A DNA stretch of 41,540 bases from an uncultured Bacteroidota bacterium (lineage in GTDB: Bacteria; Bacteroidota; Bacteroidia; Chitinophagales; LD1). The stretch spans positions 1 through 41,540 of the forward strand of contig CAIOTH010000027.1 of NCBI GenBank assembly GCA_903861145.1. Reading direction: 5' to 3'. The notes beneath the pieces were generated by a model that was not told the origin of the DNA, ran no database searches, and saw only the letters and a program-made list of their open reading frames with translations. Of this stretch, positions 1 through 41,540 are shown piece by piece (the first letter of the stretch is position 1; each line of letters begins with the position of its first letter). The position numbers and the translations under genes are program-made.

Positions 1-2262
1 CGCTACGGTGCCGCTGTAATTGTAATGGCTTTTGACGAAAAAGGCCAGGCCGATAGTTACGAGAGAAGAATTGAAATTTGTGAACGCAGCTATAAATTGC
101 TAACCGAAAAAGTTGGCTTCCCGGCAGAGGATATCATTTTCGATCCGAATATTTTTCCGGTGGCTACCGGTATGGATGAGCATCGGCAAAACGCCATCGA
201 CTTTTTCCGCGCAACAAAATGGATAAAAGAAAACTTACCGCATGCTCATATTAGTGGTGGAGTGAGCAACGTGTCATTCTCGTTTAGAGGTAACAACGCT
301 GTTCGTGAAGCAATGCACTCGGCGTTTTTGTATCATGCTATTAAAAACGGTATGGACATGGGTATTGTAAACCCCGCCATGCTTGAAGTATACGACGACA
401 TACCTAAGGATTTGTTGGAGCGCGTTGAAGATGTGTTGCTTGACAGAAGAGATGATGCTACCGAGCGCCTGCTTGCCTTTGCCGAAACCGTAAAGAAAAA
501 AGACAAGGCCGAAGTAGTAGATGAAGAATGGCGCAAAGGTACCGTTGAAGCCCGTTTGGCGCACGCGCTTGTAAAAGGCATTGTTGAGTTTATTGATGCC
601 GACACCGAAGAAGCGCGGTTGAAATACGATAAGCCTTTAGAAATTATTGAAGGCCCCCTAATGGCCGGTATGAACATTGTAGGCGATTTATTTGGCAGCG
701 GAAAAATGTTTTTGCCACAGGTGGTAAAGAGCGCTCGTGTAATGAAAAAAGCGGTGGCTTATTTATTGCCGTTCTTGGAGGAAGAGAAAAGGCGAAGCGG
801 TAACACCAGCAAAAACAACGGCAAAATTTTACTGGCTACCGTTAAGGGCGATGTACATGATATTGGAAAGAATATTGTAGGCGTAGTGCTTGCCTGCAAC
901 AACTACGAAATTGTGGACATGGGCGTAATGGTGCCTGCCGATAAAATATTGGAACGTGCGAGAGAAGAGAATGCAGATATCATTGGCCTAAGTGGACTTA
1001 TTACACCATCGCTTGATGAGATGGTGCATGTAGCTAAAGAGATGCAGCGCACAGGCATGAAACAACCGTTGTTAATTGGCGGAGCAACTACATCTAAATT
1101 ACATACGGCTGTAAAAGTTGAGCCTTCGTATGGTGGAAGCGTGGTGCACGTTTTGGATGCATCGAAAGCGGTAACGGTAGCAAGTAGCTTGTTGAGTAAA
1201 GATGATAACGGTAAGTTTGCTGCGCAGATAAAGCAAGAGTATGTTGCCATGCGCGAAATACATGCTAACCGTCGTAGCGATGTGGAGTATGTAACTTTAG
1301 AAGAAGCCCGAAAAAATAAATACCAGGTTGACTGGAGCAAATCAACGGTTGCTAAGCCCAACTTTACCGGTATTAAAGTTTTAAATGATTATCCGCTGGA
1401 AGAACTGGCAAAGTATATTGATTGGAGCCCTTTCTTTAGCACTTGGGAAATGGCCGGTAGTTATCCGCGCATTTTTGAGAGTGAGAAATACGGGGTTGAA
1501 GCCCGCAAGTTGTATGATGATGCACAAGCCCTTTTGAAAAAAGCCATTGCCGGTAAATGGATGACCGCTAATGGGGTAATTGGTATTTTCCCTGCAGCAT
1601 CTCAAAACGAATTTATTGAGGTGTTTGATGATAAGGGCAACGTGTTAACCACTTTCCATCAAATGCGCCAGCAAACTAAAAAGCCTAACAACGCCCAGGC
1701 AAATTATAGCCTGGCCGATTTTATTAAACCGATAGAAAACGGCAAACCAACTGATTATTTTGGAGCCTTTGCAGTAACCAGTGGTTTGGGTATTGAAAAG
1801 AAACTGGCCGAATTTGAAAAGGACCTGGATGACTATAATAGCATTATGCTAAAAGCTATTGCCGATAGGTTAGCTGAAGCTTTTGCTGAACGCCTGCACG
1901 AGCGGGTGCGCAAAGAGTTTTGGGGTTATGCGGCTGATGAAAATCTTTCGAGCGAAGAATTGGTACAGGAAAAATACCAGGGCATTCGTCCGGCGCCGGG
2001 TTATCCCGCTTGTCCGGATCATACTGAAAAGCCTTTGATTTGGAATTTGCTTGGGGTTGAAAAGAACACCGGTATTCAACTAACCGAAAGTAACGCCATG
2101 TATCCGGCATCATCAGTAAGCGGTTGGTACTTTGCAAACCCTGAGGTGAGATATTTTGGCATTGGTAAGGTACAGAAAGACCAGGTGCAAAGCCTTGCCA
2201 CTGCAAAAGGATTATCATTAGCTGAAATGGAAAGATGGCTTGGGCCTAATTTGGCTTATTGA
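1..2262 (+). CDS. metH: Cobalamin-dependent methionine synthase, C-terminal part (5' truncated by window edge)
   Basis: Transfers the methyl group of 5-methyltetrahydrofolate to homocysteine through cobalamin, in the cytoplasm. The frame is open from base 1, so the homocysteine domain and most of the pterin domain lie outside the window. The visible part runs from the end of the pterin-binding domain ([15 protein letters not shown] at about residue 75 of the visible protein), through the helical B12 cap ([30 protein letters not shown]), to the Rossmann B12 domain with the DxHxxG cobalt-ligand motif in [12 protein letters not shown] and the later [13 protein letters not shown] and GGATTSK, and ends in the SAM-binding reactivation domain ([15 protein letters not shown] and [12 protein letters not shown]). 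About 753 codons are present of roughly 1,220 usual for the family. No defect is visible. Family assignment is certain. Confidence 0.97.
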
Positions 2263-2281
2263 TTATTTTTATGTGATCCCA

Positions 2282-2740
2282 ATGAGCGACCAACAAAATT
2301 TCACTTTCAATTTTCCCAAAAACTGGAATGATATTTCCAAAGAGAATCCAGAAGGACCGCCGACATTTGTCAATGGCGAGTATAAAGAACCGGGTATTCT
2401 GCAATTAACTTATTTAAAAGGAGGCCCCCCGAATCCGGATTTTAAGCAGTTGATTTCATTGTCAGAAAGGGTAGGGATTAATAACTTTTTGGGTGAAATC
2501 GTTGAGAGGGAATCTGGCAAATGTAATTTTGGTCAATTTGGTTCAGTTGTTGTTTCGAATCCGCATTTTTCGCATCTTATAGTGTGGCACTTATCTGATG
2601 GCAAGGACTATGTTTTGGCAACTTTTATTTGCGGTAATCCTCCTCAAAGGGGGGAGATTGATGATGCCAAAGCAATTATATTGACGCTTAAAAAAAAGAG
2701 TTTTTGGAACAGACTATTCCAGTCCTTTTTAAACAAATAG
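2282..2740 (+). CDS. Hypothetical protein, 152 aa
   Basis: Not recognised. The frame is open from 2240, inside the metH stop region, but the ATG at 2282 (MSDQQNF) lies 20 bases after the metH stop and gives a sensible soluble N-terminus, so it is preferred. The protein begins FTFNFPKNWND, a start reminiscent of small PsbP/DcrB-like proteins, and ends with an aliphatic helix (AKAIILTLKKKSFWNRLF) rich in Lys and aromatic residues. There is no signal peptide, membrane segment or known catalytic motif. It could be cotranscribed with metH, but nothing links it to methionine synthesis. Confidence 0.6.
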   Translation: MSDQQNFTFNFPKNWNDISKENPEGPPTFVNGEYKEPGILQLTYLKGGPPNPDFKQLISLSERVGINNFLGEIVERESGKCNFGQFGSVVVSNPHFSHLIVWHLSDGKDYVLATFICGNPPQRGEIDDAKAIILTLKKKSFWNRLFQSFLNK

Positions 2741-2814
2741 CTACATTATATTGTTGAAAATGAACTAGTTGAATGTTATAAAGGGCCGCACCAACAATAA
2801 GAAAATTCAAATCT

Positions 2815-2822
2815 TATCTTTG
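2815..2822 (+). promoter_or_regulatory. Candidate Bacteroidota -7 box (TAnnTTTG) before the desaturase gene
   Basis: TATCTTTG matches the Bacteroidota sigma-A -7 consensus TAnnTTTG exactly. It ends only 7 bases before the ATG at 2830, so a transcript starting about 7 bases downstream would have almost no leader. No TTG -33 element is seen at the expected 19-21 base spacing, so this is a half-match. Confidence 0.4.
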
Positions 2823-2829
2823 CGCCACA

Positions 2830-3813
2830 ATGGATCAAAATTTTCATCAAGCCGAGTTTGACCAACCGCATCCGGAAAGGACGCGCGCTATTCTTAAAGC
2901 TCATCCCGAAGTAAGACAGTTAATGGGCAAAAACCCATACACCGCTTTAATCATGCTATTTGTATTGACCCTGCAAATTTCTATTGCCTACGGCATGGGT
3001 AAATTGGGCTTTCACTACTGGTATGTAAGCGTTTTAATAGCTTATTGTGTGGGTGCCTTTGCCAACCATTGCATGTATGTAATTATTCACGATGCCACCC
3101 ATAACCTTGTTTTTACAAGCAAAATTTGGAACAGGTTTGTCGCTATGTTTGCAGACTTGCCGAATTTGGTACCCGGCGCAATGGGCTTTAATGTGTATCA
3201 CCTTAAGCACCACGCACATCAGGGCGATTATGATTTTGATGCCGACATTGCTGGCCATTGGGAAGCAAAATTTATTGGCAACAAATGGTACGGAAAAGCC
3301 TTTTGGTTGCTGTTCTTCCCTGTTTTCCAGGTAACCCGTCCTCCGCGTTTAAAGGCCATTACCCTTTTCAGCAAATGGACTTTTTTAAACCTGGCTTTTG
3401 CTATTGTTTTCGATACAGCTATTGTTTATTTCTGTGGCTGGGCTGGCTTGGTTTACCTCGTGTTTTCATTCTTCTTCTCAATAGGTCTACACCCGGTAGG
3501 CGCCCGTTGGGTACAGGAACATTATACCTATGATATTGACCAGGAAACCGCCAGCTATTACGGCCCGGTTAATATTGTGGCGCTAAACGTAGGCTACCAT
3601 AATGAGCATCACGATTTTCCTGCCATTCCATGGAACAATCTTCCCAAACTGAGAGCACTGGCCCCTGAGTATTACGACAACCTAAAGTATCACACAAGCT
3701 GGAGCAAATTACTGGTGCAGTTTTTATTTGATGAGCGCTTTAGTTTATACAGCCGTGTAGAGCGCATCAGCAAGGGAAAAGTAAGTATTGACCGCGCTAA
3801 TAAGGCGGCTTAG
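2830..3813 (+). CDS. Fatty-acid-desaturase superfamily protein resembling sphingolipid Delta4-desaturase (DEGS type)
   Basis: Membrane di-iron desaturase, 327 aa. Three histidine boxes are present: HDATH (87-91), HLKHH (124-128) and HNEHH (257-261). The whole layout follows eukaryotic dihydroceramide Delta4-desaturase: an N-terminal segment PHPERTRAILKAHPEVRQLM (14-33) like the DES-specific N-terminal domain, then GLHPVGARWVQEHY (219-232), YYGPVNIVALNVGYHNEHHDFP (243-264) and EYYDNL (280-285), each recognisable in animal DEGS1. Hydrophobic segments lie near 38-58, 65-86, 157-170 and 185-220. By homology the likely substrate is a sphingoid base or ceramide, which Bacteroidota make in saturated form; the substrate is inferred. 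No sphingolipid synthesis genes are in the window. A generic acyl-lipid desaturase is the alternative. Confidence 0.85.
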   Translation: MDQNFHQAEFDQPHPERTRAILKAHPEVRQLMGKNPYTALIMLFVLTLQISIAYGMGKLGFHYWYVSVLIAYCVGAFANHCMYVIIHDATHNLVFTSKIWNRFVAMFADLPNLVPGAMGFNVYHLKHHAHQGDYDFDADIAGHWEAKFIGNKWYGKAFWLLFFPVFQVTRPPRLKAITLFSKWTFLNLAFAIVFDTAIVYFCGWAGLVYLVFSFFFSIGLHPVGARWVQEHYTYDIDQETASYYGPVNIVALNVGYHNEHHDFPAIPWNNLPKLRALAPEYYDNLKYHTSWSKLLVQFLFDERFSLYSRVERISKGKVSIDRANKAA

Positions 3814-3840
3814 TTGAAATTGAAAAATTCAAAAACGCAC

Positions 3841-4191
3841 ATGGGTTTTCTGAAAACAACGCTTCTGTTCATTTCATTCTTCGCGCTAACCCAATTTGGC
3901 TTTGGCCAACAACAGGGCGGCTATGCTACTATGCGTGTGTTCGATTGCAACAAAGGGGTAAGCATGGGTTCGGGTTACCTGGCCGCCAGGGTTTTTATTG
4001 TGTATGAAGACAGCACCACCGAAGACATTCCCATTTTACCCTACAGCGAAAAAAACGAGCTGTCCAACCTCAAAAAGATAAACCAGATTATCAATGGCCT
4101 TAAGGCAAAAGGATATTTCCTCATCAGCCAATACACCACCGGCGAGCAGGGAAACCTGGTATCGGATTATACTTTTTTAAAGCAGCGATAG
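3841..4191 (+). CDS. Small secreted protein, hypothetical
   Basis: About 116 aa. The frame is open from a TTG at 3814 directly after the desaturase stop, but the ATG at 3841 (MGFLKTTLLF) begins a clean signal peptide ending near FGFGQ, so that start is preferred. The mature part is a small alpha/beta protein whose C-terminal half (a helix with LKAKGYFLISQYT, then YTFLKQR) has the pattern of DUF4177-like small proteins (helix, GW/GY turn, strand, final Lys/Arg). Export to the periplasm is inferred. It is tightly spaced to the desaturase and may share its transcript. Function unknown. Confidence 0.65.
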   Translation: MGFLKTTLLFISFFALTQFGFGQQQGGYATMRVFDCNKGVSMGSGYLAARVFIVYEDSTTEDIPILPYSEKNELSNLKKINQIINGLKAKGYFLISQYTTGEQGNLVSDYTFLKQR

Positions 4192-4211
4192 CGAGTTTAA
4201 ACTTTAGGTTT

Positions 4212-4760
4212 ATGCCTCCCTCGATTAAAATAATCATTATTGGCAACGGCGGCACCGGTAAATCTATTGTTGGCAACAAGTTAAGCCGCGATACTGGCAT
4301 TCCCGTTATGCACCTTGATAAATTAGCCTGGAAAGATGGTTATGAATTAGTACCCCTTGCCGAGTTTAAACAACAACTAACTGAACTATTTAAAGAGGAC
4401 CAGATAATTTTAGAAGGATGGTCTAAGCAAGAAACCATGTTAGATAGAATTATCTGGGCCGACATCATTATTTATCTCCGGTATCCGTTAGAGAATTGCT
4501 TAGAAACTGTATTAAACAGAAACAAAGAATTTTCAGGAAAACCTTATCCTTTCGACAATTTTACCGGCGATAGGGAAGCCATGAATGAACTGTATATAAA
4601 AGCAGTTGAATCCGTTCATTACGAATGCGAGCCCGAGGCGCGGCAATGGATGGAAAGCCAGCCTAATAAAACCATAGTAACTTATACATCGTTTGAAGAG
4701 TTGAATCAAAATTATTCTAAATTGCTATCCATGCTAAAACAACGCATGGCTGGTTTATAA
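4212..4760 (+). CDS. P-loop NTPase, adenylate-kinase-like (topology-modulation / FlaR-like group)
   Basis: 182 aa cytoplasmic protein with an N-terminal Walker A loop GNGGTGKS (11-18) after a beta strand IKIIIIG, followed by the helix and the typical IPVMHLDKLAWKDG segment of small kinase-like proteins often annotated as DNA topology modulation protein or adenylate kinase-related. The next strand QIILEGWSKQETM corresponds to the second conserved element (usually WVIDGNY-like). The substrate is not known for this group. The gene sits just before an alpha/beta hydrolase with a 9-base gap, suggesting a shared transcript, without indicating a pathway. Confidence 0.75.
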   Translation: MPPSIKIIIIGNGGTGKSIVGNKLSRDTGIPVMHLDKLAWKDGYELVPLAEFKQQLTELFKEDQIILEGWSKQETMLDRIIWADIIIYLRYPLENCLETVLNRNKEFSGKPYPFDNFTGDREAMNELYIKAVESVHYECEPEARQWMESQPNKTIVTYTSFEELNQNYSKLLSMLKQRMAGL

Positions 4761-4769
4761 TAAGCGCGC

Positions 4770-5702
4770 ATGAAAAAAGCACTCTACATTATTGGCGGTA
4801 TTTTACTGCTGTTCGTAATTTTTCAGGCAAGCCAATATCACGCCGATATTCCTTTAGAGGAATTGAAGCCGGCTTATGCGCAGCCCCCATCCAAATTTAT
4901 GATGATGGATGGTGCCACGGTGCATTATCGCGATGAGGGAACAGGTTACCCGATAGTACTTATCCACGGCATGTCATCATCGCTGCATACATGGCAGGGA
5001 TGGACGGATATACTATCTAAAAACTACCGTGTTATCCGTATGGATTTGCCTGGATTTGGTTTAACCGGCCCCACTACCGCTAACGACTATACCATACCTT
5101 ATTACGAAAGCTTTGTTGCCCGCTTTTTAGATAGCCTTGGGGTAAAAGAGTGTTATATGGCAGGCAATTCGTTAGGCGGCTTTATTACCTGGAATTATGC
5201 GCTGCGTCATCCTGAGCAAGTGAAGAAAATAGTAATACTGGATGCCGCGGGCTACCCAATAAAGAATGTGCCCTTTGTATTTAACCTGGCCCGCAACAAA
5301 TTACTAGCATTTATGGGGCGTTGGATTACACCCCGTTTTATAATTGCACAAAGTATGCAACAGGTTTATGGCGACCCTTCTAAAATTACGGATAGTATTA
5401 CCGACCGTTATTTTAACCTTGAACTGCGCGCAGGAAACCGGGCTGCGTTTATTTCGTTTGTTGGCCAGTTTAAAGAGCGCGATACGGTGCCTATTCAGCA
5501 AATAAAAACACCTACCCTTATTGAATGGGGCGAAAAAGACCGCTGGATACCCCTTGAAGATGCACACAAGTTTAACCGCGATATTAAAGGCTCACAACTG
5601 GTAACCTACCCCGGTGTTGGGCATATACCTATGGAAGAAATACCTGCACAATCGTGCGCTGATGCTTTGAAGTTTTTTAGTGATACTACAGCCAGGAATT
5701 GA
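4770..5702 (+). CDS. Alpha/beta hydrolase, membrane-anchored
   Basis: 310 aa. An N-terminal hydrophobic stretch (KKALYIIGGILLLFVIFQA) is probably an uncleaved anchor or signal, placing the enzyme at the inner membrane facing the periplasm. The alpha/beta hydrolase core follows: oxyanion HGMSSS (66-71), nucleophile elbow GNSLGG with Ser134, acidic residue Asp257 in WGEKDRWIP and catalytic His285 in PGVGHIPMEE. The pattern resembles epoxide hydrolase / haloalkane dehalogenase-like and carboxylesterase members, but Ser as nucleophile favours an esterase or lipase-type reaction. Substrate unknown. Confidence 0.88.
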   Translation: MKKALYIIGGILLLFVIFQASQYHADIPLEELKPAYAQPPSKFMMMDGATVHYRDEGTGYPIVLIHGMSSSLHTWQGWTDILSKNYRVIRMDLPGFGLTGPTTANDYTIPYYESFVARFLDSLGVKECYMAGNSLGGFITWNYALRHPEQVKKIVILDAAGYPIKNVPFVFNLARNKLLAFMGRWITPRFIIAQSMQQVYGDPSKITDSITDRYFNLELRAGNRAAFISFVGQFKERDTVPIQQIKTPTLIEWGEKDRWIPLEDAHKFNRDIKGSQLVTYPGVGHIPMEEIPAQSCADALKFFSDTTARN

Positions 5703-5710
5703 TATATAAA

Positions 5711-5731
5711 GCCTTCTATTTGAAGGTCTTT
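5711..5731 (+). terminator. Weak hairpin terminator after the hydrolase gene
   Basis: GCCTTC, a five-base loop and GAAGGT form a 6-bp stem with one G-U pair just after the hydrolase stop, followed by CTTTTCC. The stem is short and the T-run imperfect, so termination is only plausible. Confidence 0.4.
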
Positions 5732-5773
5732 TCCACTCAACCCACATTTTATTCCATTTAAGGACTATTCTTC

Positions 5774-5781
5774 TATATTTG
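5774..5781 (+). promoter_or_regulatory. Candidate -7 box (TATATTTG) for the peptide ABC importer operon
   Basis: Exact match to TAnnTTTG, 23 bases before the ATG at 5805 and downstream of a hairpin that could end the previous transcript. No TTG is visible at the -33 position, so the evidence is partial. Confidence 0.4.
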
Positions 5782-5804
5782 CTCAACTCAAAAAATAACA
5801 CCCT

Positions 5805-7691
5805 ATGCGCCAGTCACTTCACTCGTATATTGTAGCGTCAGGAATCATTTTCGTTTCCGCAGTTCTGTCTTCTTGCACCGGCGGCGAGCAAAAGGCAAAA
5901 ACACCCTGCGAAATGGCATCGGAAAACGATACAATGAAGAATATTAAGATTGACCGCACATTAGTTAAAAGCGAAAGAGCGGGTGTTAATGAGGTGGTTG
6001 TGCAAATACCCGGCGATTTGGATAAGCTAAATCCTATTACCGCTGTTTCGGCATACGCAAATTATACCAATAGCAGGCTTTTTAGTCAGTTGTTAGATGT
6101 TGACCCCGATTCCTTTAAGCTGTTCCCCTCATTGGTAATGGCGCGGCCCGAAATTAAGTTGATTGAAGACGGCGAATATAAAGGCGGAATGAGCATGGCC
6201 TGGGAGCTTCGCCCTGAGGCCACATGGGACAACGGAACGCCTATAACTGCGGATGATGTGATTTTTACTTTAAAGGCCACCAAAAACCCACAGGTTGATG
6301 ATGAAAATTTAAGGCCCTACCTCGATTTTATTGATGACGTAGTAGTTGACCCGGCTAATCCTCGCAAGTTTACGTATTTCTGCAAAGGCCGTTATTTTTT
6401 AAGTGAATACTCCGCCGGTTTGTATCCTATTTTGCCTGAGTATAATTACGACCCGGGCAAGTTGATGCGTAAGTTTGCTATGAAGGATTTGAATAACACC
6501 GAGAAAGCGGCTTCCCTTAAATCAAATCCTGATATCATTAAGTTTGCCAATGCATTTAACTCCGAAAAATATTCGCGCGATAAAGGTTCCGTTGTAGGTT
6601 CAGGCCCATACGAATTTGACCAATGGATTACCGGCCAGCGCATCATTGTAAAACGCAAGCAAAACTGGTGGGGTGATAAGCTGAAAGGCGTTAACCGCGA
6701 CTTTACCAATTTACCGGATAAAGTAATTTACGAAGTTATTGTTGACATTAACGCTTCGACTGCGGCGCTGAAAGGCGAAAAAATTGATGTGCTCTCAGGT
6801 ATGAAGGCCAAAGATTACCTGGAGCTGTCAAGAGATAAAAGAATGGTGGAGAAATACAACTTCTATAAACCTGAGCAATTAGCTTATTCGTATGTAGGCC
6901 TTAACATGCGCAACTCTAAACTGAGCGATGTTAAAGTAAGAAGAGCCTTAGCTTATTGTGTGGATATAGATAAGATTATTGAGAAGATTGGTTTCTGTAT
7001 GTCTGCGCGTGTTCCGGGCCCTATTAGCCCGAGCAAACCATATTTCGATAAGGATCTTAAGCTTATTCCTTTCGATATTTCAAAAGCGGCCAAATTGCTT
7101 GATGAAGCGGGCTGGAAAGATAGCGACGGTGATGGAGTGCGCGATAAGGTAGTAAACGGACAAAAGGTTAAGCTTTCGTTAGAATTGAAATACCCAAGCG
7201 GTAGCGATGTGGTAGAAAAGATTGCCACCCTGTTTGCTGAAAACTGCAAAAAAGCGGGCATTGAAGTTGTGCAGACACAAAGAGAATGGACGGTGTTTTT
7301 ACAGGAAGAAAAACAACACAATTTCGAAATGTCTTTCGGTTCATGGATTGCTTCTCCAACACCTGATGATCCAAAACAGATTTGGAGTTCAACCTCGTAT
7401 GACGGCGGTAGCAATTATGTAGGGTTTGGCGACCAGAAGAGCGATGAAGTAATTGAAAAGCTGCGTAACGAGCCGGATGAAACCAAGCGCAATGCACTGT
7501 ATAAAGAGTTTCAGCAAATGATTTACGATGCCCAGCCTTACATCTTTATGTATAGCCCATTGAATAAAGAAGCTATACATGCCCGCTTTAAAAATGCCAA
7601 TGCAAGTAAAGCGCGCCCTGGTTATGAAGAAAACGAATTTGAACTGGACAAAACATTCGGTTCAAAGAGTAGTGACGTAAAGCCACAATAG
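5805..7691 (+). CDS. ABC transporter substrate-binding lipoprotein, peptide/nickel (SBP family 5, OppA/DppA-like)
   Basis: 628 aa solute-binding protein. A signal peptide ends in the lipobox LSSC with Cys24, so it is a lipoprotein. The family-5 fold is shown by WELRPEATWDNGTPITADDVIFTLKA (the signature region), YSYVGLNMRNSKLSDVKVRRALAYCVDIDKI, and the C-terminal YKEFQQMIYDAQPYIFMYSP. It should capture oligopeptides or a similar ligand in the periplasm and deliver it to the two permeases encoded immediately downstream. It is somewhat longer than typical OppA (about 540 aa). The ligand cannot be read from the sequence. Confidence 0.92.
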   Translation: MRQSLHSYIVASGIIFVSAVLSSCTGGEQKAKTPCEMASENDTMKNIKIDRTLVKSERAGVNEVVVQIPGDLDKLNPITAVSAYANYTNSRLFSQLLDVDPDSFKLFPSLVMARPEIKLIEDGEYKGGMSMAWELRPEATWDNGTPITADDVIFTLKATKNPQVDDENLRPYLDFIDDVVVDPANPRKFTYFCKGRYFLSEYSAGLYPILPEYNYDPGKLMRKFAMKDLNNTEKAASLKSNPDIIKFANAFNSEKYSRDKGSVVGSGPYEFDQWITGQRIIVKRKQNWWGDKLKGVNRDFTNLPDKVIYEVIVDINASTAALKGEKIDVLSGMKAKDYLELSRDKRMVEKYNFYKPEQLAYSYVGLNMRNSKLSDVKVRRALAYCVDIDKIIEKIGFCMSARVPGPISPSKPYFDKDLKLIPFDISKAAKLLDEAGWKDSDGDGVRDKVVNGQKVKLSLELKYPSGSDVVEKIATLFAENCKKAGIEVVQTQREWTVFLQEEKQHNFEMSFGSWIASPTPDDPKQIWSSTSYDGGSNYVGFGDQKSDEVIEKLRNEPDETKRNALYKEFQQMIYDAQPYIFMYSPLNKEAIHARFKNANASKARPGYEENEFELDKTFGSKSSDVKPQ

Positions 7692-7724
7692 CGATTCAAT
7701 TTTTGAAATATTTAAGTGTAAGTA

Positions 7725-9269
7725 ATGTTATTATACATACTAAAGAGAGTTTTATATTTCATACCCACGTTTTTCGTTATTGCCTTATTTACATTTTTGC
7801 TAAGTGCCATTGCCCCCGGCGACCCTGTTGAACTAAAGCTTAGTTCGGGTATGCAGGGTTCAGAAGGTAGCGGCCAGGTATCAGATAAGCTGGCCGGCGA
7901 AGAAGCTTACCGCCAGCTAAACATAAAACTGGGCCGCGATTTGCCCATGTTTTATTTTACCGTTACATCTAAAGCTTACCCCGATACACTTTACCGGGTA
8001 TTGCGCAAAAACGAGCGCGAAAACCTGGAGCGCCTGATTGACCAATATTGCAACTGGCCTCAAATCAGCGCTTACTATAAATCAGTAAAAGCACTTGAAT
8101 TGGCTGTAATTACAGCACCGGTCGACCCATCTGATTCAAGCGCTTTTGGCAAAATGAAAACTGTGCGCGAAAGTTGTAACGACTTATATCGCAATTATGA
8201 CGATGCGGTTATTCAGCTTGACTTTGATAGAATTAAATCAGCGGTTACCGGCACTATAATGGTTAAAGACAGCACCGGCGCCGAAAAGCAATACCAAGCC
8301 TTAGCAGCAGTTAGTAAGTACAGCGATGCTGTTTTTACCAATTATAGTGCCATGCGCACTCAAAAGCAGACTTCACTTAAATATATTCCGGCTATTCACT
8401 TTTACGGATTGCAGAACCAGTTTCATCGTTGGTTATTTGGCGATGCGCCTTGGTTTGCACAAAATACCGACCCCAACAGAACATCAAAAGGTTTTTTCCG
8501 TGGCGACTTTGGTGATTCATATCTTGATAGCAGGCCGGTAAGCTCCATATTAGGCGATGCCATGAAATGGACTTTGATGATAAACCTGATAGTGTTTATT
8601 ATCATTTATTCAATTGGTATTCCTTCGGGTGTTTCGTTAGCAGTGCATAAAGGCACTACATACGATAGGTTAATGACAGCAACATTGTTTGTGCTTTACT
8701 CAATACCCAGCTTTTGGATTGGCACCATGCTTATCATCTTTTTTACCAGCGATTATTACGGCAACTGGATGAATTTATTCCCTCCCTATGGCCTAGGTAA
8801 AATAGGGCCGGAGTACACCGCGTGGGCTAAAATAAGTGACCGTACTTATCACCTCATTCTCCCTATATTTTGTAGCGTATATGGCTCGTTTGCCTACATA
8901 TCCAGGCAAATGCGCGGCGGTATGCTCGCCGTTTTAAGGCAGGATTTTATTCGTACCGCGTTTGCAAAAGGGCTGGCTCCGAACAATGTTTATTGGAAGC
9001 ACGCATTCAGAAATTCGTTGATACCTATTATTACCCTGTTCTCAAGTTTCCTTCCGGCTATGATTAGCGGCTCGGTAATTATTGAATATCTGTTTACCAT
9101 ACCGGGTATGGGCAGGGTAAGTTACGAGTCGGTAGTGGCGCGTAATTTTCCGGTGCTGTTTACCATACTTATGTTTTCGGCACTATTAACTATGGCGGGT
9201 ACACTGCTATCTGATATTTTATATGCCGCAACCGATCCTAGAATTTCGTTCACGAAAAAAGAGGGATAA
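7725..9269 (+). CDS. ABC peptide-importer permease, DppB/OppB-like, with large periplasmic insertion
   Basis: 514 aa inner-membrane permease against about 310-340 for DppB. TM1 is at 9-29, then comes the usual LNIKLGRDLPMFYF element (65-78, like LGLDxP), but instead of passing directly to GDFGDS (260-265) there is an insert of roughly 175 residues (about 80-255), mostly charged and helical. The transmembrane core follows, with the EAA loop that contacts the ATPase at about 402-436 (DFIRTAFAKGLAPNNVYWKHAFRNSLIP) and the final GMGR (461-464). It pairs with the next gene. The insertion lies on the periplasmic side by topology and might form part of ligand capture. Confidence 0.9.
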   Translation: MLLYILKRVLYFIPTFFVIALFTFLLSAIAPGDPVELKLSSGMQGSEGSGQVSDKLAGEEAYRQLNIKLGRDLPMFYFTVTSKAYPDTLYRVLRKNERENLERLIDQYCNWPQISAYYKSVKALELAVITAPVDPSDSSAFGKMKTVRESCNDLYRNYDDAVIQLDFDRIKSAVTGTIMVKDSTGAEKQYQALAAVSKYSDAVFTNYSAMRTQKQTSLKYIPAIHFYGLQNQFHRWLFGDAPWFAQNTDPNRTSKGFFRGDFGDSYLDSRPVSSILGDAMKWTLMINLIVFIIIYSIGIPSGVSLAVHKGTTYDRLMTATLFVLYSIPSFWIGTMLIIFFTSDYYGNWMNLFPPYGLGKIGPEYTAWAKISDRTYHLILPIFCSVYGSFAYISRQMRGGMLAVLRQDFIRTAFAKGLAPNNVYWKHAFRNSLIPIITLFSSFLPAMISGSVIIEYLFTIPGMGRVSYESVVARNFPVLFTILMFSALLTMAGTLLSDILYAATDPRISFTKKEG

Positions 9270-9284
9270 ATTTTTTTGAAACTG

Positions 9285-10580
9285 ATGAGCAATAAGCAAA
9301 ACACAAATAAAACCGATCAAAGCTACTGGGGCATTGTAAAGCGCCAGTTCAGAAAAAACAAGCTGGCCGTTTGGAGCCTGCGGGTGGTGTATGTTATTTT
9401 TTTTGTGGGGATACTTGCCGATTTTTTTGCCAACGATAAACCTTTGTATTGCAAACTGGAGGGAAAAACCTACTTCCCTGTTTTCAGAGAATATGCTGCT
9501 TCATTAGGCTTAACCAGCATGCAACCCGAACTATTGAATGTTGATTGGTTACATGCCGATTATGAAGCTGTAGTTCGTGCCCCTATTCCATATTCGCCCC
9601 TTACCCAGGATTGGGATAATGCATTTGCCAACCCTACCAAAAAGCAAGATGTAAAGTCGTGGCGGTTTCGCCACTTTTTGGGCTCCGACCAGTTGGGAAG
9701 AGATTTGCTTTCGGGTATGATACATGGCACCCGAATTGCAATGTTGGTGGGCATTGTATCAATGGGCATCGCATCTATCATCGGAATTTTTTTAGGGGCC
9801 ATTGCCGGCTACTTTGGCGATGAGCGTTTGCAGGTATCGCGGGTTAGGCTTTGGTTAAACGTTTTGTTTTTGTTCTTTGGTTGGTTCTACGCGTTTAATG
9901 CCCGTTCGTATGTAATGAGCGATGCCCTTTCCGATTCGTTTGGCGGGTTTATTTTCCAGTTTTTGATTTCTCTTGTCATCTTCACTGGTATTATGGCCAT
10001 TCCTAATTTAATAGCCATACCATTTAAAAAGCTGCCGTATTTTGGCAAGCCCATTACGGTGCCTATCGATATCATTATTTCACGTGCTATAGAAGTGCTC
10101 AATTCGGTGCCCATTCTGTTACTTATCCTTTCAATATGCGCGGTGGTAAAAAAGCCTTCCATCATGCTTATAATGGTAATAATTGGTTTTACCAGCTGGA
10201 CAGGCATTGCCAAATACATAAGGGCCGAACTATTGAAGGTTCGTAACCTGGAGTATATTGAAGCTGCCCAATCTTTGGGCTTTAGCGAGTGGCGTATAAT
10301 GTTACGCCATGCCATACCCAACTCTTTAACCTCGGTGCTAATAACTATTGCCTTCGGTGTGGCTACTGCTATTTTAACTGAGTCCTCACTATCCTTTTTG
10401 GGCATTGGCGTTCAAGCCGATGTAGTTACCTGGGGTAAACTGCTAAACGAAGCCCGCGCCGATGTTAGCGGCTGGTGGTTCGCCGTTTTTCCGGGGCTTG
10501 CCATCTTCATTACCGTTACGGTTTTTAACCTGCTAGGCGAAGGCCTGACGGACGCTATGGACCCACGGTTAAAGCAATAA
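9285..10580 (+). CDS. ABC peptide-importer permease, DppC/OppC-like, enlarged
   Basis: 431 aa from ATG 9285 (MSNKQNT); an upstream TTG at 9276 is also in frame, but the ATG is better. N-terminal TM near residues 28-46, then a periplasmic region with the conserved HFLGSDQLGRDLLSGMIHGTR element, the core membrane domain, and the EAA loop YIEAAQSLGFSEWRIMLRHAIPNS. It exceeds the roughly 300 aa of DppC by an extension before HFLGSDQ and by a second insertion carrying two extra hydrophobic segments (around LWLNVLFLFFGWFYAF and FQFLISLVIFTGIM). Forms the heterodimeric pore with the preceding permease. No ATPase gene follows, so the energy subunits must be encoded elsewhere. Confidence 0.9.
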   Translation: MSNKQNTNKTDQSYWGIVKRQFRKNKLAVWSLRVVYVIFFVGILADFFANDKPLYCKLEGKTYFPVFREYAASLGLTSMQPELLNVDWLHADYEAVVRAPIPYSPLTQDWDNAFANPTKKQDVKSWRFRHFLGSDQLGRDLLSGMIHGTRIAMLVGIVSMGIASIIGIFLGAIAGYFGDERLQVSRVRLWLNVLFLFFGWFYAFNARSYVMSDALSDSFGGFIFQFLISLVIFTGIMAIPNLIAIPFKKLPYFGKPITVPIDIIISRAIEVLNSVPILLLILSICAVVKKPSIMLIMVIIGFTSWTGIAKYIRAELLKVRNLEYIEAAQSLGFSEWRIMLRHAIPNSLTSVLITIAFGVATAILTESSLSFLGIGVQADVVTWGKLLNEARADVSGWWFAVFPGLAIFITVTVFNLLGEGLTDAMDPRLKQ

Positions 10581-10640
10581 ATACATTGCAACTCTCCGTT
10601 AATATGACTTAACCGGTACTTATATCGTCGTCATTTTTTT

Positions 10641-10648
10641 TAGTTTTG
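10641..10648 (+). promoter_or_regulatory. Candidate -7 box (TAGTTTTG) very close to a GTG start
   Basis: Exact TAnnTTTG match ending 5 bases before the GTG at 10654. No -33 TTG at the right distance. If used, the mRNA would start at or beside the start codon. Confidence 0.35.
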
Positions 10649-10653
10649 ACGAG

Positions 10654-12090
10654 GTGAAGATATTCCTTGGTCTTTTTTGCGCATTGCTTTCAATTTGTGC
10701 CGTTGCCCAACCGGTTCAGGTTTCAAACGCCTACAAGCTGCCCTCAAAAACTGGTAAGTTTAAAGTGGTTGGCAAAAACAACGATGGCATAGTGGTTCGC
10801 CTGTACGGGCAGGAAGACGTGATTGATGTTTTTGACGAAACGCTTAAGCTTATAAGCACACGAACCATTGACTTTAAAGGACAGACCGGTTTGCTTCAAT
10901 ACATTATGCTCAACAAAACCGGTGCAGTTATTTTTTATTTAGCACAGGATAAAAAATACTCGGTGCTTTTGGCCCAACCGGTTAATTCGAAGTTTATTGA
11001 AATTGGTAAACCCTTAGTGGTAGATACTATTTATGACCGGAAAGACCTGGTAGCCTCTAACCTTCGTTTTAAAGCATCAGTTGATCAGTCATCATTAATG
11101 ATTTACTACCCGTACTTTACCGGCAATACTTTTGCCTCGGCCAAATTTATTTGCGTCGACCGTTCGGTACATTCACTGTTCAACAAAACAATTCCGTTTA
11201 ACCGCGATGAAAAGGAAATTGAAGATTCAAAATCGCTGGTTGATAATAACGGCAATACGTTTTTTATTTTAAAACCTGAAAGCAAAACCGAGGGCAATGT
11301 TTTTGATGTATTCAGGCTAAGCAGCGCCGGTGACTTTTCAATTTTTAGTATAATAACTGAGCGCGCTGTTTTTGGCGACCCTTATTTTGATATTGATAAC
11401 CGCAATGGCAATTTGGTAATGAACGCCTTTTATAACGATAACCGCAAAGCCGAGGATGTTGCCAACGGATTTTTGTATGCCAGCTATAACCCGGTTACCG
11501 GTGTTTTGATAAAAACCGGTTATACCCCTTTTACTTCCGAGTTTATACAGGAGCTTACCGGGCGCCCCAATAATGATAAGGCCAAGCTATACACCTTTAC
11601 CATTCGCAAATCGGTTTTGCGTAACGATGGAGGCTCGTTAATTATTGCCGAATCTTTTATACGCGATACCCGGGAAATCCCTGTTCAGGTAGGCTTTCAA
11701 GCGGGTTTTGGAAATTATCATACCTCTTATGTTTTCCAGTTTAATGATATACTGGCGTTTTCAATTACGCCCGGCGGCGAAATGGAGTGGCATTCAGTAA
11801 TGCGCAAAAAGCAAAGTAGTGAAGATGATAACGGAGTTTACTCTTCATTTTTAACGCTTAATGAAAAAGATAAGCTTAGGTTTTTATACCTGGATGAGAT
11901 AACTACCTCGGGCATTTTAAACCAATACACGCTTACAAGCGATGGCAAAAGCGACCGCAAAGCCATTTTGAACCAGGAAGAAAAAGATGTTATGTTGTTG
12001 CCTAAAAGCGGCCGGCAGGTAGCGCCTAACGAGGCTATAATACCCAGCTATATGAACGGCATGCTGAAGCTGGTACGAATTACCTATTAA
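10654..12090 (+). CDS. Secreted hypothetical protein, probably beta-propeller-like
   Basis: 478 aa starting at GTG 10654, which opens a good signal peptide (MKIFLGLFCALLSICAVAQ, cleavage after about 19). No in-frame ATG gives a signal peptide. The mature protein shows repeated blocks of beta strands separated by turns (for example GKFKVVGKNNDGIVVRLY, IDVFDETLKLISTRTI, NGNTFFILKPES), suggesting a propeller or other all-beta fold, and it has no lipobox or sorting domain. I do not recognise the family. It is followed after 10 bases by the DUF6427-like gene, so the two are probably cotranscribed. Confidence 0.7.
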   Translation: MKIFLGLFCALLSICAVAQPVQVSNAYKLPSKTGKFKVVGKNNDGIVVRLYGQEDVIDVFDETLKLISTRTIDFKGQTGLLQYIMLNKTGAVIFYLAQDKKYSVLLAQPVNSKFIEIGKPLVVDTIYDRKDLVASNLRFKASVDQSSLMIYYPYFTGNTFASAKFICVDRSVHSLFNKTIPFNRDEKEIEDSKSLVDNNGNTFFILKPESKTEGNVFDVFRLSSAGDFSIFSIITERAVFGDPYFDIDNRNGNLVMNAFYNDNRKAEDVANGFLYASYNPVTGVLIKTGYTPFTSEFIQELTGRPNNDKAKLYTFTIRKSVLRNDGGSLIIAESFIRDTREIPVQVGFQAGFGNYHTSYVFQFNDILAFSITPGGEMEWHSVMRKKQSSEDDNGVYSSFLTLNEKDKLRFLYLDEITTSGILNQYTLTSDGKSDRKAILNQEEKDVMLLPKSGRQVAPNEAIIPSYMNGMLKLVRITY

Positions 12091-12100
12091 AATCAGTGCT

Positions 12101-13108
12101 TTGATTAGTTTTTTCAAGTCAAATAATCCCGGAGTTGTTGTTTTTTACCTGGTATACTTAGTGGTATTCAGGCTCTGCTTTGCTTTTATCCCTACGGATA
12201 GCAGTTTTGTTTTTGCGCATAGCGAGCCATTAAGCCGGTGGATTTTTGGGTTGCTTAAAACACCCTTAACCAATTATGCCTGGATAAGCCCGGCGATTTC
12301 GGGCCTGCTTTGTTTTGTGCAAGCGCTATTGATAAATGATATAGTTAACGAGAATAAAATTACGACCAAAAAGAATTACCTGGCCGGGATGCTTTTCATT
12401 GTCATTTTTTCGTTTTTTAAAGAGAGCCTGCTGCTTACCCCGGCCTCTTTATCGCTCACCTTTTTGATTCTTTCTACCCGAAAAATGTTTTCACTCATAA
12501 AAAAGGAAAAGGCATTTGGCGATGTGTTTGATATCGGATTCCTGGTAGCTGTAGCGGGGCTTTTTTATTTCCCGTGCATGCTGTTTGTATTGTTTGCTTT
12601 TATAGGCTTAGGCATTATGAAGGCATTTAATTACCGTGACTGGGTAATTGTTCTTCTTGGCTTTATTTCTCCGTTTATTATGGTTTTTACCTGGTATTTC
12701 TGGTTTGATAATACACCTCAATTACTTAAAGATATAGGCAATATACATGGCCATATTTGGCTGGCCGGCATGGGGCTTAAACCTGTAGATTATCTTCTTT
12801 TTGGTTCCTTAATACTTTTTATGCTTGCGGGTTTCGTTTTACTGCCGGGGGCTTTGTATTCATCGCTTATACAGGTGCGCAAATTTGCAACTGCCCTGGT
12901 TACCCTTATTTTTATGATAATTATTGCTTTTGGCCTGCAACAAACGGTTCATTCAAGTCATTGGGTGTTATTGAGTTTGCCCCTGGCCATTATTTTTAGC
13001 ATGGTATTGATGCAAATAAAGGTAAAGTATGTATCGGAAGTGATGCATTTAATTCTAATTTTGCTGGTGCTGGCAGGGCAGTATTTACCCCTGTTCAATA
13101 TTTTGTAA
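12101..13108 (+). CDS. Polytopic membrane protein, DUF6427-like
   Basis: 335 aa with about nine hydrophobic segments distributed over its whole length, an inner-membrane protein. The start is TTG at 12101; the preceding in-frame codons reach the stop of the previous gene with no ATG or GTG. The N-terminal MISFFKSNNPGVVVFYL pattern and size fit the Bacteroidota-restricted DUF6427 family, which is frequently found near pur or upp genes; here purQ follows 33 bases later. Function is not established. It may share a transcript with purQ. Confidence 0.75.
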   Translation: MISFFKSNNPGVVVFYLVYLVVFRLCFAFIPTDSSFVFAHSEPLSRWIFGLLKTPLTNYAWISPAISGLLCFVQALLINDIVNENKITTKKNYLAGMLFIVIFSFFKESLLLTPASLSLTFLILSTRKMFSLIKKEKAFGDVFDIGFLVAVAGLFYFPCMLFVLFAFIGLGIMKAFNYRDWVIVLLGFISPFIMVFTWYFWFDNTPQLLKDIGNIHGHIWLAGMGLKPVDYLLFGSLILFMLAGFVLLPGALYSSLIQVRKFATALVTLIFMIIIAFGLQQTVHSSHWVLLSLPLAIIFSMVLMQIKVKYVSEVMHLILILLVLAGQYLPLFNIL

Positions 13109-13141
13109 AACCATCAAACAATCACACTAAATAAGCTGAGC

Positions 13142-13861
13142 ATGAAATTTGGTATTGTAGTTTTCCCGGGATCAAATTGTGACAGAGATATGTTTCATGT
13201 TGTTAAAGACGTAATGGGTTGCGATGCCCGTTATATCTGGCATAAAGACACCGACCTTTCGGACTTTACGAAAGATGACTGCATTATACTACCCGGTGGC
13301 TTTAGCTACGGCGATTATTTACGCACGGGCGCTATTGCCCGGTTTTCTCCGGTTATGGAATCGGTAATTCAGTTTGCCAATGGTGGCGGAAAAGTTTTTG
13401 GGGTTTGCAATGGTTTCCAGATACTATGCGAATCGCACCTTTTGCCTGGCGCCTTGTTGCGCAATAACAGCCAAAAATACGAGTGCAAAAACATTTACTT
13501 AAAGCCCCAAACCAATAAGGTTTTGCTTACCTGCAAAATTCCTATGGATGCCGAGCTTAAAATACCTATTGCACACGGCGACGGAAGATTTTATTGCGAT
13601 ACAGCGACACTACAATCGCTATATGATAACGACCAGGTATTATTTAAATACTGCGACGAAAACGGCGAGATTAATGAAGATGCTAACCCGAACGGTTCAA
13701 TTGATAATATTGCGGGTATATGCAATGCCGGCAAAAATGTATTTGGCATGATGCCTCACCCTGAGCGCGCCAGCGAAAAGGAATTATCGAACACCGATGG
13801 CAAAATCATTTTCGAATCGCTGATAAGCCGCGTTTTGGAAATGACAGTGCTTTACGGGTAA
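13142..13861 (+). CDS. purQ: Phosphoribosylformylglycinamidine synthase, glutaminase subunit
   Basis: 239 aa class I glutamine amidotransferase that supplies ammonia to PurL in step four of purine synthesis. The catalytic triad is visible: Cys89 in [10 protein letters not shown], His206 and Glu208 in MMPHPERA; the N-terminal FPGSNCDRD and the [17 protein letters not shown] loop (51-67) are characteristic. As a stand-alone PurQ it implies a small-type PurL and a PurS subunit elsewhere in the genome. The ATG at 13142 gives the canonical N-terminus. Confidence 0.96.
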
Positions 13862-13888
13862 GCGCTAAATTTCCTGCCAGGGATTGGA

Positions 13889-14206
13889 CTAATTCTTCTT
13901 TTTTCGGAGATAGAAGTGATAAAAAATACCTCCCTCCATTACGGTGTTTGTGTTATATACTTCCCAACCGTTGCCGGATAAATCATCCAGGGTTTTGTTT
14001 ATAGGAGTAAAGTCAAACCCCCACTGGTTTTGCATCATTTTTCCACTTTCCACGATTTTAGTCTCCCTGTCGAAACTGGTTATAACGTCGTATTTTCCTC
14101 CAACGTAATGAAACGTCGCCACCCCAAATTCATACTTGTCCTGTGCTTTCACAAAAGTGACAAATAATAGTAGCATCGTAATGGCTAAAAACCGATTTGC
14201 TTTCAT
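13889..14206 (-). CDS. Small secreted protein, DUF4177-like
   Basis: 105 aa with a signal peptide (MKANRFLAITMLLLFVTFVKAQ). The C-terminal half, LDDLSGNGWEVYNTNT then FYHFYLRKKK, matches the pattern of DUF4177-like small proteins (amphipathic helix, NGWE turn, strand, positively charged end). The gene is convergent with purQ with 27 bases between stops. Function unknown. It shares this C-terminal pattern with the small secreted protein at 3841-4191. Confidence 0.65.
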   Translation of the reverse strand: MKANRFLAITMLLLFVTFVKAQDKYEFGVATFHYVGGKYDVITSFDRETKIVESGKMMQNQWGFDFTPINKTLDDLSGNGWEVYNTNTVMEGGIFYHFYLRKKKN

Positions 14207-14301
14207 GATTTATATTTTAGTTAGTTACAAATAAAATAAATTACCAATGCAAAAGCAAACGCAGTTGTTATGGTGAAGGATCTTCTACAACAGATAATCG
14301 A

Positions 14302-14309
14302 TACATTTG
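14302..14309 (+). promoter_or_regulatory. Candidate -7 box (TACATTTG) for the DinB-family gene
   Basis: Exact TAnnTTTG match 23 bases upstream of the ATG at 14333. A TTG occurs at 14265, which is too far for the standard spacing. Confidence 0.35.
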
Positions 14310-14332
14310 TATCTTCGTAAAAATCAAATTTT

Positions 14333-14830
14333 ATGACCCGCGAAGAACGTAACAAATTGATTGAATCGTACGGGCGGGCTTACCCCGTTTTGATTGAAGC
14401 GTTAAAAGAGTTTCCGAAAGAAATGTGGCAATGGAAACCCGCCCCCGAAAAATGGAGCGTGCACGAGGTAATTATACATATTGCCGATAGTGAAGCAAAC
14501 AGCCATGTGCGTTGCCGCAGGTTTATTGCCGAGCCCGGAAGTGGTGTTTATGGGTACGATGAAAACAAATGGGCCGATAAGTTGAACTATCATGCCCAAA
14601 ACATTGATGATGCCCTTGAGCTATTTAGGCTACTGCGCAAAACCAGTTACGACCTGATAAAAATGGTAGATGAGCAAACATGGCAAACGGCAACAGTTAA
14701 CCACTCAGAAAATGGTATTATGACGCTGGAGCAATGGCTAAAGATTTATGACGAACACATACCCGTGCACATCCGCCAGATGAAGAGGAACCTTGATGCC
14801 TGGAAGGCTTTAAAGCAGGCGCACACATAA
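14333..14830 (+). CDS. DinB-family (YfiT-like) metalloprotein
   Basis: 165 aa four-helix-bundle protein. The metal triad typical of DinB proteins is visible: His49 (EVIIHIADSE), His142 and His146 (DEHIPVHIRQM). The opening ESYGRAYPVLIEALKEFPKEMWQWKPAPEKWSVHEVIIHIADSE is the standard family start. Members include thiol transferases and damage-inducible proteins; the substrate here is unknown. Cytoplasmic. It stands alone between a candidate promoter and a hairpin. Confidence 0.88.
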   Translation: MTREERNKLIESYGRAYPVLIEALKEFPKEMWQWKPAPEKWSVHEVIIHIADSEANSHVRCRRFIAEPGSGVYGYDENKWADKLNYHAQNIDDALELFRLLRKTSYDLIKMVDEQTWQTATVNHSENGIMTLEQWLKIYDEHIPVHIRQMKRNLDAWKALKQAHT

Positions 14831-14848
14831 GGTTGTGTGCATATAAAT
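14821..14848 (+). terminator. Hairpin overlapping the DinB-family stop codon
   Basis: GCACACA and TGTGTGC form a perfect 7-bp stem whose six-base loop contains the stop codon; the tail ATATAAATTTT is A/T-rich but not a clean T-run. Plausible intrinsic terminator. Confidence 0.45.
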
Positions 14849-14929
14849 TTTGTTAAGCCAAAGCAGGTTTTGACGGTGCTGACATCCCTATTGGGTACCT
14901 TGGTAATCATTTACCATAACAGTTTTGTC

Positions 14930-14958
14930 TTGGCTGAAAGGTTATTCTTATAACTTCG
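14930..14958 (+). promoter_or_regulatory. Candidate promoter for the DsbD N-domain / dsbD pair
   Basis: TTG at 14930 and TAACTTCG at 14951 (one mismatch to TAnnTTTG) are 18 bases apart, close to the 19-21 expected for the Bacteroidota housekeeping promoter, and lie upstream of the ATG at 14972. Confidence 0.35.
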
Positions 14959-14971
14959 TCAAAGAATTAAA

Positions 14972-15442
14972 ATGGAGAGGATGAAGAAAATTTTGATGTT
15001 GGTTTTTGCTTTTACCGGAATGTTGTTTGCCGCACACGCGCAAATAGTAAACCCCGTAACCTGGACATGGAAGGCCGAGCAAACCGGCAAGGGCGAATAC
15101 AAACTGATTTTTACCGCTAAAATTGACCCAAAGTGGCACACCTACTCGCAATACATAGGCGATGGCGGCCCGGTGCCCACGAAATTTACTTTCGATGCTA
15201 AAAACAAGGATGTTCAATTAGTAGGCAAAACAACCGAAACCGGCCCCAAAATACATGAAGGGCATGACCCGGTTTTTGATATGCAGTTGAAATATTTTGA
15301 AACAGAATTAGTTTGCACGCAAACCGTAAAAGTGCTGAAGGATACGAAACTAAAAGGCACACTTGAGTTTATGGTTTGCGATGATTCCAGGTGCCTGCCA
15401 CCCGACGATAAAGATTTTGAATTTAACTTAAAAGGCAAGTGA
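14972..15442 (+). CDS. Stand-alone DsbD N-terminal (alpha) domain protein
   Basis: 156 aa periplasmic protein: signal peptide ending near AAHAQ (23), then a single DsbD alpha-type domain with the cysteine pair Cys136/Cys141 in MVCDDSRCLPP, the arrangement that passes electrons from DsbD to partner proteins. It aligns without gaps to residues 1-150 of the next gene, DsbD, with 111 of 150 positions identical by my count, so it is a tandem partial duplication. It has no membrane domain or thioredoxin domain and would need an electron donor. ATG 14972 or 14981 are both possible; the first aligns with the DsbD start. Confidence 0.9.
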   Translation: MERMKKILMLVFAFTGMLFAAHAQIVNPVTWTWKAEQTGKGEYKLIFTAKIDPKWHTYSQYIGDGGPVPTKFTFDAKNKDVQLVGKTTETGPKIHEGHDPVFDMQLKYFETELVCTQTVKVLKDTKLKGTLEFMVCDDSRCLPPDDKDFEFNLKGK

Positions 15443-15464
15443 TATAACTCAGGAAAGAGATAAA

Positions 15465-17627
15465 ATGAAGAGGATGAAGAAAGGTTTGTTGTTGTTTTTT
15501 GCTTTTACACTTACCCTGTTTGCTGCACATGCGCAAATTATAAATCCTGTGCATTGGACCTGGAAGGCCGAACAAACGGCCAAGGGCGAATACAAGCTTA
15601 CTTTTACTGCTAAAATTGATAGAGGCTTTCATACCTACTCGCAATATATAGGCGATAATGGCCCTATACCTACTCAGTTTACTTTCGATGATAAAAATAA
15701 GGACGTTCAATTTGTAGGTAAAACAACTGAAACCGGCCCTAAAATTCATGATGAACACGACCCCATGTTCAACATGCAATTGAAGTATTTTGATGATGAA
15801 ATGGTGTGCACGCAAAAAGTAAAAGTGCAAAAGAATACTAAGCTTACCGGTACGGTGCACTATATGGCTTGCAATGACAGGTCGTGCACTCCGCCCACCG
15901 ATGTGGACTTTGAATTTGATTTAAGGGCTGATGGAAAGACGGTGGCAAAAGCTGAAAGCAAATCTGAAACCAACAACTCCGGCGGGCAAAAAGGACAAGC
16001 GCAAAATATAAACTTCCCTAAAGCCTTTAATGATTCGGTGCAGGCTGCTATTAAAAAAGCTATGGCCGGCGATTCATCTTTAGCCGCAGTCGGCACGAGT
16101 GTCAATATAACCGGTGGCAATAAGTACGGCTCACCTATAGGAAACTGCAATGCAGCTGGTGTTAAAACAGCCGACAAAAGTTTATGGGCTATTATAGCAC
16201 TGGGGTTTTTAGGAGGGCTAATTGCCTTGCTTACTCCTTGCGTTTTCCCTATGATTCCGCTTACTGTGTCGTTTTTTACTAAGCGGAGTGAAAGCAAATC
16301 GAAAGGTAAATTTGAAGCGCTGATATACGCCTTTAGTATCATTGCCATTTACTTGTTGCTGGCACTGCCGTTTGCTGTTTTTAATTTTTCATCGGACACA
16401 CTAAACGAATTAAGCACCGGTGCAGCGCTGAACGTTTTCTTCTTCGTTATCTTCATCATTTTTGCGTTTTCGTTTTTCGGGTTTTACGAAATTACCCTCC
16501 CCTCATTTATAGCTAACAAAGCCGATTCGGCTTCAAACCTCGGTGGTTTTGTAGGTATATTTTTTATGGCCTTAACATTGGCTATAGTTTCATTTTCATG
16601 CACCGGCCCTATTGTTGGCGCACTGTTAGCAGGTGCCCTTACCTCTGCTAACGGAAAGCTGAATGTGGTTTTGGGACTCGGTTCGTTTGGTGCCGGGCTA
16701 GCTTTGCCATTTGGCTTTTTTGCTCTGTTCCCAAGCATGATGAAATCACTTCCAAAATCGGGTGGATGGTTAGATACGGTAAAGAAGGTGTTGGGTTTTA
16801 TAGAGTTAATTTTTGCCTTTAAGTTTTTATCGAACGCCGACTTAGTAAGCCACTGGGGCCTTTTGCCGCGCGAAATATTTTTAACTACCTGGGCTTTAAT
16901 TGGAGTGGCTTTGTTCTTATTCCTAATTGGCAAACTTAAACTGCCTCATACCTCGCCGGTTACCGGTTTTTCACCATTCCGGGTTATAACCATTGCTCTG
17001 GCGCTGTTCTTTACGGTGTATTCGGCTTATGGCATACCGGGTAATGAGCTGCATTTGTTTAGTGGTTTTCCACCGCCCAAATCGTACTCCATCTTTACCA
17101 TCAGAAATAATATTTATGCAAAGGTGCTGAACGCTATTTCGCCCAAATTATATGCTATGTTGAAACCGGAAGACTCTTCTTCCATAAAACCTATTCAGAA
17201 CGATTACGCCCGGGCTATTGCACAGGCCCGCAAAGAGGGCAAGCCTATCATGATAGACTTTACCGGTTGGGCATGTGTTAATTGCCGTAAAATGGAAGAA
17301 AATGTTTGGACCGACCCTGAAGTTACCGAACGCTTAGCCGATAAATTTGTAGTGCTTTCGCTGTACGTAGATGACAAAAAGGAGTTGCCTGAAAACGAGC
17401 AGTATATGAGTGAGTTTTTTAAAGGAAAAAAGATAAAGACCCTCGGCAATAAATTCAGCGAAATGGAGGCCAAATATTTTGACCGGAATACTCAGCCATA
17501 CTACGTGTTGATTTCGCCGGATGAGAAGCTACTAACCAACCCTAAAGATTATACCCCTAACCCTAAAGATTATATCCAGTTTTTAGATTGCGGGTTAAAT
17601 AGCTTTAAGCAGCTGAGCCAGAAGTAA
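15465..17627 (+). CDS. dsbD: Thiol:disulfide interchange protein DsbD (cytosol-to-periplasm electron relay)
   Basis: 720 aa inner-membrane protein moving reducing equivalents from cytoplasmic thioredoxin to periplasmic thiol proteins. Three parts are visible: signal peptide plus alpha domain with Cys136/Cys141 (MACNDRSCTPP); an eight-segment membrane domain from about 240 to 525 with Cys259 in LTPCVFPMIPLT and Cys379 in FSCTGPIVGALLAG; and a C-terminal thioredoxin-like domain with Cys604/Cys607 in GWACVNC. A low-complexity linker lies at about 155-235. A 21-base direct repeat (17538-17574) doubles the NPKDY motif near residues 692 and 699. The gene follows the alpha-domain paralogue by 22 bases. 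Confidence 0.96.
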   Translation: MKRMKKGLLLFFAFTLTLFAAHAQIINPVHWTWKAEQTAKGEYKLTFTAKIDRGFHTYSQYIGDNGPIPTQFTFDDKNKDVQFVGKTTETGPKIHDEHDPMFNMQLKYFDDEMVCTQKVKVQKNTKLTGTVHYMACNDRSCTPPTDVDFEFDLRADGKTVAKAESKSETNNSGGQKGQAQNINFPKAFNDSVQAAIKKAMAGDSSLAAVGTSVNITGGNKYGSPIGNCNAAGVKTADKSLWAIIALGFLGGLIALLTPCVFPMIPLTVSFFTKRSESKSKGKFEALIYAFSIIAIYLLLALPFAVFNFSSDTLNELSTGAALNVFFFVIFIIFAFSFFGFYEITLPSFIANKADSASNLGGFVGIFFMALTLAIVSFSCTGPIVGALLAGALTSANGKLNVVLGLGSFGAGLALPFGFFALFPSMMKSLPKSGGWLDTVKKVLGFIELIFAFKFLSNADLVSHWGLLPREIFLTTWALIGVALFLFLIGKLKLPHTSPVTGFSPFRVITIALALFFTVYSAYGIPGNELHLFSGFPPPKSYSIFTIRNNIYAKVLNAISPKLYAMLKPEDSSSIKPIQNDYARAIAQARKEGKPIMIDFTGWACVNCRKMEENVWTDPEVTERLADKFVVLSLYVDDKKELPENEQYMSEFFKGKKIKTLGNKFSEMEAKYFDRNTQPYYVLISPDEKLLTNPKDYTPNPKDYIQFLDCGLNSFKQLSQK

Positions 17628-17720
17628 TCCGTCTATACCAAAGTTCACTCACAACAGGCATGTGTATTTTCGATAGCCTCAAATTAGCGGCCCCCAAGGC
17701 TATTGTAATAACTTTAGGCT

Positions 17721-18887
17721 ATGATGTACGAATTCCTTACCCCTATTGATAAAGAAACCATTTTGGAAGATGCCGAACTGCACCCTGGCCAAATGGGCAA
17801 TTACATTTTTATCCATGAAGGGAATGAGCTTGAGCTTACAGATTTTAATATCGCGTTTATAGGCGTTTGCGAGGATAGAGGTTCAACCAACAACTCCGGT
17901 TCGGCCAAGGCCCCCGACCTTGTGCGCAGAGAGCTTTACAAGCTTTTTATGCCACCTATTGATAAGGAATTTAAGGTGCTTGATTTGGGAAATATCAATC
18001 AGGGGGAAACCCCTCGCGATATTTACTTTGCATTATCAAACGTTGTTTTGGAATTGCTTACGCATAAAGTGGTACCGGTTATTATAGGTGGCAGCCACGA
18101 CCTTACATTTGGTCAATACCTGGGCTATAAAAACCTTAGCGCCCTGATTAACCTGGTAGTAATTGATGAGCGTATTGATATGATGGACGGCCCCAACCGT
18201 AAATTGGATTCGACTTCGTTTTTAATGAATATACTAACCCACACACCCAATTATCTTTTTAATTACAGCCACGTGGGCTATCAAACATATTTAAACGATA
18301 GCAAGGCCATTGAAGTGCTAGAGGGACTTAATTTTGATTGCCACCGGCTGGGCTTAATACGCGCCAACCTTGAGCAAACCGAGCCTATTTTACGCGATGC
18401 AGATGCTTTGAGCATTGACATATCGGCCCTGCGCCAGGCTGATGCCCCTGCGCATGCTATGGCCTCGCCAAATGGCTTTAGTGCTGAAGAACTATGCCAG
18501 ATTACGCGCTATGCCGGCCTAAGCGATAAGCTTACCACACTTGGTATTTACGAAATTAACCCCGGCTATGATAACAACCGCCAAACAGTACAATTGGCCG
18601 CTCAAATGGTTTGGTATTTTATTGAGGGCTACTACAACCGTGTGGGCGATTACCCGCTTACGCTGGATGAGCACTTAAAATTTACTGTGCATTTGGAAGA
18701 TACCGACCACGAACTGATTTTTTGGAAGAGCAAAAAAACAGAACGCTGGTGGATGGAGTTGCCCTTTGGCGACAAAGAAAAATATGGCCGCAATCAATTA
18801 GTGCCCTGCAGTTTTGAAGATTACGAGAGCGCCTGCGAACAAGAACTACCCGATAGATGGATGAAGGCGTATACCAAGCTCACTTAA
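17721..18887 (+). CDS. Ureohydrolase-fold protein (arginase/formimidoylglutamase-like) with altered metal ligands
   Basis: 388 aa. The arginase/agmatinase fold is recognisable from VPVIIGGSHDLTFGQ (118-132), VVIDERID (146-153) and LSIDISALRQADAPA (230-244). In active manganese enzymes these are GGDH, DAHxD and SxDxDxxDP; here the DAHxD histidine is Arg151 and the second aspartate of the last motif is Ser235, so the two-metal site is incomplete. The type is common in Bacteroidota and usually annotated formimidoylglutamase; its activity is doubtful. No histidine-degradation genes are nearby. Its stop codon interlocks with that of the convergent downstream gene (18884-18887). Confidence 0.85.
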   Translation: MMYEFLTPIDKETILEDAELHPGQMGNYIFIHEGNELELTDFNIAFIGVCEDRGSTNNSGSAKAPDLVRRELYKLFMPPIDKEFKVLDLGNINQGETPRDIYFALSNVVLELLTHKVVPVIIGGSHDLTFGQYLGYKNLSALINLVVIDERIDMMDGPNRKLDSTSFLMNILTHTPNYLFNYSHVGYQTYLNDSKAIEVLEGLNFDCHRLGLIRANLEQTEPILRDADALSIDISALRQADAPAHAMASPNGFSAEELCQITRYAGLSDKLTTLGIYEINPGYDNNRQTVQLAAQMVWYFIEGYYNRVGDYPLTLDEHLKFTVHLEDTDHELIFWKSKKTERWWMELPFGDKEKYGRNQLVPCSFEDYESACEQELPDRWMKAYTKLT

Positions 18888-20023
18888 ATAATCTTTCCGC
18901 GCATTTCATTACAACCGTTAAAGTCAGCGAAGTTGTTTAACGCTTTAATGAGTTCAGCCTTAAGTTTAGCATCGGCCTTTTTTTCGTAGAAAATATTTTT
19001 TACGTACAGAGTCTTCTCGCTTCTTTCCGCTTTACAATCAATACGACCAACAAAGGTGTCTTTATATAAAACCGGCAGGCAGAAGTAGCCGTATTTTCTT
19101 TTAGGCCCGGGTACATAACACTCAATGGTGTAATCAAAATCAAAAATGGTTTTTAGTCGTCCTCGCTGTATTACGCAGTTATCGAAAGGGGATAGTATGG
19201 TAACCGCATTTTTGGCTTTGGCGTTCTCCGCTAAGTCAAGGCTTTGTTGGGTGGTGTAAAGAATTTCATCACACACTCCCTTTATTTTTAAGGGGATGAG
19301 AATGCCGGCTTCCTCCATTTCGGCAATCGCTTTAGCCACTAAGGGCTTGGCATGGCTGCGTAAATAACCTATCTCGCTTTTAGCCGCCAGCCCATTAGCG
19401 CGAATGGTTTTTGTTATCAGGTACTCGGCATATTCTTTTGGCGAAGGCAGTTTATCGTTTACACCTTTGGGCAATACCCTTTCGGTTAAGTCGTATACTT
19501 TTTGAAAGCCCTGGCGTTTGGCTACCATTAGCTTGCCTTCCATAAAAAGTTGTTCTAATGCGCGCTTGCTTTCTTTCCAATCCCACCAACCGGTCTTCTT
19601 TTTTTTCTCTTCAAAATCTTTCGATTGCAAAGGGCCTTCGGCAACTATGCGGTCGTAAACAAAACGGGTTGCTTTTTTATTGAAATACCATTTTAGTTTA
19701 CCGGTGGCAATCAGGTTTTTGCGATATAATGAAAACCGGTAGTCACGCATGGGTAAAAAAGCTGCGGCATGGCTCCAGTATTCGAAAACTGTTTTGTCTT
19801 TTTCAATCAATTCATCCAGGTAGCTTTTTTTATAATCGTTCACCCTGACCCAAATGGTGTGGTGGTGGGCGCGCTCCACTACTGATATAGTATCTATTTG
19901 CACATAACCCAAATGCTCGATTGCTTTTAAGGTTCCCTCTTTTTTATTCCCGAACGAATTACCAATCAAGCCCTGGTTAGACAGCATTAAGTGGCGGGCC
20001 TCTTTATTTGAAAGCGTTAGCAT
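18884..20023 (-). CDS. Winged-helix YcaQ/AlkX-like DNA glycosylase family protein
   Basis: 379 aa, HTH_42 family. The early HLGYVQIDTISVVERAHHHTIWVR segment holds the Q-hydrophobic-D motif (Gln42, Ile43, Asp44) at the position of the catalytic Q-x-Q/D motif of YcaQ-type glycosylases, and FEYWSHAAAFLPMRDYRF (80-97) is the second family signature. YcaQ relatives excise bulky or crosslinked alkylated bases. The C-terminal part (ILSPFDNCVIQRGRLKTIFDFDYTIECYVPGPKRKYGYFCLPVLY) is typical. It starts 4 bases after the stop of the sulfatase-fold gene, so the two are translationally close. DNA repair role inferred from the family. Confidence 0.87.
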   Translation of the reverse strand: MLTLSNKEARHLMLSNQGLIGNSFGNKKEGTLKAIEHLGYVQIDTISVVERAHHHTIWVRVNDYKKSYLDELIEKDKTVFEYWSHAAAFLPMRDYRFSLYRKNLIATGKLKWYFNKKATRFVYDRIVAEGPLQSKDFEEKKKKTGWWDWKESKRALEQLFMEGKLMVAKRQGFQKVYDLTERVLPKGVNDKLPSPKEYAEYLITKTIRANGLAAKSEIGYLRSHAKPLVAKAIAEMEEAGILIPLKIKGVCDEILYTTQQSLDLAENAKAKNAVTILSPFDNCVIQRGRLKTIFDFDYTIECYVPGPKRKYGYFCLPVLYKDTFVGRIDCKAERSEKTLYVKNIFYEKKADAKLKAELIKALNNFADFNGCNEMRGKII

Positions 20024-20027
20024 GTTT

Positions 20028-21899
20028 TTATTTTGATAGAAAATCTTTGATTAAAACCTGCAACATAGCTGCGCCCTTTTTGTACAAAGCAATTTTGTCT
20101 TTTTCGGTTTTGCCGGTATTTCTGTTTTCCGAAGGGAACTTATTATTCCAAATTACCAGGCCGCTGCTATCAACAAACCCAAAGCCTTCATCGAAGGTGT
20201 AAAATGCAAATTGTTGGCTATAAGGATTCATCAGGTTCTTGCTCCACCGATATGGTTGAGATGAATATCCTAATTGATGCAACAGGGTAGCCGCTATATC
20301 GGTTTGCGAAACCCAATGATCATATTTGGCCCCGCGAAATTCTTCTTTCAACGCCCCGCCATAAATCAGTAAGGGGATGTGGTAAAACTCGGGGCTTTCG
20401 TAAGGATAATCTTTAGGCACGGCATGGCTATGATCTGCCACAATAATAAAAATGGTGCTATCGTACCATTTCTCTTTTTTAATGTCTTCAAAAAATTTTC
20501 CTAGTTGACGGTCGGCGTAAACAGCGGTACTGAGATATTCATTGTGGCATCCACCCCAATTTATAGTTGGTGAACTTATCGCATCAAACGGGGCATGTGT
20601 ACTTAGTGTAAACAGGCCTGTAAGAAATGGTTGCTTGTAAGTATTCATCGAATCGTGCCAGATGCATAACATCATTGAGTCGTGAATGCCCAGCCTGCCG
20701 GATGGAACGGTAGGCGGCAAATCTTGCTGCTCGATTACCCGGTTAAAACCGTTTTGATCGATGTAGGTTTTAATGTTACCGTAAATCAAATGCCCGCCAA
20801 AAAAGAAAGAGGAGTAATAACCATTTGCCGAAAGCTGGTTATTGATATTGGCCAAATGAACCAGGTGCTTGGGTTGATTGATGGCACTACCTATGGGCAA
20901 AGCGGGATAGGCGCTTAAAACTGCAGGCACACCCTGGTCGCTAACGTGGCCGGCAGGTTTTACATGCGTGAAGAGATAGCCGTTGCTGATTAGTTTTTCG
21001 AAGTTGGGAGTAAGCCCTTTATAACCGCCCAACGATTCAATCAAATCGGCCGACCAGCTTTCTAATATCAAAACGCAAACGTTGGGCCGCGCAACTTTAA
21101 ATAATTGAATGGTGGTATCCTTTTCAACGCTGAATATTTTGTTCACTACCTCGTTGGCTTCATTGTCTGGTAGTAACTTATATGCTTCGCCACGTAAGGT
21201 GCGCTGGGTTTCGATATAACTATGGCCCATGTTCCACATGGGATTAACCGTTGCGTCGTTTACGCATTGATCATCGGAGAAATATACATCCCCCCCACAA
21301 ATAGGAGCTTTCCTTAGGCTACCATGGCATCCTATTAAAAGTAAGGCAACAACCAAGAGAACTGAAGCGGAAAGTTTCAAAATGTCACTTTGAATGGAGG
21401 GCTTTTTTGTAGTAACATCTGTCGGCAATAACTTCTCGAGAAGTTTAGATGAAATATAACCCAGCAGCCCAACTAAAGACAACAGAGAAAACATGAGTGT
21501 AAACGGGATAGAGTGAAACAGCTCATCGGTATGTTGCAAATGCGTGAGCATGTTGAAGTACATTTTGGTATGCACCTCCTGGTACACGCCAATTTCGCCC
21601 ATAGAAAGCAGTGCGCAAAACAGCGCTGTTGCAAACAGGTAAAATCGCAATGTGCTCATTAAAAATTTGGTAAGGAAGAAATTTGAGAGAAACAAAAGGA
21701 GCATTGCTGGAACGAGCAGATAGCATGCTGCAGATACATCTAAAGGGAAAGCATGATAAAAGGATAGAAGGAAAACGCCTGCACCCATGTGCCTGATTTG
21801 CCCGGCGAAATAGAGCAGATACACAGCCCGACACAAGAAGAACAGTAACAGGTAAAAGACGAAAATTTTAAAAAGGTTGAGCAAATACCGTTTTGCCAT
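20028..21899 (-). CDS. LTA-synthase-like membrane phosphotransferase/sulfatase-fold protein
   Basis: 623 aa. Five hydrophobic segments at the N-terminus (about 8-30, 38-50, 55-78, 83-100 and 130-148, plus one near 175-190) are followed by a periplasmic alkaline-phosphatase-fold domain: VLILESWSADLIESLGG (276-292, metal-ligand Glu280), GHVSDQGVPAVLSAYPALP (317-335, probable nucleophile Ser320), LSTHAPFD, and the second metal site IIVADHSHAVP. Relatives transfer glycerol-phosphate or phosphoethanolamine to envelope polymers. Gram-negative Bacteroidota lack classical LTA, so the acceptor is unknown. It lies 28 bases downstream of murF on the same strand, suggesting an envelope role. Confidence 0.88.
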   Translation of the reverse strand: MAKRYLLNLFKIFVFYLLLFFLCRAVYLLYFAGQIRHMGAGVFLLSFYHAFPLDVSAACYLLVPAMLLLFLSNFFLTKFLMSTLRFYLFATALFCALLSMGEIGVYQEVHTKMYFNMLTHLQHTDELFHSIPFTLMFSLLSLVGLLGYISSKLLEKLLPTDVTTKKPSIQSDILKLSASVLLVVALLLIGCHGSLRKAPICGGDVYFSDDQCVNDATVNPMWNMGHSYIETQRTLRGEAYKLLPDNEANEVVNKIFSVEKDTTIQLFKVARPNVCVLILESWSADLIESLGGYKGLTPNFEKLISNGYLFTHVKPAGHVSDQGVPAVLSAYPALPIGSAINQPKHLVHLANINNQLSANGYYSSFFFGGHLIYGNIKTYIDQNGFNRVIEQQDLPPTVPSGRLGIHDSMMLCIWHDSMNTYKQPFLTGLFTLSTHAPFDAISSPTINWGGCHNEYLSTAVYADRQLGKFFEDIKKEKWYDSTIFIIVADHSHAVPKDYPYESPEFYHIPLLIYGGALKEEFRGAKYDHWVSQTDIAATLLHQLGYSSQPYRWSKNLMNPYSQQFAFYTFDEGFGFVDSSGLVIWNNKFPSENRNTGKTEKDKIALYKKGAAMLQVLIKDFLSK

Positions 21900-21927
21900 T
21901 TACAGTAGCGGGTTAAGTTAAAACTAC

Positions 21928-23232
21928 TTAATCTTTCAGTATTTTCTCCAGCTCATTTTTTCGAGAGCCCTTTATCAGCAGGTAAGTATTTTCAAATTGC
22001 TGGCCTTTAAACCAGGCTTTTAAATCATCGGGCTTGTTGAAGTAAATAACGGCGGGGTCATGCTCAAGAAAGTGAAAGCCATTACCTACAAATACTTTTT
22101 TTGCAATCGGCATTTCTTTAACCATAGCGGCAATTTTTTCATGCTCTACTTGTGCATAGGCCCCCAACTCCATCATTTCACCAAGAATTACAACCTTATT
22201 AGGTGCCTGTATTTTTGAAAAATTCTTTAAGGCCTCATGCATGCTGCTTGGATTGGCATTGTATGCATCGAGTATGATAGTATTGCTGCCCAGGGTTATT
22301 TTTTGCGAACGGTTATTGGTTGGGGTATATGCTTCTAAAGCTTCTTTTATTTCCGCGAAATGCACTCCAAAGTATTTACCCATACAAATCGCGCTCATTG
22401 CATTTTCGAAATTGTAATCGCCAACCAGTTGTGTTTTGATGTTAAGTTTAGCGCCAGCCGCATCCACAACGAGTGATAAAAATTCTGAACCACCACCGAT
22501 ACTTCCTTGGCAATAAGCGTTTACCGCCATGCCATAAGTAATCGCGTTTTTTACGTCAGGTGTTTTAGATAGAAGTAATTCATTATCGGCACTTACAAAA
22601 ATTTTGCCTTGATGTTTGCCAATGTAATTGTAGAGTTCGGTTTTGCCTTTTACAACCCCTTCAAACCCACCAAACCCTTCGGTATGCGCCATACCTACAT
22701 TGGTTATTAATCCGTAATCAGGACGCACATAGTCGCAATACGAGGCTATTTCGCCCTGGTGGTTGGCGCCCATTTCAATCACAGCAAATTCAACATCGCT
22801 TTTTATTGATAACAATGTAAGTGGTATGCCAATGTGATTATTAAGGTTGCCTTTGGTGGCGTAGGTTGTATATTTTTTTGAAAGCACTGCGGCTATTAAT
22901 TCCTTGGTAGTAGTTTTTCCATTACTACCGGTAATAGCGATTACCGGGCACTTTAGTTGGTCACGGTGGTGCGCCGCCAGCGCTTGTAATGTCTTCAACG
23001 AATCTTCAACCAAAAATAAATTATCTCCGAACTTTTCTTTCCAGCTAGCATCAATCAACTCATCGGCTACAACAATTTTCGCACCTTTTTCAAAAGCATC
23101 GGCCACAAAGAGATTAGCATTGTATTTATCGCCCTTTAGTGCAAAGAAGATATTGCCCTTGGTTATGCTACGGGTATCGGTTGTTACGCCGGTTGAGGAA
23201 AGATAATTTTGATAAAGCGCTTCTATCTGCAT
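21928..23232 (-). CDS. murF: UDP-N-acetylmuramoyl-tripeptide--D-alanyl-D-alanine ligase
   Basis: 434 aa cytoplasmic ligase adding D-Ala-D-Ala to UDP-MurNAc-tripeptide. The Mur signature is clear: N-terminal substrate-binding domain with TDTRSITKGNIFFALKG (18-34), ATP loop GSNGKTTTK (102-110), NLNNHIGIPLTL (129-140), VIEMGANHQGEI (151-162), ITNVGMAHTEGFGG (176-189), and in the C-terminal domain LDAYNANPSSM. The spacing is normal for the family. murF close to gldJ is a recurrent Bacteroidota arrangement. On the minus strand GATATTTG lies 5 bases before the ATG, one mismatch from TAnnTTTG, so it may have its own promoter. Confidence 0.97.
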   Translation of the reverse strand: MQIEALYQNYLSSTGVTTDTRSITKGNIFFALKGDKYNANLFVADAFEKGAKIVVADELIDASWKEKFGDNLFLVEDSLKTLQALAAHHRDQLKCPVIAITGSNGKTTTKELIAAVLSKKYTTYATKGNLNNHIGIPLTLLSIKSDVEFAVIEMGANHQGEIASYCDYVRPDYGLITNVGMAHTEGFGGFEGVVKGKTELYNYIGKHQGKIFVSADNELLLSKTPDVKNAITYGMAVNAYCQGSIGGGSEFLSLVVDAAGAKLNIKTQLVGDYNFENAMSAICMGKYFGVHFAEIKEALEAYTPTNNRSQKITLGSNTIILDAYNANPSSMHEALKNFSKIQAPNKVVILGEMMELGAYAQVEHEKIAAMVKEMPIAKKVFVGNGFHFLEHDPAVIYFNKPDDLKAWFKGQQFENTYLLIKGSRKNELEKILKD

Positions 23233-23324
23233 GAGTACAAATATCCGTTAAAACCGGATGAACCAAATTAGGATAAAACCGTTTGAAAAAGAAGATATCT
23301 ATCAATTCGCAATGAACCGCGGAA

Positions 23325-24074
23325 CTACTTTACCCTGAATGCAGTAAAGAAGTAATTGTTGGCAGCAGCTACTAACTCAAACTTTTGAGGGTATGATGCA
23401 GTATAGTTGGTCCAGGCAAGGAACTCGTGAGTTGGTACTCCAAATTCATCAAACAAAATAATATCGCCGGGTTTTAAAAAGGGGTCAAGCATGGTTAATA
23501 CATACAGGGTTGAGGTGTACAAGTCGGCATCCATATGTATTACGTTGCGCTTAGTGCGGTCAATCCTCTTTAAAAAATCGGGAAGGGTATCCTGAAAAAG
23601 GCCTTTTAAAAACTCGACTCTTGAATCCTGTATATCGGGCACCTTACCGCCGGTAGACATATCGCCAGCCTTAAATTGGTCCCAGTCCTCTGGTAACCCT
23701 GTAAACGTATCAAAGCCATAAAAACGCGATGCGGCATCCTGGTTTTTACCCGTCCACCATTTAAACGAATGCCCTTGCGCTACCCCAAACTCAAGGTAAT
23801 TAATCGGGCCAGAGGCCATGTTTGAGCCATATAAAAACTCGTATAACGCATAACGTTTATCGTAGTTCCAGTCAGATAGGTAGAAATCGTTAAACTGTGG
23901 ATTGCTGTTTTTTGCACGCCAGCGGCTAAACTCGGCTAAATGTGCAATTTGCAAAAAGGCATTAGGTAATGGCCCTAAAAATTTATGCAGGTTAAACCTT
24001 AGCGATAAGGTCTTGATTTTTCGTTTTAAGTATAGTGTGGTTGAGGCCATTCCGTGAATAATTATGGGGGGCAA
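23325..24074 (-). CDS. Class I SAM-dependent methyltransferase, TylF/MycF-like
   Basis: 249 aa from ATG 24074, or 240 aa if ATG 24047 (MASTTLYLKRK) is used; the second looks more natural. SAM-binding motif I is LEFGVAQGHS (94-103), followed by GFDTFTGLPEDW (120-131), the TylF hallmark, and a metal site HMDADLYTSTLYVL (180-193) with DEFG (209-212). TylF/MycF enzymes are Mg-dependent sugar O-methyltransferases; Bacteroidota homologues probably modify surface polysaccharide sugars, but the acceptor is unknown. It lies between the terminator at 24136-24180 and murF, 92 bases before murF. Confidence 0.88.
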   Translation of the reverse strand: MPPIIIHGMASTTLYLKRKIKTLSLRFNLHKFLGPLPNAFLQIAHLAEFSRWRAKNSNPQFNDFYLSDWNYDKRYALYEFLYGSNMASGPINYLEFGVAQGHSFKWWTGKNQDAASRFYGFDTFTGLPEDWDQFKAGDMSTGGKVPDIQDSRVEFLKGLFQDTLPDFLKRIDRTKRNVIHMDADLYTSTLYVLTMLDPFLKPGDIILFDEFGVPTHEFLAWTNYTASYPQKFELVAAANNYFFTAFRVK

Positions 24075-24135
24075 AGAAACTTAAAAATAGGAGAATTTCA
24101 TGCTTTTGCGCAAATGGGATCATGCACAGATGCAG

Positions 24136-24180
24136 CAAAATAAAAGAGGTTGGCCTTTTGGGTCAACCTCTTTTATTTTG
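24136..24180 (-). terminator. Strong intrinsic terminator downstream of gldJ
   Basis: Perfect 17-bp inverted repeat CAAAATAAAAGAGGTTG / CAACCTCTTTTATTTTG, extended by a G-U and two G-C pairs to a 20-bp stem with a 5-base loop. It starts 20 bases past the gldJ stop on the minus strand. The A/T-rich outer stem supplies the T-tract in either direction, so it ends gldJ and separates it from the methyltransferase gene. Confidence 0.85.
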
Positions 24181-24199
24181 AACTGTCAATTTTTATTGA

Positions 24200-25696
24200 C
24201 TATCCTTTCATTTTACGTTTTCCTTTTTCATGGGGGAAGTTGTTACCACCCTTGATAGAGTTACCGGCTGGTGAACCTACGCGGTCCATAGCGCAACGGA
24301 AACCTAAGTCATCGGTAGAATAAGCCTGGTCAAGATATCTGCGGGTTCCCGGTGAAAGGAAGTAAGCGCGGTCTTTCCAGCTACCACCTTTGTAAACACG
24401 AACCTCATCGTTAATTAAAGAAGAAGCACCGAATTTGTAATCAACTTCAGATGTTTCATCGCCATCCTGGTAGTTTCTTACGTCACCTCTTCTGTAATTA
24501 CGGCGGTTAGCACTTTCTTCCTGTGTTACAGGACGGTAAACTATTTGACCTAAGCTATCTTTATCAACTGGTTTGCCTTCTGCATCCAGTAATTTGGTTT
24601 TGTATTCATTACCACGGAAAGGACGGAAATCAGTTGCATCCTGGCTGGTCATTGGACGGTAAACATCCAATACCCACTCATTTACGTTACCCGACATGTT
24701 ATACAAGCCGAAATCGTTTGGCATGTATGATTTTACAGGTGCAGTAATATCGGCGTTATCATTCAGCTTACCGGCAATACCCATGTTATCACCACGGCCT
24801 CTTTTAAAGTTAGCCAGAAACTGGCCTTGCCACATACCTGATTTAGGATAGCGGGTTGAAGTACCATTCCAAGGATAAATTCTGCGGTCGGTAATTCTTT
24901 CTTCGGTTGTAGCCGGTTGGTTACCAATAAGAGCCAAAGCAGAATATTCCCATTCAGCTTCTGTCGGTAAACGGTACTTAGGTAACATGATACCGTCTTC
25001 CATGCGCACGTGGCGGGTTCCGGTTCCTGCAGGGTTCAAATCTTTAATAGGTCTTTTACCTGCAGAGCCTTCATATTGGCCAACTAAATAAGCTTCAGTA
25101 TTGAAGTTATCGGCACCTACTTGTGAAGGGTTTTCAGCTAAAACGCCTTTGTCAATCAAAGTTCTTTCATTAACACGGTTAGTACGCCATTCGCAAAAGT
25201 CGTTTGCCTGTAACCAATTAACACCTACAACCGGGTAGAAATCGTAAGCCGGGTGGCGGAAGTAATACTCAACGTAAGGTTCGTTATAAGCCAGGTTATC
25301 TCTCCAAACCAAAGTATCGGGAAGAGCTTTTTTAACTACATCCGGAAAATCGGCGCCGAAAACGCGATTCATCCAGTACAAGTATTCACGATAGTGAACG
25401 TTTGCAACTTCGGTTTCATCCATATAGAATGAACTTACAGTAGCACGACGTGGAACTTCGTGATATTCATACATCACATCTGTTTCGGTATTACCCATCA
25501 TAAAAGTACCACCCTGAATATATACCAGGCCCGGACCGGTTACCTGATCAGGAGTTTTTGATACCTCAAATCCCCCGTTCTTTGAGTCATTGTAGTTCCA
25601 ACCGGTTATGCTGGATTTTTCTTTACCACATGATGACACGCCAATCAACACCGGCAGCGCAAGGTAGAGGTACAATTTGCTAAGCTTCATTGTCAT
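24200..25696 (-). CDS. gldJ: Gliding motility / type IX secretion lipoprotein GldJ
   Basis: 498 aa. The lipobox SSC (Cys23 from ATG 25696, Cys21 from ATG 25690) makes it a lipoprotein. The opening after it, TGWNYNDSKNGGFEV, is typical of GldJ. An FGE-sulfatase (formylglycine-generating-enzyme-like) domain follows: VYIQGGTFMMGNTETDVMYEYHEVPRR, ETEVANVHYREYLYWM, YRLPTEAEWEYSA, DFGLYNMSGNVNEWVLDVYRP and VYKGGSWKDRAYFLSPGTRRYL. GldJ sits with GldK in the periplasmic ring of the T9SS/gliding motor and stabilises it; it is not an active FGE. It neighbours a PorP/SprF-like gene and the divergent porU-porV pair, a conserved arrangement. Confidence 0.95.
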   Translation of the reverse strand: MTMKLSKLYLYLALPVLIGVSSCGKEKSSITGWNYNDSKNGGFEVSKTPDQVTGPGLVYIQGGTFMMGNTETDVMYEYHEVPRRATVSSFYMDETEVANVHYREYLYWMNRVFGADFPDVVKKALPDTLVWRDNLAYNEPYVEYYFRHPAYDFYPVVGVNWLQANDFCEWRTNRVNERTLIDKGVLAENPSQVGADNFNTEAYLVGQYEGSAGKRPIKDLNPAGTGTRHVRMEDGIMLPKYRLPTEAEWEYSALALIGNQPATTEERITDRRIYPWNGTSTRYPKSGMWQGQFLANFKRGRGDNMGIAGKLNDNADITAPVKSYMPNDFGLYNMSGNVNEWVLDVYRPMTSQDATDFRPFRGNEYKTKLLDAEGKPVDKDSLGQIVYRPVTQEESANRRNYRRGDVRNYQDGDETSEVDYKFGASSLINDEVRVYKGGSWKDRAYFLSPGTRRYLDQAYSTDDLGFRCAMDRVGSPAGNSIKGGNNFPHEKGKRKMKG

Positions 25697-25775
25697 TCGT
25701 TTAGTTTGTTTATAATAGTTAAGGGTTAAGCTGTTTTATTTAAAGGTCGCTAATATAGAATTTTAATTTCCAAAA

Positions 25776-26813
25776 TCAAAAATTCAAAATATCGGGGCAA
25801 GGCACGTATCCTTTGTTCTTTTTCGGATTTAACGAATTGTCCTCGCCGGTCCAGTTAAAAGTGAAAGAAAGCTCGTGCGTTCCGCCTGTTTTATTTGCCA
25901 ATTTTGAAATGGTATAATCGTAACTATATCCTACCCTGAATTTGCCCTTTTTTACCCCCAAATACCCAATAACCGCATCCGAATTGTATATAACATTACG
26001 GTACCCCAGACCAAAGTAAACAATGCTGATACCTGTTAAAAAAGTGGCCTCAGCCTGGTATGAATTGCCCTGATTCACCAATAAAACGTTTGGCGATACC
26101 CAGATATTGTACCATTGGTCTTTGCTGTGTTTTATAGGCAAATTGGCCCCAAAGTGGGCTACAAAATTCATGGGCGTGTGTACCGAGTTATCGGCAGTAA
26201 AATTTTGAGGGTGCATTAACAGGTTATTGACCGCAAAACCCACGTAAAACTTTTCGGTAAAAAATACGGCACCTGCCGACATATCGCCTGTATTGGTAGA
26301 AACCCTTTCGGCACTCGGCTCGTTGGTTGGGTTGGGAACATTAACATTGTTGTAAAACCCTGTTAGCGGGCTAATCATATCGCTCCATAAAAGCTGGCTC
26401 CATTGTATGGACGAATGGATGTAGCTACCCTCAAGGCCTATTTTAATGGCCATGTGGCGGTTTATTTTTATTTGCTGGCTATAAATAAGACTGGCTTTAT
26501 AGGTGCCGTAAAGGCCGTTGGCAATCTGGTCGCCGGTAAAAAGGGCACCTACGCCGGCTTTAATAGCATCAATATGCATATCGAACCCGGCCATATAAGT
26601 AGTATAGCCGCCATTAAAGCCATCGCCCAAACCTGACCATTGGTTACGGTAATTAACAGTAACCCGGGGGCCATATGATATACCTGCCAACGCCGGGTTA
26701 AGCTGCAAGGGTGCAGCAAAATATTGCGACATCTCAACATCCTGAGAAAATAATTCTATGGAGGTACTTAATAGAATGAGAGTGAAAACGATATATTTAA
26801 GCCTGTTTCTCAA
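25776..26813 (-). CDS. PorP/SprF-family type IX secretion outer-membrane protein
   Basis: 345 aa. Signal peptide (MRNRLKYIVFTLILLSTSIELFSQ) followed at once by the family hallmark DVEMSQYFAAPLQLNPALAG and NYRNQW, then alternating beta strands of a 14-stranded-type barrel. The start is TTG at 26813; upstream in-frame codons reach a stop with no ATG. PorP/SprF proteins sit in the outer membrane, attach to PorK/N or GldK/N-type rings, and in gliding bacteria serve a specific adhesin. It lies 79 bases upstream of gldJ on the same strand, so cotranscription is likely. Which cargo it serves is unknown, as no adhesin gene is adjacent. Confidence 0.93.
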   Translation of the reverse strand: MRNRLKYIVFTLILLSTSIELFSQDVEMSQYFAAPLQLNPALAGISYGPRVTVNYRNQWSGLGDGFNGGYTTYMAGFDMHIDAIKAGVGALFTGDQIANGLYGTYKASLIYSQQIKINRHMAIKIGLEGSYIHSSIQWSQLLWSDMISPLTGFYNNVNVPNPTNEPSAERVSTNTGDMSAGAVFFTEKFYVGFAVNNLLMHPQNFTADNSVHTPMNFVAHFGANLPIKHSKDQWYNIWVSPNVLLVNQGNSYQAEATFLTGISIVYFGLGYRNVIYNSDAVIGYLGVKKGKFRVGYSYDYTISKLANKTGGTHELSFTFNWTGEDNSLNPKKNKGYVPCPDILNF

Positions 26814-26891
26814 AAATGTTAGTTGTTAAGAAAATAAAACAGAAAAGGTCGCGTTTTATTGCGCACCTTCAAAAAGTGTCCAAAAATAATG

Positions 26892-29800
26892 ATGGAATCG
26901 GTATCTCCAGTTTTTAAGAAGAAAAATTCAGGCTTTAACACACTTGGCTTGCTAATAATAGCAGGTATGCTTTGTGGTTTAAAAGCCAATGCACAGGATT
27001 TTGCCCGCAAACTTACCTGGAGTGCCACCCCCAAAACCATGGCGGTAGTAGGGGGTGCAAAAATAACCCAGCCCACTTTTACCCGGGCCGCACATATGAC
27101 TGAATATGGCATGTTGCCGGTATATAATGAAGTAATATCGGTTAATAATGGCAGCGCTGTTTCGGTGCAGGTTATAAATCCCGTTTATTCGGCGGCAGGC
27201 AATATTGATAATGCAAGTATTAAATACATAACCAGCGCGGTTAGTGCAACCGGGCAAATGTCTTATTACAGAAAGCAGCCGCGGGCCTTTGTATCGGTAC
27301 TTCCGTTTCGCAAAAACCCTACTACGGGAGCGCTTGAAAAACTGGAGTCGTTTACATTAAGGGTTTCGGTAGCGCCACTTCATCAGCTTAAATCTTTAAA
27401 CTCGTATGCGGCTAATTCAGTTCTATCTAGCGGCACCTGGTATAAGGTTTCGGTTAATGCCGATGGTATTTATAAGATAGACTACAACTTTTTAAAGAAG
27501 ACATTGGGTGTTGACCCCTCGACCGTGAATATTAATAAGCTGGCTATTTTTGGTAATGGCGGCGGCATGGTACCCGATAAAAACTCGATAGCGCGCCCCG
27601 ATGATTTACAGGAAAACCCTACTATGTTTATTGATAACAATGGTAACGGGCAGTTTGATAATGGCGATTACCTTTTATTTTACGGACAAATGGCTGATGA
27701 CTGGAAGTTGAATACTACTTCCAACCGGTTTTACCACGAAAAGAATCTTTACTCGGATGTTAGCTATTACTTTTTAACTACCGATGCGGGAACGGGAAAA
27801 AGGGCACAAACAGTTAGTGTTTCGGGTGGAGACGTAAACAGGAGTTTTAATTATTTTGATGAACATGCCTACCGCGAGAATGACCAGTATAATTTAGGGC
27901 AAAGCGGTAAAACCTGGCTGGGCGATGAACTTACCAGCTTTAGTACAACAGAATCTTTTTCGTTTAGCTTTCCGGGGCTTATTACGTCTGACACCGTAAT
28001 TTTTAATTCATCTGTAGCCGTTAATTCGGCGTACTCATCAACCACCGTTGCAAGTATAAACGGGCAACCCATTATTCACCATGCCGATGGTGGTATAGCT
28101 ACCCAGCAATACCAGCAGTCGGCTAACCCACAAACTGTTTCGAAAGGTTTTTTAGCGAATTCATCTAACCTTAATGTTGCGTATAATTTTACTGTAACTG
28201 CTGACCCATCGGGCACGGCAGCATTTTATATTGATTGGTTTGAACTACTTTTTAAAAGAAACTTATCGCTTAGCGGCGATGCAATGCCTTTCAGAACTAT
28301 AGCCTCGATAGGGCCGGGGGTGGTTTCAACTTTTCAATTATCGAATGCAACGTCGAATACTGTAGTGTGGGATGTTACCAATATAGGTGGTATCCAACAA
28401 ATGAGTTCGACTCTCAGCGGTTCGCAACTTTCGTTTGCTGCTAATACCGACCAGCTTAGAGAGTTTATTGCCTTCAATACTAACGGTTCTTTAAGTAATC
28501 CGCAATACATTGAGCAGGTGCCTAATCAAAATTTGCATGCCACCGGGCAACCCAACATGGTTATTGTGGCTTATGATGATTTTGCCACTGCTGCTAACGA
28601 CCTGGCGAATTATCACACCTCTACTGATAACATCAGCACTAAAGTGGTTTTATTAAGCCAGGTATATAACGAGTTTGCAAGCGGCAAACCCGATATTTCG
28701 GCCATTCGCGATTTTATGGAAATGCTATACCAGCGAGCGGGTAACGACACTTCGAAATTGCCAAGATACCTGTTGTTGTTTGGTGACGGCTCGTACGACC
28801 CGAAAAGCAGGATAGCTAACGCCAATAATTTTGTACCTACGTATCAAAGTTCCGAATCGTACAGCCCGCTTAACACCTACACCGCCGACGATTTTTTTGG
28901 TTTACTTGATCAGAATGAGGGTGGGCAAATTGAAACCGGAGACCAGATGGTGGACCTGGCCATAGGCAGATTACCGGTTGCCACCGAAACCGAAGCCGAG
29001 GCGATGGTTACTAAAATTAAAAACTATAAAAGCTCCTCAACCGGTTGCGCTACCTGTGCTAAAGTATCTACCAATAACAGCTGGCGTAACGTAATTACTT
29101 TTATTTCGGATTACTTATTTGACGGGGGTGATATATTTGAATACGCATCGGATCAGCTGGCGGAAAGTCAAAGATCATTATATCCAACCTACAACTATAG
29201 CAAAATTTATACTGATGCCTATAAACTGCAGGCAACACCAGCCGGGGATCGTTTTCCGGATGTAAATGCGGCTATTTTAAATAGCATTAATACTGGTACC
29301 CTGGTAATTAACTGGGTTGGGCATGGTGGAGAAACCAATTGGTCGAACGCCCGAACATTTAACATGGCTGATATAATTCCACTGGCCAATCAGTTTTACC
29401 CGCTTTTTGTTACTGCCACCTGCGATTTTAGCCGCTTTGATTTGCCCGACCGTACTGCCGGCGAATGGATTGTTGTAAATGGCAATGGTGGAGGTATTGG
29501 CTCAATTACTACTGTAAGGTTGGTTTTTGAATACGACAATGCCACTATTGATACCTCGATTTTCCAAAATTTATTTGCCAAATACAAAGGCAGGTTCCCC
29601 ACACTTGGCGAGGCTACTATGATGAGCAAAAACAATGTAATTACAGGTACCGACCAGGTTAACACCCGCAAATTTTGCTTACTGGGTGACCCCGCAGTTA
29701 CCCTTGATTACCCGCGGTATAATGTGGCTACGACCCTAATTGATAATAAGCCGGTTAATGCTCCACATGATACACTAAAAGCACTTACCCGGATAACGAT

Positions 29801-30800
29801 TAAAGGCCAGGTTACCGATGACAATAACAATAAACTAACCTCGTTTAATGGCACCATTTATCCTGTTGTGTACGATAAAATTTCGCCGGTGCAAACGCTT
29901 AACAATGATAACCTGGGTAGCGTTATGACTTTTTACCTGTATAAAAATATCTTATACAAGGGCCAGGCAAGTGTAACCAACGGCGACTTTACCTTCACTT
30001 TTGTAGTACCTAAGGACATTAACTACCAATATGGCAATGGCCGTATAAGTTATTATGCCACCAATGGCTCGAACCTGGATGCAAGTGGGTATAGCAATGA
30101 TATTGTAGTAGGGGGTTCATCGGATACTGCTAAAACTTATGGCAACGGGCCTAAAGTTGGCGTGTATATGGATGACCAGAAGTTTGTTTATGGAGGCATT
30201 ACAAGTGCAAGCCCTTTACTATTGGTTGAATTGCAGGACCCAGGAGGCATAAATACTGCCGGCAATGGCGTAGGCCATAATATGACTGCCATTTTGGATA
30301 ATAACAGCCAAAGCCCGATTATTTTGAATAACTATTACCAAACTGCCTTAAATGATTACACGAAGGGCGAAGTAAGGTATCCTTTCAGTAACCTGGCGAT
30401 AGGAAATCATAATTTAACCGTAAAGGCCTGGGATATTTACGACCAGTCTACCGTAGCTAACACAGAGTTTGTTGTAACAAACAATGCCAAGCTTGCGTTA
30501 AATCATGTGTTTAACTACCCTAATCCGTTTACCACGCATACGGAATTTATGTTTGAGCATAACATGCCGTGCAGCGAGTTAAACGTGAGCATACAGATAT
30601 ATTCTGTAAGCGGTAAGTTGGTAAAAAACATCTTTCAGCAGGTGCAAACTACCGGCTACAGGGTTGATGGGATAGCCTGGGATGGGCTTGATGATTATGG
30701 TTCGCCGATAGGTAAAGGAGTGTATGTATATAAAGTAACTGTTCGCGATGCGAATGGCGATGTAGCCAATAAATTTGAAAAACTGGTCGTTTTAAGGTAA
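26892..30800 (+). CDS. porU: Type IX secretion C-terminal signal peptidase / sortase PorU
   Basis: 1302 aa, outer-membrane gingipain-fold (peptidase C25) enzyme that removes cargo C-terminal domains and attaches A-LPS. The frame opens at 26859 with a TTG, but ATG 26889/26892 begins a good signal region. The catalytic pair is His811 in NWVGHGGETNW and Cys844 in VTATCDFSRFD (numbered from 26892). The peptidase region is preceded by LLLFGDGSYDPKSR and YTADDFFGLLD, typical of C25. The last about 100 residues (YPNPFTTHTEF, SVSGKLVKNI, GIAWDGLDDYGSPIGKGVYVYKVTVRD) form a type A CTD that PorU keeps. porV follows after 34 bases. The divergent PorP/SprF gene leaves a 78-base spacer, too AT-rich for a clear promoter call. 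Confidence 0.95.
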   Translation: MESVSPVFKKKNSGFNTLGLLIIAGMLCGLKANAQDFARKLTWSATPKTMAVVGGAKITQPTFTRAAHMTEYGMLPVYNEVISVNNGSAVSVQVINPVYSAAGNIDNASIKYITSAVSATGQMSYYRKQPRAFVSVLPFRKNPTTGALEKLESFTLRVSVAPLHQLKSLNSYAANSVLSSGTWYKVSVNADGIYKIDYNFLKKTLGVDPSTVNINKLAIFGNGGGMVPDKNSIARPDDLQENPTMFIDNNGNGQFDNGDYLLFYGQMADDWKLNTTSNRFYHEKNLYSDVSYYFLTTDAGTGKRAQTVSVSGGDVNRSFNYFDEHAYRENDQYNLGQSGKTWLGDELTSFSTTESFSFSFPGLITSDTVIFNSSVAVNSAYSSTTVASINGQPIIHHADGGIATQQYQQSANPQTVSKGFLANSSNLNVAYNFTVTADPSGTAAFYIDWFELLFKRNLSLSGDAMPFRTIASIGPGVVSTFQLSNATSNTVVWDVTNIGGIQQMSSTLSGSQLSFAANTDQLREFIAFNTNGSLSNPQYIEQVPNQNLHATGQPNMVIVAYDDFATAANDLANYHTSTDNISTKVVLLSQVYNEFASGKPDISAIRDFMEMLYQRAGNDTSKLPRYLLLFGDGSYDPKSRIANANNFVPTYQSSESYSPLNTYTADDFFGLLDQNEGGQIETGDQMVDLAIGRLPVATETEAEAMVTKIKNYKSSSTGCATCAKVSTNNSWRNVITFISDYLFDGGDIFEYASDQLAESQRSLYPTYNYSKIYTDAYKLQATPAGDRFPDVNAAILNSINTGTLVINWVGHGGETNWSNARTFNMADIIPLANQFYPLFVTATCDFSRFDLPDRTAGEWIVVNGNGGGIGSITTVRLVFEYDNATIDTSIFQNLFAKYKGRFPTLGEATMMSKNNVITGTDQVNTRKFCLLGDPAVTLDYPRYNVATTLIDNKPVNAPHDTLKALTRITIKGQVTDDNNNKLTSFNGTIYPVVYDKISPVQTLNNDNLGSVMTFYLYKNILYKGQASVTNGDFTFTFVVPKDINYQYGNGRISYYATNGSNLDASGYSNDIVVGGSSDTAKTYGNGPKVGVYMDDQKFVYGGITSASPLLLVELQDPGGINTAGNGVGHNMTAILDNNSQSPIILNNYYQTALNDYTKGEVRYPFSNLAIGNHNLTVKAWDIYDQSTVANTEFVVTNNAKLALNHVFNYPNPFTTHTEFMFEHNMPCSELNVSIQIYSVSGKLVKNIFQQVQTTGYRVDGIAWDGLDDYGSPIGKGVYVYKVTVRDANGDVANKFEKLVVLR

Positions 30801-30834
30801 TTTTACCGCCCAAGGTTTTAATAAAATAAAGTTC

Positions 30835-32205
30835 ATGTCATTATTAAAAAGAACGCTTTCGATATTTTGTTGTTGCTTAATTGCCATTCCGGCAATGAAG
30901 GCGCAGGTGGCCCCGGGCCAGGTAGTGTCGAACGCGTCCCAGCAAGTAATTACAACTGCAGTTCCTTTTTTAAGGATAAACCCTGATGCCAGAGCAGGCG
31001 GTATGGGCGATATAGGTATAGCTACCCCGGCAGATGGAAATGGCCTTTACGCTAACCCTGCCAAGATGGCTTTTGTTGACCACGACTATGGATTCGCCAT
31101 GTCTTTCAGCCCATGGTTGAAGGCTTTGGTAAACGACATTTACCTTGCCAGCTTAAACGGATATTACAAGGTTAAAAAAGAGCAGGTTATATCGGTTTCA
31201 TTGCGTTACTTCTCATTAGGTAACATTCAGTTTACCGACGCGCAGGGAACCAACACCCAGCAATTTATGCCGCGCGAGTTTGCGGTTGATGTGCACTACT
31301 CTCGTATACTTGGTAAATATTTTGCAGTTGCCGCTTCGTTGCGTTATGTGTACTCTAACCTTGCCAGCGGGCAAAGTGTTGATGGAAACTTAGTAAAGCC
31401 GGGCCAGGCGGGTTCAGGCGATATTTCATGGTATTTCCACAAAACATTTAATGAAACAGGGCCAATACAGCATACGTTTTCGTGCGGTATGAACATCTCG
31501 AATATAGGCAGCAAAATGTCGTATACTTCAAGTGTAGTAAAAGACTTTATACCTACCAATATGGGTATTGGTTTGGGTTATACTGTTGACCTTGATAAGC
31601 ACAACTCGGTAGGTATTTATACAGATATTAATAAGCTGCTTGTGCCTTCGCCTAATAGCAGGAAAGACAGCGCTACCGGTCAGTATTACTGGAGAGAGGA
31701 GTCATCGATAAAAGGCATGTTTACCAGCTTTGGCGATGCACCGGTATTAACACAATTAAGAGAATATACTTTATCGATAGGTGCTGAGTATTATTACAAC
31801 AAGCAGTTTGGTGTGCGCACAGGTTATTTTTATGAGCCTTATGTTGCCGGCGGACGCCAGTTTTTAGAGGCCGGTTTAACTGTAAAATACAGTATCGTAG
31901 CCCTGCATTTCTCGTACCTTATACCAACAACTATCTTAAGAAATCCGCTGGATAATACCCTGCGCTTTTCGTTGTTATTCGACTTTGCAAAGGGTGGTGT
32001 AAAGAAGAGCGGTGAAAACTACTCGGGCGTATCGTTTATTGATGATACCCCTAAGAAGAAGAAAGACGAGCCTAAGAAGGATGAGCAAGCCGCACCGGCA
32101 CAAACAACGCCTCCGGCTAATACAACACCAACACAGCCTCAGCAAACACCTCCGGCTCAAACTCAACCAACACCAGACAATACAACACCAACAACACCTA
32201 AATAG
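30835..32205 (+). CDS. porV: Type IX secretion outer-membrane shuttle protein PorV, with Pro/Thr/Gln-rich tail
   Basis: 456 aa FadL-like beta-barrel. Signal peptide to about residue 23 (PAMKAQ), then the PorV opening VAPGQVVSNASQQVITTAVPFLRINPDARAGGMGDIGIATPADGNGLYANPAKMAF. PorV carries T9SS cargo from the SprA translocon to PorU. The last strand (about 377-386, TLRFSLLFDF) is followed by a long tail, residues 403-456, first Lys/Asp/Glu-rich and then a Pro/Thr/Gln repeat. PorV of model species ends near the last strand, so this tail is unusual. It should face the periplasm by normal barrel topology. Cotranscribed with porU. Confidence 0.93.
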   Translation: MSLLKRTLSIFCCCLIAIPAMKAQVAPGQVVSNASQQVITTAVPFLRINPDARAGGMGDIGIATPADGNGLYANPAKMAFVDHDYGFAMSFSPWLKALVNDIYLASLNGYYKVKKEQVISVSLRYFSLGNIQFTDAQGTNTQQFMPREFAVDVHYSRILGKYFAVAASLRYVYSNLASGQSVDGNLVKPGQAGSGDISWYFHKTFNETGPIQHTFSCGMNISNIGSKMSYTSSVVKDFIPTNMGIGLGYTVDLDKHNSVGIYTDINKLLVPSPNSRKDSATGQYYWREESSIKGMFTSFGDAPVLTQLREYTLSIGAEYYYNKQFGVRTGYFYEPYVAGGRQFLEAGLTVKYSIVALHFSYLIPTTILRNPLDNTLRFSLLFDFAKGGVKKSGENYSGVSFIDDTPKKKKDEPKKDEQAAPAQTTPPANTTPTQPQQTPPAQTQPTPDNTTPTTPK

Positions 32206-32222
32206 TGTAACTGAATACAGAG

Positions 32223-32260
32223 AAACAAGAAGGCCCGAATAATTTCGGGCCTTCTTGTTT
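32223..32260 (+). terminator. Strong intrinsic terminator after porV
   Basis: A perfect 17-bp stem AAACAAGAAGGCCCGAA / TTCGGGCCTTCTTGTTT with a 4-base loop, ending in TTGTTTTAAG, begins 18 bases after the porV stop and should end the porU-porV transcript. Confidence 0.88.
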
Positions 32261-32303
32261 TAAGAAGAATAATCCTTTGCTGCTATATTTATCTGCGCAT
32301 TAA

Positions 32304-32447
32304 AATAAAGCAGGTGGTAGCAAAATCGGCAGCGGAACAAACCTAATTCAATATTCGCTTGAACAATTATCCGGCGGAGTATATTTTTACGCATTAAGAT
32401 ACAATGAAGCCCCAAAAGCCACAGGTAAATTTGTTATAACGAAATAA
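32304..32447 (+). pseudogene. Remnant of a T9SS cargo gene: orphan tail of a type A C-terminal sorting domain
   Basis: About 47 codons open after a stop and ending in TAA. The translation NKAGGSKIGSGTN then LIQYSLEQLSGGVYFYALRY and ending ATGKFVITK is the last third of a type A CTD: the GxNxIxxxxLxxLxxGVYFYxL strand and the terminal ATGKFVIT(K) are diagnostic. No start codon, no upstream half of the domain (NPFxxxTxIxY, IYDxxGKxV) and no cargo body exist between it and the porV terminator 43 bases upstream. It is therefore the decayed 3' end of a gene. The rest of 32206-32606 holds two hairpins and nothing else I can recognise. Confidence 0.75.
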
Positions 32448-32488
32448 GTGAGAAAGCTTTTGGTCGATTAATTTTAATGTCATAATTT

Positions 32489-32529
32489 AAAAGGGGCGCC
32501 TTGGTCAAAAAACCTTTGGCGCTCTTTTT
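32489..32529. terminator. Bidirectional hairpin terminator between the CTD remnant and the first collagen-like gene
   Basis: AAAAGGGGCGCC pairs with GGCGCTCTTTT (G-U pairs included), with an inner GGT/ACC stem and an A-rich loop; TCTTTTTA follows on the plus strand and CCTTTTAAATT on the minus strand. It lies 42 bases after the CTD remnant stop, consistent with the terminator of the lost gene, and 78 bases past the stop of the minus-strand gene at 32607. Confidence 0.6.
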
Positions 32530-32606
32530 ACTTCGCAACTACCCTCTGGGTGCAAGAAAAGGCTGTCTTTTATTTTTAGACCTTATACTTTATAAGGTTG
32601 AATTAT

Positions 32607-33746
32607 TTAAAACCTGCGAACGGCGCGTACATTCAAATCAATGTCTTTGACATCTGCATATGGCCAACCGAGGGAAAAATGAAAGTACCAGGCCCAGTAC
32701 GCCAGAGGGTCCTGGTCGTTCCGGTACTCTGTAGAACTCCAATATTCCGTAGGTTGAAAGCCGTTTATATCTCCTAAATTACGATTAACGGCTGCAGCAG
32801 ATTTGTAGCATTGTTTCAGCTCGGTGATTGCGGGCAAATACCAGTCAGTATACCCCCCGGCATTGTATGCCCGGCAAAGCAGCGCTGCGCCAGTGGTATC
32901 TCCAGGTTGCGCAACAGCTGCGTAGGTGTTGGCTTTACCATTGCTAAAGCTTTCGGCAGTCGGGCCAACTTCATGTATTACATTGCCCCAGATAGAATTA
33001 TTGCTAATATCGGTAAGTGAGGCAATTAAACCGTGCTGAACCCCGGCTGAATCCCAAACATCAACCACAATACCGCCACCGTACAAGTCGCCAATATTAA
33101 TGGCAAAGCCCCCTGTTGCACCGGTTACCCCTGGTGCGCCAACGCCGGTAGTCCCGGTTAAACCGGCTATGCCGGTAGCCCCGGTTACACCATTGTTTCC
33201 CGTCACCCCGGTTGCGCCCGCTGCCCCGGTTGCGCCTCTATTTCCGTTGCTACCATTGGTGCCGGGCAACCCGGTTGGACCAACCGGACCCATGGGTCCC
33301 GTTATCCCTTGTACACCCCGAAAACCGGTTGCTCCAATTGTACCAGGCTCACTGTTACCAGCAAACAAAGCATAAGGTACACTAACCAATTGAGAGGTAC
33401 CCATATCCATAAAATTACTTCCTCCATTTGGGTCCATCTCCACCTGCAAATATTTTGCCCCGTTTGACCAATTGGCAACATTGAGATTGCTGATAGCCCC
33501 TATTTTAGTGCTGACCAGACCAAATGTATTGGTTATGCCGGTCTGTGTTTCGGTAAAGACGATGTTGCCTGTTGCCGAATTATTATGTATGGTAAAGCGC
33601 ATGGTTATATGCGCCCCGCCCACCAAGGGCTGACCGTTTGAATTTCGCGCTATGGCCTGATAGTTTAATTGCTGCGGTTGTTGCGCGGTAGCAGCGCCAA
33701 TAGCCCAAAAGACAAATAAGATTAGGGGGGATAATATTTTTCTCAT
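32607..33746 (-). CDS. Secreted collagen-like repeat protein with DUF1566-type C-terminal domain
   Basis: 379 aa. Signal peptide (ending AATAQQ), an N-terminal beta domain common in Bacteroidota surface proteins ([16 protein letters not shown], then [38 protein letters not shown]), a collagen stretch of 22 uninterrupted Gly-X-Y triplets starting after NSEP, a two-residue interruption (GV), three further triplets, and a DUF1566-like domain of about 160 residues ([31 protein letters not shown]). The layout matches Legionella Lcl adhesins, where the C-terminal domain binds polysaccharide. No T9SS CTD is seen. Paralogue of the next gene. Confidence 0.9.
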
Positions 33747-33796
33747 ATCTTAATTGCAATTCATTTTATCTTTATAGATTATACTTAATACTCATC

Positions 33797-34924
33797 TCAA
33801 AATCTTCGCACCGCACGGACACTATATGTAACATACTTAACGTCATTGAATGCCCAGCCATAATTGAACTGATAATACCACGCGAAATTTCCGGGAGTAT
33901 CAGTATCCTCAGTGGAGGACCAGTACGTTACGGGTTGAAATCCATTTATATCCCCTAGATTATGATTCACTATGGCCATGGCCTGGTAACATTCCGCCAG
34001 TTCCCAAACGGCGGGCAAATACCAATCAGTATATCCCGCGCCATTGTATGCCCGGCAAAGCAGCGCTGCGCTTACTGTGGCACCGGGTTGCGCAATAATA
34101 GCATACGTGTTGGCTTTACCATTACTGAAACTTTCGGCTGTAACGCCAATCAGTGGTTGAACGTTGCTCCAAACTGACGAGTCACTAATATCGGTAAGTG
34201 ATGCGATTAAACCATGCTCTGTGCCGATTGAATCCCAAACATATACTGCTATCCCCCCACCGTATAAATCGCCAATATTTACTGTAAACCCCTCTGCCGG
34301 CCCGGTAGCGCCCGTTACGCCAATACCGGTTGCCCCATTAGTGCCAGCAATACCGGTTGCCCCGGTTGCCCCGGTATTTCCCGTAACGCCTCCTAAGCCC
34401 GTAGCGCCTGTAGCGCCGGCGCTTCCATTAATTCCATTGCTACCAGTCAACCCGGCTGCGCCATCAGGGCCGGTTGGCCCGGTAGCACCCGTTGTACCTT
34501 GAGGTCCCGTAACTCCTTGAGGCCCGGGCTCACTATTCGCAGCGAACAAAGCGTATGGTACGCTAAGTAATTGAGAAGTCCCCATATCATTAAAATTGTT
34601 TCCCCCCGTTGGGTCAAGTTCTACCTGTAAATATTTTGCTCCATTTGACCAGTTAACAACACTAAGGTTGTTCACAGAGCCTATTTTCACACTTACTAAA
34701 CCAAATCGATTGGTGGTGTCTGTTTGTGTTTCGGTAAAAACAGGGTTGCCTGTCCCCGAAATATCGTGAATAGTAAAACGCAAGGTTACATGCGCTCCGC
34801 TTACTACTGGCTGGCCAATAGAGGTTCTCACTATAGCTTGATAGTTTATTTGTTGCGGAGCTTGTGCAAAAGACAAGGCCATTAATAGAACTAAAAACAG
34901 TGAGACTAATGTAGCCTTCAACAT
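33797..34924 (-). CDS. Secreted collagen-like repeat protein with DUF1566-type domain (paralogue)
   Basis: 375 aa with the same architecture as the gene 50 bases downstream of it: signal peptide, N-terminal beta domain ([17 protein letters not shown]), 22 Gly-X-Y triplets, a two-residue interruption (GI) at the same place, three further triplets, and a DUF1566-like domain ([41 protein letters not shown]). The two proteins differ widely in the X/Y residues and in loops of the C-terminal domain, pointing to an old tandem duplication. Probable surface or matrix protein by analogy with bacterial collagen-like adhesins; the secretion route after Sec is not clear from the sequence. Confidence 0.9.
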
Positions 34925-34983
34925 AAGACGGGATTTATTATAAATTTAACGAATTAAATTTAGACCACATAGGGTGCATCCAG

Positions 34984-35640
34984 CTACAAAAAATTCTCCT
35001 CCGACTGAATGAATGGATTATTCTTTCGCTCAAAACCAATAGAGGTTTCGGGGCCGTGGCCTGAGTATACTTTTACGTTATCGGGCAGTTTCATCAATTT
35101 GTTGGCTATAGTGTTGTAGAGGTCCTTGCCGTTACTTTCGGGTAAATCGAACCGGCCTACGCTGCGGTAAAAAAGCACATCGCCGCTTATTATGGCGCTG
35201 TCTTTTTCGCTGTAAAACGAAATGCTGCCGGGTGAGTGGCCCGGGGTAAAAAGCACTTTAAAAATGGTGTTGCCCAATTTAACCTCATCACCTTCGGTTA
35301 AAAACTTTTGTGGCTCGGGGCTTTCATCGCATTGAAAACCGAAAAACTCGGCAAACATGGGTGCCCGATGTAAAATATCCAACTCCAACTCATGTATTTG
35401 GGGTAACAAGCCATACTTTTCGAACACAAATTTGTTGCCGGGTATATGGTCGATATGGCAATGGGTATTTAACAAAAGCACGGGTTTTAAACCGTGGGCC
35501 TCAATGGTGGTTACCAATTCGTTTCTTTCCTTATCGTTACAGCAGCCGGGGTCAATAATGGCGCAATCGTTTGTTTCGTCGGTTAGTACAAAGGTATTTT
35601 CAGAGAAAGGGTTAAAAGTTAGCTTATGAATCTTGAGCAT
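34984..35640 (-). CDS. MBL-fold metallohydrolase (glyoxalase II-like)
   Basis: 218 aa cytoplasmic enzyme of the metallo-beta-lactamase fold. Metal ligands are visible: HCHIDH (60-65), His135 in TPGHSPGS, Asp154 in ISGDVLF and His195 in YSGHGPETS. The short FxxNTFVL N-terminus and absence of a C-terminal glyoxalase II helical domain fit the short Bacteroidota hydrolases annotated as MBL fold hydrolase or hydroxyacylglutathione hydrolase. The substrate is unknown. It is divergent from the TolB/barrel gene, 106 bases away by the preferred start. Confidence 0.9.
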   Translation of the reverse strand: MLKIHKLTFNPFSENTFVLTDETNDCAIIDPGCCNDKERNELVTTIEAHGLKPVLLLNTHCHIDHIPGNKFVFEKYGLLPQIHELELDILHRAPMFAEFFGFQCDESPEPQKFLTEGDEVKLGNTIFKVLFTPGHSPGSISFYSEKDSAIISGDVLFYRSVGRFDLPESNGKDLYNTIANKLMKLPDNVKVYSGHGPETSIGFERKNNPFIQSEENFL

Positions 35641-35746
35641 GTAAGTATTTTCATTAAGTTTGAAAGGCTAATATAAAGATGAGCAGTTACAACTAAGGCT
35701 TTTGTATAACAAAGTGTTGGTTGCATCGTTAGTTGAAATTGCATAT

Positions 35747-38700
35747 ATGTTGAAGCCACGCCATTTTTTGAAGTATAAACCCGGATTTTTATCCCCCATA
35801 AACGTCCGCACCATTTTATGGCTGGCGGCGGTTGGTTTATGTTTAAATACAGCCCAGGCCCAAACCAGCACCACCGAAACTTTTGGCCAAAACAGGGTGC
35901 AGTATAAAGGCTTTTTATTCTCGTATTACGAAAGCGATAATTTTACCACCTACTTCTACCAGGGAGGGCAGGATGTGGCTAAGTATGTAATAAAATCGGC
36001 GGAAGATAATGCCGATGAGTTGGCGAAGATGCTTGACTACCGCCTCAAGAAAAAGATTGATATTATAGTTTACAACACCATTGGCGAACTGAACCAAACC
36101 AATATTGGTATTTACGAGCAAGGCCAAAACCCCGGGGGAACCGTGAAGATACCGGACAACAAAATCTTCGTGTATTTTAATGGCGACCACCGCGACCTTG
36201 ACCGGCAAATTAGGGAAGGCATTTCGAAACTGTATATTGATAAAATGGTGCGCGGCACCGGGTTTAGCGAGGTTATTCAAAACGCCGTGTTGCTTAATCT
36301 GCCCGATTGGTACCGGTTAGGGTTGATTCAATACATTGGCCAACCGTGGAACAGCGAAATGGAAGACAAACTGCGCGATGGCATTATAAGCGGCCGGTTT
36401 AAAAAATTAAACAAGCTAAAACCTGAAGAGGCTGTTTTTGTGGGCCATAGTATTTGGCATTACATTGAAGAAGTGCACGGCAAAACTGCTGTAAATAACG
36501 TGTTGTATCTAACCCGCATTAACCGCAGCGTTGACAACGGTTTTAATTTTGTGTTGGGCACCAACCTTGCGCAAACTTTGCAGGCCTGGTACTTGTACTA
36601 TTTCAACCGGTTTAGTAATGAGTCGAAGATTTCGTCATTGCCGGCGGACAATACCGTGGTTAAAACCAAAACCCGCAAAGCGTTGGATTATTACCAACCG
36701 AAGCTAAGCCCTGATGGTAAAATGGTGGCTTATGCAAGTAACGATATGGGTCGTTACAAGGTTTATTTATTTAATACTGAAACCAACAAAAGGAAAGTAA
36801 TTTTAAAAGGTGGTTTTAGAACCAATACCATTTTTACTGATGAGTCAATTCCACTAATAGCCTGGGATCCATCGGGAAAAAGAGTGGCTATGATTAGCGA
36901 TAAAGGCCCTAACACCCGACTAACTTTTTATGATATTGAAAAAGGGAAAAAGACGGTTAATCCGGTGAGGAAATTTCAACGGGTGCTTAGCTTTAATTTT
37001 GTTGATTCGAAGCAATTGGTAATGAGTGCAACGCAAAACGGGCAATCGGATATTTATCTTTATACCATTGCATCGACCACTACCCGAAAACTGACTGACG
37101 ACTATTTTGACGACCTGTATCCGGCCTACATAACCGCTGATAGCATGCGCGGCATTATGTTTTCGAGTGACCGCGAGGATGATACGCTGATTCCAAAAAG
37201 ATACGAATCGCAGATGATGAATAAACAGCTTGACTTGTTTTTTTACGACCTGGATGCGAATCAGAATGTGTTATACCGGGTAACAAAAACACCCTACGCC
37301 AACGAAACTTACCCGCAAAATTTCAGCAATAATGAATTCTGTTTTTTGAGTGACGCTAATGGGGTCCGCAACCGGTTTACCGGCCATTTTGAAAGGGTAT
37401 TCGACCACAATCAAAAAACATATCGTTTTGTATCGAAGGAGTCGGACGAATTGGATTCGGTACAAGTAGCTGTAAATGTTCCGCTCGATTCGGCTATTGA
37501 CAGAACTACGGTTAACCTGCAGGATTCATCTTTCCAGAAAGTGTATAAAATAGGTGGAGTTAGCTCAACCTACACGAACTATACTTTTGGTATACAAGCG
37601 CAAAGTGTAGTGCCTGAAAAATCGTTGACCCTGGATATGTTCAGGGTTAAGGGCAAACTGCAGTTCCGTAAATACGATATAACATCTACAGCGGCACAAG
37701 GTAAAGCTCCTAACATGGAGTATATGAACCAGCTGCTAAAGCAGGTTAACCCACTTACGGCAGCCGAAGCGAAAAAAGTTGAAGCAGCAACCAAAGTGGC
37801 TACCGAGAATTACGATTCGATAAGGGCTAACCGGGGTAAGCAGCCACATGATTTTCAGAGCGAGTATGATTACGGAGTAAAATTATTTGATTGGGATTCG
37901 GCATCGGCATCAAAAATGGGTACGGCGGATAATGGATATGTTTTCCGGTTTTCGAAAGTAAGGCCGTACTTCGTGCGCTTTATGGTTGACAATGTTGTGG
38001 TGCAGTTAGATAATAACCCGATAGTGACTACTTATCAGCCATTTGATCCTGCATCGCCGAGTTATAAGGTAAATACGTTGGGTGCATTTATTAAGGTGGG
38101 GATAACGGATTTATTAGAAGACTATAAAATTTACGGCGGCATCCGTTTGCCATTTGCGGGCTTAAAAGACAACATGGGTTATTTTATGACCTTCGAAAAT
38201 TTGAAGAAGCGATTGGATAAGAAATTTACTTTTTACCGCAGCTCGCAAACCAATGTTGCACAAAGTACACTTCCGTTTTCAACCACTATTTTGCCGGGAG
38301 GGGAATCTATTGACTACAGTATAAAAACAACTTACCTGGAAGCCCAGTTATCGTACCCTATTAACGTGTTAAACAGTGTGCGTTTTACGTTTGGGTTTAG
38401 AAATGATAAAGTGGCTTATAAATCGGAAGACTCATTGTCGTTAAGGCTTCCAAATACTTCAGACAACTGGCTATCGACCAGGGCGGAGTATGTATTTGAC
38501 AACTGCCTGGAGGGAATTACCAATATACGTTATGGTGCGCGCTTTAAAGTTTATACAGAAGCACTAAAAGAGTTTCCGACACAAAACAAACAGGTAAGCG
38601 ACCAGTTTGACTTACCGGTACCTGTGTTTAATAATAAAATAATGTGCAATGTGGGTTTTGATGCGCGCTATTACCTTAAAATTTATAAATGCATTATATG

Positions 38701-39265
38701 GGCAAACCGCATTTCGGGCGCGGCATCATTCGGAACGGCAAAAATGCTTTATTACATGGGTGGCCTTGATAACTGGCTAAGCACAGGCAGCAAGTTTGAT
38801 TACAACACGCCTATTGACCAGAAAAACAATTACGCATTTCAAACACTGGCAACACCGTTGCGCGGGTTCATTCAAAACGCCCGCAATGGCGATAAGTATT
38901 TGATGGTAAATTCGGAGTTAAGAATACCTCTATTCTCGGCGCTGAAAAACGGCAACATTAAATCAGAGATAATCAGGAACTTTGAAATAATTGGATTTTT
39001 TGATGCCGGTACGGCGTGGGAGGGGCTTTCGCCTTTTTCGAGCAGTAATCCATTGTTTTCGGAAACCATTCCAAATCCGGTTGATAACCCATCGGTTATT
39101 GTTAATCTACATCAATATAAATCGCCGGTAATTTTGGGTTTTGGCCCGGGCTTGCGCACTTCGCTTTTGGGTTATTTTATCAAACTGGATGCGGCATGGA
39201 GTTATGACACCGGTGTGGTTTCGCAAAAACCAACTTATTATTTATCAATAGGGTTAGATTTTTAA
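35747..39265 (+). CDS. Secreted pseudo-peptidase / TolB-like propeller / Omp85-like barrel fusion
   Basis: 1172 aa from ATG 35747 (MLKPRHF); a TTG at 35702 would add 15 residues. Signal peptide ends near NTAQAQ (38). Three parts follow. About 55-290: peptidase-MA-like domain in the usual frame (DIIVYNTIGELNQ, then LPDWYRLGLIQYIG) but lacking HExxH; the equivalent region is REGISKLYI. About 300-560: TolB/PD40-like propeller (KLSPDGKMVAYASNDMGRYKVYLFNTET, IAWDPSGKRVAMISD, SDIYLYTIASTTTRKLTDD). About 760-1172: outer-membrane barrel with Omp85-like final strands (FFDAGTAWEG, GFGPGLRTSLLGYFIKLDAAW, final FxxxLDF-like YYLSIGLDF). A coil-rich linker joins the last two. An outer-membrane assembly or scaffold role is inferred. 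Confidence 0.85.
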   Translation: MLKPRHFLKYKPGFLSPINVRTILWLAAVGLCLNTAQAQTSTTETFGQNRVQYKGFLFSYYESDNFTTYFYQGGQDVAKYVIKSAEDNADELAKMLDYRLKKKIDIIVYNTIGELNQTNIGIYEQGQNPGGTVKIPDNKIFVYFNGDHRDLDRQIREGISKLYIDKMVRGTGFSEVIQNAVLLNLPDWYRLGLIQYIGQPWNSEMEDKLRDGIISGRFKKLNKLKPEEAVFVGHSIWHYIEEVHGKTAVNNVLYLTRINRSVDNGFNFVLGTNLAQTLQAWYLYYFNRFSNESKISSLPADNTVVKTKTRKALDYYQPKLSPDGKMVAYASNDMGRYKVYLFNTETNKRKVILKGGFRTNTIFTDESIPLIAWDPSGKRVAMISDKGPNTRLTFYDIEKGKKTVNPVRKFQRVLSFNFVDSKQLVMSATQNGQSDIYLYTIASTTTRKLTDDYFDDLYPAYITADSMRGIMFSSDREDDTLIPKRYESQMMNKQLDLFFYDLDANQNVLYRVTKTPYANETYPQNFSNNEFCFLSDANGVRNRFTGHFERVFDHNQKTYRFVSKESDELDSVQVAVNVPLDSAIDRTTVNLQDSSFQKVYKIGGVSSTYTNYTFGIQAQSVVPEKSLTLDMFRVKGKLQFRKYDITSTAAQGKAPNMEYMNQLLKQVNPLTAAEAKKVEAATKVATENYDSIRANRGKQPHDFQSEYDYGVKLFDWDSASASKMGTADNGYVFRFSKVRPYFVRFMVDNVVVQLDNNPIVTTYQPFDPASPSYKVNTLGAFIKVGITDLLEDYKIYGGIRLPFAGLKDNMGYFMTFENLKKRLDKKFTFYRSSQTNVAQSTLPFSTTILPGGESIDYSIKTTYLEAQLSYPINVLNSVRFTFGFRNDKVAYKSEDSLSLRLPNTSDNWLSTRAEYVFDNCLEGITNIRYGARFKVYTEALKEFPTQNKQVSDQFDLPVPVFNNKIMCNVGFDARYYLKIYKCIIWANRISGAASFGTAKMLYYMGGLDNWLSTGSKFDYNTPIDQKNNYAFQTLATPLRGFIQNARNGDKYLMVNSELRIPLFSALKNGNIKSEIIRNFEIIGFFDAGTAWEGLSPFSSSNPLFSETIPNPVDNPSVIVNLHQYKSPVILGFGPGLRTSLLGYFIKLDAAWSYDTGVVSQKPTYYLSIGLDF

Positions 39266-39268
39266 AGG

Positions 39269-40459
39269 ATGATGATATTAAGGGCAGAGCATTTAGTTAA
39301 GGTTTACAAAGGCCGGTCGGTTGTTAATGATGTATCGGTTGAAGTAAAGCAGGGCGAAATTGTGGGTTTGCTGGGGCCGAATGGTGCAGGCAAAACCACT
39401 TCGTTTTATATGATTGTGGGTTTGATACCACCCGACAAAGGCAAGGTGTTTTTAAGCGATACTGAACTTACAGACTTGCCGATGTATAAGCGTTCGCAAT
39501 TGGGCGTTGGTTATTTGCCGCAGGAGGCCTCGGTGTTTCGCAACCTTACGGTTGAAGATAACATATCGGCAGTTTTGGAAATGACCAAACTAACCAAGCA
39601 GGAGCAAAAGGACCGGTTGGAGGTTTTGTTAGCTGAGTTTGGATTGAACCGCGTGCGCGGAAGCATGGGCAATGTTTTATCGGGTGGTGAAAGAAGACGG
39701 ACGGAGATTGCCCGCGCCCTGGCTACCGACCCTAAATTTATTTTGTTGGATGAACCTTTTGCCGGTATTGACCCCATTGCAGTGGAAGACATTCAGCGAA
39801 TAGTTGAGAAGCTGAAGCAGAAAAATATTGGCGTATTGATTACCGACCATAATGTGCAAGAAACCCTTTCGATTACCGACCGCGCTTATCTTTTATTTGA
39901 AGGAAAAATTTTGAAAGCCGGCAGCGCCGAAGATTTAGCGAACGACCCGGTTGTGCGTAGAGTTTACTTAGGGCAGCATTTTGAATTGCGTAAGAAGAAC
40001 ATCGCTATTTCGCAGGAGAATGATAAAACGGGTAGTGCGATTAGTTATGAGAACCTGCTTAGCTACACCGAGCGCATGCTAAACGTTAACAGTAAGATGC
40101 AGGACATTATGAAAGGCACAAGCGGCATGTACATTTTAAATGGACTAGCGAATGCCGGCCTTGAAGATTACCTGAGGTCGATGGCTGAATACAAAACCAT
40201 GCTTGTTGCTTTTGCCTCTTCCCGCTCGGAGAAGAACCTGGCGGACCTGTCCGGCCAGATTAAGATGGAGAAAGCGCCTAAAAAACTGACTTTATATTTT
40301 GAGTTCTTACCGGTAGTCAATTTAATACTTAAAGCCGGTGCTACGGTTAGCGCGCAGGAAAAATACACTGATTACTTTAACGAAATGCAATCTGTAATGA
40401 ACCGAATTTCTTCAGACCTTCGGATAAAGACAAACGAAAATCAATCGGCTTTGAGTTAG
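39269..40459 (+). CDS. lptB: LPS-export ABC transporter ATPase LptB with C-terminal extension
   Basis: 396 aa; LptB is about 240. The N-terminal 242 residues are a complete ATPase: Walker [10 protein letters not shown] (36-44), Q-loop LPQEASVF (83-90), signature LSGGERRR (137-144), Walker B FILLDEP (157-163) and His193 in TDHN. Together with LptF and LptG it lifts LPS from the inner membrane. The remaining 150 residues (from about 246) have no counterpart in textbook LptB: helical, with [47 protein letters not shown] and a weakly hydrophobic [22 protein letters not shown] 39269 follows the previous stop by 3 bases, so translation is coupled to the TolB/barrel gene. LptF/G are not in the window. 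Confidence 0.92.
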
Positions 40460-40482
40460 TAACAAAGCATTAACCGGTAGGC

Positions 40483-41540
40483 ATGGCGCGCAGTTTAAAA
40501 AACATAGTATTCAGGGCTTACCTTAAACATTTTTTCTCGCCTCACTTTTCAGCCGCTAAATCTTTAACCGACCAGCAAGCTGTTTTTGAAACGTTGATGG
40601 ACAAACTTTCTTCCACCGAAATTGGAAGAGATTTAAAGCTGAATGAAGTAAAAAGCTACAGCGACTTTACCCGCATACCGGTTACCCAATACAGTTTTTA
40701 CGAATCCTATATTGAAAAGATAAAGGCTGGCCAACAAAAAGTAATGACGGCCGACAGGGTGCGTTATTTTGGCAAAACTGCCGGCACTACCAGTGGCAAA
40801 AGTAAGCTAATACCCATTACCCGCTTTATAGTAAACAACATGCACGTGCGCGGTACTTTCTTCAGCTTATCGCGGCTGCATAGTATGGATGAGAGCGTAG
40901 ATATTTTAACGCACAAAAATTTTGCCCTGCCCGGTGGTGTTTACGAAACACTAAAACCATCGGGTGTTACGGTGGCCGATATATCGGCTATTATGTTGCG
41001 CAACGTGCCCATGGCTTTCAGAACTATTTATGTGCCCGGGGTAAAACTTATTACCAACCCATCGTGGGACTATAAACTCAATAAAATAGCGGAGCAGGTT
41101 AGTCGCGCTGATATAGGCACCATAAGCGGTATACCTACCTGGCACCTGGCGGTGTTGACCAAAATACGAGAGGAAATACATTTTGATAAGCTTACCAGCC
41201 TTTGGAAAAACCTGCGCATATTTTTTCATGGAGGGGTTAGTTTTGAGCCTTACCGCAAACAGTTTAATGAGCTTTTTGGCAGAGAGGATTTTATTTTTTA
41301 CGAGGTGTATAATGCCACCGAAGGTTTTTTTGGTATACAGGCAAATATGCAGGGCGGCGACTTATTACTACTTACTGATTGCGGAGTGTTTTATGAGTTT
41401 ATTCCGTTTAGTAGTTATGGAAATGATGATGCAAAGCCTATACCGTTAAGCGAAGTAAAGGCGGGCGTGCAATACGTGCTTTTGGTTACTACGCACAATG
41501 GGTTGATGCGCTACGTAATTGGCGATGTAATAACCTTTAC
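40483..41540 (+). CDS. GH3-family acyl-adenylate-forming protein (3' end beyond window)
   Basis: 352 codons open to the edge, ATG 40483 (MARSLKNIVFRAYLKHFFSP). GH3 family is shown by RIPVTQYSFYESYIEKIKAGQQ, the ATP-motif-like YFGKTAGTTSGKSKLIPIT (89-107), ISGIPTWHLAVLTKI, FFHGGVSFEPYRKQFNELFG and FYEVYNATEGFFGIQ, close to plant GH3 and bacterial homologues. Members join acids to amino acids via an adenylate; bacterial substrates are mostly unknown. It follows lptB by 23 bases and may share its transcript. The C-terminal domain lies outside the window. Confidence 0.92.
   Translation, partial: MARSLKNIVFRAYLKHFFSPHFSAAKSLTDQQAVFETLMDKLSSTEIGRDLKLNEVKSYSDFTRIPVTQYSFYESYIEKIKAGQQKVMTADRVRYFGKTAGTTSGKSKLIPITRFIVNNMHVRGTFFSLSRLHSMDESVDILTHKNFALPGGVYETLKPSGVTVADISAIMLRNVPMAFRTIYVPGVKLITNPSWDYKLNKIAEQVSRADIGTISGIPTWHLAVLTKIREEIHFDKLTSLWKNLRIFFHGGVSFEPYRKQFNELFGREDFIFYEVYNATEGFFGIQANMQGGDLLLLTDCGVFYEFIPFSSYGNDDAKPIPLSEVKAGVQYVLLVTTHNGLMRYVIGDVITF

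Follow-up and report, generated by a model that had tools for sequence, protein, structure and literature searches.

A 4,5 double bond sets animal ceramides and sphingosine apart from the saturated dihydroceramides with which bacteria are usually credited, and the question raised by the locus studied here is whether a bacterium may carry the enzyme that introduces this bond. The window (the whole stretch of DNA analysed, 41,540 nucleotides from an uncultured Bacteroidota bacterium) contains at 2830..3813 (+) a gene that a sequence-only reading had presented as a homologue of the eukaryotic sphingolipid Delta4-desaturase. The membership in that family holds up and the reading as a whole is supported in part, the substrate and the position attacked being those that we infer for the enzyme.

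Domains and conserved residues of the window desaturase

The gene at 2830..3813 (+) is intact, starting with ATG, having no internal stops and encoding 327 residues, and frame 1 of the reverse complement over the same span is interrupted by many stops; a promoter and terminator scan returned one site each, against shuffle means of 3.3 and 2.1. The gene is annotated as a membrane desaturase of the DES family (sphingolipid Delta4-desaturase type) from Pfam, the DEGS1 alignment, the tree and a structural model. Pfam analysis of the protein yields 99.2 bits for FA_desaturase (PF00487) and, at residues 4–37 (2839..2940, +), 42 bits for PF08557 (Lipid_DES, Sphingolipid Delta4-desaturase), whose cut-off is 23 bits. 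The DES-type N-terminal segment that had been claimed is thus recognised by the profile search proposed along with it, and the objection that a lack of PF08557 would raise does not apply; DEGS1 itself presumably bears this domain. The three histidine boxes were located, from the translation and the alignment, at residues 87–91 (HDATH, 3088..3102, +), 124–128 (HLKHH, 3199..3213, +) and 257–261 (HNEHH), the last one lying inside the YYGPVN...NVGYHNEHHDFP block at residues 243–264 (3556..3621, +). This block had been described as being of the DEGS1 type and is indeed near-identical in DEGS1.

The comparison with the animal enzyme made use of a single eukaryotic row, human DEGS1, against which the window protein aligns end to end with 37% identity over 323 residues and 216 bits. 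Residue conservation was analysed in an alignment of DEGS1 with 123 DES rows, 117 of which are distinct, six genes being present twice and the window gene also as L027. Within these 123 rows residues H87, H91, H124, H127 and H128, as well as H221, H231, N253, H257, H260 and H261, each show a conservation of 1.00 (rounded), and DEGS1 has the same residue at all of these positions. A strict pattern for the three boxes is passed by 108 of the 123 rows, the other 15 missing it at one box each, as with HNEHHDL in L061. Some bacterial rows are closer to the animal enzyme, L003 being 48% identical to DEGS1 over 312 residues. We also note that L003 to L006 (phylum family f24) are 43–48% identical to human DEGS1, and that the window gene shares 40–42% identity with L003, L004 and L005, which is less than these have with DEGS1.

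The sole other match in the genome of the window at E≤0.001 is L002 (23% identical, E 7e-4). Scanned over 337 of its 359 residues, beginning at an internal Met, it scores 112.5 bits on PF00487 and returns no PF08557 match at E≤0.01. Taken together, the Pfam, residue and end-to-end comparisons support the assignment of the window gene to the DES family.

Predicted structure and comparison with other desaturase families

An AlphaFold model built from 45 sequences has a mean pLDDT of 89.3 and a pTM of 0.87. Foldseek returned 203 matches in the PDB, two of them at E≤0.001, both being chains of a chloroplast FtsHi motor complex (TM values of 0.62 and 0.60 to the window model); the following fold matches are weak, namely AlkB (E 1.4e-3, TM 0.34) and human stearoyl-CoA desaturase (E 0.017, TM 0.36). 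Five viral fold matches were found at E≤0.001, named as desaturases or as a cytochrome-b5-domain protein, with TM values of 0.52–0.68 and identities of 12–13%. When the PDB was searched by sequence, no desaturase turned up at E≤1.

Other family assignments were considered and dismissed. Carotenoid hydroxylase and ketolase models of NCBIfam give 32.3 bits against 475 (CrtR) and 22 against 350 (CrtW), the acyl-lipid Delta5 desaturase DesA reaches 10.5 bits against an equivalog cut-off of 500, and the guanitoxin hydroxylase score is well below its cut-off. With phmmer, aprataxin was matched over about 62 residues (best E 0.0027), which was put down to chance.

Distribution and phylogeny of the relatives

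PF08557 is found above its cut-off in 30 of 296 genomes of the phylum, in 19 of 247 genomes of the class and in none of 14 control genomes. A scan of named genomes confirmed at least 579 relatives out of at least 594 pattern stretches. Desaturation of this type had been called a step usually thought eukaryotic, a statement that has to be corrected at the level of sequence, since these 579 or more stretches encoding relatives belong to bacterial and archaeal genomes. Isolates bearing the gene include Methylocella silvestris, three Methylocapsa species and Beijerinckia sp. L45, as well as Pedobacter hartonius and Mucilaginibacter sp. Bleaf8. A search for plasmid or phage copies of the desaturase gave no match, and five pattern stretches on viral contigs resulted in no confirmed copy.

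A tree was calculated from 69 of the 123 DES rows together with DEGS1 and one outgroup, leaving out L027, rows shorter than 280 residues and those sharing 78% identity or more with a retained row. The window gene falls into a group (SH-aLRT 95) with three rows from Chitinophagales/Bacteroidetes and two others, L060 and L061, both of which adjoin an SPT-like synthase (SPT, serine palmitoyltransferase). A position within an acyl-lipid or carotenoid clade had been named as a result that would speak against the reading; the window protein groups instead with PF08557 desaturases and DEGS1, in a tree whose sole row from another desaturase family is the very distant outgroup. DEGS1 joins L003 and L004 among the bacterial rows (SH-aLRT 100), being the one eukaryotic row; the genomes of L003 and L004 both hold an SPT and a gene of the cysteate-acyltransferase type. 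The tree draws eukaryotic DEGS as nested in bacterial DES. However, the outgroup branch is extremely long and that of DEGS1 is long, and the alternative with all bacterial rows on one side is not rejected by the AU test (p-AU 0.287), so that neither the nesting nor a direction of transfer is claimed.

Gene neighbourhoods of the relatives

The neighbourhoods were analysed for the best 80 of the at least 579 confirmed relatives, which by NCBI phylum are distributed over Bacteroidota (35), Pseudomonadota (21), Ignavibacteriota (14), Verrucomicrobiota (7) and Acidobacteriota (1), with two unplaced. The ORFs of these loci were clustered and distances were measured from the desaturase, the names of the clusters resting on Pfam scans of two synthases, four GNATs and two hydroxylases. 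An alpha-oxoamine synthase (SPT-like) is present in 23 of the 80 loci, separated from the desaturase by 6 to 5464 bp, and all 23 are among the 29 loci of Verrucomicrobiota (6 of 7), Acidobacteriota (1 of 1) and Pseudomonadota (16 of 21). A GNAT acyltransferase occurs in 17 of the 80 loci, in some at a greater distance of up to 8.3 kb, and a fatty-acid hydroxylase in 9; the scanned GNATs score 24.3, 49.2, 53.6 and 21.8 bits (Pfam cut-off 20.7) and the scanned hydroxylases 67.8 and 74.2 bits (cut-off 31). The order desaturase, hydroxylase, synthase, CDP-alcohol transferase, GNAT is observed in L061, L063, L066 and L069, and in loci of the Beijerinckiaceae type (for example L094, L098 and L108) the order is synthase, GNAT, desaturase. 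The nearest relatives outside Bacteroidota lie in apparent sphingolipid gene clusters. As a side observation, the operon GNAT of L108 has relatives in 44 plasmid records, for example from Roseomonas (13), Ensifer (6), Pseudomonas (3) and Escherichia (3).

The operon synthases have a less clear identity. In the PDB the two that were compared have SPT 3a2b as their best match, with 265 bits in one case, where 2-amino-3-ketobutyrate ligase obtains 245, and with 220 bits in the other, where the following entry obtains 203; 3a2b is the entry that we take to be the Sphingobacterium SPT. By BLAST, the ligase of the window's genome ranks above its SPT for all 23 operon synthases, the NCBIfam model BioF comes first for both synthases tested (340 against 323 and 343 against 292 bits, all under the cut-off), and in a synthase tree the operon enzymes form two clades of their own. 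It is for these reasons that they are called just SPT-like.

A distinct situation is found in Bacteroidota and Ignavibacteriota, none of whose 49 loci among the best 80 is linked to an SPT-like synthase. Also, at a threshold of E≤1e-6 neither the window nor 20 further loci of the phylum, spanning 9–16 kb each, gave a match to SPT, GNAT, FA2H or CDP-alcohol transferase. What is conserved next to the window desaturase and its closest homologues is a small protein of up to 125 residues (3814..4191, +), with a TTG start directly past the desaturase stop and a GYATMRVFDCN motif, for which Pfam returned nothing at E≤1. Its relatives, 52–83% identical, lie just 3' of the desaturase in 8 of the best 80 loci (L051–L055, L057, L058 and L071). 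Elsewhere in the window, 32607-34924 (-) encodes two tandem proteins with collagen-like G-x-T-G repeats.

Candidate sphingolipid genes in the genome of the window

A lack of sphingolipid genes in the genome had also been named as a result that would speak against the reading. This objection does not apply, the genome of the window (98.65% complete) having an SPT and, as a candidate for the ceramide synthase, a GNAT relative. The SPT, at C151:48139-49347, scores 396 bits against SPT 3a2b and 222 against the cysteate acyltransferase 28eh, and its best NCBIfam model is SerpalmtaseCFB, with 494 bits, below the equivalog cut-off of 640; the 2-amino-3-ketobutyrate ligase of the same genome obtains 357 bits on that model and 693 on its own. 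The genome holds a further alpha-oxoamine synthase, L040 (G000:C33:48233-49228), whose best PDB match is an AONS-named enzyme (136 bits, SPT 110); it was dismissed as a sulfonolipid enzyme, as it reaches only 81 bits against cysteate acyltransferase. The label 'BioF' given to one gene of this genome comes from a best NCBIfam match that is below its cut-off (332 against 426 bits).

The GNAT at C90:13620-14780 is 32% identical over 359 residues to the operon GNAT of L061 and obtains 19.4 bits on Pfam Acetyltransf_1, under the cut-off of 20.7. Relatives of this protein lie less than 400 bp from an SPT in at least 31 genomes, a floor rather than a rate as the pairs were chosen by eye as adjacent, and this makes the family a candidate for the ceramide synthase. 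Caulobacter bCerS is, we assume, also a GNAT. However, the family is found in 255 of the 296 phylum genomes at E≤1e-30, and its nearest relatives (43–53% identical) come from genomes of the same class, many without SPT, those adjacent to SPT being about 30–37% identical; the enzyme may consequently serve other N-acyl lipids as well. A search of the genome for a cysteate fatty acyltransferase came back empty at E≤1e-100 and at E≤1e-60, so that, as far as searched, the organism would be able to start sphingolipids and not sulfonolipids. We have also observed thirteen matches to the fatty-acid hydroxylase family PF04116 above cut-off in this 4.7-Mb genome (for example L133–L140), the family being matched in 2 of the 14 control genomes; some of these hydroxylases may act on the same lipids as the desaturase.

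Association of the desaturase with serine palmitoyltransferase

The co-occurrence of the two genes was analysed in the 247 genomes of the class, in which matches to the SPT of the window's genome fall into a group of at least 339 bits (44–49% identity, its own gene aside) and a group of at most 290 bits (40% identity or less); presence was defined as at least 339 bits, the cut being placed at this gap after seeing the data. DES was found in 19 genomes, SPT in 22 and both in 9, which corresponds to SPT in 9 of 19 DES genomes against 13 of 228 others (Fisher odds ratio 14.9, one-sided p=3.4e-6; leaving out the window's own genome, p=1.8e-5). Counting by genus, the sole correction for kinship, SPT occurs in 7 of the 10 genera with DES, compared with 9 of the 126 that lack it (p=7.8e-6). 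In the phylum sample the association is weak, an SPT match at E≤1e-95 being present in 27 of the 30 genomes with DES and in 198 of the 266 without it (one-sided p=0.04). One DES genome, G070, has two SPT-like genes, which share 61% and 50% identity with the SPT of the window's genome, and its 35% match to cysteate acyltransferase is the second of these. At the cut used, SPT is absent from 10 of the 19 DES genomes of the class.

Proposed reaction and alternatives

Judging from the comparisons above, the enzyme most likely acts on C4 of a ceramide-type lipid of bacterial origin, introducing a double bond or a hydroxyl group. It is a DES-family membrane desaturase with presumed di-iron chemistry, and we propose that a (dihydro)ceramide supplied by the organism's own SPT and a GNAT-type N-acyltransferase would be attacked at C4-C5 of the long-chain base, presumably in an oxygen- and electron-dependent desaturation, which is the simplest mechanism. 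The product would be a 4,5-unsaturated, animal-type ceramide base, desaturation being favoured here over hydroxylation. If the base were reduced in the periplasm, as passages on Caulobacter propose, one would have to consider in which order the steps occur and on which face of the membrane. On balance we consider this 4,5-desaturation the probable function, with considerable room for another one. It draws support from PF08557, the 37% identity to DEGS1 and the residues shared with it, the SPT and the GNAT relative of the same genome, in which no cysteate acyltransferase was matched at E≤1e-60, the association with SPT in the class, the linkage in other phyla and the grouping with the linked copies L060 and L061. 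It is weakened by the lack of linkage in Bacteroidota and Ignavibacteriota, by the 10 of 19 DES genomes without SPT, by the score of the SPT below the equivalog cut-off, by the unspecific distribution of the GNAT, by the ambiguous identity of the operon synthases and by the weak association at the level of the phylum.

The main rival keeps family and substrate and changes the product, which would be a 4-hydroxy base of the phytoceramide type, as with DEGS2. DEGS2 belongs to the DES family and its third box in the human enzyme presumably departs from HNEHH, whereas the third box of the window protein is HNEHH as in DEGS1, which would speak against hydroxylation. Family and fold leave the outcome unfixed, DEGS2 producing phytosphingosine from dihydroceramide according to a passage in PMC11765627, and we give the hydroxylation a small chance. 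About equally low is the probability we attach to an acyl-lipid or other desaturase or hydroxylase that has a DES-like N-terminus and acts at another position or on another substrate, for example the N-acyl chain. An amide-linked acyl chain is the suggested target of hydroxylation by a DesA-family enzyme of Caulobacter (a passage in PMC11324152); the desaturase gene of Bacteroidota is unlinked to the sphingolipid pathway, and one DES genome that is 99% complete (G465) shows neither SPT nor cysteate acyltransferase. Against such an enzyme speak the PF08557 match, the end-to-end similarity to DEGS1, the common residues of the catalytic region, the SPT association in the class and the linkage in other phyla.

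Action on sulfonolipids (N-acyl capnine) rather than sphingolipids appears very unlikely for the window enzyme. Flavocristamide A is presumably 4,5-unsaturated. Sulfonolipids of the flavocristamide type are mentioned in passages of the literature. In favour of such a substrate, 10 of the 12 DES genomes without SPT (10 from the class and 2 from the phylum sample) carry a gene of the cysteate-acyltransferase type, which in G396 lies about 9.5 kb from DES on the same contig; one of these genes (L188) scores 593–595 bits against 28eh and 7u7h, the latter presumably the Alistipes sulfonolipid enzyme, and 8 of the 9 other loci are 62–66% identical to it. The remaining two of the 12 genomes, G465 (99% complete) and G498 (68%), show neither gene. 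On the other hand, the genome of the window has no cysteate acyltransferase at E≤1e-60, and in the class this gene is present in 216 of 247 genomes and shows no association with DES (16 of 19 against 200 of 228, odds ratio 0.75, p=0.72). Further, SPT without cysteate acyltransferase is seen in twelve DES genomes that belong to the phylum and not to the class. For other genomes, those bearing a cysteate acyltransferase, action on sulfonolipids stays open.

Implications and comparison with known systems

Returning to 4,5-desaturation of a (dihydro)ceramide, the occurrence of relatives in several phyla, some beside candidate sphingolipid genes, suggests that bacteria may make animal-type ceramides. 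In its more specific form, namely that bacteria of several phyla make 4,5-unsaturated ceramides by a hybrid pathway in which an SPT or SPT-like enzyme and a GNAT-type N-acyltransferase act together with a DES homologous to DEGS1, this proposal is tentative and in our estimate more doubtful than the function suggested for the window enzyme. If true, the assignment of unsaturated bases to the host by lipidomics would be unsafe, host ceramides could be mimicked by bacterial lipids, and the origin of DEGS would become a testable question; the closeness of the L003 clade to DEGS1 (48% identity, sister position) would then indicate that the eukaryotic step was exchanged with bacteria, in either direction. 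Among the matches listed in open-access titles and abstract openings no report of a bacterial DES-type desaturase was found, which is not proof of novelty.

The nearest bacterial precedents are the pathways of Caulobacter, for which passages describe the N-acyltransferase CerS (CC_1154) and a reductase, and of Bacteroides, for which a 3-ketosphinganine reductase (BT_0972) is described. The resemblance to these pathways (Spt, CerR and CerS in Caulobacter) lies in the SPT and the N-acyltransferase candidate of the window's genome and in the SPT-like and acyltransferase genes at the loci of the relatives. They differ in that no DES-type step is described in the passages concerned; 'desaturase' appears once in each of two of the three pathway papers, in a reference title and for the acyl-chain enzyme CC_0202, and is absent from the third. 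This DesA-family protein of Caulobacter is akin to the present case, as a desaturase or hydroxylase is suggested for bacterial sphingolipids, and is unlike it in its suggested target, the N-acyl chain, a likening made by description (passages in PMC11324152). DEGS2 (DES2), the dihydroceramide desaturase and C4-hydroxylase, shares with the proposed reaction its substrate, dihydroceramide (in a passage of PMC11765627). The closest likeness in sequence is to DEGS1, with which the window protein has in common the three histidine boxes, the YYGPxN...NVGYHNEHHDFP block and the length (323 against 327 residues). It differs from DEGS1 at R226, W227, Q229, Q238 and W268, which in the animal enzyme are H, F, A, H and G, respectively, and which are nearly fixed across the bacterial DES rows.
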